From Acidimicrobiales bacterium (GTDB taxonomy: Bacteria; Actinomycetota; Acidimicrobiia; Acidimicrobiales; JAVJTC01), in assembly GCA_040219085.1 (NCBI GenBank), contig JAVJTC010000027.1, forward strand, positions 1 to 64,000: DNA of 64,000 nt, given 5' to 3'. A program made the translations under genes and the position numbers. Positions 1-64,000 of the stretch are shown here, piece by piece (the first letter of the stretch is position 1; each line of letters starts with the position of its first letter). The notes under the pieces are model-generated. The model did no database searches. It saw only the letters and a list, made by a program, of their open reading frames with translations, and was not told where the DNA came from.

Positions 1-370
1 CTCCACAGGGGCTCTCCAGGATCGACGGCGTAGGAACCACCGATTCTGTTGAGCCCCTGTCCCGCGCACAGGGACCCTCACCCCCTCAAGCGCTCACCCC
101 CGCGAGAATCCGAAGCGCCCTGAAAGTCGTTGCGGCTGAGCATCGACCGCACGGTTGTGAGCGCCTCGGGCGTTACTCGATACACGGGCCCGGAGGTCAG
201 CCATGGAAGTTCGCCTCGAATGTGGACCAGTGGGGCGCTCACAGTGAGCACGGTACACACCCATATCAGTGACGTGTCGCTAGGGTCCGACCGCTCGGGA
301 ATGGCACATCGGATCGGTGCTCCAACGCGAGAATGTGCAGTCGATCTCGGCTGATTGCGGAGGACCTTGT
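1..370. other. Intergenic region before the first toxin-antitoxin module
   Basis: No convincing gene lies here. The short open frames have no family resemblance, ribosome site or promoter. An exact 10-bp inverted repeat (ACAGGGGCTC at 5-14, GAGCCCCTGT at 51-60) is separated by 36 nt. It may be the terminator of a gene that ends before the window or part of an old recombination site. No T-tract follows it, so a terminator is unproven. Confidence 0.4.
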
Positions 371-388
371 TGTCAGGCTATCCTGACA
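371..388 (+). promoter_or_regulatory. Operator/promoter of the HTH-PIN toxin-antitoxin module
   Basis: Two perfect 7-bp arms, TGTCAGG and CCTGACA, flank CTAT. The sequence TATCCT at 379-384 is a good actinobacterial -10 box, and it overlaps the spacer and right arm. The ATG at 391 begins 6 nt after it, so the transcript is probably leaderless. A palindrome over the -10 box is what autorepression by the antitoxin would use. Confidence 0.7.
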
Positions 389-390
389 GC

Positions 391-705
391 ATGGGTGTGA
401 TCGTCACCGATGAGCTGCCAGCTGACCCGCTGGACGCGCTGCGGGCGCTGGCGCGCACCGAAGCCGAGCTCGACGAGCTGCGCCGCAAGCAGGTCGCGGC
501 GGCGCGGGCTGCGGGGGCGACCTGGGAGCAGGTCGGTGAGGCGCTCGGGATGAGTCGCCAGTCGGCGTGGGAGTACTACGCAGCCCGCACCAGAGCTGAA
601 CTCGCAGCGAACGCTGCCGCCAACACCGAGTTGTCCGAAGACGACGCCATGGACCTCGCAGTCGAAGAGGTTCGCGCCGTGCGGCGTCGCCGACGCGCCG
701 GCTGA
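391..705 (+). CDS. HTH antitoxin-like protein of a PIN toxin module
   Basis: A 104-residue acidic protein. An N-terminal helix rich in Ala, Arg and Glu is followed by a helix-turn-helix of the kind GATWEQVGEALGMSRQSAWE (about residues 41-60), then a charged tail. Short proteins of this type precede PIN-domain toxins in actinobacteria, and a PIN gene follows after 11 nt. ATG 391 is preferred to upstream starts because a palindromic promoter ends just before it. It presumably binds that palindrome and neutralises the PIN toxin; that is inference from the layout. The partner gene is frameshifted, so this may be an orphan antitoxin. Confidence 0.7.
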   Translation: MGVIVTDELPADPLDALRALARTEAELDELRRKQVAAARAAGATWEQVGEALGMSRQSAWEYYAARTRAELAANAAANTELSEDDAMDLAVEEVRAVRRRRRAG

Positions 706-716
706 ACCGGCCTCGC

Positions 717-1132
717 ATGCGGGTTGTTCTGGATGCCAACATCTGGGTGTCGGCTGCGATCCGAACGGGCCTGGCGTATCGGATCGTGCAGTCCTGGCTC
801 TCGGGATCCGCAAGCTTCGAGGTCGTCTCTGCCCGGCCCTGATCGCCGAGGTCGAAGAGGTCCTCACCCAGCGGTCGAGGATGCGCAAGTGGATCGCCCT
901 CGACGTCGCCGAACACTTCGTCGAGACGCTCCGGGTTCTGGCCGACGTTGTGCCGGACCCGGCCGAGGTCGAGGCGACCACTCGTGACGTCGACGACGAC
1001 TACCTCGTCGCCCTCGCTCGCGAGCACGGCGCCGACTACATCGTGACCGGCGACAAGGATCTGCTCGAGTGGCCCGACCAGCGCCCGCCGGTGCTTTCGC
1101 CGGCTGCGTTCGCCGAGCTGGTGGAGGAGTGA
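717..1132 (+). pseudogene. PIN-domain toxin (COG1569-like), frameshifted
   Basis: The reading frame from ATG 717 starts MRVVLDANIWVSAAIRTG, with the first PIN aspartate in LDANI, and runs to V-V-S near 830, where it hits TGA at 840. One base out of register the protein continues as CPALIAEVEEVLTQRSRM and runs to the TGA at 1130 through D-x-D-D and VTGDKDLLEW, the C-terminal PIN acidic cluster. Joining the frames near 828-831 gives a normal toxin of about 138 residues. A single-base deletion, or a sequencing error there, explains this. If real, the RNase is truncated before most of its catalytic acids and is inactive. Confidence 0.75.
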
Positions 1133-1133
1133 G

Positions 1134-1226
1134 GGGTGTCGCTCTGCAAGTGGTTTCCCAATGGCAGCCAGCGGCAAGGAGCGGCAGCGGCAAGGAGCGG
1201 CAGCGAGCGGCAAGTAGCGCTTCGGA
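1134..1226 (+). repeat. Repeat family R1, copy a (att-arm-like)
   Basis: Begins GGGTGTCGCTCTGCAAGTGG and continues with AATGGCAGCCAGCGGCAAGG and CGGCAAGTAGCG. Related copies start near 2421, 4528 and 9752, and a diverged inverted one lies near 6886-6920. This copy contains a perfect 16-bp tandem duplication (unit 1171-1186, repeated 1187-1202). The reiterated GCGGCAAG motif resembles arm-type integrase sites of attP regions; that role is inferred. Confidence 0.6.
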
Positions 1227-1331
1227 ACGTGTCAAGGGGGATGAGACAACTTCTTACGCGGATTGCTTGGACCTGCAGGTGGCGACCATAATCGTGTTGT
1301 ATTCGTGAGTACACACGCTTATGCTGGTGCG

Positions 1332-1772
1332 ATGAACTCTAGTGAGTGGAGCGGGCCCGAGCTGGTCTTGGCAGTAGTTGGTGCGGCCAAAGGCCTTGAG
1401 CGCATCGTTGACGGGAACCTCTCCGCGATCAAGGGGATCACCCTGGCTGAGTTCCGGCTCCTGTCAGCTATCGCCGAAGCCCCGGCCAAGCGGGCAAGCC
1501 GCGCGGACATTGCTCGAGCCGTTGGGCTCTCTCCATCGGCGGTCACTCGGGCTCTGCGACCGCTGGAGCGCCTAGGTATTACCAAGACCGTGAAGAACGA
1601 ACGTGACGCCCGGCTCGCGCTCGCAACACTGACGCCCCAAGGCGAAGAGCTTCTATCCGACGCAATCGGCGTTCTCGAGGACGTCCTGCCATCGATTCTC
1701 GAACGAGCCCCATCAGTCGCCGGTGGCAAGGACGAGTTCCGGACGATGCTGAACGAACTCGCCCAACTCTGA
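1332..1772 (+). CDS. MarR-family transcriptional regulator
   Basis: A 146-residue winged-helix protein. The recognition region RADIARAVGLSPSAVTRALR (about residues 58-77) is followed by a wing with E-R-D-A-R, typical of MarR proteins, and a C-terminal dimerisation helix. ATG 1332 is chosen because TATGCT at 1320-1325 is a -10 box 6 nt upstream, giving a leaderless mRNA. A PPOX-type protein follows after 20 nt, so the two probably form an operon in which this protein is a ligand-responsive repressor. The ligand is unknown. Confidence 0.85.
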   Translation: MNSSEWSGPELVLAVVGAAKGLERIVDGNLSAIKGITLAEFRLLSAIAEAPAKRASRADIARAVGLSPSAVTRALRPLERLGITKTVKNERDARLALATLTPQGEELLSDAIGVLEDVLPSILERAPSVAGGKDEFRTMLNELAQL

Positions 1773-1792
1773 CAAGACCCGGAAGGATCACC

Positions 1793-2224
1793 ATGAAGGT
1801 CGAAGACATTGAACGCATCGCCCGAGATCTCTCGGTTCGTACCTACCTGGCAACTACGAACGCGGAGATGGAGCCGCACGTTGTGCCGGTCCACCCAGCA
1901 TGGGAAGGATCAACCGTTTGGATCATGACCTCGCGCTCCTCGGTCAAGGCCCGCAACGTCGAACAGAATCCGACCGTTGCGATGCACTGGGAAACCAACG
2001 AAGCCGGCGATGGGCTCCTCGTGTGGGGCGAGGCCGTCATTCACGGCGACTCATCGACGAAGCAACGACTCTGGACAGGCGTCTTCGACTACGACCTCGA
2101 TCAGTTCGCCCCCGATGGCGTCAACAACCCCGACGCGATCTTCCTCGGAATCGAACCAAATAGGGCCATCCACGCGCTCGCCTACGGCGCCGGTGGGGTG
2201 CAGCGCTGGCAGCCGCACCCTTGA
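1793..2224 (+). CDS. Pyridoxamine 5'-phosphate oxidase-family (PPOX) protein
   Basis: A 143-residue split-barrel flavin/F420-type protein. Family features are the start V-R-T-Y-L-A-T-T-N, the strand HVVPVHPAWEGSTVWIMTS and K-A-R-N-V-E-Q-N-P, all typical of small PPOX oxidoreductases and heme or F420 binders. It starts 20 nt after the MarR gene with a good ribosome site (GGAAGG). It may reduce a xenobiotic or protect against oxidants under control of that regulator. The cofactor, FMN or F420, cannot be decided from sequence alone. Confidence 0.85.
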   Translation: MKVEDIERIARDLSVRTYLATTNAEMEPHVVPVHPAWEGSTVWIMTSRSSVKARNVEQNPTVAMHWETNEAGDGLLVWGEAVIHGDSSTKQRLWTGVFDYDLDQFAPDGVNNPDAIFLGIEPNRAIHALAYGAGGVQRWQPHP

Positions 2225-2663
2225 CAAAGCCTGACCCAGGTTGACGCTCACAACAACCGCAGCTGCGAGCCACAACATGTCCGATATCGCTCAAGCGAAT
2301 GCAAGAAGTCAGCCACTCCCGATCGGCACTTCTGCGTCACCTCTGCCGCCGATGTCCTTGATGGCGCATATTCTCCTCGGTGGTGACGAGTGCACCGCGG
2401 ATTGGAACCGGAGCAGGGGAGGGGTGTCGCGTGCTAATGGTTTGCTAATGGCATCCAGCGTCCTGGAGCGGTAGGGAGCGGATTCGGGGGTTGCCAGATG
2501 CCGCAGGGACGCTGGTTACCGCGGGACGACGCCAGATGCCGCCTTGGGGAGGTGAGTTCAAGTCCCCCTCCGACACGTTGTGCAGGGCCCAGAGCGCCTC
2601 CGATGCGAACGACTGGGGAGATCACACGGCTGAGCTTGATGTGCCGGCCGACTCGCCGACGGG
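2225..2663. other. Gene-free spacer with an R1 repeat and a tRNA-end fragment
   Basis: No coding sequence is supported in these 440 bases. The second half holds repeat R1 copy b and the first tRNA 3'-end fragment (listed separately). The remainder has no recognisable feature. Confidence 0.5.
2421..2576 (+). repeat. R1 copy b ending in a tRNA 3'-end fragment
   Basis: Starts GGGGTGTCGCGTGCTAATGG and includes CTAATGGCATCCAGCG, a diverged R1. It ends at 2556-2576 with GTTCAAGTCCCCCTCCGACA plus C, which reads as a tRNA T loop (TTCAAGT), a C-rich T-stem strand and a 7-nt acceptor strand (CTCCGAC). No D arm, anticodon arm or 5' acceptor precedes it, so it is a fragment, as left by integration at a tRNA 3' end. 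Confidence 0.6.
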
Positions 2664-2683
2664 TAGTATAGCATGAACGCTAT
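2664..2683 (+). promoter_or_regulatory. Promoter/operator of the HigBA-like module
   Basis: TAGTAT (2664-2669) is a TANNNT -10 box. It runs into the inverted repeat ATAGC-ATGAAC-GCTAT (2668-2683), which overlaps the first possible ATG (2673) and ends at the ATG of the toxin (2682). This suits autorepression by the antitoxin. It suggests the real toxin start is 2682, with a nearly leaderless mRNA. Confidence 0.55.
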
Positions 2684-2889
2684 GTCTTGGGGTGAGGTCG
2701 AACTCGAGCCCGAGGTCCGTGACTGGTACCTCGCCCTTGATGATGACGATCAAGGTCGCGTCGACTTCCACGCCGATCGGCTGGCAAACGAGGGACAAGA
2801 CCCGGCGGCAGGAACGACGAGAGGTCGATCGAGCCCGCCGAGCGATGGAGCGATGCATCGCGGAGCGACACACCGCGGAGGACGAGTGA
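2682..2889 (+). pseudogene. HigB/RelE-like toxin with internal deletion
   Basis: The N-terminal part (WGEVELEPEVRDWYLALDDD, then R-V-D-F-H-A-D-R-L-A) is the start of a phage-Gp49/HigB-type toxin. The next bases, read in another frame, encode its C-terminus, KTRRQERREVDRARRAMERC followed by an acidic tail, ending at TGA 2887-2889. Intact relatives have about 45-50 more residues between these parts, containing the central beta-sheet and RNase residues. An internal deletion near 2793-2800, together with a frame change, has removed them. This is too large to be a sequencing error. The toxin is dead while its antitoxin is intact. Confidence 0.75.
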
Positions 2890-3236
2890 TGAGTGAGCTG
2901 ACGAGCTGGAACGACATCAAGAAGAAGCGTTCTCCGGCGGGCCAGGCTGCCCATGAGGACGAGGCGCGGATCAGCGAGTTCCGGGAGTTGGTGTATCGGC
3001 TGAGGACCGAGGCCGGGCTGACTCAGGCGGAACTGGCCGGGCGGATGGGGACGACCCAGTCCGCGATCGCTCGGATGGAGGGCGGCGGCACACGGCCGAG
3101 CCTTGAGACGTTGGAGAAGCTGGCGGTGGCTGTCGGTCAGGAGTTGGTGGTCGGAGTGGGGGAGCACCTCAGCGAGAACCGGTCGATCGCCAAGTTGGTG
3201 CGCGAGGGCCACGCCGTGGTCCGCCGCGCCGGCTGA
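2889..3236 (+). CDS. HigA-like XRE-family antitoxin
   Basis: A 115-residue protein starting MSELTSWNDIKKKR. Residues 36-95 form a classic XRE helix-turn-helix (EAGLTQAELAGRMGTTQSAI, then E-G-G-G-T-R-P-S-L-E-T-L). The ATG overlaps the toxin stop (TGATG), the usual translational coupling of HigBA operons. It would repress its own promoter at 2668-2683. The toxin in front is gutted, so this is a solitary antitoxin. The downstream DUF6933 gene starts within 30 nt and may be co-transcribed. Confidence 0.8.
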   Translation: MSELTSWNDIKKKRSPAGQAAHEDEARISEFRELVYRLRTEAGLTQAELAGRMGTTQSAIARMEGGGTRPSLETLEKLAVAVGQELVVGVGEHLSENRSIAKLVREGHAVVRRAG

Positions 3237-3264
3237 CGACCCCCCGCCCGGCAGGCTTGCGCTC

Positions 3265-3765
3265 GTGTTCACGATTCATGCGACGAAGAAGCTGCTCGAT
3301 CGGGTGAAGCAGCCCGTGGGGGAGCCGGTCGAGGAGCCGGGCACGGCGCTCGGCAACTGGTATGCGACCGCGCTGTTCTGGAAGCCGCAGGTTGCGCTGT
3401 TCGTGAACGAGCGGACGTTGTTGCCAGTGTTCGTTCCACTTGCGCCGGCGACGAAGGTCGCCGGTCGCTTGCCCGATCAGCTGGGGCGGTTGCTCGATGC
3501 GATGGAGGTGCCGCTCGAGTTCATCCTGCGGGAGACCGCAGCCATGGAGTCAGCAAGCTACGCAAAGACGGCGAACCGCAGCGTCGTTGGTTCGATGAAC
3601 GACTTCGTGTTCCTCGCCGAGCACTACCTCGCAGGCGGATTCCCCCTCGACCTGATGGCTCTGTCGCTGCGGATGGCGGGTACACCGTGCGGGCCACTTC
3701 GCAAGGGGCATGGCTTCCCCGACCTGGAGGTCAAGGCACTCGTCGCCGCGACGATGGACTCCTGA
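3265..3765 (+). CDS. DUF6933-family protein
   Basis: A 166-residue protein matching my memory of DUF6933: an N-terminal strand with T-K-K-L-L-D-R-V-K, a central G-N-W-Y-A-T-A-L-F, then ERTLLPVFVPLAP, and the hallmark AKTANRSVVGSMNDFVFLAE near residue 105. GTG 3265 is the first start matching the family N-terminus. Its role is unknown. Related proteins often occur beside toxin-antitoxin or mobile genes, as here. Repeat R2 follows the stop, so the gene sits at the edge of a putative integrated segment. Confidence 0.7.
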   Translation: MFTIHATKKLLDRVKQPVGEPVEEPGTALGNWYATALFWKPQVALFVNERTLLPVFVPLAPATKVAGRLPDQLGRLLDAMEVPLEFILRETAAMESASYAKTANRSVVGSMNDFVFLAEHYLAGGFPLDLMALSLRMAGTPCGPLRKGHGFPDLEVKALVAATMDS

Positions 3766-3782
3766 TCCCGAACGGCGCGACC

Positions 3783-3950
3783 TGTGTCGTTTGTCATCAC
3801 CGTGTCATCAGAATCCCCGGAAACGGCCCCGAATCGACGGGATCGGCCGGAACGACCTACAACCCGACACCCTGTCTGAGCTGGGAAGACAGAGAATCGC
3901 CAGCAAGAGTCGGAATCCCAGATGAGGGGTTCAAGTCCCCCCTCCGACAC
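3783..3950 (+). repeat. Repeat R2 copy a, ending in a tRNA 3'-end fragment
   Basis: The first 58 bases (GTGTCGTTTGTCATCACCGT, then GTCATCAGAATC and GAATCGAC) match copy b at 6702-6759 with few differences. The middle diverges. The end at 3929-3950 is the tRNA T-arm/acceptor sequence GTTCAAGTCCCCCCTCCGAC plus AC, identical in copies at 4598 and 6844. The layout resembles the attachment-site side of an integrative element with the integrase lost. Confidence 0.65.
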
Positions 3951-3973
3951 TTCCCACGCCCATCAATTCGTAT

Positions 3974-3979
3974 TACGAT
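3974..3979 (+). promoter_or_regulatory. -10 box of the BrnT/BrnA-like pair
   Basis: TACGAT is a TANNNT -10 box ending 8 nt before GTG 3988, so the mRNA would be leaderless. It lies 24 nt after the tRNA-end fragment, so the promoter belongs to the inserted module itself. Confidence 0.6.
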
Positions 3980-3987
3980 AACCGGGT

Positions 3988-4248
3988 GTGCGGTTCCACC
4001 GATCAGCGTTCAAGCACGGCTACGAGGAGGAGACCATCCTTCACGCGGTCGAGCACGCGGTCGTCGTCGTCGATCTGGAGCCCGACGCCGACCCGCCGAA
4101 GGTCCTCGCCGTCGGCCCGGACCCGGCCGGCAACCTACTCGAGGTCATCTGGCTCGATCTCGTGGATGCCGAGTTGGTGATCCACGCCATGGAACTGCGC
4201 CCGAAGTTCTACGACCTGCTCCCCACCGGAGGAGACCCGACACGATGA
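3988..4248 (+). CDS. Small toxin-like protein (BrnT/DUF4258-like)
   Basis: An 86-residue protein starting RFHRSAFKHGYEEETILHAV, then a hydrophobic strand, V-L-A-V-G-P-D-P-A-G-N-L-L-E-V and V-I-H-A-M-E-L-R-P-K-F-Y. The pattern S/H-A-x-x-H-G, G-x-x-x-x-G-x-L-E-V and H-A-M-x-x-R-x-K-Y is that of small RelE/BrnT-fold toxins. Its stop overlaps the start of a CopG-like gene (ATGA), the usual toxin-first order of BrnTA. It probably acts as a ribosome-dependent or free RNase; that is by analogy only. Confidence 0.65.
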   Translation: MRFHRSAFKHGYEEETILHAVEHAVVVVDLEPDADPPKVLAVGPDPAGNLLEVIWLDLVDAELVIHAMELRPKFYDLLPTGGDPTR

Positions 4249-4517
4249 CCACGCACAAGACCAAGACCGGACGGACCCTCACCGACGCCGACATCGACGC
4301 GCTGGCCCAGGAAGTCGAGACAACCGACTACGACGTCGAAGAGCTCAAGACCCGCCGCCGCGGCCGCCCGACCATGGGCTCGGGCCCGGCGGATGTCGTG
4401 CCGGTGCGGATCGATCCCGAGCTCAAGGCTGCCATCGAAGCCCGCGCCGAGGCCGACCACACCACCACCAGCGAGGTCATCCGCGAAGCCCTCCGTAAGT
4501 TCCTCGAGGTCGCCTGA
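4245..4517 (+). CDS. BrnA/CopG-like ribbon-helix-helix antitoxin
   Basis: A 90-residue protein. The N-terminal half (TLTDADIDALAQEVETTDYD, then R-R-R-G-R-P) is acidic then basic. The C-terminal 35 residues are a ribbon-helix-helix, V-P-V-R-I-D-P-E-L-K-A-A-I-E-A-R-A with T-T-S-E-V-I-R-E-A-L-R-K. The ATG overlaps the stop of the preceding toxin-like gene. It should dimerise, bind its partner and repress the shared promoter near 3974. A repeat with another tRNA-end fragment follows 10 nt downstream, closing a cassette-like unit of about 670 bp. Confidence 0.75.
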   Translation: MTTHKTKTGRTLTDADIDALAQEVETTDYDVEELKTRRRGRPTMGSGPADVVPVRIDPELKAAIEARAEADHTTTSEVIREALRKFLEVA

Positions 4518-4527
4518 CCGGCTACGT

Positions 4528-4619
4528 CGGGGGTGTCGCTCTGCAATGGTCTGCTACTGGCCACCTATTGCCGTTCGCTGCCAGTTCGGGGAGGTAAGTT
4601 CAAGTCCCCCCTCCGACAC
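4528..4619 (+). repeat. R1 copy c ending in a tRNA 3'-end fragment
   Basis: Starts GGGGGTGTCGCTCTGCAATG, with GGTCTGCTACTGGCC, a short R1 variant. It ends at 4598-4619 with the same 22-bp tRNA end as 3929-3950. Both this copy and copy b have GGGGAGGT(A/G)A directly before the T loop, so they share an ancestor. Confidence 0.6.
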
Positions 4620-4712
4620 CACAACACCGCAGGTCAGGAACATGATCGACGGTCGTGTAGGGCGGAATGAGCGCGGCAGCAGGGCCCTCGTCCCACGAAG
4701 TCACTGCACGAC

Positions 4713-5075
4713 TCAATCGGGCGAGGTCAGATCCTCTGCCCGGTCATAGGCATCGAACTTGGTTCGGTCCGCATCCAACTCGTTTCGGTCCGCCTCCTCG
4801 AGGAACTCACTGACGCCAGTGCCGGAGGAAATGGCTCGCGGCCCCCTCTTGATGTTCCACCATGCGATCGCCAGGCTGCCGGACACCACTGCCCAGCCCG
4901 CGATCAACCAGAGCCAGATCCACCATGGTCCGCCTCCCGCGAAGAAGAGGAATATGAAGAGCTGGTAGCCGAACAGGGTCGTGGCGATCAGCGCCATGAC
5001 CCACCCCGGGAAGTATCGGGGGCCCCGTTGAGTCCACGTGGTCTTCGGAGGCGGCGGCGGGAGTTCGTTCGTCAC
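4713..5075 (-). CDS. Small membrane protein, two transmembrane segments
   Basis: About 120 residues. A proline-rich N-terminus (TNELPPPPPKTTWTQRGP) is followed by two hydrophobic segments, WVMALIATTLFGYQLFIFLF and WIWLWLIAGWAVVSGSLAIA, and a charged C-terminal tail ending with E-E-A-D-R-N-E-L-D. GTG 5075 is preferred because a TACTGT box lies 9 nt upstream; a longer frame opens at 5144. Its function is unknown. It stands alone, transcribed against the TA modules. The two-segment hairpin and acidic tail suggest a structural or accessory membrane protein. Confidence 0.5.
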   Translation of the reverse strand: MTNELPPPPPKTTWTQRGPRYFPGWVMALIATTLFGYQLFIFLFFAGGGPWWIWLWLIAGWAVVSGSLAIAWWNIKRGPRAISSGTGVSEFLEEADRNELDADRTKFDAYDRAEDLTSPD

Positions 5076-5229
5076 AAGACGCCAACAGTAGTCGCCGATT
5101 GCCGGATGAAAGATCGCCTCCAATGGTCTGGCGGCCTCGACCACGACCCACGAGATCAGAGCGATCGAAAGGTCCCTCTGGAACGCGCCGACTGGAAGCC
5201 CTCGCCGCCTTCCGCGCTGTCCCGGAGGT

Positions 5230-5739
5230 GTGCAGATCTCGCAACGATGCGCCTACCTTCCGCGGGGGTGCGGTGGACCAGGGAGCGGCGTTCGGTTCGG
5301 CGCACTCGGAGGCGCGTTCTCCGTCGACTGGCATGAACGGGTTGTGGGCGAGAGTTGGTGGAAAGGGGAGTGCCCCACCCGTGCAGGTCTGGAGCGACTC
5401 GGGGCCGACCGGCTCGATGTGCTCGTCGCCCACGACGCGCCAGCCGGCGTTCCCCTGCTCGGCCTCCGGCTGCCGGCTGCTGACGAGATTCGTGCCAACG
5501 AGGTCAGGGAGTTCGTCGCCGAAGCGGTGCGAGCCACCGAACCCAAGCTGGTCCTGCACGGCCACTGGCACATGCGGTCCAGCCACGAGCTGACGTGGCC
5601 GGTGTCCCGAGGCGAAGACCTGGCATGGAGGTCGGCGATGGTCGAGGGTCTCGCCGCCGATGTGCCAGGCGGACAGGCGGCCTGGGGGATCCTCGAGCTG
5701 GCGCCGCTCCGCTTCCTCGACGTGCGGAAACTTGGATGA
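5230..5739 (+). pseudogene. Metallophosphoesterase, N-terminally truncated remnant
   Basis: From about 5285 the frame reads VRFGALGGAFSVDWHERVVG, W-W-K-G-E, DVLVAHDAPAGVPL and LVLHGHWHMRSSHEL, ending ILELAPLRFLDV. These are the last two thirds of a calcineurin-like phosphoesterase (AHDAP and the GHWH metal-binding loop). The N-terminal D-x-H and G-D-x-x-D metal motifs are absent. The preceding bases show no continuation in any frame, so the 5' part has been deleted. The truncated product should not bind the metal pair. It is one of several ruins in this region. Confidence 0.65.
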
Positions 5740-5820
5740 AACCCACCATCGGAACGGGCGACCGATGCAGGGTCTCGTACGCGCCGCCGGATGGTCGGCC
5801 GGGACGGTTCCCTCTTCCCG

Positions 5821-5848
5821 TTGACTTCTGAAGTAGTTCAGATATCTT
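5821..5848 (+). promoter_or_regulatory. Promoter of the antitoxin/RelE-like pair
   Basis: TTGACT (5821-5826) and TATCTT (5843-5848) are separated by 16 nt, a near-consensus pair. ATG 5854 begins 5 nt after the -10 box, predicting a leaderless transcript. Confidence 0.65.
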
Positions 5849-5853
5849 GCAGT

Positions 5854-6309
5854 ATGCGTGTTGTCGAGCGTCCCTTCTCTGAGTTCTTGCGTCAGCCCAA
5901 CGACGTCGTGGCCGAACTGGCCGAACACGACGTGGTGCTGCGGCGCCGGAACGCGCCCGCCCTCCGGCTGAGCCAAGCTGACCGAGACGACGAGCGCTCC
6001 GAGGCGTTCGAGGCCCTGGCCCGCCTGCTGCGGAACCTCGCCGTGCGCAATCCCGCAGCATTCGATGCCGCTGTCGACGACGCGTTCGCCTGGTCGACGT
6101 TCCTACCCAAGGCCGACCGCAAGCTCTTCGTCGAGGAGCTGACCCGCACCCTCGTCGGCGCAGCCGACGTCGACAACTACGCACCGGTCGCACAGCTGCT
6201 TCGTGAGTGGAAAGGCACCGCCGAGATCCACGCCGACCCGGCCCTTGCCCGCAGGCTGCGCAAGCCGATCGAAGCCGCTGGGGACCAGGTCACCGTTCCC
6301 GCCGGTTGA
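5854..6309 (+). CDS. Antitoxin-like (prevent-host-death-like) protein
   Basis: A 151-residue protein starting MRVVERPFSEFLRQPNDVVA, then a strand D-V-V-L-R-R-R-N-A-P-A-L-R-L-S, which looks like a Phd/YefM N-terminal DNA-binding fold with an extended acidic helical tail (E-A-F-E-A-L-A-R-L-L-R-N-L). The tail includes W-S-T-F-L-P-K-A-D-R-K-L-F, seen in actinobacterial antitoxins of this size. The start is fixed by the strong promoter ending 5 nt upstream. A RelE-like gene follows after 4 nt. Family assignment is from pattern, not from a search. Confidence 0.65.
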   Translation: MRVVERPFSEFLRQPNDVVAELAEHDVVLRRRNAPALRLSQADRDDERSEAFEALARLLRNLAVRNPAAFDAAVDDAFAWSTFLPKADRKLFVEELTRTLVGAADVDNYAPVAQLLREWKGTAEIHADPALARRLRKPIEAAGDQVTVPAG

Positions 6310-6313
6310 GCAG

Positions 6314-6658
6314 ATGCCCAAGCGCAAGGAACGCGTTGCGCCGCCGCCCACTGCCGGTGGGTGGGACTTCCGCTACGCCAACAACGACGCCGTGAAGGGC
6401 TGGGAACAGATCTGCGCCACCGCAGCCGCCAACGCCAGAACAGCGTGGGAGCGCATCACCACCGACCCTCGCCAGCGCGACAGCCGCCAGCACCCGCTGA
6501 AGGGCTCGCTCGGCCAGCGCAGTGTCAACGGCGTCGAGATGGAGCAGTGGCAGTACGAGGTCACCGCCGGCGGGCGCCTCTGGTACTGCATCGACGACAA
6601 GGCCAAGACGATCTGGCTCACCGACGCCCACGTCGGCCACCCCAAGGCAACCGAGTGA
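6314..6658 (+). CDS. RelE-like toxin
   Basis: A 114-residue basic protein. The N-terminal stretch KRKERVAPPPTAGGWDFRYA leads to two helices and DSRQHPLKGSLGQRSVNG, then E-Q-W-Q-Y-E-V-T-A-G-G-R-L-W-Y and I-W-L-T-D-A-H-V-G-H-P-K. The strands R-L-W-Y-x-I-D and T-I-W-L-x-x-A-x-x-G-H-P-K are those of a RelE/ParE-fold toxin with the terminal His/Lys residues. It begins 4 nt after the antitoxin gene, with which it must be coupled. Repeat R2b begins 19 nt downstream. Confidence 0.7.
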   Translation: MPKRKERVAPPPTAGGWDFRYANNDAVKGWEQICATAAANARTAWERITTDPRQRDSRQHPLKGSLGQRSVNGVEMEQWQYEVTAGGRLWYCIDDKAKTIWLTDAHVGHPKATE

Positions 6659-6676
6659 TGCGCCGACCCCGCGCAC

Positions 6677-6865
6677 GTGTCGGAGGGGGAGCGAAGGGTG
6701 TGTCGCTTGTCATCACCGTGTCATCAGAATCTTCGGGAACGGCCCAGAATCGACCCGAAACATCGGAATCCGGCACGCCCAAATACCCACGCTGACCAGG
6801 GAAGACACTACCTATCGACAGGCATCCCAATGGCCCGGGAGCAGTTCAAGTCCCCCCTCCGACAC
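6677..6865 (+). repeat. Repeat R2 copy b, bounded by an inverted tRNA-end sequence
   Basis: Begins GTGTCGGAGGGGGA (6677-6690), the exact reverse complement of the end TCCCCCTCCGACAC found in the fragment at 6844-6865. Inside, 6702-6759 repeats R2a. The unit is thus flanked by inverted tRNA-end sequences. A diverged R1 in reverse orientation follows at about 6886-6920. No integrase is present. Confidence 0.65.
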
Positions 6866-6988
6866 CGCACGCAGAGTGAGACTCTGTTCCGCTCCCTGCC
6901 GTCGGTTGCCTATGGCTCCCGCGTCGAGGCCACCCGAGCGTGGTGTCTCGGCGGTGAACTCCCCCGGCTGAGTTGCAGGGGATGGGCC

Positions 6989-7189
6989 TCAGTGGTCGGC
7001 GTGGGCTCTGCGCCGGTGCAGTGACAGCGGGCCGAGGGCTGTGGCCATCCACATTGCGAGCGGCCAGGCGACGTCGCCGGTGTCGATGATCACGGCGGCC
7101 CAGACGATCGATGCGGCGACGAAGCCGATCTGCCAACGGCAGCGACGGGTGAACCGGCGTCGCGTGTCCCCGGTCGTGCCGGCGGTCAA
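6989..7189 (-). CDS. Small membrane protein downstream of the oxidoreductase remnant
   Basis: A 66-residue product from TTG 7189. After an Arg-rich N-terminus (T-R-R-R-F-T-R-R-C-R-W-Q) come two short hydrophobic segments, IGFVAASIVWAAVIIDTGDV and A-W-P-L-A-M-W-M-A-T-A-L-G-P-L-S-L, and a basic end. The TTGA overlap with the stop of the preceding remnant suggests translational coupling in the original operon. Function is unknown, and the unusual start keeps confidence low. Confidence 0.4.
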   Translation of the reverse strand: MTAGTTGDTRRRFTRRCRWQIGFVAASIVWAAVIIDTGDVAWPLAMWMATALGPLSLHRRRAHADH

Positions 7190-7464
7190 GGCCGCACCCT
7201 GATGACGGGCTTTCCGGTGACGGTGGCGCCGAGCGCCTTGGCCAGCTGAACCGTGAACGACCCGACACCCCCGGAGGCGCCGATGACGAGCACGTACTGG
7301 CCCGTTTCGAGCCGGCCGACCTTCGTCAGGGCCTGGAGGGCGGTGATCCCTGAGATGGTGGAGACGGCGGCTTCTTCGAAGTCGATCGCGTCGGGCTTGT
7401 GGGCCCGCTTGGCCTCCTTCGCGACGCCCTGCCCGGCGAAGGCGCGTTGGGCGACGGCGCGCAT
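7186..7464 (-). pseudogene. Zinc-type alcohol dehydrogenase/quinone oxidoreductase with two deletions
   Basis: About 92 residues instead of the usual 320. It starts MRAVAQRAF like an MDR enzyme, then jumps to [21 protein letters not shown] and the NAD(P)-binding core YVLVIGASGGVGSFTVQLAK, then directly to K-P-V-I-R-V-R-P, which resembles the family C-terminus. The catalytic domain and most of the Rossmann fold are missing, so it is inactive. Frame and start are intact. It is divergent from a TetR gene with intact operators, so it was probably that repressor's target. Confidence 0.65.
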
Positions 7465-7553
7465 CGTTCTGGGATCGGCGGCGGGCGATGGTGTGGTGGC
7501 TCGCCTCGTTGGCCTGCGATCGGTCGAGGCGTGCATGTCGTCCTCCGAATGTC

Positions 7554-7597
7554 GTACTTAGTACCGAGCTGTTGTGTACAGTACTCGTACTTAGTAC
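7554..7597. promoter_or_regulatory. Double TetR operator between divergent genes
   Basis: Two identical palindromes GTACTTAGTAC (7554-7564 and 7587-7597) are spaced 33 nt start to start, about three helical turns on one DNA face. They lie between the oxidoreductase remnant and the TetR gene, whose ATG is 33 nt beyond the second copy. Autoregulation by that repressor is the natural reading. Confidence 0.75.
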
Positions 7598-7629
7598 TGT
7601 CGGCAACCGAAGATGCGGAAGGAGAAGCG

Positions 7630-8301
7630 ATGACAGCGTCTGATACCCAGGAGAAGCCCCAGTCGAAGAGGCCGCGGCTGAGCGTCGATCGGGTGCTCGA
7701 CGGCGCGGTCGCGCTCGCCGACGAGATCGGTGTCGACGCGTTCACGATCCGCAAGCTCGCCGACGCCCTCGACACCAAGCCGATGACGATCTATCACCAC
7801 CTCGACAGCAAGGACGCCATCGTCGATGGGATGGTGGATCGGGTCTTCGCCGCGATCGAGCGGCCGCCGGCCGAGCTGGGTTGGAAGGACGCGATGCGCA
7901 AACGCTGCGTGTCGGCCCGGGAAGTGCTGAGCCGGCACTGGTGGGCTGCGCCGCTGATGGAATCCCGCACCAACCCCGGCCCCGAGACGCTCGGCCACCA
8001 CGACGCCGTGCTCGGTTGCCTGCGGCGCGGCGGACTGTCGCTGGAGATGGCCGCGCACGCCTACGTCCTGCTCGACAGCTACGTGTACGGGTTCGCCCTC
8101 CAGGAGGCGAACCTGCCCGCCACCGGTGGCGCGGAGATGGCCGACCTCGCCGGCCGCATCCTCGGGCCGCTGTCCGCCGAGACCTACCCCTACCTCACCG
8201 AGTTCACCACCGGCCATGTCCTCCAGCCCGGCTACGACTTCAGCGCCGAGTTCGAGTTCGGGCTCGACCTCATCCTCGACGCACTCGAACGGATGACCTG
8301 A
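7630..8301 (+). CDS. TetR-family regulator (TetR_C-type)
   Basis: A 223-residue protein. The N-terminal HTH is [21 protein letters not shown] followed by [13 protein letters not shown], a TetR recognition helix, and the alpha-helical ligand domain resembles the tetracyclin-repressor C-terminal class ([20 protein letters not shown]). ATG 7630 has the ribosome site GGAGAAG. The paired operators at 7554-7597 control this gene and the divergent oxidoreductase. That target is now a ruin, so the repressor may be left with only itself or distant genes. Confidence 0.85.
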
Positions 8302-8414
8302 GACTGGTCGGTGAGGTCCGCGACTCCGCCCATCTGCACGGTGTGATCAACCAGCTCACGTCGCTGGCCATCGAGATCGTCACTATCACGCCCGCCGGCC
8401 CCGACTCCCCATGA
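8302..8414 (+). pseudogene. C-terminal scrap of a small actinobacterial protein
   Basis: Reading on in the +1 frame, these bases encode VGEVRDSAHLHGVINQLTSL, then A-I-E-I-V-T-I. This resembles the last 30 residues of small actinobacterial proteins that end with D-Q-A-A-L-H-G-L-L-x-R-L-R-D-L-G-L-x-L-I-S-V. No start or body precedes it because the TetR gene abuts. I read it as a leftover from a deletion. Confidence 0.35.
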
Positions 8415-8442
8415 CCGCCCAATCCCAAGCAAGGAAGACACC

Positions 8443-9141
8443 ATGACCACCAAGACCAGCGTCCACGTTCCGGCCTCACGGTCGACATCTCGAGCGGGCG
8501 CGATCGGCGGCCTCGTCGCCGCGGCGACGTTCGTGTTCGGCATCGCCCTGTTCGTGAGCAGTCTGAGCGATTACACCGATTCCGACGCGACGCCGGCGGA
8601 GTCCGTCGACTTCCTGGTGGGACACCAGACCGTCTTGTTCGTCTGGTACCTCGTCATCTTTGTGGTCTTCGGTGTGGCGATCATCCCGCTCGCACGAGCG
8701 CTCCGCAGCCGATTGGGCGACGTCAGCCCCCAGCTTGCCGACATCGGCGCCGTGTTCGCCTACATCTGGGCCGGCCTCATGTTCGCCACCGGCATGATCT
8801 CCAACATCGGCATCTCCGCCGTCGCCGATCTCGACGAAACCGACTCAGGAGCCGCCGAGAACCTCTGGTCGGCCATCGACACCGTCACCGAGGGCCTCGG
8901 CGGCGGCAACGAACTGGTGGGCGGCCTCTGGATCCTGCTCGTCAGCCTCGCCGCATGGGGCACCGGGCGCCTGCCGAAGGGACTCAACGTCCTCGGCATC
9001 GTCAGCGCCCTTGCGGGACTCGTCACGCTCATCCCCGGGCTCAGTGACGTCGGCATGGTCTTCGGGCTCGGCTCGATCGCCTGGTTCGCCTGGACCGGCA
9101 TCGTGTTGTTCCGCACCGACACCGTCGATGTGGCCCGATGA
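8443..9141 (+). CDS. DUF4386-like integral membrane protein
   Basis: A 232-residue protein with about six transmembrane helices, the first AIGGLVAAATFVFGIALFVS near residue 24, the second FVWYLVIFVVFGVAIIPLAR, the last near residue 205. The loop D-Y-T-D-S-D-A-T-P-A-E-S-V-D-F-L after helix 1 is typical of DUF4386-like proteins. ATG 8443 has the ribosome site AAGGAAG. It follows the TetR gene and may be co-regulated with it. Its substrate or role is unknown. Confidence 0.7.
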   Translation: MTTKTSVHVPASRSTSRAGAIGGLVAAATFVFGIALFVSSLSDYTDSDATPAESVDFLVGHQTVLFVWYLVIFVVFGVAIIPLARALRSRLGDVSPQLADIGAVFAYIWAGLMFATGMISNIGISAVADLDETDSGAAENLWSAIDTVTEGLGGGNELVGGLWILLVSLAAWGTGRLPKGLNVLGIVSALAGLVTLIPGLSDVGMVFGLGSIAWFAWTGIVLFRTDTVDVAR

Positions 9142-9259
9142 CAAACCCCCTACCGGCCCGAGGCCTCTGAACGAGACGGCCAGGGAGGAGCGGGTTGGGA
9201 CCGGGAGCCATCGTCCTGTGCGACCCTTCGGATCAGAGCACTCGACAAGGAGGATCTCC

Positions 9260-9769
9260 ATGCTGACCGTCGGCATCGACCATGTCGCCACGATCACCAA
9301 CGACGGCGACCGGTTCATCGACTTCTACACCGAGGTACTCGACGCCGTGGTCGAAGCTGACGGACCGGAGTATCCGGGCGGTCCGCGGATGATCATCCTC
9401 AAGCTGGGCCCCACCACCGAGCTGAACGTCTTCGAGGTCGAGGGGAACTCGCAGGCCGACCACCAGCGCCCCATGTTCGGGCGTGGTCGGCTCGACCACA
9501 TCGGGTTCCGCGCCGCGGACCTCGAGCGGTTCGGGGAGATCCGAAGGCGGCTGATGGCCAAGGGGGCCACCGATGGGGTGGTGACCGAGTTCGGGCGGAA
9601 GATCAGCCTGTTCTTCCGCGACCCCGACCTTCTCGAGTGCGAGGTTCTGTCTGTCAATCCCGATGCTGACCCCGCCGCGCTGCGGTTCGGGACTGCGTCC
9701 GACCGGTTCCCCGAACGTGTCGAGATCGCCCCGGAGTTCGTGCCACTCGACGTGCAAATGCTTCGCTAA
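9260..9769 (+). CDS. VOC-superfamily (glyoxalase-like) protein
   Basis: A 169-residue protein with two beta-alpha-beta-beta-beta modules: V-G-I-D-H-V-A-T-I-T-N-D with R-F-I-D-F-Y-T-E-V-L, and R-L-D-H-I-G-F-R-A with L-F-F-R-D-P-D-L-L-E-C-E. The His in DHV, the His in DHIGF and the Glu in LLECE fit the VOC metal triad. ATG 9260 follows a perfect AAGGAGG. The substrate is unknown; it may be a dioxygenase or a resistance protein. Its last codons lie inside repeat R1d, so an insertion may have replaced its original end. Confidence 0.85.
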   Translation: MLTVGIDHVATITNDGDRFIDFYTEVLDAVVEADGPEYPGGPRMIILKLGPTTELNVFEVEGNSQADHQRPMFGRGRLDHIGFRAADLERFGEIRRRLMAKGATDGVVTEFGRKISLFFRDPDLLECEVLSVNPDADPAALRFGTASDRFPERVEIAPEFVPLDVQMLR

Positions 9770-9815
9770 TGGCAGCCAGCGGTAAGGAGCGGCAACGAAC
9801 GGCAAGTAGCGTTTC
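9752..9815 (+). repeat. Repeat R1 copy d
   Basis: Matches R1a closely: CTAATGGCAGCCAGCGGTAA, GGAGCGGCAACG, then CGGCAAGTAGCGTTTC. It lacks the 16-bp duplication of R1a and has no tRNA-end fragment beside it. It supplies the last two codons and stop of the VOC gene. About 175 bases without a gene follow. Confidence 0.6.
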
Positions 9816-9989
9816 AGCCGATCACCCACTCGGGAATCGCGCTCCGGAACGCTCCGGCGGGCGAGCGATATCCGGCGAAGTCGAGTGCTGTTGGTCGACT
9901 TGAAGGTGCTCGGTAGTTACGCGTTGCCCGAGGAAGCCGTTCGACCAGACGTGGTTCTCACTGTGGGTGAGCAGCGCCCGGCCTCGGAG

Positions 9990-10310
9990 CTAGCAGTCGA
10001 TGGCGGCGCGGACTGCGGCGCATGCTTCGGTGAGTCGGGCTGGCTGTAGCGCGCAGATCTGGTCGACGAGGTAGGCCTTGGGTACGACTCGGAGATTGTC
10101 GAAGCTCGCAACGCAGTCGGTTGGCATGCCGTCGTCCACGCCAAGTCGTAGCTCGGTGGGAATTCCTCTGATGGTGCGGGTGACAGGCGCCGCGAGAACA
10201 GCGTTGAGCACAGGAATCGCAGCCGAGCGGGTCATGATCAGGAACGGGCGCCGACCGGCGTCTTCGAGTTCGCCCCACCAGATCTGCCCTCGGTCGGGGG
10301 TCGTCACCAT
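9990..10310 (-). CDS. mazF: MazF-family toxin (endoribonuclease)
   Basis: A 106-residue PemK/MazF protein: DRGQIWWGELEDAGRRPFLI at the start (R-G-x-I-W-W-x-x-L, with R-x-R-P-x-L-I), then P-V-T-R-T-I-R-G-I-P-T-E-L and F-D-N-L-R-V-V. These are the conserved strand and catalytic Arg/Thr positions of MazF mRNA interferases. The start overlaps the antitoxin gene by 7 nt. The module is intact, with full-length toxin and antitoxin and a palindromic promoter. Confidence 0.85.
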   Translation of the reverse strand: MVTTPDRGQIWWGELEDAGRRPFLIMTRSAAIPVLNAVLAAPVTRTIRGIPTELRLGVDDGMPTDCVASFDNLRVVPKAYLVDQICALQPARLTEACAAVRAAIDC

Positions 10311-10558
10311 GGCTCGTCGAGGATTGCTTCACGAAGCGACGCAAGTGCGGCGCGGTCTTCGGCTTCAGTCGGTGGTTGCCGGGTGTAGCCGTCGACGATG
10401 GCTCGGTCCGTCCTGCGTTGCTGTTCGAGTCTCATGATCGCTTCGATGCCGGCTCGGACCGCGGCTGCTCGGCTTTTGTAGGCTCCACTCTCGACGAGGT
10501 CATCGAGGTCGGAGAGGAGCGGTTCGGGGAGTCGAACGGCGATCTGTGCGGTAGCCAT
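10304..10558 (-). CDS. MazE-like ribbon-helix-helix antitoxin
   Basis: An 84-residue protein. Residues 1-45 are a CopG/RHH fold (TAQIAVRLPEPLLSDLDDLV, then Y-K-S-R-A-A-A-V-R-A-G-I-E), and the C-terminal half is an acidic tail that would wrap the toxin. ATG 10558 is fixed by TATGCT 6 nt upstream, giving a leaderless mRNA. It overlaps the mazF gene. The inverted repeats at 10566-10596 are its likely operator. Confidence 0.85.
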   Translation of the reverse strand: MATAQIAVRLPEPLLSDLDDLVESGAYKSRAAAVRAGIEAIMRLEQQRRTDRAIVDGYTRQPPTEAEDRAALASLREAILDEPW

Positions 10559-10565
10559 TCGAGAA

Positions 10566-10596
10566 GCATACCGAAACGGGATACATATCGGTATGC
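10566..10596 (-). promoter_or_regulatory. Operator/promoter of the mazEF module
   Basis: Perfect 8-bp arms GCATACCG and CGGTATGC are 15 nt apart, and within them GGATACATA faces TATGCATCC with one mismatch. On the minus strand TATGCT, the -10 box, overlaps the left arm and ends 6 nt before the antitoxin ATG. Nested repeats over a promoter fit RHH autorepression. Confidence 0.65.
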
Positions 10597-10701
10597 ATCC
10601 GGGCCACGAGGGCCGAGCGCCGCGTCGTGGCTGGTCAGGGGTATTGCTGAGCCGCGGAGGAGCCCGTCGCAGCGGGTTGCGACACGGACCGACCGTCCCG
10701 T

Positions 10702-11958
10702 TCAGATCCCTCCATCGGCCAGTTCGTCCCGTCGTCGCCGAAGGAACGATCGTTCCGATTCGTTTGTGCTGCACCCGATTGCGACGTCGAGTGCTTCTTC
10801 GGCCTCGTCGAGGCGATCGAGACGGGCCAGGACGCTGGATCGGGCGGTGTGAAAGTACACGTACCCGCTGACGTCACCGGTGAGGTCATCGGCCTGTTCA
10901 ATCGCGTCGAGAGCGGCGAGCGCTGCGCCTGGCCCGCGCACGTGGTCGACGGCGATGGCCCGGTTCAACGCGATCAGCGCGCTGGGCTGACGCTGCAGGA
11001 GCACGTCGTACAGGCGCAGAACCGCCCGCCAGTCGGTCGCCTCGAAGCTGGGAGCGGTGGCATGCAGGGCGGCGATCGCCGCCTGGAACTGAAACGCTCC
11101 GCCTCGCCCGAAGGAGTGCGCTCTCGCCAGTTCCGCGAGACCGCGAGCGATCATCGGTTGGTCCCAGAGGGACCGATCCTGGTCGGCGAGGAGGATCGGG
11201 CTGCCGTGGCGATCGAGACGGCTGGATCGTCGGGCGTCGGTCAGCAGCAGGAGCGCGTGGAGTCCCGCGACCTCGGGATCGTTCGGGGCGAGCCTGCTCA
11301 GGAGCTGAGCGAGCCAGATCGCCTCTTCGCAGAGGTCTCCGCGGATGAGTGCCGTGTCGGTCGCGCTGGCGTGGCCCTCGGTGAAGACCGACGAGATCAC
11401 CTCGCAGACGGCGCCGATGCGCTCGGTGAGCGTGTCCAGCGTGGGTGGTTCGAAGGGAATTCGTGCGGCCCGGATCTTCGACTTGGCGCGTGTGATGCGG
11501 CGCGTCATCGTCTCCTCGGACACCAGAAACGCCCGGGCGATCTGTGGCGTGGAGAGCCCCGCGACGATCCGCAGTGTCAACGCGACCTGCGCCTCCGGGG
11601 CGAGGGCAGGGTGGCAACAGCCGAGCAGGAGCGCGAGTTGGTCATCGAGCGCCTGCGAACCGTCGACGTCGGGTGACCCGGTGTCGTCGGAGTGAACCGT
11701 CGTGCGGTCGCCGGCCAGTACCGGGAGACGGTCTTCGAATCGCTTCAGTCTGCGGATCTGATCGATGGCCTTGCGTCGGCCCGTCGTGACCAACCATGCA
11801 CCTGGCCGGTCGGGGATCCCGTCGGTCGGCCATCTCGTCGATGCCTCGAGGAACGCGTCCTGAGCCGCATCTTCGGCGATGGTCAGGTCGCCGACGTCTC
11901 GCATGAGGGTGGCCACCAGCAGCGGCCACTCCGCACGAAAGACGTCGGCGACACCCAT
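10702..11958 (-). CDS. ECF-type RNA polymerase sigma factor (DUF6596 group)
   Basis: A 418-residue ECF sigma factor with a long C-terminal extension. Region 2 is near residues 20-90 (DAAQDAFLEASTRWPTDGIP, then A-W-L-V-T-T-G-R-R-K-A-I-D), and region 4 near 130-185 (LSTPQIARAFLVSEETMTRR). A helical domain with E-A-I-W-L-A-Q-L-L and L-N-R-A-I-A-V follows. That domain and the neighbouring YCII gene are the hallmarks of this ECF group. ATG 11958 gives the family N-terminus. The pair probably responds to a small-molecule or oxidative stress, with the YCII protein as partner or effector; that is inference. Confidence 0.9.
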   Translation of the reverse strand: MGVADVFRAEWPLLVATLMRDVGDLTIAEDAAQDAFLEASTRWPTDGIPDRPGAWLVTTGRRKAIDQIRRLKRFEDRLPVLAGDRTTVHSDDTGSPDVDGSQALDDQLALLLGCCHPALAPEAQVALTLRIVAGLSTPQIARAFLVSEETMTRRITRAKSKIRAARIPFEPPTLDTLTERIGAVCEVISSVFTEGHASATDTALIRGDLCEEAIWLAQLLSRLAPNDPEVAGLHALLLLTDARRSSRLDRHGSPILLADQDRSLWDQPMIARGLAELARAHSFGRGGAFQFQAAIAALHATAPSFEATDWRAVLRLYDVLLQRQPSALIALNRAIAVDHVRGPGAALAALDAIEQADDLTGDVSGYVYFHTARSSVLARLDRLDEAEEALDVAIGCSTNESERSFLRRRRDELADGGI

Positions 11959-11992
11959 CGGATTCCTCAACAACCTGTCGCGGCTCTGCTCG

Positions 11993-12346
11993 TCAGCCGT
12001 CGAACTCCATGACCGGGCGGACCTCGACGGTCCCGAAGTGGGCGTTCGGGATCTTGGCTGCCCAATCGAGCGCCTCGTCGAGGTTGGCGACATCGATCAC
12101 GTAGTAGCCGCCGATGACCTCCTTCGACTCGATGAACGGACCGTCGGTCACGATGCGCCTGCCATCGCGTACCTGAACGGTGCTCGCGGTGTCGGCATCC
12201 TGCAGTGCTTCGCCGGCGACGAGGGCCCCCGCCTCGGCGAGTGCCTGGCTGTAGGCGGCCCATTCGCCCATGTAGGGGCCGAATGCTTCGCTGTCAGGGG
12301 TTGGTTCATCGGCAGGGTTGCTTGCAAGGAGGAGCATGTACTTCAC
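11993..12346 (-). CDS. YCII-family (DGPF) protein
   Basis: A 117-residue protein starting MKYMLLLASN from GTG 12346, with RIVTDGPFIESKEVIGGYYV in the middle. DGPF-x-E-x-K-E-x-I-G-G-Y is the signature of the YCII/DGPFAETKE group. Proteins of this group almost always sit beside ECF sigma factors of the type that follows after 34 nt. They adopt a ferredoxin-like dimer fold of uncertain function. GTG 12346 is preferred to the open frame from 12394 because it matches the family N-terminus. Confidence 0.85.
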   Translation of the reverse strand: MKYMLLLASNPADEPTPDSEAFGPYMGEWAAYSQALAEAGALVAGEALQDADTASTVQVRDGRRIVTDGPFIESKEVIGGYYVIDVANLDEALDWAAKIPNAHFGTVEVRPVMEFDG

Positions 12347-12457
12347 GGTCTGACGTCCCTTGGTTCGGTGGTCGATTCTGATTGTCACAGACACGACGAA
12401 CGGCGAACCAGAATCCGGACAGAATGCACGGTCGTGGCTCCCCGGAGCTGGGGCTCG

Positions 12458-13423
12458 TCAGCCGTTCGCCGAGCAGTTGTCTGCCAGCTGTCTGATCGTG
12501 TCGGCCAGTTCGACCGGTTCGAGCACTTCGACGGGCGCAGTGAGCGCGATGCGTGCGACGGTCATGGCGAGCCGGCCGAGGTCCTCGCTACGGATCCCGA
12601 TCACACACGACGCTGCCTCTGACCGGATTGGTGTGTGGTCTATCCACCGGAGCACGTCAAGGAGTTCGGCGAGCGGTGCGCTGATGGCGAGCGTTGCTTC
12701 TTGGAGACGCAGCGCCGGTCCGATCGAGGCGGCGACGAAGCTCGCCGCGTCGCCACCGGGGATCACGCGGGGGGTGAATCGCTTGCCCGCCGGCCGGGGA
12801 CCGCTGAGTCGGTCGAGTCGAAACGTTCGCCAGTCGTTGCGGCGGAGGTCCCATGCAACGAGGTACCAACGCCGGCCTGCGGTCACGAGTTGGTGCGGCT
12901 CGACGAGTCGTCGGCTGTCATCGCCATCTCTTCGTCGGTAGTCGAAGCGGACCTCCTCGCTGTCACGACACGCTGCGGCGAGAACGCTGAGCGCTTCGGG
13001 GTCGATGACGGCGTCGTCGGTGGTCCGAGGCACCGACGTCACGGTCGAACTCAGCGCCGACAATCGTCGGCGAAGCCGATCCGGCAGCAGCGATTCGATC
13101 TTGGTCAGGGATCGCAGTGACGTGTCCTCCATGCCGCTGATCGCGGCTCCTGCGGCGTAGCGCAGGCCGACGGCCACGGCGACGGCCTCGTCATCATCGA
13201 GCAACAACGGAGGTAGGTGCGCGCCTGCCGCCAGGCGATACCCACCGTCGGTCCCCGGCGTGGCATCGACCGGGTAGCCGAGATCGCGCAGCCGATCGAC
13301 GTCGCGGCGAATCGTCCGCTCGGTGACCTCGAGACGCTCAGCGAGCTCAGCACCCCGCTACACGCGATGCGTCTGCAGCAGCGAGAGCAGCTGCAGCGCC
13401 CGACGGGTGGGATCGTTCGACAT
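12458..13423 (-). pseudogene. YafY-type HTH/WYL regulator with amber codon at residue 22
   Basis: From ATG 13423 the frame reads SNDPTRRALQLLSLLQTHRV, then TAG (13358-13360), then R-G-A-E-L-A-E-R-L-E-V-T-E-R-T-I-R-R-D-V and Y-P-V-D-A-T-P-G-T-D-G-G-Y-R-L, running without a break into a full WYL domain (about residues 140-230). Relatives usually have Trp at the interrupted place, and TGG to TAG is one base. The stop falls just before the helix-turn-helix, so a full repressor cannot form without suppression. A restart downstream would lose the DNA-binding helix. It is divergent from the epoxide-hydrolase gene. Confidence 0.75.
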
Positions 13424-13516
13424 CTTCCAAGTCTGTCATTAATTCAGGACCGAATCTGTCCGCAATGGTTCCTACGTTGATCTGCAGCTACTCCCGAAGA
13501 GATGCAGAGGAATGCC

Positions 13517-14509
13517 GTGTCAGAACGAATCGATTTCCCCGCACCCACCATGATCGCGGTCAACGGGGTGGAACTCGAGGTCTTCGAAGCAGGCCGTGAA
13601 CACGCCGGAAAGCCGATCGTGTTGTGTCACGGTTGGCCCGAACTCGCCTACTCGTGGCGCCATCAGATTCCGGCCCTTGCCGCAGCTGGCCACCACGTCA
13701 TCGCGCCCAATCAGCGCGGCTACGGCAACTCGTCACGACCAGCCGACGTCGCCGCCTACGGCCTCGAACATCTGACGGGTGATCTCGTCGCCCTGCTCGA
13801 TCACTTCGGGTACGACGACGCAGTCTTCGTCGGACATGACTGGGGTGCGAACGTCGTGTGGGGGCTCGCCCAGCTGCACCCGAGCCGCGTCAGCAGGGTG
13901 GTCAACCTGAGCCTGCCCTACCAGGAACGGGGAGACCAGCCCTGGATCGAGTTCATGGAAGCCGTCTTCGGTGACGACTTCTACTTCGTTCACTTCAATC
14001 GCCACCCCGGTGTCGCCGACGCCGTGCTCGACGAGAACGCGGAGCGATTCCTGAGGAACCTCTATCGCAAGAATGTGCCGATCGCCGAGCCTGAGCCCGG
14101 GATGATGATGATCGACCTCGCCCTTGCGGAAGTACCGCTGGGAGACCCGGTGATGAGCGACGACGAGCTGGCCGTGTTCGTCTCCGCCTTCGAGGCCGCC
14201 GGGTTCACGGGCGGCGTCAACTGGTATCGGAACATGGACAGGAACTGGCATCTCCTGGCCGACGTCGATCCGGTCGTTCATCAGCCGGCACTGATGATCT
14301 ACGGCGACCAGGATTCGATTCCGAGGTCGGGGAACCTGGCGGACTTCGTACCGAACGTCGACATCGTCGGCCTCGACTGCGGTCACTGGATCCAGCAGGA
14401 GATGCCAGAGGAGACAACCGAAGCGATCCTGAGCTGGCTGAAGCGCCAGGACGTCAAGCCGGTAGTCGAACCTGTCGTGTCGGCCTCAGCGGTCGACGGT
14501 GACCAGTAG
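13517..14509 (+). CDS. Epoxide hydrolase-like alpha/beta hydrolase
   Basis: A 330-residue alpha/beta hydrolase. The oxyanion-hole motif HGWPE is at about residue 36, the nucleophile elbow GHDWGANVVWG near 110, the acid in G-D-Q-D near 256 and the base in C-G-H-W-I-Q-Q-E near 285. Asp as nucleophile and HGWPE mark the epoxide hydrolase/haloalkane dehalogenase group. The lid contains R-N-L-Y-R-K and a W-Y-R-N tyrosine of the epoxide-hydrolase type. GTG 13517 has a ribosome site (GAGGA); ATG 13502 is an alternative. It lies divergent from the broken WYL regulator, its likely former controller. Confidence 0.85.
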   Translation: MSERIDFPAPTMIAVNGVELEVFEAGREHAGKPIVLCHGWPELAYSWRHQIPALAAAGHHVIAPNQRGYGNSSRPADVAAYGLEHLTGDLVALLDHFGYDDAVFVGHDWGANVVWGLAQLHPSRVSRVVNLSLPYQERGDQPWIEFMEAVFGDDFYFVHFNRHPGVADAVLDENAERFLRNLYRKNVPIAEPEPGMMMIDLALAEVPLGDPVMSDDELAVFVSAFEAAGFTGGVNWYRNMDRNWHLLADVDPVVHQPALMIYGDQDSIPRSGNLADFVPNVDIVGLDCGHWIQQEMPEETTEAILSWLKRQDVKPVVEPVVSASAVDGDQ

Positions 14510-14910
14510 CGTGGTCTTGTTGGGCCCGCCGCGCCCTGACGGCCTGAACTTCCGCCGGTATCGCCGGTGAATGGGCGGCCTGGTAGTCGACCTGGGCACT
14601 CCCCGGCTGGGGCCTCGGAATCGCCGTCCACGGAATCGTCCTGGTCCGCAACCAGACCAAGGATGAGGTCGCAGTGAGATAGCCCGATGAGCGCCATTCC
14701 GGTGACCGGCATCGAAGCCCCCACCACGACCTGCAGCGACCGCCACTCCCTCCACCGTCCCCCAGTTGCCGACGAACGGGGTCGCAGGTGACCGGCGGTC
14801 GCGATGTGTGCCGCTACGGCGCCGAGCTCATGCGCGCCTGGAGTCCACCGGCTCCTTCAGCGAGAAGGTTTGCAGAACCTGCTGAGATGCCGATGCCGGG
14901 CATCCCCACT
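14510..14910. other. Gene-free region with a possible membrane-protein scrap
   Basis: No intact gene is supported. Near 14590-14685 on the plus strand one frame reads TWALPGWGLGIAVHGIVLVR then N-Q-T-K-D-E-V before a stop. It looks like the end of a 2TM-domain membrane protein with no start and stops just before it. I treat it as a probable remnant only. Confidence 0.3.
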
Positions 14911-14913
14911 CCG

Positions 14914-14950
14914 TTGACACCTATCTTCCATACTAGATAGATTGGTAGAT
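14914..14950 (+). promoter_or_regulatory. Promoter and operator of the vapBC module
   Basis: A TTGACA box at about 14914-14919 and TAGATT at 14938-14943 are about 18 nt apart, with ATG 14951 seven nt after the -10 box. ATCTTCCA (about 14923-14930) faces TTGGTAGAT (14942-14950) with one mismatch, covering the -10 region. Both fit autorepression by the antitoxin. Confidence 0.6.
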
Positions 14951-15193
14951 ATGGCGTTGAGCATCAAGAGTGAGCGAGCAGACCGGCTGGCGCGTGATCT
15001 CGCTGAGCTGACAGGGGAGTCGATCACCGACGCGGTGGTTGCGTCTCTCGAAGCTCGACTCGAGGTGGAGCGTCGTCGTCGTCGGGCTCTGGGGCTTGGC
15101 GACATCGTGGAGCGTTTCGGCCGGTTGCCGCTGCTCGACGGACGAGACCCTGACGACGTCATCGGCTACGACGAGCACGGATTGCCGGTGTGA
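14951..15193 (+). CDS. vapB: VapB-type antitoxin
   Basis: An 80-residue protein starting MALSIKSERADRLARDLAEL, then T-G-E-S-I-T-D-A-V-V, the N-terminal RHH-like DNA-binding part of Rv0623-type VapB. R-R-R-R-A-L-G-L-G-D-I-V-E-R-F follows, and an acidic C-terminus ends YDEHGLPV, a common end of VapB proteins that lies in the toxin active site. GTGTGA overlaps vapC. ATG 14951 is supported by the promoter. Confidence 0.85.
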   Translation: MALSIKSERADRLARDLAELTGESITDAVVASLEARLEVERRRRRALGLGDIVERFGRLPLLDGRDPDDVIGYDEHGLPV

Positions 15194-15576
15194 TCGTCGT
15201 CGACACGTCGGCGATTGTCGCCGTGCTGTTCGACGAGGATGGCGGTAGAGAGTTCGAGCATCTGCTTCTCGCAGAACACTGTGTGATGTCCGCCGCGGCC
15301 CGGGTGGAGCTCGGAATAGTGATCGAAGCCAAGACGGGTTCAGCCGGGACGCAGCTACTGGAGGAGTTGCTCGGGCGCATAGCGATCGAAATAGTGCCAG
15401 TCGATGCCGAGTTCGCTGAGGAAGCAATCGTGGCCTGGCGTCGCTTCGGGAAGGGGCGCCATCAGGCCGGTCTGAACTTCGGTGACACGTTCTCGTATGC
15501 CCTTGCAAGGCGGCTGGGTCAGCCGCTCCTGTTCGTCGGTGACGACTTCTCGCACACTGACGTCACCGTGCCCTGA
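15190..15576 (+). CDS. vapC: VapC PIN-domain toxin
   Basis: A 128-residue PIN-domain ribonuclease with all four acidic positions: Asp5 in IVVDTSAI, Glu40 in A-R-V-E-L-G-I, Asp in LNFGDTFSYALAR (near residue 99) and Asp in F-V-G-D-D-F (near residue 117). Full length, with GTG 15190 overlapping the vapB stop. It is expected to cleave tRNA or rRNA when VapB is degraded. This module has the complete promoter, antitoxin and toxin, unlike the broken PIN module at the start of the window. Confidence 0.9.
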   Translation: MIVVDTSAIVAVLFDEDGGREFEHLLLAEHCVMSAAARVELGIVIEAKTGSAGTQLLEELLGRIAIEIVPVDAEFAEEAIVAWRRFGKGRHQAGLNFGDTFSYALARRLGQPLLFVGDDFSHTDVTVP

Positions 15577-15791
15577 TCGAGTGGACCCGAAAGGGCTCGC
15601 CAACGAGCGATAGCAAGCCGGCGACTCTGGTTCTCGCCGAGACCCCGTTCCTCGGCTCGCTGCTGGCCATTGTCGCCGAGAGGGTCGACGCGCCGATCGG
15701 TTGAGCCGAGAAGCAACCACCTGGTCGATGTGGCCGGCGATGGTGTTCTTCATGCTGGGAGACGTCAACCCGTCACCACCTGGAGCATCCC

Positions 15792-16280
15792 ATGACCACT
15801 CTCAAGCGCCTGCTGCCCGTCGCCCTCGGACTGTTTCTCGTCGCTTCGGGAATCGCGAAGTTCGCCACCGGCCACGTCTTCCAGTACATCGAGTACCGGT
15901 CGGGTATCGACCTCTTCTACCCGTTCATCAACAACCTGACCGGCATCGCCGAGATCGTGGCGGGCGCGGCGATCCTTTACCGCCCCATCCGCCTCGCTGG
16001 CAGCCTGCTTGCATCGGCGCTGATGATCGGAGCCATCGGCTTTCACCTCTCACCGTGGCTGGGCGTGTCGATCCCGACCGGGCTTGCCGATGGCGCCGCG
16101 ACGCCCTGGGATGCCAGCGACTTCGCCACGAGCACGACATCGGTCTCCTTCTTCTTGGCGATCGTGACCGGACTCGGTTCGCTCGCCACCGCACGTAGGG
16201 CACACCGGGCGCGCAACAACCCGGAAGCCACGAACGATGCGCCGGCCACGTCGGCCGATGCCGACCTGGTCCGGGCCTGA
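15792..16280 (+). CDS. DoxX-like membrane protein
   Basis: A 162-residue protein with four hydrophobic segments: LLPVALGLFLVASGIAKFAT at the start, then FINNLTGIAEIVAGAAILY, LAGSLLASALMIGAIGFHLS and SVSFFLAIVTGLGSLA, with a charged C-terminal tail. L-x-A-S-G-I-x-K-F is the family motif at helix 1. ATG 15792 follows a short spacer. It precedes a histidine kinase gene by 42 nt and may belong to the same operon. DoxX relatives act in quinone or stress-related redox processes; the role here is unknown. Confidence 0.75.
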   Translation: MTTLKRLLPVALGLFLVASGIAKFATGHVFQYIEYRSGIDLFYPFINNLTGIAEIVAGAAILYRPIRLAGSLLASALMIGAIGFHLSPWLGVSIPTGLADGAATPWDASDFATSTTSVSFFLAIVTGLGSLATARRAHRARNNPEATNDAPATSADADLVRA

Positions 16281-16322
16281 GCCGCAGTCGGCCGGGAACT
16301 AGCGTTGAAGGAGATGAGCGAA

Positions 16323-17498
16323 ATGGCCACCTCGAATAGCGCCCACAGCACCCGATCGCCCTTCGCTCGGTCTGGTGCGGTATGGGTCGGAGTCGGCGTT
16401 GCGGCGTGGGCCGTGTCGCTGGCGCTCACCACCGAGTCACCGCTCACCGATGCGCCGACGGTGTGGTGGACCGTGCTGGCAGTCGTGGTACTGGTCTCGA
16501 TGACGGTGTCAGTGGTCGAGCCGTTCCGAACCCTCTCGGACCTCAGCGCTGCAGCCGCCGTTGCGGTGACGCTCGGGGGATGGGCTGCACTGATGTTCCA
16601 CGACGACCGCTGGTCGGTTCTCACGTTCGCCCTGTACGCACTGTGCTTTGCGAAGGGTCGGACGCTCGGCGTGGTCCTTGCAGCGGTCGTCAGCGGGATC
16701 TGGCTGGTCTCATGGATCGATGCCGATCAGCCGAGTTGGACACTGCTGTTTCCGTTCGCGGCGTTCGCCGTCGGAGCGATCATGTCGGTCACGATCCATC
16801 GGGTCGGCGACGAGAACGCAGCCCAGGCGGCGCTGATCGCGCAGTTGGAGGCGACGCGTGAGGACCTCGCCGCATCTGAGCGGGAACGGGGGACGCTCGA
16901 AGAGCGGGCCCGCTTCGCCGGCGAGATCCACGACACGCTGGCACAGGGCTTCACCTCGATCGTTCTGTTGAGCCGAGCCACCCGACGGAGCCGGGACTGG
17001 CAGACGGGACTGGAGACCATCGAGTCCACGGCGGAGGAGAACCTCCAGTCGGCCCGCCGACTCGTTGCCGCCATGGGACCGGCCGAGCTCGAGAACGGCT
17101 CGCTGGTCGAGGCGATGCAACGCCAGCTCGCGACACTGGACGACGAGGTCGACGCCACCTTTACGGTTTCGGGCACACCGGTCGCCATCGACAGCGATGT
17201 CGAAGTGGCCCTTCTGCGGGCAGCACAGGAAGCCGTTCTCAACGTCCACAAACACGCCCGTGCCCGAGCGGTGCACATTACCCTCAGCTACTTCGGCGAC
17301 TCCGTCGCACTCGACGTCCAGGACGATGGAGTCGGCTTCAGCGGAGCAGCACCCGTCGACCGCGGATCGCTGACCGGGGGGCAGGGCCTCGAAGCACTCG
17401 AGCAGCGAGCCCGGACGCTCGGCGGGAACCTCGACATCGAACCCGGAGTGGCCGGCGGTACGACGATCTCGGTGCAGCTCCCGGTGACCAGGCGATGA
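16323..17498 (+). CDS. NarL-type sensor histidine kinase
   Basis: A 391-residue kinase. About five hydrophobic segments fill residues 17-160, followed by a short coiled coil and a HisKA_3 dimerisation box, ARFAGEIHDTLAQGFTSIVL (phospho-acceptor His near 203), then a HATPase domain with A-A-Q-E-A-V-L-N-V-H-K-H and D-V-Q-D-D-G-V-G-F. E-I-H-D-T-L-A-Q is the family consensus. ATG 16323 has AAGGAG 9 nt upstream. Its 3' end overlaps the response regulator by 4 nt, so the two are a cognate pair. The sensed signal is membrane-related but unknown. Confidence 0.9.
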   Translation: MATSNSAHSTRSPFARSGAVWVGVGVAAWAVSLALTTESPLTDAPTVWWTVLAVVVLVSMTVSVVEPFRTLSDLSAAAAVAVTLGGWAALMFHDDRWSVLTFALYALCFAKGRTLGVVLAAVVSGIWLVSWIDADQPSWTLLFPFAAFAVGAIMSVTIHRVGDENAAQAALIAQLEATREDLAASERERGTLEERARFAGEIHDTLAQGFTSIVLLSRATRRSRDWQTGLETIESTAEENLQSARRLVAAMGPAELENGSLVEAMQRQLATLDDEVDATFTVSGTPVAIDSDVEVALLRAAQEAVLNVHKHARARAVHITLSYFGDSVALDVQDDGVGFSGAAPVDRGSLTGGQGLEALEQRARTLGGNLDIEPGVAGGTTISVQLPVTRR

Positions 17499-18145
17499 CG
17501 ATCACCCTCGTGGTGGCCGACGACCACCCGATCGTGCGAGGCGGCATCGTCTCGCTGCTCGCGGCGGAAAGCGACATGGAGATCGTGGCCGAGGCCGGAA
17601 ACGGACTCGAGGCCGTCGCGGCTGCCCTGCACCACCGCCCGTCGGCGATCCTCATGGACCTGCGCATGCCCGAGCTCGACGGCGTCGCAGCGATCGAGGA
17701 GATCCGCTCGCAATGGCCTGACGCAGCGATCGTGGTGCTCACCACCTACGACACCGATGAAGCCATCGTCCGGGCGATTGAGGCCGGCGCCACCGGGTAT
17801 CTCCTGAAGGACGCACCATCGGAGGACCTGGTCGATGCCGTACGTCGAGCCGCGGCGGGTGAGACCGTCCTGGCTCCGCCGGTGGCGAAACGTCTGGTCG
17901 ACCGGGTGCGGGACCCCATGGCCGCAGCACTGTCGGTACGGGAGATAGAGGTGCTCCGCGAGGTGGCCTCCGGAAATACCAATGCGCAGATCGCGGGGCG
18001 ACTCCACATCAGTCAGGCCACGGTCAAGACCCATCTCATTCACATCTACGACAAGCTCGGTGTCACCGACCGGGCGGCGGCCGTTGCGGCCGCCTACGAC
18101 TCCGGAATCCTCACCTCCGAGTCGAGCCGGGGATCGGATTCCTAG
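17495..18145 (+). CDS. NarL/LuxR-type response regulator
   Basis: A 216-residue regulator. The receiver holds V-V-A-D-D-H-P-I-V, the phospho-acceptor Asp in ILMDLRMPELDG (near 54) and the Lys in G-Y-L-L-K-D-A. The C-terminal LuxR HTH is near residues 145-205 (LSVREIEVLREVASGNTNAQ, then I-A-G-R-L-H-I-S-Q-A-T-V-K-T-H). The ATG overlaps the kinase stop (ATGA). It would activate or repress genes after phosphorylation by the kinase. The DoxX-like gene upstream is the nearest candidate target. Confidence 0.92.
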   Translation: MTITLVVADDHPIVRGGIVSLLAAESDMEIVAEAGNGLEAVAAALHHRPSAILMDLRMPELDGVAAIEEIRSQWPDAAIVVLTTYDTDEAIVRAIEAGATGYLLKDAPSEDLVDAVRRAAAGETVLAPPVAKRLVDRVRDPMAAALSVREIEVLREVASGNTNAQIAGRLHISQATVKTHLIHIYDKLGVTDRAAAVAAAYDSGILTSESSRGSDS

Positions 18146-18198
18146 CGGCGCCGTTGCTGGCCGGGGCCGCCGAGCGCCGCGACCGTAGGCTCGAGGCT

Positions 18199-18825
18199 GT
18201 GCGGACGAAGACGGCGGAGCTGTGGGCGGAACAGGACAAACACCCCGGCGATCACCATCGCCTGTTCGGGGCGGTGGCGGAGGCGGTCGACGCCGAGACG
18301 GTCCTGTACCCGGGCTCGTGGTGCGATGTGGCGGCTTCGTTCGTGTGGCCCTCGGTGACCTACGTGGACAAAGACCGGCGAGCCGTTCGGTTCTTCGACG
18401 ACCCCGGCGGGGTACGCGAGATCATCGCCGCAGTCGCCGGAGCACCTGCCGACCCCGAAGTCGGGTTCATCCGCGCCGACTACACAGAGCCGCTGCCACT
18501 CGCCGCCGACGGCTTCGACCTGCTCGTCTCGCTGTATGCGGGTCCCGTGTCGCGCCACTGCACGAGCTACCTGCGTGTCGGGGGAGCGCTGTTGGCCAAC
18601 CCCAGCCATGGTGATGTGGCGTTGGCGTCGATCGATCCCCGCCTGGAGCTATCGGGGGTCGTCACACCTCGAGGCGGTGGGTACCGGGCAACGACTGCCG
18701 ATCTCGAGCAGTACCTCGTGCCGAAGAAGCCCGTTGAGATCACCGCGGAACTGATCGAACGCACCGGCCGAGGCGTCGCCTATACGAATCAGGCGTTCGC
18801 CTATCTCTTCCGCCGCGTGCGCTGA
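18199..18825 (+). CDS. Rossmann-fold methyltransferase-like protein
   Basis: A 208-residue protein starting with R-T-K-T-A-E-L-W-A-E-Q-D-K. The core T-V-L-Y-P-G-S-W-C-D-V-A, V-T-Y-V-D-K-D-R-R and GFDLLVSLYAGPVSRHCTSY are the layout of a class I SAM-binding fold without the usual G-x-G-x-G. GTG 18199 is chosen because TAGGCT (18186-18191) lies 7 nt upstream. The fold is inferred from strand order only. It may be a non-catalytic relative. No partner is evident. Confidence 0.55.
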   Translation: MRTKTAELWAEQDKHPGDHHRLFGAVAEAVDAETVLYPGSWCDVAASFVWPSVTYVDKDRRAVRFFDDPGGVREIIAAVAGAPADPEVGFIRADYTEPLPLAADGFDLLVSLYAGPVSRHCTSYLRVGGALLANPSHGDVALASIDPRLELSGVVTPRGGGYRATTADLEQYLVPKKPVEITAELIERTGRGVAYTNQAFAYLFRRVR

Positions 18826-18919
18826 CAGCACGCTTCGTCGTGGGGCAGGTTCGCCATGGCGAAGCCGCACGACGGGTGGGCGCCGGTGGGCGGTGAACCG
18901 CGTGAGTAGATTTGGCCCG

Positions 18920-19900
18920 ATGGCAGTTCGGACCGAAATCTGCGACCTGTTGGACGTCGAGCACCCTGTCGGGAACGCGGGCATGGCAGGTGTCGCGAAC
19001 GCACGACTGTGCGCGGCGGTGGCCGCGGTCGGCGGCATCGGCTCGGTCGCGATGGGTGGCGCGTCGACGGCCGAGGTGAGCGAGCGGGTTGCTGCGGTGA
19101 AGGCGTTGACCGATCGGCCCTTCAGCGCCAACTTCATCGCCTGGCTCATCGAGGACGACCCGTCGCCGCTGGACGCCGCGCTCGAGGCCGGCGTTGCGTC
19201 GATAACGCTTTCGTTCGGGGACCCCGCGCCCTACGTCGAGCGCATTCGTGGGGCCGGATCGCTCCTGTTGAACCAGGTGCAGACGGTGGAGGCGGCCCGC
19301 CGGGCGGTCGAGGTCGGGGTCGACGTGATCATCGCGCAGGGCAGCGACGCCGGTGGTCACACCGGGGCGATCCCGCTGTTGCCGTTCCTTCCCCAGGTGG
19401 TCGATGTCGCCGGTCACATCCCCGTGCTCGCCGCGGGCGGCATCGGCGACGGACGTGGGCTTGCGGCCGTTCTGATGCTCGGCGCGCAGGGTGCGCTGAT
19501 GGGTACGCGCTTCATCGTGTCGGACGAGGCCGAGAGCGACTGGCCGCGGCTACCCGACCAGGTACTGGCCGCCTCGGCCGACGACTCCGTCTGGACGACG
19601 GCGATCGACATAGCGCAGGGTCGCGGGCGGTCGAACTGGCCCGCTGGGATCGGCGCCCGTTCCCTGCGTACGCAGTGGCTCGATCGATGGGTCGGACGAG
19701 AAGAGGAGCTTGCGGGCCTTCTCGCCGCCGACAGCGACGCGGACCATGCCGGGGGCAACGACCCCACTCCAGCGTATGCAGGGCCCATCGCAGGCATGGT
19801 CGACCGATCCGAACCGGCAGGGCGCATCGTCACATCGGTCATCGCGGAGGCTGCGCAGGTTCTCGAGTCCGGCCGGGGCCTGCTATCCGGTCGGGGCTGA
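18920..19900 (+). CDS. Nitronate monooxygenase / enoyl reductase-like FMN enzyme
   Basis: A 326-residue TIM-barrel flavoprotein: H-P-V-G-N-A-G-M-A-G-V-A-N, then G-G-I-G-S-V-A-M-G, the FMN site DVIIAQGSDAGGHTGAIPLL (G-x-D-A-G-G-H) and I-P-V-L-A-A-G-G-I-G-D-G-R-G-L, then G-A-Q-G-A-L-M-G-T-R-F. These are the 2-nitropropane dioxygenase signatures. ATG 18920 has TAGATT (18907-18912) 7 nt upstream, so leaderless. It would oxidise alkyl nitronates or act on a related substrate. Confidence 0.9.
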   Translation: MAVRTEICDLLDVEHPVGNAGMAGVANARLCAAVAAVGGIGSVAMGGASTAEVSERVAAVKALTDRPFSANFIAWLIEDDPSPLDAALEAGVASITLSFGDPAPYVERIRGAGSLLLNQVQTVEAARRAVEVGVDVIIAQGSDAGGHTGAIPLLPFLPQVVDVAGHIPVLAAGGIGDGRGLAAVLMLGAQGALMGTRFIVSDEAESDWPRLPDQVLAASADDSVWTTAIDIAQGRGRSNWPAGIGARSLRTQWLDRWVGREEELAGLLAADSDADHAGGNDPTPAYAGPIAGMVDRSEPAGRIVTSVIAEAAQVLESGRGLLSGRG

Positions 19901-19939
19901 GTGCCAAGCCTGGAGCGCGTGCAAGGGTGGCTCGGACGT

Positions 19940-20593
19940 CTACGGGGTGACGTACGGCTCGAGTGCAGCGGTGACCGCCGGGTCGTCGAATTCCAACATG
20001 AAGACGTTGAAGTAGCCCGCCTGACCCTCTTCGATCGACGTGACGAGCCCGGTCGGGCAGTCGCCGCTCGACGCCTCGAGGGGTAGTGAACCGACGGGTT
20101 CTCCAGTGGCCGTCTCGAAGATCTCGAGATCGTAGGTGACGTCGACGAGGTCCAGCGTGAAGACGGTGCCGTCTTCGCGTGTGAAGTCGCACGTTCCCCC
20201 GTTCGGAGTCCGCTCGGTGAGGGTCCCGCAGGCCACGAGTTCGGCGAGTTCGACGTCGGAGCTTCCGACCGTCCAGTCGCGTGGGACGCCGATCCCCGGG
20301 TCGATCAGGACGCCGTCCTCGTTCTCGACCAGCACAGCAATGGGGTGTGGGCCCGGTGTGGTCGGGTCGTAGACGGGAAGGTCGCCGAAACCTTCGCCGG
20401 TGTCGCACACCCGTCCGAGGGCACGGACCGAGGTGAGCTCGTCGTCGGGCGTCTCGGTGGGTTCGGGCGCAGGCGTCGTCGGCGTTTCGGTGGGCGGTTC
20501 GGCGACCGTGTCGTTCCCCTCGCCGCCACCCCCGCACGATGTGAGAAAAGCGGTCAACAGGCAGATGGCAACCAGGGACAGGGGTCTCTTCAC
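19940..20593 (-). CDS. Secreted lipoprotein
   Basis: A 217-residue precursor. The signal peptide KRPLSLVAICLLTAFLTSCG has the lipobox L-T-S-C with Cys20 as lipid acceptor. A Thr/Pro-rich linker (P-P-T-E-T-P-T-T-P-A-P) follows, then a globular domain with several Cys (R-V-C-D-T-G-E-G-F, A-C-G-T-L-T, T-C-D-F-T, D-C-P-T-G). Paired cysteines suggest disulphides outside the membrane. The domain is not recognised. It stands alone, convergent with the nitronate monooxygenase. Confidence 0.75.
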   Translation of the reverse strand: MKRPLSLVAICLLTAFLTSCGGGGEGNDTVAEPPTETPTTPAPEPTETPDDELTSVRALGRVCDTGEGFGDLPVYDPTTPGPHPIAVLVENEDGVLIDPGIGVPRDWTVGSSDVELAELVACGTLTERTPNGGTCDFTREDGTVFTLDLVDVTYDLEIFETATGEPVGSLPLEASSGDCPTGLVTSIEEGQAGYFNVFMLEFDDPAVTAALEPYVTP

Positions 20594-20749
20594 CGCGGGA
20601 GACTACCAGTGGCCGTCGTGGCGCCGACCGCTCGTGGCTCCCAGAACGGCGTGCCGCCGAGCTGGGTGACGCTCGACCGTTGGAGTGAGACGTGCGCTCC
20701 GACGACATCACCCACCACCTGGATGACTTCGAGGTCAGCGGTCAGGTCC
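20594..20749. other. Gene-free stretch
   Basis: I see no supported gene. Together with the remnant that follows, it makes a 535-bp gap between intact genes. Confidence 0.4.
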
Positions 20750-21110
20750 GAGACGCGTCCGATAGCTCGATGTGCTCGACTCTCGACACTGTCGGGCCGT
20801 CCGCACCGGGTCTGCCAAAGGTGGTCGGCGTGTGGCTCGGTGAGCACCGAAGGCGGGAGATGCGCACAGCGGGGAGTAGAGCGTGCGATCGAGTCGTCGG
20901 AAGGCGTCGGAGGCGCTGCCAGCGACCAGCAGAGCAGGTAGCGGGGGATGGCGTGACCTGCCGTCCCATGACGCGGTCGTTCAGATGCGGGTCGCGAAGG
21001 AAAAGCCGGACCGGCGCCCCCACGCGACATGGAGCGCACCGATGGCGCTGAGAGTGCCGATCGTGAGGCGCGTCGAGACCGTGTGGCCGGGGACGGGTTT
21101 GACGCTGATC
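20750..21110 (-). pseudogene. DUF3995-like membrane protein remnant
   Basis: One minus frame reads TIGTLSAIGALHVAWGRRSG then F-S-F-A-T-R before a stop; the next frame continues D-P-H-L-N-D-R-V-M-G-R-Q-V-T-P-S-P-A-T-C, and the first frame resumes with A-L-L-V-A-G-S-A. G-A-L-H-V-A-W-G with a G-x-x-P-F-A-D-R-x-x-L-x-D-x-V-x-G follow-up is the N-terminus of DUF3995 proteins. Two frame changes and stops make it a ruin. Assignment rests on short pattern similarity. Confidence 0.35.
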
Positions 21111-21128
21111 GGATCGTGTGGGCGCGGC

Positions 21129-21548
21129 TCAGGGGATGGCGCGCATGCGGTTGTTCCGGGCATTGTGCTCCACCTCGGCGAGGCCGAGGTGCTCGAGTAC
21201 CGGGGGGACGTAGTTCCCGAACCGGCCCCGATAACCCTTGCGCAGCCCGTACCAGCCGCCAACCGGGTTGTCGGTCGAGCGAGCCCACGCTTCGACCGTG
21301 TCGGGCTTCGCCTCCTTCTGCTCATCGGCATTGCCAAGTGCGACCCAATCCCCATTCTCGACGAGCATTGCGTGCAGGTCCTCGATGCAGCTCAGGCGAT
21401 AACGCAGCGTGGTGGAGCCGACACGGACCACCAGCGCGGGAGGGTCGGAGTTCTCGTCTCGCCAGGCGTCGAACTCGGACTTCCCGGGCGGAGTCGTGAG
21501 TATCCAGGGGTCCTCGGGGGTTCCACTTCCCTCGACGTGATCGGGCAT
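21129..21548 (-). CDS. Conserved hypothetical protein (DUF6855-like)
   Basis: A 139-residue protein starting with G-T-P-E-D-P-W-I-L-T-T-P-P-G-K-S-E. The middle has a strand A-L-V-V-R-V-G-S-T-T-L-R-Y, and the end is the strongly conserved DNPVGGWYGLRKGYRGRFGN with E-H-N-A-R-N-N-R-M-R. This pattern is that of a widespread actinobacterial family of unknown role. No enzyme motif is visible. Its neighbour on the other side is a divergently transcribed WYL-type regulator. Confidence 0.75.
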   Translation of the reverse strand: MPDHVEGSGTPEDPWILTTPPGKSEFDAWRDENSDPPALVVRVGSTTLRYRLSCIEDLHAMLVENGDWVALGNADEQKEAKPDTVEAWARSTDNPVGGWYGLRKGYRGRFGNYVPPVLEHLGLAEVEHNARNNRMRAIP

Positions 21549-21686
21549 CGCTTCCTGCTCCTCGATGGTGTGTCTGCGGGCCGGACGTGACCCGCTGGGA
21601 GATCATGAGCGCTGCTTCATGACACCATGTGTCATGAATTACGGGAAACCGTCCGGGGCGGAGTCAAAGCGGGGCGGAGGTGGCCG

Positions 21687-22220
21687 GTGCGTGCGGGTCG
21701 GTTGGTGAATCTCCTGCTCGTCCTCCAGAACGGCGGGCGACACACCGCGGCCGAGCTGGCGGACAGGTTGCAGGTCTGCGAGCGGACCGTGTTGCGCGAC
21801 ATCGAGGTTCTCTCAGGGGCGGGGGTTCCCGTGTACGGGCAGCGCGGTCCGGGCGGGGGGTTCGAGCTGCTGGACACGTTCGAACAGACGGTGCCGCCGC
21901 TCCCGCCGGGGTTCGGGTCGCCCCCGGGTCGGCTCCGTCGCGTCCGGGTCCGCCTCTCTCCCGCAGCGTTGCGGTTGGCATCGGTGAGAGGCAGCCCCGA
22001 GGGCTGGCGCCAACGGCCCCATGCCGACCCTCCCGCGGATCGCCCCGACTGGGTCGAGGGGTCGTTCCGGTTCGATTCCTACGATTCCGCAGTGCGTGAG
22101 CTGATGGCGTTCGGCCCCGAGGTCGAGGTCCTCCTCCCTAGCGAGCTGCGTGCGACGATGGCCCAGGTCGGCCGGCGTATCGCCCGACTCCATCGACAAG
22201 CCGGCGACCTCGGGGAATGA
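21687..22220 (+). CDS. YafY-type HTH/WYL-like regulator (short form)
   Basis: A 177-residue protein. The N-terminal HTH reads VNLLLVLQNGGRHTAAELAD then R-L-Q-V-C-E-R-T-V-L-R-D-I-E-V-L, followed by G-V-P-V-Y-G-Q-R-G-P-G-G-G-F-E-L, the wing seen in WYL regulators. The rest is a shortened ligand domain with G-P-E-V-E-V-L-L-P-S-E-L-R. It is about 130 residues shorter than full WYL regulators, so the middle domain is reduced. GTG 21687 fits the family start; a longer frame starts at 21627. Confidence 0.7.
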   Translation: MRAGRLVNLLLVLQNGGRHTAAELADRLQVCERTVLRDIEVLSGAGVPVYGQRGPGGGFELLDTFEQTVPPLPPGFGSPPGRLRRVRVRLSPAALRLASVRGSPEGWRQRPHADPPADRPDWVEGSFRFDSYDSAVRELMAFGPEVEVLLPSELRATMAQVGRRIARLHRQAGDLGE

Positions 22221-22243
22221 CGCTCCCTGCGGTGGGCCGATGC

Positions 22244-23374
22244 TCAGCCCAGGGCCCCCTGGGCGTCGTAGGGGCGGCCGAGCGTTTCGGCCATCCGCCG
22301 TCCCGCTTCGATCTGCGCTTCGCTGATCCCGCCGGGTTCGAACGGTCCCCGCGAACCGGCGGCGACGGCAGCATCCGACTTGGCGGTGATGCCGAAATCG
22401 CGGCGTACGTCGTCGAGCGGGCGGTGAGCCATCGAGAAATAGTCGAGGGCGATGTAGTCGACGCTGCCTCTGCCGAGCGCTCCCCGCCGAAAGGCGTCGG
22501 CGAGCCGCTCGGGCATCCCGTCCTTCGCAAGGTTTCCCTTGTCCGCTTCGAAAAAGCCGGCGGCGGAGGGCAGCAGACCCGTGTGGAAGAGCGTGATGGC
22601 CATGCCCAACAGGGCGAACGCCTCGGGATTGTCGCTCGCCCTCGCCATGAAGGCGAAGACCTCGATCTCGGCCTCGAGTCGGCTGCCGTAGTCGGCCAGG
22701 ACGTGAACCCAGTCGTGTTGGGCGAGCAGCGGCGGAACCGATCCCGGCTCTCCCGGGAAGCGGAAACCCCGCGCCTGATAGAAGTCGTGCACCGCCCGGC
22801 CGAGGGTTCCCTTCTCCAGCTCACCGAGGGCCCGCCACTTGGCCAGGAGTTCCGGGCTGTCGACTGTCGAGGACCACGCTCGGACGTGGTCGTCCTCGGA
22901 CCGCAGAGGCGTGAAGCTGCTGAGGTCGAGACGTGTGATGTACGTCGCACGGTCGATGTCGGCCGCGACGAGCTGGGCCGAGCCCGTGGCGAGGGCACGC
23001 GCCTTCTGCAGCGGCGCGGTGTCCAGGTCCAGCTCTGCCGCGAACGACACGATCCGGTCGGCCACGGCGAGGTCCGGGGCCTCGAGGATCATGTGGCCGA
23101 GTTCCATCAGCTGCGTCATCTCGGTGCGGAACCTCAGGTCCCGGCCGGCGAGCCCCTCCGCGAACTCGACGGGTCCGAGTGGTTCGAGCTCGGCGACGTC
23201 GAGTTCGTATCCGGTCATCGAAGTGGTGATGGCGGTCAGCACCTGGGTCTGCAACTCCGTCAGCCCGCCTTCGGGTTGCATTGCCGTCTTCAGGCCGCGG
23301 GTGATGTGAATGACCTCGTCCCGGTCCGGCGGGCCCATGGTCGGGGAACCCGGACCTGGTAGGGGAGTCGGCAT
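22244..23374 (-). CDS. Two-domain protein: TerB-like N-terminus and COQ4-like C-terminus
   Basis: A 376-residue soluble protein. Residues 30-160 are helical and resemble TerB-like domains in layout. Near residue 220 the sequence LLAQHDWVHVLADYGSRLEA carries H-D-x-x-H and a Glu 10 residues later, the zinc-type motif of COQ4 (H-D-x-x-H-x11-E or close to it). A helical region with A-L-L-G-M-A-I-T-L-F-H-T-G and R-L-A-D-A-F-R-R-G follows, as in COQ4. COQ4 acts in ubiquinone biosynthesis, but here the substrate is unknown and the organism appears to make menaquinone. The combination is unusual. Confidence 0.5.
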   Translation of the reverse strand: MPTPLPGPGSPTMGPPDRDEVIHITRGLKTAMQPEGGLTELQTQVLTAITTSMTGYELDVAELEPLGPVEFAEGLAGRDLRFRTEMTQLMELGHMILEAPDLAVADRIVSFAAELDLDTAPLQKARALATGSAQLVAADIDRATYITRLDLSSFTPLRSEDDHVRAWSSTVDSPELLAKWRALGELEKGTLGRAVHDFYQARGFRFPGEPGSVPPLLAQHDWVHVLADYGSRLEAEIEVFAFMARASDNPEAFALLGMAITLFHTGLLPSAAGFFEADKGNLAKDGMPERLADAFRRGALGRGSVDYIALDYFSMAHRPLDDVRRDFGITAKSDAAVAAGSRGPFEPGGISEAQIEAGRRMAETLGRPYDAQGALG

Positions 23375-23515
23375 GTCAGCGGCGCCCTTCGAGACAGCTC
23401 ACAGCGACTGATTATCCCCGACGTGGCCGTGCCCCACGCAATCCAAGGGGCCGCCCTGGAGCCAGTGGCGGCCCGTGGAACCGGCCCGCCTCCACGGCTC
23501 CCTATCCTCGGTGCC

Positions 23516-24310
23516 ATGACAGGCCGAATTCTCTACATCCCACACGGTGGCGGCCCCCTGCCGCTGATGGGTGAACCATCCCACAACCAGATCGTGAAGT
23601 TCCTCCGGGGCGCGCACACGACGTTGGGGCGCCCGAAGGCCATCGTGGTCGTGAGCGCACACTGGGAGTGTTCCGGGCCGACGGTCACGGCCGGCGCGGC
23701 GCCACCGCTCATCTACGACTACACGGGTTTTCCGCCCGAGACCTACCGGTTGAAGTACCCGGCACCGGGTGCCCCTGATCTCGCCGACCGGCTCGTGGAA
23801 CTGCTCGGAGCCGGGGGCTTCGACGCCTCGCTCGACACGGGACGCGGCTTCGACCACGGGATGTTCGTCCCGCTGATGTTGATGTACCCCGACGCCGACA
23901 TCCCTGTGGTTCAGCTCTCGATGCTGCGAGACCTGGACCCGGCCCGCCACATCGACATGGGCGCCGCCATCGCCTCCGTCGTGGACGACGACGTCCTGAT
24001 CCTCGGGTCAGGGCTGAGCTTCCACAACATGAACGCCTTCGGGCCCGCCAACCCGGCCAGTGGAGTGGACCACGAGAACGAGGCGTTCGACGCGTGGCTC
24101 GAGACGGTCTGCACCGACACGTCGATCGACGAGGACGAGCGTCGCAGCCGGCTCAGTCGGTGGAAGGACGCTCCCTCGGCCCGCTACAACCACCCGCGTG
24201 AGGAGCACCTGCTACCGCTACACGTCTGCTACGGAGCGGGCGGGGGACCCGCTACGCGCGCATTCGACGGCAGGGTCCTCGAGAAGAAGGTCGCCGGCTA
24301 CATCTGGTGA
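23516..24310 (+). CDS. DODA-type extradiol ring-cleavage dioxygenase
   Basis: A 264-residue class III extradiol enzyme. It starts TGRILYIPHGGGPLPLMG (first metal His), then V-V-V-S-A-H-W-E (second His), G-F-D-H-G-M-F-V-P-L (third His) and NHPREEHLLPLHVCYGAG near the end. PHGGGPLP and FDHG-x-x-x-P are the family marks. ATG 23516 is fixed by TATCCT (23503-23508), 7 nt upstream, so leaderless. It would open a catechol-type ring with Fe or Zn. The natural substrate is unknown. Confidence 0.9.
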   Translation: MTGRILYIPHGGGPLPLMGEPSHNQIVKFLRGAHTTLGRPKAIVVVSAHWECSGPTVTAGAAPPLIYDYTGFPPETYRLKYPAPGAPDLADRLVELLGAGGFDASLDTGRGFDHGMFVPLMLMYPDADIPVVQLSMLRDLDPARHIDMGAAIASVVDDDVLILGSGLSFHNMNAFGPANPASGVDHENEAFDAWLETVCTDTSIDEDERRSRLSRWKDAPSARYNHPREEHLLPLHVCYGAGGGPATRAFDGRVLEKKVAGYIW

Positions 24311-24419
24311 TCAGGCGCGCACCGCATCGTCCAGCCTATGGCGGCCAATGTGGTGGCTGGGTTCGCCTCGCCGGAACCCATTAGCCGCTTCCGAAGGTGG
24401 ATTCGACGTAGGCTGCATC

Positions 24420-24545
24420 ATGGCAAACAAATCGGCTCCATCAGGACAATCCAAGAAGCCCGGCCGTTCGCTCAAAGAAAAGCGAGCCGCGAAGCACGAG
24501 AAGCAGGAAGCAAAGACCCAGGCTCACAAGGCCTGGGACAAATAG
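24420..24545 (+). CDS. Small lysine-rich protein
   Basis: A 41-residue basic protein, MANKSAPSGQSKKPGRSLKE then K-R-A-A-K-H-E-K-Q-E. Short proteins with KPG-x-S-L-K-E-K-R-A-x-K are common in actinobacteria and may bind nucleic acids or the ribosome. ATG 24420 is supported by TAGGCT (24409-24414), 5 nt before it. Function unknown. Confidence 0.65.
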   Translation: MANKSAPSGQSKKPGRSLKEKRAAKHEKQEAKTQAHKAWDK

Positions 24546-24661
24546 TTCGACGGATCGCCCCCCGACGAACACCGCTCAATGGGTGATGTCAGCCAGTACG
24601 TTGAGCGCGGTCTGCTGATGTCGGTGGACGATCTGATCGGCTGATGCCGGGAGGCCCGCTC

Positions 24662-26137
24662 ATGAACGCTCTCCCCGTCACCCGTTGTGCCGATGTTCGT
24701 ATTGTTCCCGATGCCCGCAGGGTGATCGTGAAGCCGTTCCTCTCCGGCGACGACGTCGTCGTCGAGGGACGTTCGCGGACCGAAGTCGTCGTCGAGCGGA
24801 TCATGGCGATGGACGAGTCCGCGGTCCACGCGACGCTGGATGCCGTACTGGTCGACTTCGGCGAGCGACACCGTGACCTTCGGACCGTTCTGGCGTCACA
24901 CTTCGACACCGTTGCCACCCGCGTTGCCGTCGCTGACGGAGCGTCGTCCGAGAGACGCCTCCTGATCGGGGCCTACTTCTCCCACGAGTACTCGATCGAA
25001 GCGGCTGCGCTCGGCAACCCCTCGATGGTGCTCGCGCCGGACCAGGAAGATCTCGGTGACGCCAGCGCCCGGTTCGTGATGAGTCTGCGCGCCGTCGGCG
25101 AAGGTCATCTCTCGTCCATCGAGTTCCGCACCGGCCTCATCGGCCGCGACCTGACCGTGAGCCTCGACCCCCCGACGCGCTATGCCACAACGGGGCGGAG
25201 GGCGGGCGTCGTCTACGACAAGGCGTTCTTCGAGGCGAAGCTCGGCGAACTCGGCGTCCTCAACCAACTGGCACGCACCGTGCTCGGGAGTCTCCCCGAC
25301 GACTTCACCAACCAGGAGCTCGATGCCGCCCTTCACCCTTCGACCGAGCATGCCGCCGAGCGCATTCTTTCGGCTGAGACGACCCACGTCTTCGAGTGGC
25401 TTGCATCGTCGAACTACCGGGTGGATTTCGCACCCGATAGTGAGATCTCCGAGCGGGTCATTTTCCCGAGTGGTCCCACCGAGAGCCAGGGCATGGAAGA
25501 TGTCAGACTCGTCAGGTTCATTCGCGACGACGGGACGGTCGTCTACTACGGGACGTACACGGCTTTCGATGGTCATCAGATCCTTCCCCAGCTCCTCGAG
25601 ACGACGGACTTCGTCAGCTACCGGGTCGCAACGCTGAGTGGAGCGTGCGCCCGCAACAAGGGCATCGCCCTCTTCCCGCGGATGGTCGACGGTCAGTTCA
25701 TGGCGCTCGGGCGTCATGACAACATGAACAACTACGTGATGCGGTCACCGGACGTGAGGGTGTGGAGTGACGCCGAGAGGATCCAGGAGCCGCAGCTGCC
25801 GTGGGAGCTCATCCAGCTCGGCAATTGCGGGTCACCGCTCGAGACCGAGGCCGGGTGGCTCGTGGTCACCCACGGTGTCGGCCCGTTCCGTCGCTACAGC
25901 CTCGGCGCGATTCTGCTCGACATCGACGACCCGGCTCGTCTGGTCGGACAGCTCGATGAGCCGTTGCTGGCTCCAGAAGCGAGCGAACGCGAGGGGTATG
26001 TGCCCAACGTCGTGTACTCCTGCGGAAGCATGCTCGTCGACGGACATCTCGTTCTGCCCTACGGCTTCGCCGACGTGGGAGCCGGCATCGCCACGGTCAA
26101 CCTCGACGAACTGCTCACCCGCCTGACGTCGCGGTAG
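24662..26137 (+). CDS. Glycoside hydrolase family 130 protein (mannoside phosphorylase/hydrolase)
   Basis: A 491-residue protein. An N-terminal extension of about 250 residues precedes the five-bladed propeller, with GMEDVRLVRFIRDDGTVVYY, C-A-R-N-K-G-I-A-L-F-P-R, M-A-L-G-R-H-D-N-M-N-N-Y, L-G-N-C-G-S-P-L and Y-S-C-G-S-M-L-V. These are GH130 landmarks, including the Asp/Arg sites for phosphate or the nucleophilic water. ATG 24662 has GGGAGG upstream. It is convergent with the minus-strand carbohydrate genes, so the cluster may make or degrade a mannose-containing glycan. Confidence 0.85.
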   Translation: MNALPVTRCADVRIVPDARRVIVKPFLSGDDVVVEGRSRTEVVVERIMAMDESAVHATLDAVLVDFGERHRDLRTVLASHFDTVATRVAVADGASSERRLLIGAYFSHEYSIEAAALGNPSMVLAPDQEDLGDASARFVMSLRAVGEGHLSSIEFRTGLIGRDLTVSLDPPTRYATTGRRAGVVYDKAFFEAKLGELGVLNQLARTVLGSLPDDFTNQELDAALHPSTEHAAERILSAETTHVFEWLASSNYRVDFAPDSEISERVIFPSGPTESQGMEDVRLVRFIRDDGTVVYYGTYTAFDGHQILPQLLETTDFVSYRVATLSGACARNKGIALFPRMVDGQFMALGRHDNMNNYVMRSPDVRVWSDAERIQEPQLPWELIQLGNCGSPLETEAGWLVVTHGVGPFRRYSLGAILLDIDDPARLVGQLDEPLLAPEASEREGYVPNVVYSCGSMLVDGHLVLPYGFADVGAGIATVNLDELLTRLTSR

Positions 26138-26146
26138 GTATCGCCG

Positions 26147-27184
26147 TTAGGCGAAGAGAGAGCTTGCCCGGGCATGACCGTTCGTCGTCACGAGATGCCG
26201 GGCGTGTTGACGCACCGACACCAGCGCGAGCGTCGACTCGGCGCCCTGGTTCATGTTCGGGCCGGAGGTATGGAGTCCGTCGTAGCCGCCGCCGGTTTCC
26301 GAGTCCCACATCGCAATGCCGGCGTCGTTGTCGCCGGCGAACCACTCCGCGGCCATCTCGATGCCCCGGAGCCATTCGGCGTCGTCGGTGACCAGATAGG
26401 CGCGGTGGCATGCGTCGGCCATGGCCGCGACCTCGATGGGCTGCTGGTCGAACGCCGGCGGGGTGTCCGCCGGTCCTGCGCCGTCGACCGGGGTGGGGGA
26501 GAGGTGGGAGCCGACGGTTTCGCGATCGAGCAGCCAGCGGAGCATCGTGATGCCGTCCCCGGTCACCTCCGGGCGGCCGAGGAGGTCACCGGCCGCCATC
26601 AGCGCTTCGGCCAGGGCCGCGTTCGCGTAGGCCAGCCGCTCCTCGGGCCACGGCCAGTCCCGGTTCGACGCGGGGCGTCCGATGGTCGTGACGGCATCGT
26701 TGAGAAGCAGGCGGGCGCCCCGGTGGGTCGGATGAGCCGTTGCGACGTCGACCGCGCCGAGCGCAGCGAACGCCATCGCCCGCGGCGACGGGGACCGTTG
26801 TTGGATTCCGTGGCCGAAGTAGGCCAGGCAGCTCTGGCGCATCCACTCCTCGGGAGCGAGGCGCGCTGCGGTACCGAACGCCCAGAGGCTGCGCCCCCAG
26901 CAGTCGTCGACCGAGTGCCCGCCGCTCCAACGTCCCCGGGCACTTCGTCGATTGCGGATCTTCCCGTCGACACGCTGGGCTCCGGCGAGGAACTTGATCG
27001 CAGTGCGGGCGAGTTCGCGCACCGGTCGGTCCGGTTCGCTCTCGCGCGAGATGACGACGAGCAGCCGGGCCATGTCATCGGTGCAGTAGCCGTGCTCGGG
27101 TCGGGCGACGGCGAGCTCAGCGTGCTCGAACAGTCCGATGTCGTCGCTCATCGACAGCAGATGGTCGAACATCGACACGGTCAC
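26147..27184 (-). CDS. Alpha/alpha-barrel carbohydrate-active protein
   Basis: A 345-residue protein resembling the (alpha/alpha)6 companions of GT4/GH130 clusters: ARPEHGYCTDDMARLLVVIS near the start, then G-R-W-S-G-G-H-S-V-D-D-C-W-G-R-S-L-W-A, E-E-R-L-A-Y-A-N-A-A-L-A-E-A and G-L-H-T-S-G-P-N-M-N-Q-G-A-E-S-T-L-A. Such proteins are often annotated as glycosyltransferase but look like hydrolases or epimerases. GTG 27184 overlaps the stop of the upstream glycosyltransferase (GTGA), so they are translationally coupled. Exact activity is unknown. Confidence 0.65.
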   Translation of the reverse strand: MTVSMFDHLLSMSDDIGLFEHAELAVARPEHGYCTDDMARLLVVISRESEPDRPVRELARTAIKFLAGAQRVDGKIRNRRSARGRWSGGHSVDDCWGRSLWAFGTAARLAPEEWMRQSCLAYFGHGIQQRSPSPRAMAFAALGAVDVATAHPTHRGARLLLNDAVTTIGRPASNRDWPWPEERLAYANAALAEALMAAGDLLGRPEVTGDGITMLRWLLDRETVGSHLSPTPVDGAGPADTPPAFDQQPIEVAAMADACHRAYLVTDDAEWLRGIEMAAEWFAGDNDAGIAMWDSETGGGYDGLHTSGPNMNQGAESTLALVSVRQHARHLVTTNGHARASSLFA

Positions 27185-28365
27185 GGCCGCACCGCCCCAC
27201 GCTCGGCGAGGAGACGTTCCGCGAGGTCGTCGTAGCGGGTGGCGACGGCTGTCCAGGCGAGCCCGGGAGCCAGTCTCCGCGCCTCGGCGGACATCGACGC
27301 CGCGAGGCCGGGTCTTGTGAGAACCGACCGCAGCGCGCCCGCGAGGGCTGCGGAGTCGCACTGGGGTACTACGAGACCCGCGCCGGTCCCGAGCAACTCC
27401 ACGGCGTGGGGGAACGCTGTCGACACGACGGGTCGACCGGCTGCGACCGCGTCGACGAGGACGCCGGAGGTGACCTGGTCGGTCGAGTCGTAGGGGAGGA
27501 CCACAACGTCGGCGGATCGGATGAGGTCCGTCAGCGAAGCGAGATCCCGATAGGCGTCGTCGAAGGAGATGTGTGCCGCCGCTGCTGAGGACGCAGCGCG
27601 ATCGGCGAGCATCCGCCGGTAGGACTCACCCGCGTGCGCAAGCACCTTGGGGTGAGTCGCACCTGCGATGACGTACTCGGGGTGTGGCCGGAGATCGCTG
27701 AGTCGGGCGACCGCGTCGATGGCCCACTCGATGCCCTTCCCCGGCCCGAGCAGCCCCCAGGTCAACAGGCGCGGCGCGTGCCGCTCGAGATGGGTCAGAT
27801 CCATCTCCCCCGTGGCCGGAGGTGTCGCCGCCCCATGGGGGATCACGGTGACCTTCGCGGCGGGGACGTCGAACCCCGCAACGAGACGCGCGCTGGCGGT
27901 CTCGGTCATCACGACGACGGCATCGGCGCGGTTGCAGATCCGTTCGAGCACGGCCTTCTGGTTCTCCGAAGGCCTGCTCGGCACCGTGTGGGCGACGAGG
28001 ATCAGAGGGACCACGATGCTCTCCGCGAGGGGTACGACATCGGCACCGTCGGGGCCTCCGTAGAGGCCGAACTCGTGCTGGATGATCGCCACATCGGTCT
28101 GGTTGAGTACGTCGAGAGCCGGCGGAAGTCCAGCCGTGTCGTCCGGGTCGATGGTGCCGAGCACCGATGCGTCCTCGAAGGTCGGCACCGGGCCACATCG
28201 CACGACATCGACGGTGCCACCGTTCGCGATGAGGCCTGCCGTGAGCGCGGCAGCGAACGTTGCTATCCCACACTCGGTGGGTGGGAACGTCGACAACATC
28301 GAGAAGCTGCGGGTTGTGTCGTCGCCGCTCTCAGGAGTGGGACGGGCAGGCAGGGATCTGTGCAT
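27181..28365 (-). CDS. GT4-family glycosyltransferase
   Basis: A 394-residue GT-B enzyme. The N-terminal domain holds S-T-F-P-P-T-E-C-G-I-A-T-F and Q-H-E-F-G-L-Y-G-G, and the C-terminal GT4 domain L-T-W-G-L-L-G-P-G-K-G-I-E-W-A with VVLPYDSTDQVTSGVLVDAV and A-A-G-R-P-V-V-S-T-A-F-P-H-A. T-E-C-G-I-A-T-F and Q-H-E-F-G are seen in GT4 enzymes of GH130 clusters. It is coupled to the alpha/alpha-barrel gene. It probably transfers mannose or glucose from a nucleotide sugar; donor not determined. Confidence 0.85.
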   Translation of the reverse strand: MHRSLPARPTPESGDDTTRSFSMLSTFPPTECGIATFAAALTAGLIANGGTVDVVRCGPVPTFEDASVLGTIDPDDTAGLPPALDVLNQTDVAIIQHEFGLYGGPDGADVVPLAESIVVPLILVAHTVPSRPSENQKAVLERICNRADAVVVMTETASARLVAGFDVPAAKVTVIPHGAATPPATGEMDLTHLERHAPRLLTWGLLGPGKGIEWAIDAVARLSDLRPHPEYVIAGATHPKVLAHAGESYRRMLADRAASSAAAAHISFDDAYRDLASLTDLIRSADVVVLPYDSTDQVTSGVLVDAVAAGRPVVSTAFPHAVELLGTGAGLVVPQCDSAALAGALRSVLTRPGLAASMSAEARRLAPGLAWTAVATRYDDLAERLLAERGAVRP

Positions 28366-28560
28366 GACTGAGCTCCAAGGTCAGCTCGGTCGAGGCGACA
28401 GGCCTGCGGAGGGCGACGAAACCGGTACTGGCCGTCCAGCCCAAGCGGGGCGTCTGTTCCAAGAGGTACCGCAATAGTCTACGCCTTTCTCCACCCGATG
28501 GGTAGGGGTGCGGGTAGCGTCGTCGGTGTCGCCGACTCACGAATTGCCACCACCCATCCG

Positions 28561-29574
28561 GTGTTGAGAGTGGCCGTCATCGCTCCGGTCTCGTGGCGGA
28601 CGCCGCCACGTCACTACGGCCCCTGGGAACTCTTCGCGTCCCTGCTCACGGAGGGCCTCGTCGCACGGGGCCATGACGTGACGTTGTTCGCCACCTCGGA
28701 TTCGGTGACCGCCGCCCGGCTCCGTGCGACATCGCCCACGGGCTGGTCCGAAGACGAGGGGATCGACCCGAAGGTCGCGGAGTGTGTGCACATCGCCGAC
28801 GTGTTCGAGCACGCCGGAGACTTCGACATCATCCACAACGGCTTCGACTTCCTGCCGCTCACCTACAGCGGCCTCGTCGACACCCCCGTCGTGACCACGA
28901 TCCACGGGTTCTCCTCGGAGCGCATCGTTCCCGTGTACGAGCGCTACGACCCGACCACCACGTATGTGGCGATCAGCGACGCCGACCGCCATCCGCGCCT
29001 GAACTACGCAGCCACCATCCACCACGGAATCGACGTGGGGGCCTTTGCCGTGCACCCGGATCCCGGTGGGCACCTGCTCTTCTTCGGGCGGATCCATCCC
29101 GACAAGGGCACTGCGAACGCAATCTCTGTGGCACGCCTCGCCGGCCGGCCGCTGGTCATCGCGGGCATCGTCCAGGACGAGCGGTACTTCACCGAAGAGG
29201 TCGAACCCCACCTCGACGGTGATCGGGTTCGGTTCATCGGCTCCGTCGGCCCCGCTGAGCGCAGCGAGGTCCTCGGCGGAGCCCACGGTCTGCTCCACCT
29301 CATCGACTTCGACGAGCCGTTCGGCTTCAGCGTGGTCGAGGCGATGGCGTGTGGGACCCCGGTGATCGCCTACGCACGTGGCTCGATGCCCGAGCTGATC
29401 GAGAACGGCCGCGACGGCTTCCTGGTGACCGGGGAGGCCGGGGCGACGGCTGCCGTGGATCGTGTCGCCGACCTGGATCGCTCTGCAATCCGCGCCCGCG
29501 CCGTCGAACGGTTCAGCGCTTCCACGATGGTCGACCGCTACATCGCCGTGTACCGGCGGGTCCTCGAGGGGTAG
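28561..29574 (+). CDS. GT4-family glycosyltransferase
   Basis: A 337-residue GT-B enzyme starting with V-A-V-I-A-P-V-S-W-R-T-P-P-R-H-Y-G-P-W-E. The rest carries D-I-I-H-N-G-F-D-F, H-H-G-I-D-V, L-L-F-F-G-R-I-H-P-D-K-G and DEPFGFSVVEAMACGTPVIA, the GT4 E-x7-E phosphate-binding site. GTG 28561 gives the family start; ATG 28498 extends it by 21 residues. Divergent from the other GT4. With GH130 it may synthesise a short mannosyl glycan or glycolipid. Confidence 0.85.
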   Translation: MLRVAVIAPVSWRTPPRHYGPWELFASLLTEGLVARGHDVTLFATSDSVTAARLRATSPTGWSEDEGIDPKVAECVHIADVFEHAGDFDIIHNGFDFLPLTYSGLVDTPVVTTIHGFSSERIVPVYERYDPTTTYVAISDADRHPRLNYAATIHHGIDVGAFAVHPDPGGHLLFFGRIHPDKGTANAISVARLAGRPLVIAGIVQDERYFTEEVEPHLDGDRVRFIGSVGPAERSEVLGGAHGLLHLIDFDEPFGFSVVEAMACGTPVIAYARGSMPELIENGRDGFLVTGEAGATAAVDRVADLDRSAIRARAVERFSASTMVDRYIAVYRRVLEG

Positions 29575-29606
29575 GTCCCGCCGGTACCGGCGACGTCTGA
29601 TCGGCA

Positions 29607-30089
29607 TCAGTCGAGTTGCAGCGAGACCGACAGCAGGACGGCTGAGACGAGGGGAGCGACAGTGCGGACGTGGTTCATCGCCACCCACTCCCGCAGGTAG
29701 GTGCCCCAGTACGCAACCCCCTCCGCGCCGACCGGATCGACGGCGTCGAGCAGGTCGTTGCGGGGGACGTGGTAGCCGATGGTCAGCAACACCACGCCGA
29801 CGAGGTAGATGCCCGCAGCCGCGAGGTGGTACTTCGCCGCCGGGTCGTCGAGGTTCAGGGCCGCCCGCACCCCCAGCACGGCCAGGGCTGCGCCGGTTCC
29901 GAACAACAGGATCATGAACAGCGGCGAGGGTGCCTCGCGGTTGATGGACTGCATGGCGCTCGCTCCCTGGGAGGGGGGAAGGCGCTTCAGTCCGTTCATC
30001 GTGAAGGTCGAGAAGGTGAAGAAAGTGCCGGCGGCGGTCGCCGCTCCGACGGCGCAGACGATCGTCAGTGTGCGCAGCAGCGGACTCAT
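29607..30089 (-). CDS. DUF1772 (anthrone oxygenase-like) membrane protein
   Basis: A 160-residue protein with four hydrophobic segments: VCAVGAATAAGTFFTFSTFT, then PLFMILLFGTGAALAVLGV, A-A-A-G-I-Y-L-V-G-V-V-L-L-T-I and V-A-P-L-V-S-A-V-L-L-S-V-S. The pattern F-x-T-F-T-M-N-G-L with M-Q-S-I-N-R and H-V-P-R-N-D-L-L belongs to DUF1772. The ATG overlaps the stop of the NmrA-like gene by 4 nt, so they form an operon. The substrate is unknown. Confidence 0.8.
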   Translation of the reverse strand: MSPLLRTLTIVCAVGAATAAGTFFTFSTFTMNGLKRLPPSQGASAMQSINREAPSPLFMILLFGTGAALAVLGVRAALNLDDPAAKYHLAAAGIYLVGVVLLTIGYHVPRNDLLDAVDPVGAEGVAYWGTYLREWVAMNHVRTVAPLVSAVLLSVSLQLD

Positions 30090-30949
30090 GACGGGACCCC
30101 GGCACGGTCCCAGACGCCGGTCGCGGCGGCGTCGCGGGCGTAGTCGGCGAAGTCACGGGGTTCACGCCCAAGTGCCTGCATCACCCCGTCGGTCAGGTGG
30201 GAGTTGCGTCCGTCGAGGACCTCGGCGAACAGTTCGGCGATGGGGACGGCCTCGCCCTCGGGGAATCCCGCGGCTATCAGCTCCGCGGTGAACTCCGCGG
30301 TGCTCAACGGCACGCGACGGACCTCATGGCCGAGCACGGCGGAGAGCTCCGTGGCGACGTCGCCGAAGCTCATCAATCGCGGTCCGGTCAGCTCGTAGAG
30401 CTGTCCGATGTGACGCTCGTCGGTGAGTGCGGCGACGACGACGTCTGCGATGTCATCCGCGTCGAGGAACGGTTCGACCGTCTGGCCGCCGGGGACGGCG
30501 AGGACGCCGGCGCGGATGGCGTCGGCGAACGCCTCGTCGAAGTTCTGGTTGAAGAAGGCGCACCGCACCAGTGTCCAGTCGGCGCCGGAGTCCTGCACGC
30601 GCTGTTCAGCGAGGCGGGCTCCTTCCTCGCCGCGTCCCGACAACAGGACGAGGCGGCGCACGTCGTGCGCCACCGCCAACTCGGCAAAGGCTCCGACGAC
30701 GTCGGCCGCGCCGGGAAGGGCGAGGTCGGGGTAGTAGGTGATGTAGGCGGCGTCGGCGCCGGTCAGCGCAGGTGTCCACGTCGTGCGGTCGTTCCAGTCG
30801 AAGTGGACTTCGCCCGAGCGGGAAGCAGCTCGAACCGTGGAGCCGACGACGGACATACGCTCGGCGACGCGGCGCCCGGTCTTGCCGGTGGCGCCGATCA
30901 CCACGGTGGTGGTCGGAGTGGTTGTGGTGGTCTGTCTCGTGTTCATCAT
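30086..30949 (-). CDS. NmrA-like NAD(P)-binding protein
   Basis: A 287-residue atypical SDR. The nucleotide site is V-V-I-G-A-T-G-K-T-G-R-R-V-A-E-R near residue 17, followed by R-A-A-S-R-S-G, V-L-L-S-G-R-G-E-E-G-A-R and LVRCAFFNQNFDEAFADAIR. No active-site Y-x-x-x-K is visible, as in NmrA/HSCARG sensors. ATG 30949 has GGAAG 9 nt upstream; the frame is open to 30985. It is divergent from an AraC gene across a perfect inverted repeat, so the pair is probably the target of that regulator. Confidence 0.85.
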   Translation of the reverse strand: MMNTRQTTTTTPTTTVVIGATGKTGRRVAERMSVVGSTVRAASRSGEVHFDWNDRTTWTPALTGADAAYITYYPDLALPGAADVVGAFAELAVAHDVRRLVLLSGRGEEGARLAEQRVQDSGADWTLVRCAFFNQNFDEAFADAIRAGVLAVPGGQTVEPFLDADDIADVVVAALTDERHIGQLYELTGPRLMSFGDVATELSAVLGHEVRRVPLSTAEFTAELIAAGFPEGEAVPIAELFAEVLDGRNSHLTDGVMQALGREPRDFADYARDAAATGVWDRAGVPS

Positions 30950-30990
30950 GAGGGCATCTTCCGACGGATCGATGAGACGCTCCATGGGTC

Positions 30991-31018
30991 AGACGATCAG
31001 ATACATACGTGATCGTCT
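30991..31018. promoter_or_regulatory. Operator between the NmrA-like and AraC genes
   Basis: Perfect 9-bp arms AGACGATCA (30991-30999) and TGATCGTCT (31010-31018) flank GATACATACG. The right arm touches TACAGT (31018-31023), the -10 box of the AraC gene, whose ATG is 7 nt further. A dimeric regulator here would control both directions. Confidence 0.65.
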
Positions 31019-31030
31019 ACAGTCTCGTTG

Positions 31031-31975
31031 ATGGACGAACTGGTCGGACTTCTGGATGGACCCCGGGCCCGCAGCGCCTTCCTGCTGCGATGTGTGATGA
31101 GCCCTCCGTGGTCGCTCAGAGTGATGGACGAAGCTCCACTGACCGTGATGGCGATCGCGTCGGGTTCGGCGTGGATCGTCCCCGACGAGGGTGATCCGGT
31201 CCGTCTGGGGATGGGCGACGTCGCGGTGGCCCGCGGCCCCGGCCACTACATCGTCGCCGATCACCCGGGGACCCCACCCGACGTCGAGATCCTCGCGGAC
31301 CAGGTCTGTGTCACGCCGAATGGCCGTCCCATGGCCGAGGCGATGAGCCTCGGTGTGCGGTCGTGGGGCAACGACCCCGAAGGTGACGACGTCATGATCG
31401 TGGGGACCTACGAGTCCATGGGAGACGTAAGCCACCAGCTCATGCGGGCACTTCCGCCGGTGCTCTCCCTCGCTGCCGACGACTGGGACTGCCCACTCGT
31501 GCCCTTGCTGTGCGAAGAGGTGGTCCGTGACGCAGCGGGCCAGGGAGCGGTGCTCGACCGGCTGTTGGACCTGGTGCTCATCGCCGCGCTCCGAGCCTGG
31601 TTCGCCCGTCCCGAGGCCGAGCCGCCGGCGTGGTATCAGGCCCAGAGTGATCCGACCATCGGGCACGCCCTGCGACTCATGGACAACAACCCGTCGCATC
31701 CCTGGACGGTCGCGAACCTCGCGAGAGAGATCGGCATGTCGCGTGCCGCATTCGCACGCCGGTTCAACGATTTGGTGGGGGAGCCGCCGATGACCTATCT
31801 GACGAACACGAGGCTCGCGCTCGCCGCCGATCTCCTGCATGAGCCCAGGGCCACCGTCGGATCCGTGGCCGCTGCGGTGGGCTACAGCACCCCGTTCTCA
31901 CTCAGCGCGGCCTTCAAGCGCGTGCGCGGCGTGACCCCCACCGAGCACCGCTCACTGGTGACGTCGCCCCTCTGA
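31031..31975 (+). CDS. AraC-family regulator with cupin_6 N-terminal domain
   Basis: A 314-residue regulator. Residues 1-200 form a cupin ligand domain (FLLRCVMSPPWSLRVMDEAP, then A-W-I-V-P-D-E-G). The C-terminal AraC HTH pair has W-T-V-A-N-L-A-R-E-I-G-M-S-R-A-A-F-A-R-R-F and VGSVAAAVGYSTPFSLSAAF with F-K-R-V-R-G-V-T-P. ATG 31031 is fixed by the -10 box 7 nt before it. It very likely controls the divergent NmrA-like/DUF1772 operon. Confidence 0.9.
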   Translation: MDELVGLLDGPRARSAFLLRCVMSPPWSLRVMDEAPLTVMAIASGSAWIVPDEGDPVRLGMGDVAVARGPGHYIVADHPGTPPDVEILADQVCVTPNGRPMAEAMSLGVRSWGNDPEGDDVMIVGTYESMGDVSHQLMRALPPVLSLAADDWDCPLVPLLCEEVVRDAAGQGAVLDRLLDLVLIAALRAWFARPEAEPPAWYQAQSDPTIGHALRLMDNNPSHPWTVANLAREIGMSRAAFARRFNDLVGEPPMTYLTNTRLALAADLLHEPRATVGSVAAAVGYSTPFSLSAAFKRVRGVTPTEHRSLVTSPL

Positions 31976-32035
31976 GGGCTGTCGACCCGAGTCGAGGTCG
32001 CGCGGTGACCTGACGGGGGAGGGGGGGGGGGAGGG

Positions 32036-32458
32036 TCAGCTCTCCGCCGCGGTCTTGAATCCCTCGTTCTCGGTGCGGATGGCACTCAGGATCGGGCGCC
32101 GCACGAGGCGGCCGACGATGCCCGAGAGCGGACCCTCGATGTCGACGATGAGCGTGTTGGTCGTGGTCGACCCGGCGGGACGCAGTTCGTGGGTGGCCGT
32201 CATCTTCGTACCCATCGCCCTCGTGGACCAGGCGAATCGCTCCTCGGCCTGTAGTTCGCTGACCGTCCAGACCCGGGCTGCCTGGCCAGGTTGTTTGATC
32301 CTGACCTTCGATCCCACGTCGAACTCGTCGGTGTCGAGTCGTTGGACGCTGGTCATCGTCGGCGTGTGTTCGGGCCACGACTCGACGTCGAGGGTGAGTC
32401 CCCAGACGCGGTCGAGCGGGGCGTCGATGTCGATGCTGTGTTCGAGTCTCATGGCCAA
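32036..32458 (-). CDS. SRPBCC-family (polyketide cyclase-like) protein
   Basis: A 140-residue START-like protein: LEHSIDIDAPLDRVWGLTLD, E-S-W-P-E-H-T-P-T-M-T, and the C-terminal helix with S-G-I-V-G-R-L-V-R-R-P-I-L. D-x-P-x-x-x-V-W and W-P-x-x-x-x-x-x-x-x-x-x-L are the family pattern. It holds a hydrophobic ligand in a deep pocket, or acts as a cyclase or dehydratase. Divergent from a TetR gene with a palindrome between them. Confidence 0.8.
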   Translation of the reverse strand: MAMRLEHSIDIDAPLDRVWGLTLDVESWPEHTPTMTSVQRLDTDEFDVGSKVRIKQPGQAARVWTVSELQAEERFAWSTRAMGTKMTATHELRPAGSTTTNTLIVDIEGPLSGIVGRLVRRPILSAIRTENEGFKTAAES

Positions 32459-32461
32459 GAG

Positions 32462-32477
32462 TGTACCAACTGGTACA
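32462..32477. promoter_or_regulatory. TetR operator between divergent genes
   Basis: Arms TGTACCA and TGGTACA flank AC. It lies between the SRPBCC start (32458) and the TetR start (32499). TACACT at 32487-32492 is the leaderless -10 box of the TetR gene. Confidence 0.65.
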
Positions 32478-32498
32478 GACTTCGTCTACACTTGCGGC

Positions 32499-33014
32499 AT
32501 GCCTGATGCGCGCGACGACCTCCTCGACCGGATTCTCACGGAGGCCACAACCAACGGACTCGCCGATCGAAGCCTGCGTGACCTCGCGGCGGCGGTCGGG
32601 TCGAGTCACCGGATGCTGCACTACCACTTCGGCTCGCGCGCCGGCCTCGTCGGGGCGCTGGTACAGAGGGTGGAATCCGCCCAGCGGGAGCTGCTCGTGG
32701 AGTTGGCGGCCGAGGCGGATGGTGTGGCCGATCTGGTCATGACGCTGTGGTACCGGACCGCCGCGCCCGAGATGCTCCCTTTCGTGCGCCTCTTCTTCGA
32801 GTGTGTTGCCGCCACCGGTGGGGAGGGACTGACCGAGCCGTGGATGGACGTTGCTGCAGAGGTCGCCGAGATGATCGGTGTCGAGTTGGATGCGGACGAG
32901 CTACGGCTCGCTGTTGCGGTGAGCCGCGGGCTGCTGATCGACGTCCTGGCGACCGGAGACGCCACCGCCGCCACCCGTTCGATGCGGCGCTTCGTCGCCC
33001 TGTGGGGTGTGTGA
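32499..33014 (+). CDS. TetR-family regulator
   Basis: A 171-residue regulator with a short ligand domain. The N-terminal HTH is RSLRDLAAAVGSSHRMLHYH then F-G-S-R-A-G-L-V-G-A-L-V, a TetR recognition helix. ATG 32499 lies 6 nt after the -10 box. The palindrome just upstream is its likely operator, shared with the divergent SRPBCC gene. Confidence 0.85.
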   Translation: MPDARDDLLDRILTEATTNGLADRSLRDLAAAVGSSHRMLHYHFGSRAGLVGALVQRVESAQRELLVELAAEADGVADLVMTLWYRTAAPEMLPFVRLFFECVAATGGEGLTEPWMDVAAEVAEMIGVELDADELRLAVAVSRGLLIDVLATGDATAATRSMRRFVALWGV

Positions 33015-33029
33015 GCAGGCCCGCGACAG

Positions 33030-33055
33030 CTATTGACAAGAAGAACTGTCAATAG
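33030..33055. promoter_or_regulatory. Perfect inverted repeat before the ArsR-like gene
   Basis: Arms CTATTGACA (33030-33038) and TGTCAATAG (33047-33055) flank AGAAGAAC. The left arm contains TTGACA, a -35 element. This arrangement places an ArsR-type repressor directly over the promoter of the gene starting at 33069. Confidence 0.65.
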
Positions 33056-33068
33056 CACCATCGGGCCT

Positions 33069-33716
33069 GTGCGAGAAACGGATCTGCTCGTCCAGGACGT
33101 GCCCGAAGCGCAGGTGCCCGATCTGGAGGTGATCGACGACGCCGCGGTCGCCATGGCTGCGCTGTCCCCCGTGCGCGCCCGGATCCTCGCGGTCCTGTCC
33201 CAGCCCGGCTCCGCGACGACGGTGGCCCGACGTCTCGGGGAGTCGCGCCAGAAGGTCAACTACCACCTCGGGGCACTCGAAGAACACGGCCTCGTCCGCC
33301 TGGTCGAGGAGCGTCAGCGCCGCGGCTTGACCGAGCGCATCATGGTGGCCTCGGCCAGCTCCTACGTCGTATCGGCCGAGGCCCTCGGTGCCACAGCGGC
33401 AGACCCCGTGCACACCGACCGGCTCTCCACTCGCTATCTGGTCGCCGTCGCCGCCCGGCTCATCCGGGAGGTGGGACGCCTCGCCCGCGAGGCCGACGCC
33501 GCCGGGCAGCGGCTGTCGACGCTCACGATCGAGACGGAGATCCGCTTCGCCTCGCCCGCCGCCAGGGCGTCGTTCGCCGAAGACCTCGCCGACGCGGTGG
33601 GCGCACTCGCGGCGCGCTATCACGCCGGGGACGCACCCGAGGGCAGGACCCACCGCCTCGTCGTCGCGGCCCACCCGATTCCGACAGATGATCCGACACC
33701 CGGTGAGGAGCCGTGA
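33069..33716 (+). CDS. ArsR-like winged-helix regulator
   Basis: A 215-residue protein. The HTH is near residues 30-80: A-A-L-S-P-V-R-A-R-I-L-A-V-L, TTVARRLGESRQKVNYHLGA and L-E-E-H-G-L-V-R-L-V-E-E. A C-terminal helical domain holds L-S-T-R-Y-L-V-A-V-A-A-R-L-I-R. GTG 33069 follows the operator by 13 nt. It is followed within 5 nt by an SRPBCC gene; ArsR plus SRPBCC/AHSA1 pairs are common and co-regulated. Confidence 0.8.
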   Translation: MRETDLLVQDVPEAQVPDLEVIDDAAVAMAALSPVRARILAVLSQPGSATTVARRLGESRQKVNYHLGALEEHGLVRLVEERQRRGLTERIMVASASSYVVSAEALGATAADPVHTDRLSTRYLVAVAARLIREVGRLAREADAAGQRLSTLTIETEIRFASPAARASFAEDLADAVGALAARYHAGDAPEGRTHRLVVAAHPIPTDDPTPGEEP

Positions 33717-33720
33717 ACCC

Positions 33721-34485
33721 ATGACCGATGACCCCCGTTCGATCGAAGTCGAGATCGAGGTGGCCGGGACCCCCGAAGAGGTATGGCGTGCGATCGCCAC
33801 GGGCCCCGGCATCTCCTCGTGGTACGTGCCCCACACGGTGGAGGAACGTGACGGCGGGGTGCTGTCCGCGTCGTTCGGTCCGGGCATGGACGTCACGGGC
33901 CGCGTGGCGTCGTGGGATCCTCCGCGCCGCGTCGTGTTCGACAGTGCCGAAGACACCGGTGGCATGGCATTCGAATGGACGATCGAGGCACGTGACGGCG
34001 GGACGTGTGTGGTCCGACTGGTCAATTCCGGATTCGGCCACGGCGAGGAGTGGGACGCCCGCTACGACGGGATGGCCGAGGGGTGGCTGCTGTTCCTCGA
34101 GAACCTGCGACTCCATCTCGCACACTTCGCCGGCCAGAACGGGACGGCCACCCTGCCGATGGCCATGTGGGACATGTCCAGGGAGAAGGCCTGGACGACG
34201 CTGCTCGCTGCGCTCGGGCTCTCGGCGGCCCCCGCCGTGGGGCAGCGGATCACCACGGAAGGCTCGGGGGCGCCGGCTCTGGCGGGGACCGTCACGAGGG
34301 TGTGTGCCACCGGAGCGTCGCTCCTGCTCGAGCAGCCGTTCCCCGGCACCGGCTTCATCGCCGCCGAGGGGTACGGCGAACAGGCGGGCGTATCGGTGTG
34401 GTGCTACCTCTACGGCGCCGAGGCTGCCGCTGTCGCCGCACGGGAAGAGGAACTGTGGGCCGCGTGGCTGACCGAGGCCGGCTGA
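33721..34485 (+). CDS. SRPBCC/AHSA1-family protein
   Basis: A 254-residue protein. The N-terminal START-like domain holds VEIEVAGTPEEVWRAIATGP, then S-S-W-Y-V-P-H, V-A-S-W-D-P-P-R-R-V-V-F and E-G-W-L-L-F-L-E-N-L-R-L-H-L, all typical of AHSA1-like proteins. A second domain of about 90 residues (P-M-A-M-W-D-M-S-R-E-K-A-W) follows. ATG 33721 is 5 nt after the ArsR-like stop, so they are one operon. The ligand is unknown. Confidence 0.8.
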   Translation: MTDDPRSIEVEIEVAGTPEEVWRAIATGPGISSWYVPHTVEERDGGVLSASFGPGMDVTGRVASWDPPRRVVFDSAEDTGGMAFEWTIEARDGGTCVVRLVNSGFGHGEEWDARYDGMAEGWLLFLENLRLHLAHFAGQNGTATLPMAMWDMSREKAWTTLLAALGLSAAPAVGQRITTEGSGAPALAGTVTRVCATGASLLLEQPFPGTGFIAAEGYGEQAGVSVWCYLYGAEAAAVAAREEELWAAWLTEAG

Positions 34486-34533
34486 GCGCCGCCCGGCTCT
34501 CGGCTGAGGCGGGGTGGCCCCTACCCTGAGCAC

Positions 34534-35178
34534 GTGTTGTCATCCCTGCTCGCCCGCCCCGACGTGACCGAGGAGTGCGAGCTCCGATCGACCTTCGGTT
34601 TCATGGCGTACCACGGTGGGACGCTCGAGAAGGCCACCGATGCCATCGCCCGCGACGCAGCGGCGCGCAGCGGATCGTCGTTCTACGGGATCGTGCAGTG
34701 CGATCCCGAGCCGCTCCATGTTCCTTCGACCGCGATCGAACCCTCCCAGAGCGCGGCGATGACGGCCTTTCTCGACCACGTCGACGTCGTCGTGACCGTC
34801 CACGGCTACGGCCGCGACGAACTACGCCACACGGTGCTCGTCGGGGGGACCCATGCCGGGCTGCGTGACCACCTGGTTGCAACGCTGGGGCCAAGCCTCG
34901 ACGGCTACCGGTTCCTCACCGAGCCCGAGGAGATCCCTCGCGGACTCGCGGGGCGTCACCCCGACAATCCCGTCAACCGGCCGGCGGAGGGAGGCGTGCA
35001 ACTCGAATTGCCCCCGACGCTGCGTTGGCACTACGAGCGCCACGGCTGGTCCGACGATCCCGGGGTTGGACGCGCCCCTCAGGTCGAAGTGCTCGTAGCC
35101 GGACTCACGGCGGCGGTGGGGTCCTGGGCCGAGGCGGACCCGACGGTCGTCGCCGCGACCACTCAGCCGTTGATCTGA
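34534..35178 (+). CDS. Poly-gamma-glutamate hydrolase-family protein
   Basis: A 214-residue zinc-amidase-type protein: FGFMAYHGGTLEKATDAIAR (the H-G-G-x-x-E metal site), L-H-V-P-S-T-A-I-E-P, D-V-V-V-T-V-H-G-Y-G-R-D-E and Q-L-E-L-P-P-T-L-R-W. H-G-G-x-L-E plus V-H-G-Y-G-R is the pattern of phage-derived poly-gamma-glutamate hydrolases. GTG 34534 has TACCCT 6 nt upstream, so leaderless. No other phage gene is nearby. It may degrade polyglutamate or a wall peptide. It converges with the next gene, overlapping by 16 nt. Confidence 0.8.
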   Translation: MLSSLLARPDVTEECELRSTFGFMAYHGGTLEKATDAIARDAAARSGSSFYGIVQCDPEPLHVPSTAIEPSQSAAMTAFLDHVDVVVTVHGYGRDELRHTVLVGGTHAGLRDHLVATLGPSLDGYRFLTEPEEIPRGLAGRHPDNPVNRPAEGGVQLELPPTLRWHYERHGWSDDPGVGRAPQVEVLVAGLTAAVGSWAEADPTVVAATTQPLI

Positions 35179-35582
35179 CCGACGACCTTCGTCGGCGTGA
35201 ACGTCACGATGAGGCGACCCTCGTCGATCATCGCCTGCCGGTACTCGTCCCAGTCCGGGTGCTCGCCGCTCACGGCCCGGTAATACGCGACGAGGGCTTC
35301 AGCGGTGTCGTCGTCGGGGCTGGTGGTGACGGGGGAGAGCTCGACGGTCCCGTCGAAGGAGAGGTACGTCCAACCCGCGGGGTTCGAGAGGTGCACCACC
35401 ACGCGTGGATCCCGCTGCATGTTGCGGGTCTTGGCACGACCATCGGTCACCGAAATGTGCAACACATCGCCGTCGACGGTGTACGCGATGTCCGAGGACT
35501 GTGGCCTCCCGTCGGAACGGATCGTGATCAGCGTGGCCGTCCGGCCCTTCGCGGCGTACTCGAGAGCGGTCGAGAGGTCCAT
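35163..35582 (-). CDS. PPOX-class F420-dependent oxidoreductase
   Basis: A 139-residue split-barrel protein: A-K-G-R-T-A-T-L-I-T-I-R-S-D-G-R-P-Q-S-S-D, then D-G-R-A-K-T-R-N-M-Q-R-D-P-R-V-V-V and YLSFDGTVELSPVTTSPDDD, ending I-D-E-G-R-L-I-V-T-F-T-P-T-K-V. T-x-x-x-D-G-R-P and K-x-R-N-x-x-R-D-P mark F420-dependent members. ATG 35582 has GGAG 8 nt upstream. Likely a reductase or F420-binding protein of unknown substrate. Confidence 0.85.
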   Translation of the reverse strand: MDLSTALEYAAKGRTATLITIRSDGRPQSSDIAYTVDGDVLHISVTDGRAKTRNMQRDPRVVVHLSNPAGWTYLSFDGTVELSPVTTSPDDDTAEALVAYYRAVSGEHPDWDEYRQAMIDEGRLIVTFTPTKVVGQING

Positions 35583-35701
35583 GACGGGTCTCCGTGGGAG
35601 TGAGGGGGGGCAACGACACGACGGTAGTGCCCGTGGCAGTGTGGACGCCGACCCGACGACCGGCGGATTCCGGAGGAGTGCGAAGTGACTGCTGACGGGC
35701 C

Positions 35702-36325
35702 GTGATCGGGCTCTGGGTGACCGGGGCTGCGGCGGTGTGGCTCGTGACGGCGACGCTGGCCCAGCATCGGACGCGTTTCGTGGCGAAGGCCGCCGCGTCA
35801 GCGGGGTTCGTGCTGGTCGTCGCTCTCGATCCGCTCGATGACACCACCAGGGCGGCACTCATCGCCCTGGGCCTCGCGCTCGGCGCAGTGGGCGATCTCG
35901 CACTCATGGGACGCGGTGAGGGTTGGTTTCTGGCGGGGCTCGGCGCGTTTCTCGCCGGCCACGTCGCCTATGCCGTCGCGTTCGGCTACGACCAGGGCGC
36001 AGCACCGGCCCGGGTGGCTGGAGCATCTGTCGCCGTGGTGCTCGCCGTCGTCGTCGGGCGTTGGCTGCGCCCCCGCCTGCACGGCCCGTTCCGCGTGGCC
36101 GTACCCGTCTACATCGTCGTCATCTGCGTGATGGTCGCCCTCGCGATCGGCGCGTCGTCGTCGCATCCCGCCGCGGCCGTCGGCGCCGCGCTGTTCGCGG
36201 CTTCGGACCTCTTCGTGGCCCGTGAGCGTTTCGTCGAGCCGGCCCGGTGGAACCCCGCTGTCGGTCTGCCCCTCTACTACGCGGGGCAGGTGCTCATCGC
36301 GGTCTCGGCGGTTGCGTGGTCCTGA
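35702..36325 (+). CDS. YhhN/lysoplasmalogenase-family membrane protein
   Basis: A 207-residue protein with about seven or eight hydrophobic helices. Conserved polar positions of the TMEM86/YhhN family are present: A-K-A-A-A-S-A-G-F, G-A-V-G-D-L-A-L-M (catalytic-type Asp), G-A-F-L-A-G-H-V-A-Y and A-A-S-D-L-F-V-A-R-E-R-F. GTG 35702 is the first start of the frame. The family hydrolyses lysoplasmalogens in animals; the bacterial role is unclear. Confidence 0.85.
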   Translation: MIGLWVTGAAAVWLVTATLAQHRTRFVAKAAASAGFVLVVALDPLDDTTRAALIALGLALGAVGDLALMGRGEGWFLAGLGAFLAGHVAYAVAFGYDQGAAPARVAGASVAVVLAVVVGRWLRPRLHGPFRVAVPVYIVVICVMVALAIGASSSHPAAAVGAALFAASDLFVARERFVEPARWNPAVGLPLYYAGQVLIAVSAVAWS

Positions 36326-36340
36326 CCCGGGCCGACGGGG

Positions 36341-37462
36341 TCACATCGTGGACGGGTAGTACTCGCCGAGGTCGAGGGAGCCGATGTCGGAGATGAAGTC
36401 CGATTCGAACGGCCAGGCCCCCTCCCCGGGCAGCGGGGTCTGTGCGAAGCGGCCCCATGTGCCCCCCACCCGCTCGTGGCCGACGAGCGACCATGCCTGA
36501 CGCTTGTAGGTCCAGTTCTCCGGTTGGAGGCGGTGGCACTCGTTGAAGTGGTGGATGGCCCGCTCCCGGTCGATCGCCCAGAGATGGTTCGCCAGCTCGA
36601 AGTGGGCCGCGGCCGCGGAGACCTCCGGGGGGCGGGGTCGTGATCGGGCGACGACCTCCTCGGGCGTCAGTCGGAACTCGCTGGCGGCACCGTTGGCAAC
36701 CCAGTCCCGTATCGCGTCGGGATAGGACGCGCGGTCCTGCCCGGTGTAGATGAGCTGGAGGATCTCCTCACGCGAGGCTCCCTGTGCGCCGGTGGCAGCG
36801 GCCTCGCGGGCCAACCGGTCGCCGACGAACTCAGCGAAACCCTCGGGGTGTGCGGGTGGCCCGGCCCATCCGGACTCGGGTGGGCGCACGATGACCCCGC
36901 CCTCGTCGATCCAGATCACACTCGGGATGTTGACGACACCGAACAGCGCGTCCAGGCGGTGGGTGGTGTCGATGAGCGACGGGTGCTCGGGGGCCGCTGC
37001 CTCGATGTGGGGGCGGGCCGCCGCGGCCCCCTCGAGGGTGAGGGCGACGGTGACGACCTCGAGGCCGTGGGGATGGAGTTCGCTGCGCAGTGCCTGCCAC
37101 CCGGGCAGGTCGAAGGCGCAACCTCAGTAGGGCGCCCAGGCGACCAGCAGCACCTTCTGTCCCCGCAACGAGGACAGGGCGAAGTGAGTGCCGTCGAGGT
37201 CGGGCAGGACGAGGTCGGGGGCCTGGGCGGAGCCGAGGGCCCGGCCCCCCACGGTGTCAGGCCCGAGTGCCCACAGCCCCGCCTGCTCGTCATGGATCAG
37301 GGCCATGCCGAGCCGGGCCGCCACGTCGGGGAGGTCGAAGTCGCCGTCGGCGCCGCCGAGCGGCACGCATATCTCCGCGCGGCACGCCCCACGGGGCTCG
37401 ACCTTCCAACCGGTGCCCGCCGCGAACGCTGCGGCATCGATCTCCAGATCTTCGAGCAACAT
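36341..37462 (-). CDS. Thioredoxin-fold selenoprotein (UGA-encoded Sec at residue 113)
   Basis: One frame of 374 codons is interrupted only by TGA at 37124-37126. The first part (residues 1-112) includes E-P-R-G-A-C-R-A-E-I-C-V-P-L and a TlpA/ResA-like start, L-V-L-P-D-L-D-G-T-H-F-A-L-S-S-L-R-G. Then KVLLVAWAPY-[TGA]-GCAFDLPGWQ: in Cys-type relatives the family motif here is W-A-x-x-C-G-C, so the TGA sits exactly at the first active-site Cys. The thioredoxin fold then continues, with the cis-Pro in G-V-V-N-I-P-S-V-I-W-I-D-E and a C-terminal helical domain. A hairpin fitting a SECIS begins 3 nt after the TGA. It would be a Sec-Gly-Cys redox protein. A gene finder will report two pieces. Confidence 0.85.
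37083..37123 (-). promoter_or_regulatory. Bacterial SECIS element (selenocysteine insertion hairpin)
   Basis: On the mRNA, two bases (GG) follow the UGA; then UUGCGC (37121-37116) pairs with GCGCAG (37088-37083, one U-G). An internal loop CUUCGA/CACU leads to CCUGCC (37109-37104) pairing with GGCAGG (37098-37093), capped by CGGGU. The apical loop starts 21 nt after the UGA, inside the 16-37 nt range reported for bacterial SECIS, and a G lies in its first two bases. Confidence 0.75.
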
Positions 37463-37531
37463 CGTCGATCCCCCCGGTCACGTCGTGCGGACAAGCTAGT
37501 GCGGTTCCCCGTCGGACCGCGGGGTCAGGCC

Positions 37532-38137
37532 TCAGGTGACCTCTTCGAGCCTGGCCGTGGTGATGTCGTAGACGAAGCCGCGGATGTTGTCCTTGTAAGG
37601 GATGAACGCACTCAGCGTCAGCCTGGTCATGGACTGGCGGACGTCGGTGGCCGCATTGGTGAACGACTCGAGCGCCCACGGCGGCTTGATCCCCAACTCG
37701 GCCTCCAGACCGGCCTTGAACTCGTCCTCGGAGACCAGCTGGAGCCCGCAGTCGGTGTGGTGCACCAACACGATCGCGCGAGTGCCGAGGTGGCGCTGGG
37801 ACAAGGTCAGGGAGCGGATCACGTCGTCGGTTATCACCCCGCCCGCGTTGCGGATGATGTGGGCGTCGCCGTTGGCGAGGCCGAGCAGTCTGAAGATGTC
37901 CAGCCGTGAGTCCATACAGGTCACGACGGCCAGCCGGCGCCGCGGGTGGACGTCGAGTCCGGTGTCGTCGAAAGCGTCGGCGAAGGCCTTGTTCGCGGCG
38001 AGGAGATCGGAGATGTCGACTGGATCGTGGGTTTCGATGATCGGGATGATCGCGCGTCCCGTACGGGGGCGGAAACATCCCTGCGATAAGGGTCCGGCGT
38101 CGCGTCGTCGGGCCGCGTACTCTCGTGACGTGTTCAC
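37532..38137 (-). CDS. Beta-carbonic anhydrase (Rv1284-type)
   Basis: A 201-residue beta-class enzyme: L-A-V-V-T-C-M-D-S-R-L-D (zinc Cys with the Asp/Arg dyad), H-I-I-R-N-A-G-G-V-I-T-D-D-V-I-R-S-L, then V-L-V-H-H-T-D-C-G (zinc His and Cys) and V-R-Q-S-M-T-R-L near the end. The spacing and D-D-V-I-R-S-L match mycobacterial Rv1284. It interconverts CO2 and bicarbonate. GTG 38137 is a plausible start; the true one may be shorter, since the first 30 residues are not conserved. Divergent from the PhoU-like gene. Confidence 0.88.
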   Translation of the reverse strand: MNTSREYAARRRDAGPLSQGCFRPRTGRAIIPIIETHDPVDISDLLAANKAFADAFDDTGLDVHPRRRLAVVTCMDSRLDIFRLLGLANGDAHIIRNAGGVITDDVIRSLTLSQRHLGTRAIVLVHHTDCGLQLVSEDEFKAGLEAELGIKPPWALESFTNAATDVRQSMTRLTLSAFIPYKDNIRGFVYDITTARLEEVT

Positions 38138-38166
38138 GAACGGGCCATGGTTGAGCGGGGCGACGG

Positions 38167-38823
38167 GTGAGTGAGTCGCGTCACCGCTTCCGAGAGGACC
38201 TCGACGAGGTCTCGCTGCGTTGTGGTGATCTCGCCGCGGGCATCGCTGGTCACCTGCGGAAACTCGCAGAATGGGGTGTTCCGGACGAAGCTCTCGTCGA
38301 GGCACTCAGGGCGGCGTCCGCCCGCACCATCGAGAGCACCGAAGACCTGGAGCAGATGTGCGCCTCGCTGGTGCTGCGCGAGCAGCCCGTCGCGGGCGAC
38401 CTACGGATGGTCCTCGCTGTCCTGCGTCTGGTGAACAACATCGAACGCAGCGCCCGCCTGCTCGAGCACACGGCCGAGGCGCTCATCACCATCAGCAGCG
38501 TCGACGCTCCGGCACCGGTGGTGGACGCCGTAGCTGAGCTACGTGACCGCGCCGTGTCGCTCTTCGAGTTCGCAGTCACGGCCTTTCGTTCCGGCGACGT
38601 GGACCTCGCCGAAGCCATCCGCCGCGGCGACGACGCCGTGGATACGGCCGCGATCGAGCTGCGGCGCGTCGCGAACGAGCACTGGGCGGGCGCGGTCTCG
38701 CCGGCGGAGGTGGACGCAATCATGGCGACGGGGTTGGTCGGCCGGTACCTCGAGCGCATCGGCGACCATGCGACGGTGTTGGGTTCCGAGGCGATCTACG
38801 TGAGAACGGGAGACAGGGGATGA
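38167..38823 (+). CDS. PhoU-domain protein
   Basis: A 218-residue helical protein. Two PhoU-like three-helix repeats carry REQPVAGDLRMVLAVLRLVN with N-I-E-R-S-A-R-L-L and, in the second, V-G-R-Y-L-E-R-I-G-D-H-A-T-V-L-G. E/D-R-x-G/A-D-H-A and R-D-L-R are the PhoU metal-site patterns. GTG 38167 lies 29 nt after the divergent carbonic anhydrase start. ATGA couples it to glpD. It may regulate phosphate transport or, from context, phosphoglycerol metabolism. No pst genes are visible. Confidence 0.8.
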   Translation: MSESRHRFREDLDEVSLRCGDLAAGIAGHLRKLAEWGVPDEALVEALRAASARTIESTEDLEQMCASLVLREQPVAGDLRMVLAVLRLVNNIERSARLLEHTAEALITISSVDAPAPVVDAVAELRDRAVSLFEFAVTAFRSGDVDLAEAIRRGDDAVDTAAIELRRVANEHWAGAVSPAEVDAIMATGLVGRYLERIGDHATVLGSEAIYVRTGDRG

Positions 38824-40550
38824 AGGGCGCCACAGCCATGCCACATGCAGCGACGTCGAGACTGGGTCCGGCCGAGCGCACGGCCGCACTGAACCGCCTC
38901 GGTTCGCAGACCTTCGACATCGTCGTCGTCGGCGGTGGCGTCACCGGCGCCGGGTGTGCCCTGGACGCAGCCACCCGCGGACTGTCTGTCGCGCTGGTCG
39001 AACAGCGCGATCTCGCCTCTGGTACGTCCAGCCGGTCCAGCAAGTTGATCCACGGAGGGCTGCGCTACCTCGAGCAGCTGGACTTCGGGCTCGTTTCGGA
39101 GGCGTTGCACGAGCGGGGCCTGATCAACGAGAACCTCTGTCCGCACCTCGTCGAGCCGGTGTCGTTCCTCTACCCGCTGCGCCACAGGGTGTGGGAGCGG
39201 GTGTACGTGGGCGCGGGCATCGCCCTCTACGACGTCATGGCGGGCCTGCAGCGCGGTGGCCTTCCCAGCCATCGCCATCTCAGCCGCCGCGGCGCGCTGC
39301 GCCTGGCGCCCGGTCTGCGCGACGACGCGCTCGTCGGCGCCATCCGCTACTGGGACGCCCAGGTCGACGACGCCCGCCACACGATGACGCTGGCGCGCAC
39401 GGCCGCCTCGCACGGGGCCTCCGTGGCGACGAGTACACGTGTCGTGGACGTCCTGCGCCAGGGAGACAGGGTCACCGGGGTCGTCGCCGAGTGTCTCGAG
39501 ACAGGGGCCCGCCTCGAGGTGCACGCGAAGCAGGTCATCAACGCGACCGGGGTCTGGACCGACGAGATCCAGGGCCTCGCGGGCCGCGGACGGATCCACG
39601 TACGGGCATCGAAGGGGATCCACCTCGTCGTTCCGCGCGACCGGATCCATTCCGACACGGGTCTGATTCTGCGGACCGAGAAGAGCGTCCTGTTCGTGAT
39701 CCCATGGGGGCGGCACTGGATCATCGGCACGACCGACACCGACTGGGAACTCGATCTCGCCCACCCCGCTGCGAGTCGCGACGACATCGACACCATCCTC
39801 GGTCATGTGAACACGGTGCTACGGACCCCGCTGACCCACGACGACATCGAGGGTGTGTACGCCGGCCTGCGCCCGTTGTTGCACGGGGAATCGGAGGACT
39901 CGTCGGAACTCAGCCGTGAACACGCAGTGTCGCAGTCCGTTCCCGGGTTGATCTCGGTCGCGGGTGGCAAGTACACGACGTACCGGGTCATGGCGGCCGA
40001 TGCCGTCGACGCGGCGGCCCGGGGTCTCGATGCACTCGTGGCGCCGTCGTGCACCGAACACGTACCGCTCGTCGGTGCCGCAGGCTTCGCTGGATACTGG
40101 AACCGACGGCACAGGATCGCGGCCGACAGCGGCGTCCACGTCGCGCGGATCGAGCGGATGCTGCGACGCTACGGGACCGAGATCGACGCGGTTCTCGATC
40201 TCGTCGCGGACGACCCCGACCTCGGACGTCCCGTCGATGGCGCCGATGACCACCTGCGGGCGGAGTACGTCTACGCAGCCTCACACGAGGCAGCGCTGCA
40301 TCTCGATGACGCACTCACGCGTCGGACCCGTGTGTCGATCGAGACGTGGGACAGGGGAGTAGCGGCTTCGACCGAGGTGGCCCGGTTGATGGGTGCCGTG
40401 TTGGGTTGGGACGACGCGGACCGGGCCCGCGAGGTGGCGCACTATCTCGGTCGGGTCGAGGCCGAGCGCGAGTCGCAGACGATGCCCGACGACCACACGG
40501 CCGATGCTGCCCGGATGGGGGCGCCCGACGTCCGTACCGGAGGACGCTGA
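38820..40550 (+). CDS. glpD: Glycerol-3-phosphate dehydrogenase, FAD-dependent
   Basis: A 576-residue flavoprotein. The FAD site is I-V-V-V-G-G-G-V-T-G-A-G-C-A-L-D-A near residue 35, then SSRSSKLIHGGLRYLEQLDF, I-N-A-T-G-V-W-T-D-E-I and V-A-G-G-K-Y-T-T-Y-R-V-M. The C-terminal DAO_C helical cap ends about residue 560. S-S-K-L-I-H-G-G-L-R-Y-L-E is the GlpD signature. It oxidises sn-glycerol-3-phosphate to dihydroxyacetone phosphate at the membrane, passing electrons to quinone. The ATGA overlap with the PhoU-like gene implies one operon. The start may be one of the internal ATGs (38838). Confidence 0.93.
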   Translation: MKGATAMPHAATSRLGPAERTAALNRLGSQTFDIVVVGGGVTGAGCALDAATRGLSVALVEQRDLASGTSSRSSKLIHGGLRYLEQLDFGLVSEALHERGLINENLCPHLVEPVSFLYPLRHRVWERVYVGAGIALYDVMAGLQRGGLPSHRHLSRRGALRLAPGLRDDALVGAIRYWDAQVDDARHTMTLARTAASHGASVATSTRVVDVLRQGDRVTGVVAECLETGARLEVHAKQVINATGVWTDEIQGLAGRGRIHVRASKGIHLVVPRDRIHSDTGLILRTEKSVLFVIPWGRHWIIGTTDTDWELDLAHPAASRDDIDTILGHVNTVLRTPLTHDDIEGVYAGLRPLLHGESEDSSELSREHAVSQSVPGLISVAGGKYTTYRVMAADAVDAAARGLDALVAPSCTEHVPLVGAAGFAGYWNRRHRIAADSGVHVARIERMLRRYGTEIDAVLDLVADDPDLGRPVDGADDHLRAEYVYAASHEAALHLDDALTRRTRVSIETWDRGVAASTEVARLMGAVLGWDDADRAREVAHYLGRVEAERESQTMPDDHTADAARMGAPDVRTGGR

Positions 40551-40554
40551 GCGC

Positions 40555-41400
40555 TCACCAGGATCGGGCCTCGGGGGGAGGAGCCGACGGGTCGGGCCTC
40601 GCCGATCCGAGGTCGTGTCGCCAGGTCACCTCGGGTTCCCCACCGCGGAGTTCGCTGAGAGTCAGGGCGCCATCGGTCGTCGCGGTGAGAAGGCGGCCGT
40701 CGTGGGCCCAGTCGGCCCACTGCGCCTCGTGCAGCGACGTGACTCCACGCGCCGTCACGAGGTCGTACCGCAGTGCCGACGGGTCGTGGGGCCCCGTACG
40801 GAAAGCCGCGTAGACGCCCGTCACACGTAGCTGTTCGTCGGCTCCCGGGCGCCGACGGACCATCGTCACCGGGCGCTGTTCGTCCCACGGTCCGCCATCG
40901 GCCCGCGGCGGGGTGTCCGGGGCCTCTGTCCATCCGTGGTGGCGCTCGACCGCGAACTGAATCGGCGCGTGGAGCCGGATGCCGAGGCGAGCGACGAGCG
41001 GGACCGATCCCACGTCGGGTTGGCCGAGCTCGCATGTCCCCTGCGAATGCGCATCGAACCGGGCTCCGCGCGTGTAGGTCGTTCCCGCGCCCCAGGCGGC
41101 GAGGGCGTGCAGCCACGGCAGTCGTGAGATGGCGGAGTAGATCTCGCCGGCGGCCCAGTCGGCGCCGGGCTTCTGGGCGGTGTAGAGGAACCAACGCCCG
41201 TCAGGGGAGAGGTCGCTGCGCTGTGGGAACAGTCGGCCGTGGAACCAGGCGCCTGCCTCGTAGTGGGCCCCGTCGACGTCCCATCGGCCGACCCTGACCC
41301 AATCCGAAGGGCCGCGGGCGATCACGGCCACGACGGGTCGGCGCTCGGCGACGATGCAGTAGATCCTCGGGGTGTACGCCGGCGGCTCGGACACCGTCAT
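40555..41400 (-). CDS. Hypothetical protein (possible beta-propeller)
   Basis: A 281-residue protein without a recognised family. It has repeated beta-rich segments with aromatic residues, such as V-V-A-V-I-A-R-G-P-S-D-W-V-R-V-G-R-W, LFPQRSDLSPDGRWFLYTAQ and W-A-D-W-A-H-D-G-R-L-L-T-A-T-T, which recall WD/TolB-like blades. It overlaps the stop of the upstream spermidine-synthase-like gene (ATGA). No signal peptide is visible. A role in the same complex is possible. Confidence 0.55.
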   Translation of the reverse strand: MTVSEPPAYTPRIYCIVAERRPVVAVIARGPSDWVRVGRWDVDGAHYEAGAWFHGRLFPQRSDLSPDGRWFLYTAQKPGADWAAGEIYSAISRLPWLHALAAWGAGTTYTRGARFDAHSQGTCELGQPDVGSVPLVARLGIRLHAPIQFAVERHHGWTEAPDTPPRADGGPWDEQRPVTMVRRRPGADEQLRVTGVYAAFRTGPHDPSALRYDLVTARGVTSLHEAQWADWAHDGRLLTATTDGALTLSELRGGEPEVTWRHDLGSARPDPSAPPPEARSW

Positions 41401-42821
41401 CGTATGAGCCTGTCCACGGGGGCGTAGTCGTCGGTCAGGTGCCCGGCGCCGTCGACGAGCGCATCGAGTTCGCCACCGCGTACCACGACGCCGTCGGAGG
41501 CGACCACGGTGAGGCCGGTGAGGTCGCGGTCGCTGGCGACGAGGACCAGGTTCGCGACGGAGGGCCCCGGGATGCCATCGGCCGGGACGATCGCGGCGGT
41601 GTTCGGGAAGACCTCGGTGAGGGTGGCGAGCTCGGCACGCGCGAACAGCGACGGCCCGCCGTCGATGACGTTCATCGCGTACGCACCGCCGGGGCGCAGC
41701 ACACGGTCGACCTCCGCCATGAACTCCCTCGTCGTGAGGTGCCATGGGACGCTGCGCCCTCCGAAGGCGTCACCGATCACGATGTCGAACGCGTCCGTCG
41801 GGAGGTCCTCTATCGACAGTCGGGCGTCACCGGTGATCACCGAGAGGGACGGACCCGTCACGAGGCCGAGATGGTCGCGTGCGATGTCGACGAGCTCGGG
41901 GTCTATCTCGAGGACGGTGCTCGTCGAGCCGGGACGGACCGCCCCGAGGTAGCGGGGGAAGGTGAACCCACCGCCGCCGACGTGCAACGCGTCCAGAGGT
42001 CCCGGCGGGAGAGCATCGGCAACCTGCGCGAAGAGCCGCACGTACCGGAACTCGAGGCGTGTGGGATCGGTGAGATCGACGTGGGAGTGCCGCAGGTTGT
42101 CCAGAACCAGTATCCGCGAGTCGGGATCGGCGTCGTCGACCTCGATCCGTGCGCAGTAGTAACGGGTCTCGAACTCGCACGGAAGAGACGTCGTCGCAGT
42201 GAGCGCCAGGAGGCCGCCGAGCACGATGACGGGCAGTGGTGTCACGAGGGCCCGACGGCCGACCATGGCCAGAGCCATCAGAACGAGGATCGCGCCGGCG
42301 CCGATGATGGTGGGCCGGCTTGGCACGTAGGCGATCAGGACGAAACCGGTGAGGAAGGTTCCCGCGAGCGCACCCGCCGTCCCCGAGGCCGAAAGGCCCC
42401 CGACGACCGACCCCGTCTCGTCGAGGTCGCCCAGCCGTACCTTCGCCACCATCGGCGACACCGCCGAGAGCACGGTCGCGGGCGCCAGGAACGCCGCGAC
42501 CGTCAGGCCGACGATGGCAGCGGGACCCTCTCCGACGCGCGGGCCGAGGGCTGTGACGATCGGTAGCGAAAGCCAGATCAGGCCGCCGCCGACGGCGAGT
42601 AACACGGGGAGCACCGGGCGCGGGTCGACGACGTCGGCGAGACGACCACCGAGGGCGCTACCGATTGCGATCCCGGCCAGGATGGTTCCGATGATGCCGG
42701 TGAAGGTCTCGAGGGAGACGCCGACGTAAGGGGCCATCAACCGTCCGGCGAGGATCTCCGTTACGAGGACGATCGCCGAGGTGATGAATACGAGGGCGGA
42801 CGCGCTTCGGTGGGTCACCAT
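41397..42821 (-). CDS. Membrane protein with spermidine synthase-like C-terminal domain
   Basis: A 474-residue protein. About seven transmembrane helices fill residues 8-205 (the first SALVFITSAIVLVTEILAGR, with E22 and A-P-Y-V-G-V-S-L-E), a region seen in fused spermidine synthase proteins. The C-terminal domain holds D-A-L-H-V-G-G-G-G-F-T-F-P, V-L-E-I-D-P-E-L-V, D-I-V-I-G-D-A-F-G and H-L-T-T-R-E-F-M, an aminopropyltransferase-like Rossmann fold. The active-site D-x-x-D of true spermidine synthases is replaced by D-A-F-G, so the substrate may differ. Coupled to the next gene. Confidence 0.8.
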   Translation of the reverse strand: MVTHRSASALVFITSAIVLVTEILAGRLMAPYVGVSLETFTGIIGTILAGIAIGSALGGRLADVVDPRPVLPVLLAVGGGLIWLSLPIVTALGPRVGEGPAAIVGLTVAAFLAPATVLSAVSPMVAKVRLGDLDETGSVVGGLSASGTAGALAGTFLTGFVLIAYVPSRPTIIGAGAILVLMALAMVGRRALVTPLPVIVLGGLLALTATTSLPCEFETRYYCARIEVDDADPDSRILVLDNLRHSHVDLTDPTRLEFRYVRLFAQVADALPPGPLDALHVGGGGFTFPRYLGAVRPGSTSTVLEIDPELVDIARDHLGLVTGPSLSVITGDARLSIEDLPTDAFDIVIGDAFGGRSVPWHLTTREFMAEVDRVLRPGGAYAMNVIDGGPSLFARAELATLTEVFPNTAAIVPADGIPGPSVANLVLVASDRDLTGLTVVASDGVVVRGGELDALVDGAGHLTDDYAPVDRLIR

Positions 42822-42856
42822 TCCATGATCCCAGAAGCGTGCGCGGCGCCGGCACC

Positions 42857-43855
42857 CTAGGGCGCGAAAGTCGCCAGCAGGTCGACCGTCGCCCGGTCGA
42901 CCGGTCTCAGCTCCGACGAGGCGTGGGCGAGCGCCGCAGCCAGGGCCGAAGGAGCGAGGTCATCGCGGGCCCAGGCTCGCCGGGCATAGTCGCCGATGTC
43001 GGTGAAGGCCGTCTCGTCATCGATCGATACCGCGATGGCGGCCGTGACGACCAGGGTCATGAGCGTCGATTGGGCCAGCGGGCCGCGATGGAGCGGGAAC
43101 AGGTCGTCGTCAGGGCCGAGCCCTGCTGCCTCCATGGCATCGGCGACAATGCCCGGCGCGACGGCGCTCACCGCACGGTACGGCTCCATCGCGGGGGTCG
43201 TGGCCAGCGGTGGGGGACCCTCGTCACGCCATCGTGAGAGGACCTCGTCAGCGCCGTGATGGTCGCGAGCCCACCCGTCGGCACCGATCAACGCGGCCCG
43301 TTCGGCACTCACGGCCGCCCCGCCGACGAGCGTGGGCAGCCCCAGCTGGTGCGCCGCCGCGATCGACCTCACGGCACCCCCGAGGTTCTCGACTTGGGAG
43401 CAACTCAGCGCGATCGCCGTCCCTGGTGCTTCTGCGGCCATCGCGGCGAGCGACGATGCCGGCACCGACGCCCCCACGAGCGTCACGCGCCACCGCCGCG
43501 TACGAAGCAGTTCGGCGAGCATCCTGGGCGCGAGCGCATGCCAGTCACCCTCGGCGCAGGCGGCGATCACGTGGCCGCGGTCGCTGGGATAGTTGGCGCG
43601 TGCGAAGAGAGCTCCCAGAGCGGACTCGGTGATGGCGGTCGCAGCGTGTTCTTCTGCGACGCTGAGGCGTCCGTCGAGCCAGGCCTCACCGATCGCGCGC
43701 TGCGTCGGAATCAGCACCTCGTGGATGATGTCGCCGGGCGCAAACCCCGTCTCGAGCAGGCGGATGACGTGGGCCACGGCGGCCCGATGGTCGCGCGCCT
43801 CGATGAGTCGGAGATACGTCTGCGCTGCGTCGCGGTCGACCAGGTGCGCAGTCAC
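42857..43855 (-). CDS. B12-binding photoreceptor-like protein (split CarH/LitR C-terminal half)
   Basis: A 332-residue protein. The helical cap carries GEAWLDGRLSVAEEHAATAI: W-x9-E-H is the light-sensing motif of CarH-type adenosylcobalamin photoreceptors. The Rossmann B12-binding domain follows, with D-W-H-A-L-A-P-R-M at the lower-axial-ligand position, V-G-A-S-V-P-A-S-S-L and L-V-G-G-A-A-V-S-A-E. Residues after 200 form an extra helical domain. GTG 43855 overlaps the MerR gene stop by 4 nt. CarH normally has MerR fused to this half; here the two are separate but coupled genes. The role, light or cobalamin sensing, is inferred. Confidence 0.8.
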   Translation of the reverse strand: MTAHLVDRDAAQTYLRLIEARDHRAAVAHVIRLLETGFAPGDIIHEVLIPTQRAIGEAWLDGRLSVAEEHAATAITESALGALFARANYPSDRGHVIAACAEGDWHALAPRMLAELLRTRRWRVTLVGASVPASSLAAMAAEAPGTAIALSCSQVENLGGAVRSIAAAHQLGLPTLVGGAAVSAERAALIGADGWARDHHGADEVLSRWRDEGPPPLATTPAMEPYRAVSAVAPGIVADAMEAAGLGPDDDLFPLHRGPLAQSTLMTLVVTAAIAVSIDDETAFTDIGDYARRAWARDDLAPSALAAALAHASSELRPVDRATVDLLATFAP

Positions 43856-44481
43856 GGGTCCTCTCCGGCACCGCCATCGGGCCAGCCGCCGCAAGCGAGT
43901 AGGTCGACCATGCGCCGGGCGTGGACGACAAGATTCGGTAGCACCCGCTCGAGGCGCATCCGGGCGATGCTCAGAACGGGCGTCGCTGCGACGATCGGAT
44001 CGGCCGTTCCGAGCGACAGGTCCACGGGGATCTGTTCGCTCCGCCCCTCTTCGGGAGACTCCAGGACCGCTCCCAGGGCCTCGGCTGTGTCGGCCAGAGC
44101 CCTCGCGACATCGCCCGGGGTCCGGGCCCTCAGTATGGCCTCGAGGCAGCGGTTGACGATGGCGAGGGCCACGGGGTCCGTGACCATGCCGTCGCCGTCG
44201 CGGCGGGATCGATTTTCGGCTGTCAGCCGACGCGCTGCTTCGGCCGGAGTGAGTCCGCCGTCCACGAGTGCGCGGAGTGTGAGCAGCATCTCGACCTCGC
44301 CGTGATCGTACCGGCGACGTCCGCCCGGGGTCCTCGTCGGCGCGGGGACGCCGTAGCGACGCTCCCAGGCCCGGATCAGGTCAGGCGTCATCCCCACCCG
44401 GGTCGCTACCTCTCCGATGCGCAGCGACAGACCGCGGCTCTCATCCCCCTGGGGTCGCTCGCGATCCGCGCCTTGCGCCAT
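43852..44481 (-). CDS. MerR-family regulator (DNA-binding half of a split CarH/LitR)
   Basis: A 209-residue regulator. The HTH_MerR domain is LRIGEVATRVGMTPDLIRAW then E-R-R-Y-G-V-P-A-P-T-R-T-P-G-G-R-R-R-Y, the recognition helix and wing, followed by a helical region. ATG 44481 is supported by TAGGGT 6 nt upstream. It is coupled to the B12-binding gene and divergent from the EAL protein gene. In CarH-type systems the dark-state tetramer represses; by analogy this pair would repress its own or the divergent promoter until light hits the cofactor. Confidence 0.85.
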   Translation of the reverse strand: MAQGADRERPQGDESRGLSLRIGEVATRVGMTPDLIRAWERRYGVPAPTRTPGGRRRYDHGEVEMLLTLRALVDGGLTPAEAARRLTAENRSRRDGDGMVTDPVALAIVNRCLEAILRARTPGDVARALADTAEALGAVLESPEEGRSEQIPVDLSLGTADPIVAATPVLSIARMRLERVLPNLVVHARRMVDLLACGGWPDGGAGEDP

Positions 44482-44629
44482 GCCCCCACCCTAGGGGGTC
44501 CCGGTCCCTCGAGCCCGGCCCGCGCTGCGACCGCCACCGACAGTGGGGATTCGGGCTCCGGTCCAGCGCACCTGTTCGGAGCTTCTGGCTTCCTGGACAC
44601 GATGTTCAGGTCCCCTCGAGCCGAAGGGG

Positions 44630-44635
44630 TACCAT
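44630..44635 (+). promoter_or_regulatory. -10 box of the EAL-protein gene
   Basis: TACCAT, with GTG 44644 eight nt after it. The direct repeat GGTCCCTCGAGCC (44503-44515) recurs as GGTCCCCTCGAGCC (44609-44622), spanning the divergent region, and may be a regulator site. Confidence 0.55.
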
Positions 44636-44643
44636 CTCCTGCC

Positions 44644-46734
44644 GTGGGGGACCTGGCGGACCTGGCGACCGACACCGCGGTGCGAGTCCTTCTCGTGGAG
44701 GACAGCCCCGGTGATGCGAGTCTCATTGTCGTCGCGCTCGAGCAGGGCGACTTCGAGGTGGTGCACGTCGAGACCCTCGCTCTCGCGCTGAGCCGCCTCG
44801 ACAGTGACGACTCGTTCGGGTGCGTACTGGTGGACCTGGGCCTTCCCGATGCCTCGGAGCTGGAGGCTGTCGATGCCCTGCTCACCCGGTATCCCGGACT
44901 TCCCATCGTCGCCATCACCGGGAACACCGACGCGGAACTGGGCCTCGCGGCCATGCGCAATGGCGCGCAGGACTATCTCACCAAACACGAGATCGACGAC
45001 GCCACGCTCTCGAGGGCGATGCGCTACGCGATCGAACGTCAGAACGTTCGTGGTCAGATCCGCGACGTCGAGGCACGCTTCCGGGTGATCGTGGAGAACG
45101 TATCGGACGTATTCCTCGTGATCGCCCCGGCCGGCACCCTCGACTATGTCAATCCGGCTGTGCGGACGGTGTCGGGTCTCGACCCGTCCGCCCTCCACGG
45201 CACGAGCCTCTTCGCGCACGTGCCCATTCGTCAACACGAGAGCCTTGCCGGAGCTCTAGCCGCCGCTGTGGCTTCTGAAGGTGCCGTGGTGAGCTTCTCG
45301 CTGAGACGTGAGGACGGCGGTTGGTGCGTTCTCGAAGGCTCGGCGAGGGCGATGCGGTGGGGTGCCGAGGACCGCGTCGTCGTCGTAGCCCGCGACGTCA
45401 GTGACAGGCAGCGCCTCGAAGCCGAGTTGGCGGAACGGCGTATCTACGACCCCCTCACGGGGCTGCCGAATCAGGCACTGCTCCATGATCGTGTCGCGCA
45501 GGCCGTGAAGAGACGCCAGCGGACCGGCAAGGCCTTCGCTGTGGCCTTCCTCGGTCTGGACGGCTTCGCAGAGCTCAACAGCGCCTACGGCCACGAGGTC
45601 GGCGATCAGGTTCTGGTGGCCGTCGCGCGCCGTCTCGAAAGTGCTCTGCGGGACACCGACATCGTGGTGCGTTACGCGGGAGACCAGTTCTGTGTGGTCT
45701 TCGAGCCCCTCGAGCACAGCCTCGAGGCTGTCGCACGGGCCGATGCGCTGCTCGCAGAGCTGGGGCGGCCCATGGACGTGGATGACCATTCCCTCTACCT
45801 CCGGGCGAGCGTGGGTCTCGCCGTGGTCGCGGACGGCCTCGACGACCACCACGGGCTGCTGCAGGCAGCGGATTCGGCGCTGAGCCGGGCGAAGGCCGAC
45901 GGGGGCAGCCGCGTCTTCACGTGGCACGACTCGCTGCACGCCCGTGCCCGTGAGCGCACCGAACTCGGCGCCGCGCTGCGCGACGCCGTGGACCGCGGTC
46001 TGATCGAAGTGGCTTTCCAACCGATCGTGGAGCTGCGCACGGGTCAGATCTGCGGCGCGGAGGCCCTTGCGCGGTGGAGCTGCACCCCCGGCACCCACGT
46101 TGCGCCCGACGTGTTCGTCACCCTGGCCGAGGAGATCGGACTCGCCCGCCAACTCGACGATGGTGTACTCGCGCTCGGCCTCGCGCAGCTGGCCCGGTGG
46201 CGGACCGACGGTCTTGTTGCAGCTTCGTTCCAGCTCTCGGTGAATCGTTCACCTGCGCACATGGCCGACCAGGATGTCGCGGCGGACGTGCGCCGCGCGC
46301 TGGAGAAGGCCAGCGTCCCGGCCGACTGCCTCGCCATCGAGTTGACCGAGACCGCACTGGCCCGGGATATCGAGGCCGTGTCACAGCGTGTCCGGGATCT
46401 CGACGAGCTGGGCGTGAACGTCGCGATCGACGACTTCGGCACCGGGTACTCGTCCCTCGCGTACCTGCGGACACTGCCGATCGACGCGTTGAAGATCGAT
46501 CGCGTCTTCGTCGCCGGGCTCGGTCGCGACCGTCGCGATTCAGCGATCGTCTCGACGGTCGTCTCGCTCGGAGTCGCCCTCGGCTGTGATGTCGTGGCCG
46601 AGGGGGTCGAGGAGACCCGCCAGTTGGATCAACTGCGTGCGCTGGGGGCCACCAGGGCTCAGGGCTATCTGATCAGCGAGCCGCTCGGAGCGGCCGAGTT
46701 CGCGGACCTGATGACCTCCGGGCGCACCTGGTAG
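44644..46734 (+). CDS. Receiver-PAS-GGDEF-EAL protein (c-di-GMP phosphodiesterase)
   Basis: A 696-residue protein. Receiver (residues 15-135): V-L-L-V-E-D-S-P-G-D and phospho-acceptor Asp in C-V-L-V-D-L-G-L-P-D. PAS (145-265): R-F-R-V-I-V-E-N-V-S-D-V-F. GGDEF (270-430): Y-D-P-L-T-G-L-P-N then RYAGDQFCVVFE, where A-G-D-Q-F replaces G-G-D-E-F, so cyclase activity is doubtful. EAL (445-690): A-E-A-L-A-R-W, I-E-L-T-E-T-A-L, I-D-D-F-G-T-G-Y-S-S, L-K-I-D-R-V-F and V-A-E-G-V-E-E, a complete set of metal ligands, so hydrolysis of c-di-GMP is expected. GTG 44644 follows the -10 box. Confidence 0.9.
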   Translation: MGDLADLATDTAVRVLLVEDSPGDASLIVVALEQGDFEVVHVETLALALSRLDSDDSFGCVLVDLGLPDASELEAVDALLTRYPGLPIVAITGNTDAELGLAAMRNGAQDYLTKHEIDDATLSRAMRYAIERQNVRGQIRDVEARFRVIVENVSDVFLVIAPAGTLDYVNPAVRTVSGLDPSALHGTSLFAHVPIRQHESLAGALAAAVASEGAVVSFSLRREDGGWCVLEGSARAMRWGAEDRVVVVARDVSDRQRLEAELAERRIYDPLTGLPNQALLHDRVAQAVKRRQRTGKAFAVAFLGLDGFAELNSAYGHEVGDQVLVAVARRLESALRDTDIVVRYAGDQFCVVFEPLEHSLEAVARADALLAELGRPMDVDDHSLYLRASVGLAVVADGLDDHHGLLQAADSALSRAKADGGSRVFTWHDSLHARARERTELGAALRDAVDRGLIEVAFQPIVELRTGQICGAEALARWSCTPGTHVAPDVFVTLAEEIGLARQLDDGVLALGLAQLARWRTDGLVAASFQLSVNRSPAHMADQDVAADVRRALEKASVPADCLAIELTETALARDIEAVSQRVRDLDELGVNVAIDDFGTGYSSLAYLRTLPIDALKIDRVFVAGLGRDRRDSAIVSTVVSLGVALGCDVVAEGVEETRQLDQLRALGATRAQGYLISEPLGAAEFADLMTSGRTW

Positions 46735-46752
46735 GGCTTCGGCCCTGGCGGA

Positions 46753-47094
46753 TCACGATGCGATGCCGGTCACCTCGTCGGTTCTGAAGACGTCGTCGAG
46801 GACCTCGTCGACGATGTCGGCGGCGGAATCGATCATGGTGAACCACACCCAGCCGTCACGACGGGACTCGGCGCGGACCAGGCCGGCGGCGACGAGTTCG
46901 GAGAGGTGACTCGTCAGCGCGGGGAGAGCGGACCCCGTGACGTCATCGAGATCCGCGATGCAGATTTCTCCGTGCGGCGACCGGGCGATCGTGCGCAGCA
47001 GCCGGAGCCGCTGTGGATCCGCGAGGGCTCCGAAGATGCGCGCCGCGACGAGTGCCCGGTTCCCATGGTCCAGTTCGACTGACGCCCGGTTCAC
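46753..47094 (-). CDS. ArsR-family regulator
   Basis: A 113-residue winged helix: F-G-A-L-A-D-P-Q-R-L-R-L-L-R-T-I, CIADLDDVTGSALPALTSHL then S-E-L-V-A-A-G-L-V-R-A-E-S-R-R-D-G. Metal sensors of this family have C-V-C in the third helix; here it is C-I-A, with one Cys lost, so arsenic or cadmium sensing is unlikely. GTG 47094 is the probable start. Nothing nearby is an obvious target. An inverted repeat lies upstream at 47153-47177. Confidence 0.8.
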   Translation of the reverse strand: MNRASVELDHGNRALVAARIFGALADPQRLRLLRTIARSPHGEICIADLDDVTGSALPALTSHLSELVAAGLVRAESRRDGWVWFTMIDSAADIVDEVLDDVFRTDEVTGIAS

Positions 47095-47152
47095 TTCACC
47101 GTCTCCCGCCCGACACAGCGTGTCCGTCGTCGGCCGACAGCCGACGCGAAGC

Positions 47153-47177
47153 GGTACCTCCGCTTCTGGAGGTTACC
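47153..47177. promoter_or_regulatory. Inverted repeat upstream of the ArsR-like gene
   Basis: GGTACCTCC faces GGAGGTTACC around GCTTCT, matching except for one unpaired base. It lies between the ArsR gene start (47094) and the 3' end of the transporter (47242). It may be the ArsR operator or the transporter terminator; no T-tract is seen. Confidence 0.4.
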
Positions 47178-47241
47178 GGTGGGCTCGCATTCCGTCCCGG
47201 GCACAAAGTCCCGACACCGGTGCCACGCGTCGGACCCCGGT

Positions 47242-49005
47242 TCAGTTGAGAAGGGTCACGACGGCCGCATTCGTGACGACGACGGCCACCGTGAGGGGGG
47301 AGCCGGCTCGCAGGTAGTCCGAGAAGCGGTACCCGCCGGGTCCGTACACCATGGTGTTGGTCTGATAGCCGATCGGGGTGAGGAACGACATCGACGCGGC
47401 GACGGCGACAGCGCTGGCCATCAGGCGCGGATCGATCCCGGCCGTCGTCGAGATGGCGAGAGCGATGGGCATCAGCACCGCCGCCGCCGCGTTGTTCGTC
47501 ACCACCTCGGTGAGCAGGGTCGTCGCCACCACGACACCGAGGACGACTCCGAAGTCACCCATCGAGTCGAAGGTGTCCACGAATCCCTCGGCGATGCGCT
47601 CCGCGAGACCGCTGACCCCGACGGCCCGACCCAGGCCCAGCGCGGCTCCTATGAGGACCACGACGTCGAGGTCCACGGCCTTCTTGGCCTCGGCGAACGT
47701 GAGGACCCGGGTGGCGACGAGCGCCGCGGCGGCGAGAAGTGCTCCTTCGAGGACGGTCACGACGCCCGCTGCCGCCAGGGCGACGAATCCCGCCAGGGCT
47801 GCTGCCACGATCGGAGCCTGGGCCGTCACCACCGGATCGGCGCCGTCCAGGCGCGCCACGAGGAGGAAGTCGCGTCCCTCCCGCCACCGTTCACGGAAGC
47901 CCGCGCCGGCCATGAGGACGAGCGTGTCGCCGTGCCGGAGGCGTACGTCGCCGAGCTTGGCCTCCACCCTGTGGCCGGCGCGGTGGATCGCGATCACGGC
48001 CGCGTCGTAGCGGCCGCGGAAGCGGGCCTCCCGAAGGGTCGCTCCGGCGACGGGGGATTCGCGGCCCACGACGGCCTCGAAGAACGCGAGTTCGCCGGCG
48101 GGTGCGCTGATGGACCGGGCCGTGGCTGGTGGTCGCAGGCCGGCCATCTGCTGGAGATCGACCACCTGGTCGATGCGGCCGACGAAGCCGAGGCGATCAC
48201 CTCCGACCAGGATCTCGTCCGGGTCGACCGGTCCGAGGACACCGCCGTCGCGGTGGATCTCGACGAGGTAGACGCCGGAGAGGTGCCGCAGACCCGCAGC
48301 GGTGACCGATGTGCCGTCGACGGCACCGCCGGGCACGACCTCCATCTCGAAGGTGAACTCGCGCATGGTCGCCGCGACGTCGTTCGCCGCACCTGTGCGA
48401 TCCGGGATGAGCCGCGCCGAGACGGTGAGCAGGACGGCGAGACCGACGAGCGCAACCGGGCCACCGACCTTGGTGATCTCGAACATCGTGAACCCGTCGC
48501 GTCCCGACTCCTCGAGAAGTCCTGACACGACGAGGTTCGTGGAGGTGCCGAGCAGGGTCAGGGTCCCACCGAGAATGGCCGCATACGACAAGGGCAACAG
48601 AAGCCGCGAGACCGCTTCGCCGTGGCGGCGCGACCAGGCGACGACGTCGGGGATCATCATGGCGACGAGGGGCGTGTTGTTGAAGACGCCCGACGCGAGT
48701 GCCGTGGGCGCGGCGAGTCGGGCCAGACGGGCTCTGTCCCGCCCCGGCCGGCCCAGCACACGCGACACGACCGGTGACAACATGCCGGTCCTTCGTGCGC
48801 CTGCTGCGAGGACGTAGAGGGCGGCGACGGTCAGCGGCGCCGGGTTGGAGAACCCGCTGAAGGCCTCACCTGCGTCCAGGACGTCGGCGAGCAACAGGGT
48901 GATGGTCGCGGCCAGTACGACACCCGACGGCGGGAAACGGCCGACGGCCAGACCCATGAGCGTCCCGATGAGGACGAAGAGTGTGATCCACTCGTCGCCG
49001 CTCAC
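47242..49005 (-). CDS. SLC13/DASS-type transporter with TrkA_C domains
   Basis: A 587-residue membrane transporter with about eleven helices. The N-terminal half has SNPAPLTVAALYVLAAGARR (S-N-P), F-N-N-T-P-L-V-A-M-M-I-P, L-G-G-T-L-T-L-L-G-T-S-T-N-L; the C-terminal half has E-V-V-T-N-N-A-A-A-A-V-L-M-P and L-T-P-I-G-Y-Q-T-N. The repeated N-N/N-T motifs bind Na+ and anion. Residues 205-375 hold two TrkA_C domains (R-H-L-S-G-V-Y-L-V-E-I-H and A-V-I-A-I-H-R-A-G). A dicarboxylate or sulfate substrate is possible. Confidence 0.85.
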   Translation of the reverse strand: MSGDEWITLFVLIGTLMGLAVGRFPPSGVVLAATITLLLADVLDAGEAFSGFSNPAPLTVAALYVLAAGARRTGMLSPVVSRVLGRPGRDRARLARLAAPTALASGVFNNTPLVAMMIPDVVAWSRRHGEAVSRLLLPLSYAAILGGTLTLLGTSTNLVVSGLLEESGRDGFTMFEITKVGGPVALVGLAVLLTVSARLIPDRTGAANDVAATMREFTFEMEVVPGGAVDGTSVTAAGLRHLSGVYLVEIHRDGGVLGPVDPDEILVGGDRLGFVGRIDQVVDLQQMAGLRPPATARSISAPAGELAFFEAVVGRESPVAGATLREARFRGRYDAAVIAIHRAGHRVEAKLGDVRLRHGDTLVLMAGAGFRERWREGRDFLLVARLDGADPVVTAQAPIVAAALAGFVALAAAGVVTVLEGALLAAAALVATRVLTFAEAKKAVDLDVVVLIGAALGLGRAVGVSGLAERIAEGFVDTFDSMGDFGVVLGVVVATTLLTEVVTNNAAAAVLMPIALAISTTAGIDPRLMASAVAVAASMSFLTPIGYQTNTMVYGPGGYRFSDYLRAGSPLTVAVVVTNAAVVTLLN

Positions 49006-49051
49006 CTGTGCCGCCTGCGCCGCGCGCCGTCCACCGGTCGAACCCGGACCA

Positions 49052-49792
49052 TCAGTCGATCTCGCGACGCGCGAGGACGACCGCCGTCCCGACCGCCCCG
49101 ATGAGCCCGACAGCCAGCGGCGTCACCACCGAGGCGGTCGTCGAGGCCCCGCTGAGTGTGGTGGAGACGTCCATGGCCTCGGCGACGATGGACTGCAGAT
49201 AGCCCGATATCGACAGGCGCGCGAGGCTGTCGCCGATTCGCGCTATTCCGTTCTCCCAGCTCAGGATGTAGCCGAGCGCGAACCACAGCCCTCGGCGGAG
49301 GCGGGCGCCGGCGAGAACGAAGAGGCCCGAGTAGGCGACGGAACCGATCACGACGGCGGCGATCACCGGCGTGACCAGTCCTTCGGCATCAGCGACCACG
49401 GCGGCGACCACGAGCGGCGCTCCGACCACGGGCAGGGTCACGAGGATCGATGTGAACACCGCGGCGGTTGCCAGAGTGATCCTCGAGACGGGCTTCTGCC
49501 ACAGGTAGACGAGCGTCCGGTCCTCTACGAGGTCGCCGACGACGGCGCAGCCGATCCAGGCGACCGCCACCGGCAGGATCACACCGAAGCCCATCTCCGC
49601 GACCAGTAGTGCTCCCGCCTCGCTCGGGTCGTCCGAGCCGCGTGTCGCTGCCGCCAGCGCGATCGTCAACGACGAGAGCAGCCCGAGCGAGATCACCCGT
49701 GCCCGATTCACGTGCAGACGAAGCAGGAGGCGGGTCAGCACGATCAGATCCGACGACGACCGGACCAGCGTCGGTGCCTGCCCTGTGCTCAC
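49052..49792 (-). CDS. ABC-2 type permease
   Basis: A 246-residue protein with about six hydrophobic helices: VISLGLLSSLTIALAAATRG, G-F-G-V-I-L-P-V-A-V-A-W-I-G-C, V-F-T-S-I-L-V-T-L-P-V-V-G and P-V-I-A-A-V-V-I-G-S-V-A. The loop D-L-V-E-D-R-T-L-V-Y-L-W-Q-K-P-V-S-R is the coupling segment of ABC-2 permeases. It overlaps the ATPase gene start region by 4 nt. It is the second membrane subunit of the four-gene operon; substrate unknown. Confidence 0.85.
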   Translation of the reverse strand: MSTGQAPTLVRSSSDLIVLTRLLLRLHVNRARVISLGLLSSLTIALAAATRGSDDPSEAGALLVAEMGFGVILPVAVAWIGCAVVGDLVEDRTLVYLWQKPVSRITLATAAVFTSILVTLPVVGAPLVVAAVVADAEGLVTPVIAAVVIGSVAYSGLFVLAGARLRRGLWFALGYILSWENGIARIGDSLARLSISGYLQSIVAEAMDVSTTLSGASTTASVVTPLAVGLIGAVGTAVVLARREID

Positions 49793-50712
49793 GGTGACTC
49801 CACCAGGTAGCGGAAGACGCTCTCGAGATCGTCGTCGAGCGGACGGACCTCGATCAGGTTCACCCCGGTGTCGAGGACCAGCCGGGGTAGCGACCGTGCG
49901 AATGCGGCTCCGTCGGAGGTCTCCAGGGTCACGGTGTCCTCGTCGATACGGACGCCATCGACCACATCGGCCGCGACGAGCGCCGCTGCCAGGGGGCGCG
50001 GGGTGTCGCAGCGGACTGCGATGCGCTGAGGCCGGTCGTCCATCAGCGTCCGGAGGTCACGGAAGTCGCCCTCGGCGGCGAGCCGTCCCCGGGCGATGAC
50101 GAGGACCCGCGACCCGATCCGTTCCACCTCCTCGAGGACGTGGCTGGATACCAGCACGCAGCGCCCCTCCTCGCCGAGGCGGTGGAGGAGGGCGATCATC
50201 ACATGCCTCTGGTGCGGGTCGAGACCGGTCAGCGGCTCGTCCAGGAGGAGCACGGGAGGCTCGTGTACGAGCGCCTGCGCGAGCTTGACGCGCTGGCGCA
50301 TGCCCTTGGAGTAGGAGCCGAGCAGTCGTACGTCGCGGGGGTCGAGCTCGACCACCTCGAGCGCTGTGGCCGCACGAACGTCGGGTTCGGGTAGGTGCTG
50401 AAGCCGGGCGCTAACCGCGACGAACTCGAGAGGTGTCAGGTTCTCGAACATGCCCTCGTTCTGGGGCACCAGCCCGACGGATCGGCTGACGGCGACGTCG
50501 GTGCGGGGATCGCGACCGAGGATGGACACCGAGCCCGACGACGGACGAGCGAGTCCGGCGAGCATGCGCAACAAGGTCGACTTCCCCGCACCGTTGGGGC
50601 CCAGCAGCGCCGTCACCCCCGGACCGATCTCGAAGGAGACGTCCGAGACCCCGACCACGGAGCCGAACCACTTCGAGGCGTTGTTGGCGCCGACCATGGC
50701 GGGCGGGCTCAT
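49789..50712 (-). CDS. ABC transporter ATP-binding protein
   Basis: A 307-residue ATPase. Walker A is L-L-G-P-N-G-A-G-K-S-T-L-L near residue 38, the Q-loop V-P-Q-N-E-G, the signature YSKGMRQRVKLAQALVH (S-K-G-M-R rather than S-G-G-Q) near residue 133 and Walker B V-L-L-L-D-E-P-L-T-G-L-D. A C-terminal domain of about 90 residues resembles drug/bacteriocin exporters. Overlaps the permease genes on both sides (4 nt), so all are co-translated. Pairs with the permease downstream. Confidence 0.92.
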   Translation of the reverse strand: MSPPAMVGANNASKWFGSVVGVSDVSFEIGPGVTALLGPNGAGKSTLLRMLAGLARPSSGSVSILGRDPRTDVAVSRSVGLVPQNEGMFENLTPLEFVAVSARLQHLPEPDVRAATALEVVELDPRDVRLLGSYSKGMRQRVKLAQALVHEPPVLLLDEPLTGLDPHQRHVMIALLHRLGEEGRCVLVSSHVLEEVERIGSRVLVIARGRLAAEGDFRDLRTLMDDRPQRIAVRCDTPRPLAAALVAADVVDGVRIDEDTVTLETSDGAAFARSLPRLVLDTGVNLIEVRPLDDDLESVFRYLVESP

Positions 50713-51590
50713 CGCGTCACCGGAGCGCGGCGGATACGTAGCCAGCAGATCGCGCCGCCGAGCACGGCCCACGCGATGGGCGCACCGATCACCGCATAGT
50801 CGGGCAGCTCGCCGATGCGGGGTGCCGGCTCGCCGATCTCGTCGCCGTAGATGCGGGCGCCCATCTCGACGACGAGGTCCTGGAGGTTCATGAGGTAGAG
50901 CCACGGGGACGCGTCCGCCGCGTCGACGAACGCGACCACCGACACCGTCGAGACAAGCAGGAAGAGGACCACCACCGCCGAGGCGATCCCACGGCGGCTC
51001 GTCAGGGTGGACAGCGCGAGCGCGACGGACGCGTACACGGCCGCCGTCAGGATGCCCACGGCGAGAATCTGCACGAGGAGCTCGAGGGTCCCGAAGGGAA
51101 CTCCGGGACCGGCACCCTCGATGCTGAACGCGACCAGCATCAGGAGCTGCGGGCCGGTGGTGATGACCAGCATCACAGCGACGATCGCGCCGACCTTGGC
51201 CACGGTGTAGCTCGTACGCGTCAACGGTGCGGCCAGATAGAGGCCGAACATGCCGGTGCGCCGGTCCGTGACGACGGCCTCCGGCGCGGCGAAGGACGCG
51301 AACAGGACCACGGCGAACGTGACGATGCCGCCGTACTCCGCGTACCCCGGCAGGATGTCCTCCTGCAGTAGATCTTCGGGGAGGAACGCCGCGAGCCCCA
51401 CGAAGACGACCGCGGGGATGAACGCGAGCGCCACGACGATGATCGGTGCGATCTTGTGTCGGAACTGGCGGCGGAGCCCCAGCACACGCTGGATGGTGTG
51501 CAGCGCGAGGTCGACCGTGGCGGCGGTGGGGCCCCGTCGTCCACCTTCGTAGCGGCGGTAGCCGAGGTCGTGGATGCGGGCGTCGCTCAC
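50709..51590 (-). CDS. ABC-2 type permease
   Basis: A 293-residue membrane protein. An N-terminal cytoplasmic part (R-I-H-D-L-G-Y-R-R-Y-E-G-G-R-R) is followed by about six helices: IIVVALAFIPAVVFVGLAAF, then I-V-T-F-A-V-V-L-F-A-S-F, A-I-V-A-V-M-L-V-I-T and further ones. V-V-T-D-R-R-T-G-M-F-G-L-Y-L-A-A-P-L-T-R is the ABC-2 loop. It overlaps the preceding and following ATPase genes, so each ATPase is next to one permease. Confidence 0.88.
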   Translation of the reverse strand: MSDARIHDLGYRRYEGGRRGPTAATVDLALHTIQRVLGLRRQFRHKIAPIIVVALAFIPAVVFVGLAAFLPEDLLQEDILPGYAEYGGIVTFAVVLFASFAAPEAVVTDRRTGMFGLYLAAPLTRTSYTVAKVGAIVAVMLVITTGPQLLMLVAFSIEGAGPGVPFGTLELLVQILAVGILTAAVYASVALALSTLTSRRGIASAVVVLFLLVSTVSVVAFVDAADASPWLYLMNLQDLVVEMGARIYGDEIGEPAPRIGELPDYAVIGAPIAWAVLGGAICWLRIRRAPVTR

Positions 51591-52546
51591 AGTGGTGCAC
51601 CCCCCGCCACCTGCGGATCTGCGTCCTCAGCGAAGAGGTCCTCCAGCGAGCCGCGTCGCGATTCGAGCCGGCGCAACCCGGCGCCGAGGTCGCTGACCGA
51701 AGCGCAGATCGCACCCGTGACACCGTCCGCGACGGGGACGGCGAGTCGGCTCGGTCCGATGACCTCGCCGCCGTGGCCGCGCCCGGCGAGCGCCGCGACG
51801 ACGAGGCCGGCATCGACATCGACGTCCACGATCAGAGTGCCCGTCTCGGCCTGTACCGATGAGAGCGCTCCCGAGCGCAGCACGCGTCCGTCGCGCAGGA
51901 CGACCACATCGTCACAGATCTGCTCCACTTCGCGCAGCCTGTGCGACGACAACAACACCGAGATTCCGAACTCCCCCCCGATGCGTGCGATGAGGTCGAG
52001 CATCTGGCCCCGCTGCATGGGATCGAGCCCGTCGGTGGGTTCGTCGAGCATCACCAACTCGGGGTCGTGGGCGATGGCCGACGCGAGCTTCACCCGCTGG
52101 CGCTGTCCGGTGCTCATCGAGCCGATCGGGCGGAATCGTTCCTCGCCGAGCCCGACCAGCCAGAGGGTGTCGTTGGCCCGTTCCGTCGCCGCCTTGGCGG
52201 GGATGCCGTGCAACACGGTCAGGTGTCGCACGAGATCGTTGGCCGTCACGTCGGGCGGTAGATCGTGGTGTTCGGGAGCGAAGCCGATGCGCATCCTCAG
52301 CTCCGGCCCCGCCATGTGGGGGTCCAGGCCGAGAACCTCCAGGTCCCCGCCATCGCGTGGGCGCAGGCCCAACAGCATCGAGATGAGCGTCGTCTTGCCC
52401 GCTCCGTTCGCTCCGATGAGCCCGGTGATGCCCGGTCGCAGCGAGAAGTCCGCGTGGTCGATGACGGTGTTGTCGCCGTAGCGCTTCGTGACCGCTCGTC
52501 CATGCGCCACGGCGGACGTCTCGAGGGAATGCACCGCCGGGATCAC
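51587..52546 (-). CDS. ABC transporter ATP-binding protein
   Basis: A 319-residue ATPase. Walker A: L-I-G-A-N-G-A-G-K-T-T-L-I near residue 42. Q-loop: F-A-P-E-H-H-D. Signature: SMSTGQRQRVKLASAIAHD near 145. Walker B: V-M-L-D-E-P-T-D-G-L-D, then S-S-H-R-L-R-E-V-E. First gene of the operon; its C-terminal stretch has G-V-T-G-A-I-C-A-S-V-S-D-L. It probably forms a two-subunit exporter with the following permease. The second ATPase/permease set is related but not identical, so two exporters or one mixed complex are possible. Confidence 0.92.
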   Translation of the reverse strand: MIPAVHSLETSAVAHGRAVTKRYGDNTVIDHADFSLRPGITGLIGANGAGKTTLISMLLGLRPRDGGDLEVLGLDPHMAGPELRMRIGFAPEHHDLPPDVTANDLVRHLTVLHGIPAKAATERANDTLWLVGLGEERFRPIGSMSTGQRQRVKLASAIAHDPELVMLDEPTDGLDPMQRGQMLDLIARIGGEFGISVLLSSHRLREVEQICDDVVVLRDGRVLRSGALSSVQAETGTLIVDVDVDAGLVVAALAGRGHGGEVIGPSRLAVPVADGVTGAICASVSDLGAGLRRLESRRGSLEDLFAEDADPQVAGGAPL

Positions 52547-52727
52547 GACGGCAAGTGTGGCGCGTCGCGCGGCGTTTGTGCGCCGGGCCGCGTCATGGGC
52601 GCGAGCCAGTCGGCGAAGAGGTCACCCCCGGGCCGGCTCTGCGCCACCTGCGGACGCCCGCGATGTCGTCGGGCTCGCGGGCGTGCCTGTACCGTGTCTG
52701 CTTCTCTCACCCCCGGAGGAGCCGACG

Positions 52728-54713
52728 ATGGTCGACGTATCCACCGCCCGAAACGCGCTCGTCGCGTTGGCTCAGAACCACAGGTGGACCTGGCACGGAG
52801 CGACCCGTGACCTGCTCGAGAGCCTGCCCGGTGCCCCCGGCGTCCACCCTGCGGCCGTCATCGCCGATCTCGACGACGACGCCCTCGTCGCCTGGCTCGC
52901 AGACGAGGCCCACGGCTCGGCACTGGTCGACCTCTCCGCCGATCTCGAGGCCCTGGTCAGCCGACGCGCCGCCACGCGGGTTGCGTACTTCTCACCCGAG
53001 TACGGCCTCACGGACCTTCTGCCCCAGTACTCCGGCGGACTGGGGATCCTCGCAGGGGACCACACGAAGTCCGCCAGCGACGAGAACATCGGACTCGTCG
53101 CGATCGGTTTGTTCTACCGCCAGGGCTTCTTCCACCAGGAGATCCATGGCGACCGCCAGGGGGAGAGGTACGAGGCGGTCGATCCGGCCGGTGTGGGTGC
53201 GGTCGACACGCGGACCGCCGTCGAGGTGGAGATCGGCTCGGCACGCGTGACCGCCCGCATCTGGCGCATCGACGTGGGCGCCACAGCGATGCTGCTCCTC
53301 GACACCGATGTCGAAGGGAACGATCCGGAGTTCCGCACGGTGACCGACCGGCTCTACTCGGGTGACCGGACCCACCGTCTCCGCCAGGAACTCATTCTCG
53401 GTGTGGGTGGGGTGCGGGCGCTGCGCGCGCTCGGCTTCGAGCCCGGCGCGTTCCATCTCAACGAGGGACATGCATGCTTCCTGCTGCTGGAACTGCTCGC
53501 CGAGCGGATCGCTGCGGGGGCGACGCTCGGTGAGGCGAAGCAGTGGGTCCGTGACCGCACGCTGTTCACGACGCACACCCCGGTGCCCGCCGGTATCGAC
53601 AGGTTCGACGCGGGTCTCATCCGTCGGGACCTCTCGGTCTGGCCGGAGCGTCTGGGAATCACGATGGAGACGCTGCTGCGCTGGGGTCTGCTACCCGACG
53701 ACGGCGCGCCATACCCGTTCAACACGGCAGCCCTGTGCCTGCGCCGCTGCGGCGCTGCCAACGGGGTGTCGACACTGCACGGTGAGACGAGCCGCCAACT
53801 CTTCTCGTCCATGCCGAGTTCGGGGCGTATCGGTTCGGTGACCAACGGGGTCCATGCGCGGACCTGGGTCGCGCCCGGGCCGGCCGCGCTCTTCGACGAG
53901 TGCCTCGGCGAAGGCTGGGACGGCGGAGACGAGGCGTCGTGGGCGCGGGCCGCAGACATCGACGACGCATCCATCCGCGCGGCGAGGGCGCCCGGCAAAC
54001 AGGCCCTGGTGGAGCGTGTCGCCGCAGCCACGGGAACCGACCTGGATCCCGAGGCGTGCATCATCGGTTTCGCCCGGAGGTTCGCCACCTACAAGCGCGC
54101 CCACCTGGTTCTGCGCGAGCCCGAGCGCATCGAGGCACTCCTCGCCGACGACGAGCGCCCGGTGCAGTTCGTCTTCGCCGGAAAGGCCCATCCCGCCGAC
54201 GAGCCCGGCAAGGCCCTGCTCCACGAGATCGTCCGCTTCTCGCACAGCGCGACCGCCCGTGGACGGTTCACGTTCCTGCCCGACTACGACATCGGCGTCG
54301 CACTCGACATGTACGCCGGCTGCGACGTGTGGCTCAACAACCCCCGTCGTCCCCAGGAGGCCTGCGGAACCAGCGGCGAGAAGTCGGCGCTGAACGGCGG
54401 GTTGAACTGTTCGGTGCTCGACGGCTGGTGGGCCGAGTGGTTCGACGCCTCGTGGGGGTTCGCCGTGCCCACGTTCGAGTACCTGACCGATCTCGCCGAG
54501 CGTGACGCCGCGGAGGCCGCGGCGCTGGTGGATCTCCTCACGGCCCGGGTGATCCCGGGCTTCTACGACGGCGGCGCCCACGGCCCGCGCTGGTCACAGT
54601 TGGTGCGCTCCGGTTGGGTGGGCCTGGGCCCACGCGTCACCGCCGGGCGGATGGTGCGCGACTACGACGAGCGGTACTACACGCGCCTCGTCGAGGGTCA
54701 CCGACTCCCGTGA
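52728..54713 (+). CDS. glgP: Alpha-glucan phosphorylase (GT35, short form)
   Basis: A 661-residue phosphorylase of the short TIGR02094-like type: VAYFSPEYGLTDLLPQYSGG then L-G-I-L-A-G-D-H-T-K-S-A-S-D, HLNEGHACFLLLELLAERIA, V-T-N-G-V-H-A-R-T-W and EACGTSGEKSALNGGLNCSV. The Lys in G-T-S-G-E-K is the PLP-binding position. ATG 52728 has GGAGGAG upstream. It cleaves alpha-1,4-glucan with phosphate to glucose-1-phosphate. GTGA couples it to the debranching enzyme, so the two degrade glycogen together. Confidence 0.9.
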   Translation: MVDVSTARNALVALAQNHRWTWHGATRDLLESLPGAPGVHPAAVIADLDDDALVAWLADEAHGSALVDLSADLEALVSRRAATRVAYFSPEYGLTDLLPQYSGGLGILAGDHTKSASDENIGLVAIGLFYRQGFFHQEIHGDRQGERYEAVDPAGVGAVDTRTAVEVEIGSARVTARIWRIDVGATAMLLLDTDVEGNDPEFRTVTDRLYSGDRTHRLRQELILGVGGVRALRALGFEPGAFHLNEGHACFLLLELLAERIAAGATLGEAKQWVRDRTLFTTHTPVPAGIDRFDAGLIRRDLSVWPERLGITMETLLRWGLLPDDGAPYPFNTAALCLRRCGAANGVSTLHGETSRQLFSSMPSSGRIGSVTNGVHARTWVAPGPAALFDECLGEGWDGGDEASWARAADIDDASIRAARAPGKQALVERVAAATGTDLDPEACIIGFARRFATYKRAHLVLREPERIEALLADDERPVQFVFAGKAHPADEPGKALLHEIVRFSHSATARGRFTFLPDYDIGVALDMYAGCDVWLNNPRRPQEACGTSGEKSALNGGLNCSVLDGWWAEWFDASWGFAVPTFEYLTDLAERDAAEAAALVDLLTARVIPGFYDGGAHGPRWSQLVRSGWVGLGPRVTAGRMVRDYDERYYTRLVEGHRLP

Positions 54714-56848
54714 GCCGGCCCTGGCCGGGTCGGGCGATGCCACTCGGCGCCCACTGGGACGGCGAGGGTACGAACTTCTCGCTCTTCTCGGAGATCGCGG
54801 AGGCGGTCGATCTGTGCCTCTTCGACGACGACGGCAACGAGACGCGCCACACGCTGGGCGAGGTCACCGCCTTCGTCCACCACGGCTACCTACCCGGGGT
54901 CGGCCCGGGGCAGCGCTACGGATACCGGGTCCAAGGGCCGTGGCAGCCCGCACGGGGTCACCGCTGCAATCCGGCCAAGCTGCTGTTGGACCCCTACGCC
55001 AGGGCCATCGATGGCGACTGGACGTGGCGGCCCGAGACCCGGGACGCGTCGCCGGGCGACCCTGACACGGCGGACACGTCCGACAGTGCGCCGTTCGTGC
55101 CGCGCTCTGTGGTGGTGGACTCCGCATTCGACTGGGGTGATGACGCCCCGCCGCGGACGCCGTGGCACCAGACGGTGATCTACGAGACCCACGTACGGGG
55201 TCTCACGATGACCCACCCCGATGTCCCGGTCCCCCTGCGGGGCACGTTCGCCGGCATGGCACACCCCGCCGTGATCGACCACCTCGTGGACCTGGGCGTG
55301 ACTGCGGTCGAACTCCTACCGAGCCAGCACTTCGTCACCGAGGCCGTTCTCGCCGAACGCGGCCGGAACAACTACTGGGGCTACTCGACGATCGGCTACT
55401 TCGCGCCACACGGCGCGTACTCGTCGGCCGGAACCACCGGTGGACAGGTGAACGAGTTCAAGGCACTCGTGCGGAGTCTGCACGCGGTAGGTATCGAGGT
55501 CATCCTGGACGTCGTCTACAACCACACCGGCGAGAGTGGCCTGGACGGTCCGACTCTGTGCTTCCGGGGTATCGACAACCTGTCCTACTACCGGACCGAT
55601 CCGGAGGACGCCGCCACCTACGTGGACTTCACCGGTACGGGCAACACGCTCGACATGCGTAATCCGGGTGTGCTGCAGATGGTGATGGACAGCCTTCGGT
55701 ACTGGGTGACCGAGATGCACGTCGACGGCTTCCGTTTCGACCTGGCATCGACACTCGCCCGGGGGCTCTACGACGTGGACCGGCTCTCGTCGTTCTTCGA
55801 CCTGATCCACCAGGACCCGGTGGTGAACTCGGTGAAGTTGATCGCCGAACCGTGGGACCTGGGCGAGGGTGGCTACCAGGTCGGGAACTTCCCGCCTCTG
55901 TGGTCGGAATGGAACGCGGAGTACCGCGACGGCGTGCGGGATTACTGGCGCGGCGCCGACGCCACACTCGCCGACTTCGCGTACAGGTTCACGGGGAGCT
56001 CCGACCTCTACGGGCAGGCCGGACGGCGTCCCTCGGCGAGCATCAACTTCGTCACGGCCCACGACGGGTTCACGCTGCGCGATCTCGTGACCTACGAGCA
56101 CAAGCGCAACGACGACAACGGGGAGCAGGGGCGCGACGGTACCGACGACAACCGGGCGTGGAACTCGGGCGTCGAGGGCCCCACCGATGACCCCGTCGTG
56201 AACGACGTGCGCCGTCGCCGGGTGCGCTCGATGCTCGCCACGCTCATGTTGTCCCAGGGCGTTCCGATGCTGCTCGGGGGCGATGAGATGGGGCGGACGC
56301 AGGCAGGCAACAACAACGCGTACGTACAGGACAATCCCGTGGCCTGGTACGACTGGGACGATGTCGACCGCCCGCTACTCGAGTTCACACGCCGGCTCAT
56401 CCACCTTCGGAAGGCACATCCGGTCTTCCGACGTCGACGCTTCTTCGAGGGACGTCCGGTCATCGGCAGCAGCCTCGACGACATCGGTTGGTTCCGTCCC
56501 GACGGCTCGGAGATGACGCCCGAGGACTGGACCATGGGCTATGCGCGTTCGTTGACGGTGTTCCTCAACGGTCTCGAGATACCGGCCCGCGGCCCGAGAG
56601 GTGAGCGGATCACCGACGACTCCTACCTCGTGATGTTCAACGCCTCGGCCGACCCGCTCACCTTCACGGTGCCTCGCGGGCTCGGGGGGCTGAGCTGGCG
56701 CGTGGAGCTGGACACGGCCGAGGTCGACTCCGTCGACCACGCCGTCCAGGAGCACGACACATGGGTGGTGGGCGGGTGGGCCGTCGTCCTGTTACGCCGG
56801 ACGCTCACACCGGCATCCGCGCCATCAGGCGCCGGCCCGCTTCTGTGA
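54710..56848 (+). CDS. glgX: Glycogen debranching enzyme GlgX
   Basis: A 712-residue GH13_11 protein. An N-terminal CBM48 domain (L-G-A-H-W-D-G-E-G-T-N-F-S-L-F-S) precedes the catalytic barrel: V-I-L-D-V-V-Y-N-H-T, D-G-F-R-F-D-L-A (nucleophile Asp), K-L-I-A-E-P-W-D (acid Glu) and F-V-T-A-H-D-G-F-T-L (third acid). M-L-L-G-G-D-E-M-G-R-T-Q and N-A-Y-V-Q-D-N-P fit GlgX. It hydrolyses alpha-1,6 branches left by the phosphorylase. GTG 54710 overlaps the phosphorylase stop. Its last 44 bases overlap the convergent LysR gene. Confidence 0.93.
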   Translation: MSRPWPGRAMPLGAHWDGEGTNFSLFSEIAEAVDLCLFDDDGNETRHTLGEVTAFVHHGYLPGVGPGQRYGYRVQGPWQPARGHRCNPAKLLLDPYARAIDGDWTWRPETRDASPGDPDTADTSDSAPFVPRSVVVDSAFDWGDDAPPRTPWHQTVIYETHVRGLTMTHPDVPVPLRGTFAGMAHPAVIDHLVDLGVTAVELLPSQHFVTEAVLAERGRNNYWGYSTIGYFAPHGAYSSAGTTGGQVNEFKALVRSLHAVGIEVILDVVYNHTGESGLDGPTLCFRGIDNLSYYRTDPEDAATYVDFTGTGNTLDMRNPGVLQMVMDSLRYWVTEMHVDGFRFDLASTLARGLYDVDRLSSFFDLIHQDPVVNSVKLIAEPWDLGEGGYQVGNFPPLWSEWNAEYRDGVRDYWRGADATLADFAYRFTGSSDLYGQAGRRPSASINFVTAHDGFTLRDLVTYEHKRNDDNGEQGRDGTDDNRAWNSGVEGPTDDPVVNDVRRRRVRSMLATLMLSQGVPMLLGGDEMGRTQAGNNNAYVQDNPVAWYDWDDVDRPLLEFTRRLIHLRKAHPVFRRRRFFEGRPVIGSSLDDIGWFRPDGSEMTPEDWTMGYARSLTVFLNGLEIPARGPRGERITDDSYLVMFNASADPLTFTVPRGLGGLSWRVELDTAEVDSVDHAVQEHDTWVVGGWAVVLLRRTLTPASAPSGAGPLL

Positions 56849-57743
56849 GCGCCGCCACCAGATCGCCGGAGGCCACGCCGCCTCCGGTCTGGCGGCGCGC
56901 GACGACGATTCGACGGCTGGCGATGGGATGTGCCGCGACGCGCCGGATGCGGGGGTGACCCGCGACGTCGGCCGATTCGGGTAGCACCGTCCATCCGACG
57001 CCCAGCGCGACCATCTCGCGCAGCACCTCGGGCTGGTGGGACTCGGCGACGACGACGAACGGCGCTCCCGCCGCGCTGAGCGCGGTCTCGATGACCGCCC
57101 GGGTGTGGGCGCCGGGCGGGAACATGACCCAGGGACCCCAACGTCGGGGGTCGTCCGCTGCCTCGGCGCTGACATCGACGGGTGCATAGACGTCCAGGGA
57201 TTCCTCGAGTACGGCTTCGGTGGCGACGCCCTCGAGGGGCGTGGCCGGATCGACACAGACGACGACATCGAGATCGCCCCGGACGAGCCCGGCCAGTAAC
57301 GATGCCGACGACGTGACATGGAGGTTGAGCTCGAGGCCCGGCCGCTGCTCGCGGAACTGGCGCAGAGGGTCGGGGAACCAGTGGACGGCAGCGGCGTCGA
57401 TCATCCCGACCCGCAGACGTCCGGCGCGTCCCTCGTTGATCTCCGCCGCCCAGGCGGTCAGGTCGTGGGTCGCCGCGAGTACGCGACGGGCGTGTGTGAG
57501 CACCGGCCGGGCCTCGGCGCGCAGCGCGCGCCGACGGCCGTCACGGTCGAACAGGGTGACGCCGACGCGCCGCTCGAGTTCGGCGAGTCCCTGTGACAGC
57601 GCGGAGGGTGACACGCCGAGGCCGGCTGCCGCCTCGGCCCACGTCGAGGCCTCCGAGACGGCGTCGAGGTAGGCGAGTTGTTGCACGGTGATGTCGGGCA
57701 GCGGCTGGCCGGGGGAGCCGTGTTTGGTGGGCGGTGTCGTCAT
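56805..57743 (-). CDS. LysR-family regulator
   Basis: A 312-residue regulator. The N-terminal HTH is Q-Q-L-A-Y-L-D-A-V-S-E-A then WAEAAAGLGVSPSALSQGLA and E-L-E-R-R-V-G-V-T-L-F-D-R-D-G-R-R. The effector domain starts near residue 90. Its stop lies inside the 3' end of glgX. It is divergent from inositol-1-phosphate synthase, and GATGA-AG-TCATC sits just upstream as a possible operator. Control of that divergent gene is the obvious hypothesis. Confidence 0.85.
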   Translation of the reverse strand: MTTPPTKHGSPGQPLPDITVQQLAYLDAVSEASTWAEAAAGLGVSPSALSQGLAELERRVGVTLFDRDGRRRALRAEARPVLTHARRVLAATHDLTAWAAEINEGRAGRLRVGMIDAAAVHWFPDPLRQFREQRPGLELNLHVTSSASLLAGLVRGDLDVVVCVDPATPLEGVATEAVLEESLDVYAPVDVSAEAADDPRRWGPWVMFPPGAHTRAVIETALSAAGAPFVVVAESHQPEVLREMVALGVGWTVLPESADVAGHPRIRRVAAHPIASRRIVVARRQTGGGVASGDLVAALTEAGRRLMARMPV

Positions 57744-57802
57744 CTGATGAAGTCATCCTTCACAATCATGCGCGGACGATGAGCAGGACTTATCATCATG
57801 TC

Positions 57803-59107
57803 ATGTCCGAACCTCGCACGATCCCTCCCGCGTCCGGCCGACTGGGTGTTCTGACCCCGGGCCTGGGCGCTGTCGCCTCGACCTTCATCGCCGGTGTCCT
57901 GTCCGCTCGCGCGGGCCACACCAAGGCGGTGGGTTCCCTGACGCAGATGGCCCACATCCGCCTCGGTGAACGCAGTGAGGGGCGCAATCCGCTCATCCGT
58001 GACTTCGTACCCGTCGCGGGACTCGACGACCTCGTCTTCGGTGGCTGGGACCCGATCTCGGCCAACGCGCTAGAGGCCGCCCGCACCGCGGGCGTACTCA
58101 CCGACGCCGACCTCGCCCCGATCTCAGGGGAGCTCGAGGGCGTGGTCGCCATGGATGCGGTGTTCGACCGCCGCTGGGTGTCCAAGCTCGACGGGCACCG
58201 CGTCAAGGCGGCGGCCACGAAGTGGGACCTCGCCCTGGCCGTGATCGACGACATCGAGCGTTTCCGCACCGACAACGACTGCGCCCGTCTCGTCATGGTC
58301 TGGTGCGGGTCCACCGAGGCCTACCAGGAGGCGACCGACGTCCACGCCACCGTGGAGGCGTTCGAGGCCGGACTCCGTGCGGACGATCCGGCCATCTCGC
58401 CGAGTCAGATCTACGCCTATGCGGCGCTGACGTCGGACGTTCCCTTTGCCAACGGTGCGCCGAACCTGAGCTGTGACCTGCCCTGCATGCTGGAACTGGC
58501 ACAGCGGCGAGGTGTGCCCATCTGCGGTAAGGACTTCAAGACCGGCCAGACCCTGATGAAGACGATGATCGCTCCCGGCCTCAAGACGCGGATGCTGGGC
58601 CTCGAGGGTTGGTACTCGACCAACATCCTGGGAAACCGCGACGGTGAGGTCCTCGACGATCCGGAGAACTTCAAGACCAAGGAGATGTCGAAGCTCGGCG
58701 TCCTCGACACCATCCTGCAGCCCGAGGTGTACGACGACCTCTACGGCGACATCTCACACGTCGTGCGGATCAACTACTACCCGCCCCGGGGCGACAACAA
58801 GGAGGGGTGGGACAACATCGACATCTTCGGGTGGATGGGCTACCCGATGCAGATCAAGGTCAACTTCCTGTGTCGTGACTCCATCCTCGCCGCACCGATC
58901 GTGCTCGACCTCGCCCTGTTCCTCGACCTGGCTGCCCGCGCCGGACAGTCGGGGATCCAGGAGTGGCTGAGTTTCTATTTCAAGTCACCACAGACCACTG
59001 GTGACCTCCCCCCTGAGCACGACCTCTTCATCCAGCACACGAAGCTCAAGAACACGCTGCGCGAGTGGATGGGGGAGCCACCGGTCACCCACTCCGAGGC
59101 GGACTGA
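57803..59107 (+). CDS. Inositol-3-phosphate (myo-inositol-1-phosphate) synthase
   Basis: A 434-residue synthase. The nucleotide loop L-T-P-G-L-G-A-V-A-S-T-F-I-A-G is near residue 18; PLIRDFVPVAGLDDLVFGGW, the catalytic-type V-P-I-C-G-K-D-F-K-T-G-Q-T and M-L-G-L-E-G-W-Y-S-T-N-I-L-G-N follow, with N-F-L-C-R-D-S-I-L-A-A-P near the end. It turns glucose-6-phosphate into inositol phosphate for mycothiol and phosphatidylinositol. ATG 57803 has TATCAT (57791-57796) 6 nt upstream, so leaderless. Confidence 0.92.
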   Translation: MSEPRTIPPASGRLGVLTPGLGAVASTFIAGVLSARAGHTKAVGSLTQMAHIRLGERSEGRNPLIRDFVPVAGLDDLVFGGWDPISANALEAARTAGVLTDADLAPISGELEGVVAMDAVFDRRWVSKLDGHRVKAAATKWDLALAVIDDIERFRTDNDCARLVMVWCGSTEAYQEATDVHATVEAFEAGLRADDPAISPSQIYAYAALTSDVPFANGAPNLSCDLPCMLELAQRRGVPICGKDFKTGQTLMKTMIAPGLKTRMLGLEGWYSTNILGNRDGEVLDDPENFKTKEMSKLGVLDTILQPEVYDDLYGDISHVVRINYYPPRGDNKEGWDNIDIFGWMGYPMQIKVNFLCRDSILAAPIVLDLALFLDLAARAGQSGIQEWLSFYFKSPQTTGDLPPEHDLFIQHTKLKNTLREWMGEPPVTHSEAD

Positions 59108-59108
59108 G

Positions 59109-59705
59109 ATGGACCGCACGGCGTGGAACGAACGCTACGGGTCCACCGAGCTCGTCTGGAGCGAGGGCCCGAACGCGTTCCTCCCGACCGAGGTCGCGGG
59201 TCTCGCGCCCGGGCGGGCGCTCGACCTCGCATGTGGAGAGGGACGCAACGCGCTGTGGCTCGCCGAGCAGGGCTGGGACGTCACGGGCGTCGACTTCTCC
59301 GAGGCGGGGGTCGACAAGGGTCGGCGCTTCGGCGACGAGCGCGGCATCACCGTCGACTGGCAGGTCGCCGACATCACCGTATGGCGGCCCGGTGCGCCCT
59401 TCGATCTGGTCGTCATCTTCTACCTCCAGTTGCCGGCGGAGGAGATGGCGACCGTCCTCGCGATGGCGGCGGAGGCCGTCGCTCCCGGTGGAACGTTCCT
59501 GCTCGTGGCCCACGACCGGTCCAACCTCGAATCCGGCTACGGGGGACCGGGCGACATCTCGGTGTTGCCCACGCCCCAGAGCGTGGTGGCTGCGATCAAC
59601 GGGCTCGAGGTGGAAACGGCGCTCGTCGTCGAACGGCCGGTTGACACAGCCGAAGGCGAGCGGATCGCCCTGGACACCTTCGTGCGGGCGCACCGCCCGG
59701 CCTAG
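59109..59705 (+). CDS. Class I SAM-dependent methyltransferase
   Basis: A 198-residue methyltransferase: R-A-L-D-L-A-C-G-E-G-R-N-A-L-W-L-A (motif I), W-D-V-T-G-V-D-F-S (motif II), V-A-D-I-T-V-W and F-D-L-V-V-I-F-Y-L-Q-L-P, F-L-L-V-A-H-D near the end. M-D-R-T-A-W-N-E-R-Y-G-S-T-E-L-V-W at the start is the usual beginning of this group. It starts one base after the preceding stop, so it belongs to that operon. The substrate is unknown. Convergent with the MarR gene, overlapping by 4 nt. Confidence 0.85.
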   Translation: MDRTAWNERYGSTELVWSEGPNAFLPTEVAGLAPGRALDLACGEGRNALWLAEQGWDVTGVDFSEAGVDKGRRFGDERGITVDWQVADITVWRPGAPFDLVVIFYLQLPAEEMATVLAMAAEAVAPGGTFLLVAHDRSNLESGYGGPGDISVLPTPQSVVAAINGLEVETALVVERPVDTAEGERIALDTFVRAHRPA

Positions 59706-60160
59706 TCATCTCGGGTCGCGGCAGCCGCGGCGATCGCCCCCAGGGCCCGGCCGAGGATGTCCGGGGCCGTCCCGATCGCCGCGAGGGGTGCGCCGATGTG
59801 GCGCGCGATGCCAGCGAGATGTGTGGGCGCGGCGCGGCGGAAACGACGCCGCCCCGCCGGGGTGAGGACCGCGAGCCGGCCGCGCCGGTCGCCGGGGTCG
59901 TCCTCGCGCGCGACGAGCCCGGCACGGTCCATGCGGTCGACGAGGCGGGTGCAGTTCGAGCGCGAGACGAGGAGACGGTCCGCGAGATCACCCATGCGCA
60001 GACGCCCACCGTGTTCGTGGAGCTGGAAAAGCACGTCATACCACTCGAGGGGCAGGTCGTGGGCCGCCCTCAGCTCTTCGTCGAGCGCCGTCGTCGCGCC
60101 CCGGTGCGCCTCCAACAGGGAGCGCCAGGCCGTGAGCGTCGCCGGGTCCGGGCGTGTCAT
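59702..60160 (-). CDS. MarR-family regulator
   Basis: A 152-residue regulator: L-P-L-E-W-Y-D-V-L-F-Q-L-H-E, GRLRMGDLADRLLVSRSNCT then R-L-V-D-R-M-D-R-A-G-L-V and R-E-D-D-P-G-D-R-R-G-R-L-A-V-L-T, the DNA helix and wing. ATG 60160 is fixed by TACCGT 6 nt upstream on the minus strand; an ATG at 60184 is less likely. It is divergent from a pirin gene, a frequent pair, with the palindrome at 60184-60195 between them. Confidence 0.87.
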   Translation of the reverse strand: MTRPDPATLTAWRSLLEAHRGATTALDEELRAAHDLPLEWYDVLFQLHEHGGRLRMGDLADRLLVSRSNCTRLVDRMDRAGLVAREDDPGDRRGRLAVLTPAGRRRFRRAAPTHLAGIARHIGAPLAAIGTAPDILGRALGAIAAAAATRDD

Positions 60161-60183
60161 GACGTCACGGTAGGGAAATATCA

Positions 60184-60195
60184 TTGCACTTGCAA
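60184..60195. promoter_or_regulatory. MarR operator between MarR and pirin genes
   Basis: TTGCACTTGCAA has arms TTGCA/TGCAA around CT. It lies 24 nt upstream of the MarR start and 80 nt before the pirin gene. MarR/pirin divergent pairs commonly share such a site. Confidence 0.6.
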
Positions 60196-60275
60196 CGGTT
60201 GGGCATGGTGTCAGAGGATGTCGTCGTCCGGCGGATCACCAGATGCCCCCGGACGGCACGACGAGAGGATTCGAC

Positions 60276-60998
60276 ATGTCCACAGCGACCATCGACGTCA
60301 GGCGGGCCAGGGACCGCTTCCACACCGACATGGGGTGGCTCGACTCGTGGCACAGCTTCAGCTTCGGCGGCCACTGGGATCCGGGGAACACCGGCCACGG
60401 GCTTCTCATCGTCTCCAACGACGACCGTGTCGCTCCCGGCGGCGGATTCGGAGCGCATCCCCACCGGGACATGGAGATCGTCACCTGGGTGCTCGAGGGC
60501 GCGCTCGAGCATGCCGACAGTGCGGGCAACACCGGTGTCATCGTGCCGGGCCACGCACAACGGATGTCGGCGGGGACGGGCATCGTCCACTCCGAGATGA
60601 ACCATTCCGCCACCGAGCCCGTGCACTTCCTGCAGATGTGGGTGGTGCCGGACCGAACGGGCCTGGAGAGCGGATACGAACAGGTCGATCTCACCGACCG
60701 CCTCGATGCCGGGGGTCTCGTCACGGTGGCCTCGGGTGAAGGCGACACCGAGGGCGTTCACATCAACCAGTCGGGCGCGACGCTACGGGCCGCTCGGATG
60801 ACCGCCGGCGACACGTTCGCCGTGCCCGAGGACCCCTACGTGCACCTCTTCGTCGCCCGCGGTGCCGTCACGGTCGGTGAGACGATGCTCGCCGAAGGAG
60901 ATGCCGTGCGGCTGACATCGGCGACCGGTCTCGACGTGACGGCGTCCGGGAGCAGTGAGATCCTGCTGTGGTCCAGTGACGCCGAGGCCCGACGTTGA
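60276..60998 (+). CDS. Pirin-family protein (quercetinase-like)
   Basis: A 240-residue bicupin. The N-terminal cupin metal site is GFGAHPHRDMEIVTWVLEGA (two His) with G-T-G-I-V-H-S-E-M-N (His and Glu), the pirin Fe set. F-S-F-G-G-H-W-D-P is the family start. The C-terminal cupin has lost its metal residues. Ribosome site GAGAGGA. Pirins oxidise quercetin or act as redox-dependent regulators. Control by the divergent MarR protein is likely. Confidence 0.9.
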   Translation: MSTATIDVRRARDRFHTDMGWLDSWHSFSFGGHWDPGNTGHGLLIVSNDDRVAPGGGFGAHPHRDMEIVTWVLEGALEHADSAGNTGVIVPGHAQRMSAGTGIVHSEMNHSATEPVHFLQMWVVPDRTGLESGYEQVDLTDRLDAGGLVTVASGEGDTEGVHINQSGATLRAARMTAGDTFAVPEDPYVHLFVARGAVTVGETMLAEGDAVRLTSATGLDVTASGSSEILLWSSDAEARR

Positions 60999-61037
60999 AC
61001 CGTGCGCACGAGACATGAGACATGGAGAGCAGAACCG

Positions 61038-61538
61038 ATGACAGACACCACCGCACAGCCGTCCCGTGATGACGAGTGGGAGCGCCTCCGGGCCGCCCAC
61101 CTGCGGCCCCGCTCTCAGCGGCCGGCTTCCAGCGCCCGGGGTGTGCACCACCAGGCGCTGATCTCCAGCGACGTCGAAGCGACGATCCGCTTCTATCAGG
61201 AGCTTCTCGGGTTCCCCCTGACCGAGTTGTTCGAGAACCGGGACTACCAGGGATCCACGCACTTCTTCTTCGACATCGGCAACGGCAACGCGCTCGCGTT
61301 CTTCGACTTCCCCGGCCTGGATCTCGGCGAGTACGCCGAGGTCCTGGGCGGCCACCACCACCTCGCCATCTCGATGGATCCAGAGGAATGGGATGCGGCC
61401 CGGGCGCGCCTCGACGATGCGGGAATCGACTACATGCTGGAAAGCGGAACGTCGCTCTACACGGCCGGTCCGGATGGCGAGCGCATCGAGTTGATCGCCG
61501 ACCCACTCGGACACATGTACGGCTCCGACATCGGCTGA
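61038..61538 (+). CDS. VOC-family (glyoxalase/bleomycin resistance-like) protein
   Basis: A 166-residue VOC protein: GVHHQALISSDVEATIRFYQ then E-L-L-G-F-P-L-T-E-L, G-G-H-H-H-L-A-I-S-M-D, and T-S-L-Y-T-A-G-P-D-G-E-R-I-E-L. H-H-x-A, H-H-L-A and R-I-E-L place the metal His/His/Glu. It follows the pirin gene by 39 nt in the same direction and may be in the same MarR-controlled operon. The substrate is unknown; family members include dioxygenases. Confidence 0.85.
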   Translation: MTDTTAQPSRDDEWERLRAAHLRPRSQRPASSARGVHHQALISSDVEATIRFYQELLGFPLTELFENRDYQGSTHFFFDIGNGNALAFFDFPGLDLGEYAEVLGGHHHLAISMDPEEWDAARARLDDAGIDYMLESGTSLYTAGPDGERIELIADPLGHMYGSDIG

Positions 61539-61557
61539 GCCGGGCGAGCGGGCGCGC

Positions 61558-62418
61558 TCAGGTACAGGCCACGCGTCTGGACGTCTCGTCCGCAGCGTCG
61601 CGCTCGACCCGCTTCATGATGCGGTGCGCAATGTAGAGGCCGAGAAGCGAAACGGCGCTGCCGGCGATGGCGTCCACGATGAAGTGGTTGCCGGTGAACA
61701 CCACCGCCAGTGCCATGAGCAGGGCCGGAACCACAGCGGCGATCTTGAGCACGATCCACGGCGACGCCTGTGCGAGGACGACGCCGACGATGACCAGCCA
61801 GCCCACATGGAAGCTCGGCATCGCCGCGAACTTGTTGATCAGCCCCGACGGATGTCCGATGAGGCTCGAGCGGGACGCATCGCTGACGGTGTCCGTGAAT
61901 CCGTCGAGGAAGCGTGGGGGAGCGACAGGGAAGAAAGCGAAGATCACGAGACCGATGCCGCCGGACACGAACAGCGCGTTTCGCAACATGACGTAGTGCT
62001 TCCTGGAGAAGCGGTAGAGCCCGGCGAGCGAGCCGATCAGCACCGTCCAGTAACCCCAGACGTAGACGACGTTCCAGAAGTCGATCCACGTCTGGCTGTC
62101 GAGTATCAGGTTCTGTGCGCGTTGTTCCCAGGCGATGCCGAGTTCGTGTTCCCACTCCAGGAGGCGCCGGGCGTTGTCGAACGCGAGTGATTCGGCCCCC
62201 TGGGTGAAGGCACGAACGCCGAGGTAGAAGAGCAGGCCCATCGCGACGAGCACGATCTGCCCGACGAGGCCGCGCCAGGGAGCGTTGGACTCCGAGGTGC
62301 GATGGGGGAACAGCGCTGGTCGCAGGTACGCCCAGAAGCCGCCGGGAGCCGGTTGGGCGGCAGTGTCTGCACCTTCGGCCGACGTCTCACACGTCTGGCT
62401 CGTTTCGCCTACGCCCAT
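61558..62418 (-). CDS. PAP2-family membrane phosphatase (Aur1-like)
   Basis: A 286-residue protein with about six helices. The PAP2 motifs are F-A-A-M-P-S-F-H-V-G-W (P-S-x-H) and FTGNHFIVDAIAGSAVSLLG (G-N-H-F-x-x-D). They fit the inositol phosphorylceramide/lipid phosphatase subfamily. ATG 62418 has AGGACG upstream; the frame is open to 62460. It may dephosphorylate or exchange a phospholipid. Convergent with the VOC gene. Confidence 0.85.
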   Translation of the reverse strand: MGVGETSQTCETSAEGADTAAQPAPGGFWAYLRPALFPHRTSESNAPWRGLVGQIVLVAMGLLFYLGVRAFTQGAESLAFDNARRLLEWEHELGIAWEQRAQNLILDSQTWIDFWNVVYVWGYWTVLIGSLAGLYRFSRKHYVMLRNALFVSGGIGLVIFAFFPVAPPRFLDGFTDTVSDASRSSLIGHPSGLINKFAAMPSFHVGWLVIVGVVLAQASPWIVLKIAAVVPALLMALAVVFTGNHFIVDAIAGSAVSLLGLYIAHRIMKRVERDAADETSRRVACT

Positions 62419-62588
62419 AGCTCGTCCTATCGAATCCCGGTCATCGTCGCCAACCCGCAACGGCCATCATGTGTTCCGCGCGGCGGTTGTCGTGCGAATC
62501 CCGTTACCTGGCTTGCGATTGTAACACGATCGCAAGATGGATGTCGGCAGTATTCGATCTCGGCCGGAGAACGGTCGGGTCCGGGCGC

Positions 62589-63647
62589 TTACAGGTCGGG
62601 ATCGAAACCGATTCCGGAGCCCTCGTCGACTCGAACGGTGGGTGACAGCCCCCAGGGGGGGTCGGTCACGTCGGCGGCCAGGAGTCGCCCGGTCGAAAGG
62701 CCGTGGCGCTCACCCTCCGCGCCCGCGACGGCGGCCACCACGGCGGCGGTCGCCCGGGCCACCGCGCCGTCCAGCAGCGACGTGACCACGATCCGCGTCC
62801 CGGGAGCCCGCAGGGCGAGGGTCGCGCGGGTGACACTCACCAGGTCGCCGAGTCTGGCCGGCTTCACGATCACGGCGGGTGCCGCGTCCGCCGCCCGGCG
62901 CAGGTCGCTGAGATCCTCTATCGACTCGTCCACGGCGACGGGCACCTCGACCAGGGCGGCCACCTCTTCGAGCGCGCGCAGCCCGGATGTGGGCTCCTCG
63001 AGGAGGTCGATGCCGAAGGGGCCGAGTGCATCGACCGCCGTGCGCGCCATCTCGAGGTCCCAGGCTCCGTTGGCGTCGAGACGGATTCGCACGTCCGAGC
63101 CGACGGCGGAGCGCACGGCCGCCACGCGCGAGACGTCGTCCGCCAGCGTCGCAGCGCCGACCTTGAGTTTCACGGTGTCGAAGCCGTCGGCGACGGCGAG
63201 TTCCGCCGCGGCGCCGACCTCCTCGGGCTCGTCGCCTGACAACAGTGCGCCGGAGGCGACCGCACGGCGGTAGGGGACATCGAGGCGGGCGGCCACCTCC
63301 GCGCTGAGGCACCGCCGCGACCGCCGGGCCAGCAGGTCCAGGAGGGCACCGGTCGCCGCGAACCGGGCGGCCGCGACGTCGTCGAAGCGGTTCATGACCG
63401 CCGCGAGAAGCGACTCGGGGTCTTCCGGGTTGAGTGCCACGTCGACGGCCAGGGTCTCCAGATGCGCTGCGATCGCAGGCGCACGGTGGACGCCGAAGCC
63501 GGGAACCGGTGTCGCCTCCCCCCAGCCGCGATCGCGACCGTCGTCGAAGGAGACGATCACGCCGTCGAGCGCGTCGTGGGAGCCGAGCGTCGTCGTCAGC
63601 GGCCGGCTGAGGCGGACGGTGATCTCGTGGACCTCGGCCTCGATCAT
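62589..63647 (-). CDS. menC: o-Succinylbenzoate synthase
   Basis: A 352-residue enolase-superfamily enzyme. G-W-G-E-A-T-P-V-P-G-F-G, GFDTVKLKVGAATLADDVSR (K-x-K), R-I-R-L-D-A-N-G-A-W-D (first Asp metal ligand), D-L-L-E-E-P-T-S-G-L (Glu), V-P-V-A-V-D-E-S-I (Asp) and V-I-V-K-P-A-R-L-G-D (Lys) are the catalytic set. The substrate is presumed SHCHC dehydrated to o-succinylbenzoate for menaquinone. The neighbouring menH supports this. The start may be ATG 63647 or a later codon. Confidence 0.85.
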   Translation of the reverse strand: MIEAEVHEITVRLSRPLTTTLGSHDALDGVIVSFDDGRDRGWGEATPVPGFGVHRAPAIAAHLETLAVDVALNPEDPESLLAAVMNRFDDVAAARFAATGALLDLLARRSRRCLSAEVAARLDVPYRRAVASGALLSGDEPEEVGAAAELAVADGFDTVKLKVGAATLADDVSRVAAVRSAVGSDVRIRLDANGAWDLEMARTAVDALGPFGIDLLEEPTSGLRALEEVAALVEVPVAVDESIEDLSDLRRAADAAPAVIVKPARLGDLVSVTRATLALRAPGTRIVVTSLLDGAVARATAAVVAAVAGAEGERHGLSTGRLLAADVTDPPWGLSPTVRVDEGSGIGFDPDL

Positions 63648-63660
63648 GGTGCGAAGACTG

Positions 63661-64000
63661 TCACAACGAAGCGACGAAAGTGGCTACGGAGCGGGCCACG
63701 TCGACCGGGCGCTCGAGGTGGGCGGCGTGCCCGGCCCGGTCGATCACGCGTGCCTCGCCGGCCGGGGTGAGCTGGGCGAGTTCGTGTGCGATCGCCCGGT
63801 ACTTCGCATCGAGCCCACCCGCCAGGAACAGGGCCGGCGTGTCCAACCGGGCGAGGCGGTCGTGCAGCGGCGCCATAGAGCCGGTACCGCCTCCCCGGAG
63901 GCTCCGCGCGAGACCCTCCGGAGAATTGAGGAGCTTCTGGTCCCGGATCCGCGCCAGGGCCTGCGGTCCGAGTGAGGCCTGGGTCGCGAACAGCGGCAGT
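63661..64000 (-). CDS. menH: SHCHC synthase-like alpha/beta hydrolase, partial
   Basis: Only the last 112 residues are in the window; the gene runs off the end. They read S-P-E-G-L-A-R-S-L-R-G-G-G-T-G-S, then L-D-T-P-A-L-F-L-A-G-G-L-D-A-K-Y-R-A-I-A and VIDRAGHAAHLERPVDVARS, with the acid Asp and base His of MenH-type hydrolases. L-R-G-x-G-T-G-S and G-G-L-D-A-K-Y are the MenH signatures. It lies upstream of menC on the same strand, so the pair belongs to a menaquinone operon. Confidence 0.8.
   Translation of the reverse strand, partial: LPLFATQASLGPQALARIRDQKLLNSPEGLARSLRGGGTGSMAPLHDRLARLDTPALFLAGGLDAKYRAIAHELAQLTPAGEARVIDRAGHAAHLERPVDVARSVATFVASL

What the first reader, a model, noticed from the sequence alone, without database searches (positions are those of the whole stretch)
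36341..37462. Thioredoxin-fold selenoprotein that gene callers split in two
One continuous reading frame is broken only by TGA at the exact place of the first active-site Cys in W-A-P-Y-[TGA]-G-C, and it continues to a full thioredoxin fold with cis-Pro and a C-terminal domain. A hairpin of two 6-bp stems with apical loop CGGGU begins 3 nt after the TGA. The loop distance (21 nt) fits bacterial SECIS rules. A random nonsense mutation would not fall on the redox Cys with a SECIS behind it.
Basis: partly seen in the sequence, partly recalled or inferred. Interest (0 to 1): 0.92.

Follow-up and report, generated by a model that had tools for sequence, protein, structure and literature searches.

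The report
Known bacterial redox selenoprotein, correctly spotted
The gene very probably reads a UGA "stop" as the amino acid selenocysteine at the active site of a thioredoxin-like enzyme, but it belongs to a selenoprotein family that NCBI has already catalogued, so it is a good catch rather than something new.

Summary
On the minus strand, 37462..36341 is one 373-residue frame interrupted only by TGA at codon 113 (37126-37124), within WAPY-U-GC. The protein matches NCBIfam NF041054 "ResA-like WAxxUGC motif-containing protein" end to end at 453 bits (cut-off 300). That family is named for selenocysteine at this position.

The same genome holds selA, selB, selC (tRNA-Sec, anticodon TCA) and selD. 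selD has its own in-frame TGA, and so does a formate dehydrogenase gene. Of 46 readable related loci, 43 have TGA at this codon and 3 have Cys. In 247 genomes of the class, all 27 with the TGA form have selA; in the two with the Cys form none was found.

The hairpin alone is weak evidence: 70% of TGAs in this GC-rich window pass the bacterial SECIS rules. Comparison rescues it: its 6-bp upper stem is the stretch with the least synonymous change in the whole gene. The predicted structure is a confident ResA-type thioredoxin domain with an N-terminal domain holding an invariant C-x4-C and a helical, TPR-like C-terminal part.

Verdict: a genuine selenoprotein gene, a new member of a known kind, of low novelty. 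Substrate and redox partner are unknown.

The parts
36341..37462 (-). WAxxUGC_long (NF041054) selenoprotein gene, 373 aa, ATG start at 37462, final stop TGA 36341-36343
   Evidence: translation; NF041054 453 bits vs cut-off 300, residues 1-371
37124..37126 (-). in-frame UGA codon 113, decoded as selenocysteine (inferred)
   Evidence: TGA at the same codon in 43 of 46 readable related loci, Cys in the other 3
37118..37138 (-). active-site motif W-A-P-Y-U-G-C (residues 109-115)
37093..37109 (-). SECIS upper stem-loop: CCUGCC (37109-37104), loop CGGGU (37103-37099), GGCAGG (37098-37093)
   Evidence: least synonymous change of 365 windows in the gene
37084..37120 (-). whole predicted hairpin including the lower stem UGCGC/GCGCA; lower stem not conserved in relatives
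37253..37462 (-). N-terminal domain (about residues 1-70) with invariant C27-x4-C32
   Evidence: alignment A1; model pLDDT mostly above 90
36887..37225 (-). ResA/TlpA-type redoxin domain (residues 80-192), cis-Pro candidate P180
   Evidence: PF00578 and PF08534 above cut-off; Foldseek to ResA, E 5e-11, TM 0.77 of the target
36467..36730 (-). C-terminal helical region with a TPR-like repeat (about residues 245-332)
   Evidence: TPR_2 in 24 of 28 members, not in this one at the threshold; TPR chains in the PDB profile search; model helices
37470..37475 (-). GGGGGG, a possible ribosome-binding site 7 nt before the ATG
   Evidence: read from the sequence; not tested

Best explanation
The gene encodes a ResA-like thioredoxin-fold selenoprotein. 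SelB, carrying Sec-tRNA-Sec, is recruited by the stem-loop just downstream of the UGA, and selenocysteine is inserted at codon 113, the first residue of a U-G-C redox centre, where Cys homologues have Cys. The Sec selenolate most likely makes the nucleophilic attack in a thiol/disulfide (or peroxide) exchange and is resolved by the nearby Cys115 or, possibly, by the invariant C27/C32 pair of the N-terminal domain. Shown here: the reading frame, the family, the conserved UGA, the synonymous constraint on the hairpin, the complete Sec machinery and the predicted fold. Inferred: actual Sec insertion, the catalytic cycle, the resolving residue, the substrate and the partner.
For: NF041054 WAxxUGC_long equivalog match, 453 bits against cut-off 300, over residues 1-371. 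TGA in 44 of 47 readable loci including this one, always at this codon; Cys in L033, L035, L067. selC 64.9 bits, above cut-off, ARAGORN tRNA-SeC tca; selB 283.8 bits and selA 382.8 bits adjacent on C42; selD 341.5 bits with its own TGA in GAGUACK; formate dehydrogenase alpha-like gene with one in-frame TGA. All 27 class genomes with the long TGA form have selA; none was found in the 2 with the long Cys form; long and sister forms together 61/2 against 1/11, Fisher p = 2e-10, not corrected for shared ancestry. The lowest observed/expected synonymous change of 365 eight-codon windows falls on the SECIS upper stem, 0.40 against median 0.94. AlphaFold model pLDDT 91.8, pTM 0.91, ResA the top structural match.
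Against: The hairpin by itself is no more stable than shuffles and its rule-based match is common in this GC-rich window. Base-pair changes in the stem are few, so covariation proper is weak; one Cys member (L067) still has the hairpin. The window comes from a draft assembly of 45 contigs, and no expression or protein data exist here.
Confidence: 0.97

Rival explanations
1. Pseudogene: a nonsense mutation or sequencing error in an ordinary Cys redoxin.
For: A single in-frame TGA in a draft assembly could in principle be an error.
Against: The same TGA at the same codon in 43 related loci from many genomes, with the frame conserved on both sides; selA present in all 27 class genomes with the long TGA form.
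Confidence: 0.01
2. Programmed truncation or readthrough with another amino acid: the UGA is recoded without selenium, or the product is two separate polypeptides.
For: Nothing here observes the protein; the standard ORFs on either side are open.
Against: Complete Sec machinery, Sec/Cys exchange at the exact codon that tracks selA presence, and a constrained SECIS-like stem. The split products would have no intact active site.
Confidence: 0.02

Closest known systems
NCBIfam NF041054 WAxxUGC_long (ResA-like WAxxUGC motif-containing protein)
   Same: Full-length match above the equivalog cut-off; same motif and TGA position
   Different: Nothing essential: this member has WAPY rather than WASW before the U, as do its nearest relatives, and small length differences
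ResA (thiol-disulfide oxidoreductase; NF002854, PDB 1st9/2h1b)
   Same: The redoxin domain and fold (45 bits; Foldseek E 5e-11, 28% identity)
   Different: ResA has a CxxC centre with Cys and lacks the N-terminal C-x4-C domain and the TPR-like tail (from the matched ranges); score far below its cut-off of 170
UGC-containing TlpA disulfide reductase selenoprotein listed in the 2026 review of prokaryotic selenoproteins (PMC13188914)
   Same: TlpA/ResA-like fold and a UGC motif
   Different: The review gives only cd02966 and an accession; whether it is the same family could not be tested here, and the review's main text does not mention NF041054

Membership tests
NF041054 WAxxUGC_long | whole-protein score above the curated equivalog cut-off (300 bits) | tested here: met
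   453.4 bits, residues 1-371 to profile 1-351 of 354
NF041054 WAxxUGC_long | WAxxUGC motif with in-frame UGA at the U | tested here: met
   WAPYUGC, TGA at 37124-37126
bacterial selenoprotein genes | bSECIS downstream of the UGA: loop 3-9 nt with G in its first two positions, upper stem 4-16 bp, spacing 16-37 nt, MFE at or below -7.5 kcal/mol (rules as given in PMC13188914) | tested here: met
   loop CGGGU, 6 bp, 20 nt, -18 kcal/mol; the rules are permissive in this window
bacterial selenoprotein genes | selA, selB, selC and selD in the genome | tested here: met
bacterial selenoprotein genes | Cys homologues with Cys at the Sec position | tested here: met
   L033, L035, L067
bacterial selenoprotein genes | Sec detected in the protein | not testable with these tools
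   needs 75Se labelling or mass spectrometry
ResA (NF002854) | score above the subfamily cut-off (170 bits) | tested here: not met
   45.2 bits; it may work like a ResA domain but is not filed as ResA

The most novel reading that the evidence does not exclude
A three-part selenoenzyme in which the Sec of the ResA-like domain exchanges electrons with the invariant N-terminal C27-x4-C32 dithiol while the TPR-like tail docks a partner protein: a self-contained redox relay that has not been characterised.
Probability: 0.25. Interest if true: 0.4.

Novelty: new member of a known kind. Interest (0 to 1): 0.17.

Why it matters
It confirms that a selenoprotein can be recognised from raw sequence, and it adds a well-supported member to a catalogued family for which I found no characterised function. 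The family gives a clear natural case of Sec/Cys exchange: within one genus (g86), genomes with selA keep UGA and genomes in which no selA was found carry Cys. For the wider field this is ordinary.

Tried and rejected
Rfam scan of the region: only chance matches and no SECIS family hit. Energy z-score of the hairpin: not significant. Paper searches for the family name and accession: no papers in the held library. Conserved gene neighbourhood: none found among 18 related loci, several of them on short contigs; the apparently recurring neighbour ORFs are antisense frames over the gene itself in GC-rich DNA. Pseudogene and sequencing-error readings were rejected because the TGA is conserved.

Full report
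WHAT IS THERE. The minus-strand frame 37462..36341 reads as 373 residues with a single internal TGA at codon 113 and a TGA stop at the end. A GGGGGG lies 7 nt before the ATG.

WHICH FAMILY. The read-through protein matches NCBIfam NF041054, WAxxUGC_long, "ResA-like WAxxUGC motif-containing protein", an equivalog model, over residues 1-371 at 453 bits against a cut-off of 300. Pfam sees AhpC-TSA and Redoxin at residues 80-192, above both cut-offs. A family named for U at this position already exists, so the find is a member of a known selenoprotein family. No paper naming the accession was found in the held library, and a 2026 review of prokaryotic selenoproteins (PMC13188914) does not mention it in its main text, although it lists a UGC-containing TlpA-like selenoprotein.

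SELENIUM MACHINERY. In the window's own genome: selC (64.9 bits, above cut-off; ARAGORN tRNA-SeC, anticodon tca), selB (283.8 bits) and selA (382.8 bits) side by side on contig 42, and selD (341.5 bits), which itself carries TGA in GAGUACK. A formate dehydrogenase alpha-like gene also carries one in-frame TGA (619 bits, below the model's cut-off of 666). So the genome probably makes at least three selenoproteins.

COMPARISON. One genome-contig scan gave 19 related loci and a survey of 247 genomes of the class gave 29 genomes with the family above cut-off. Of 47 loci with a readable motif (the window's own gene included), 44 have TGA at exactly this codon and 3 have Cys (L033, L035 and Patulibacter minatonensis L067). 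A few loci from the two sources are near-identical, so these are not 47 independent cases; 41 remain after removing those over 90% identical. In the class, 27 of 27 genomes with the long TGA form have selA, while none was found in the 2 with the long Cys form; those two belong to the same genus as two TGA-form genomes. With the lower-scoring sister forms added, TGA: 61 genomes with and 2 without selA; Cys (or no stop): 1 with and 11 without (Fisher p = 2e-10). The two TGA-form genomes without selA are about 70 and 79% complete. Shared ancestry is not corrected for in this test, and for the sister forms 'no stop inside' was taken from the table without reading each codon.

THE SECIS. The RNA folds into an upper 6-bp stem CCUGCC/GGCAGG with loop CGGGU, 20 nt from the UGA, over a weaker lower stem. 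It meets the published bSECIS rules as summarised in PMC13188914. Alone this means little: energy z = -0.49, and 70% of the window's 1470 TGA triplets pass the rules, 4.7% a strict version. The comparative test is stronger. In a codon alignment of 39 TGA members, each at most 90% identical to the others, observed/expected synonymous change has its lowest value of all 365 eight-codon windows exactly over the upper stem (0.40, median 0.94): the Leu codon is CTG in 38 of 39, and Gln is CAG in all 38 that have Gln. Two of the three Cys members have an altered stem or loop; L067 keeps it.

STRUCTURE AND MECHANISM. An AlphaFold2 model from 28 family members has pLDDT 91.8 and pTM 0.91 (residue 113 modelled as Cys). 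Its best PDB matches are ResA structures (E 5e-11, TM 0.77 of the target). Upstream of the redoxin domain is a small domain with C27 and C32 invariant in all 28 aligned members and also present in the three sister proteins read. Downstream are helices; TPR_2 is found in 24 of 28 members, not in this one at the threshold. The most likely chemistry is thiol/disulfide-type exchange with Sec113 as nucleophile and Cys115 or the C27/C32 pair as resolving thiol. This step is inference; no substrate or partner is known, and no conserved neighbour was found.

VERDICT. The gene is a sound new member of an already catalogued family, with low surprise.

Noticed in passing
L018 (G000:C17:51915-52877), L070 (G000:C4:90985-92853): Two more probable selenoprotein genes in the same genome: selD with in-frame TGA in GAGUACK, and a formate dehydrogenase alpha-like gene with one in-frame TGA.
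   Followed up: partly
L077, L078, L079 and about 45 class genomes: A sister group of UGC-motif selenoproteins scores mostly 115-266 bits, below the NF041054 cut-off of 300; the three I scanned have NF041054 as best NCBIfam match and no model of their own, so such genes may be left split by annotation. They share the N-terminal C-x4-C but differ in the C-terminal part.
   Followed up: partly
window 37367-37384 (-), residues C27 and C32: C-x4-C pair in the N-terminal domain is invariant across the aligned family and kept in sister proteins; role unknown (resolving dithiol or metal site).
   Followed up: partly
L033, L035 (genus g86): Sec/Cys exchange within one genus: Cys at the UGA codon in two genomes where no selA was found, while two genomes of the same genus have UGA and selA.
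   Followed up: yes
window 36848-37909 (+): A 353-codon open frame antisense to the selenoprotein gene; similar antisense frames recur in relatives and look like a GC-rich shadow, not a gene.
   Followed up: partly
window 37532-38305 (-) and 35702-36325 (+): Neighbours are a carbonic anhydrase (Pro_CA) and a YhhN-family protein; neither was found beside the gene in relatives.
   Followed up: yes
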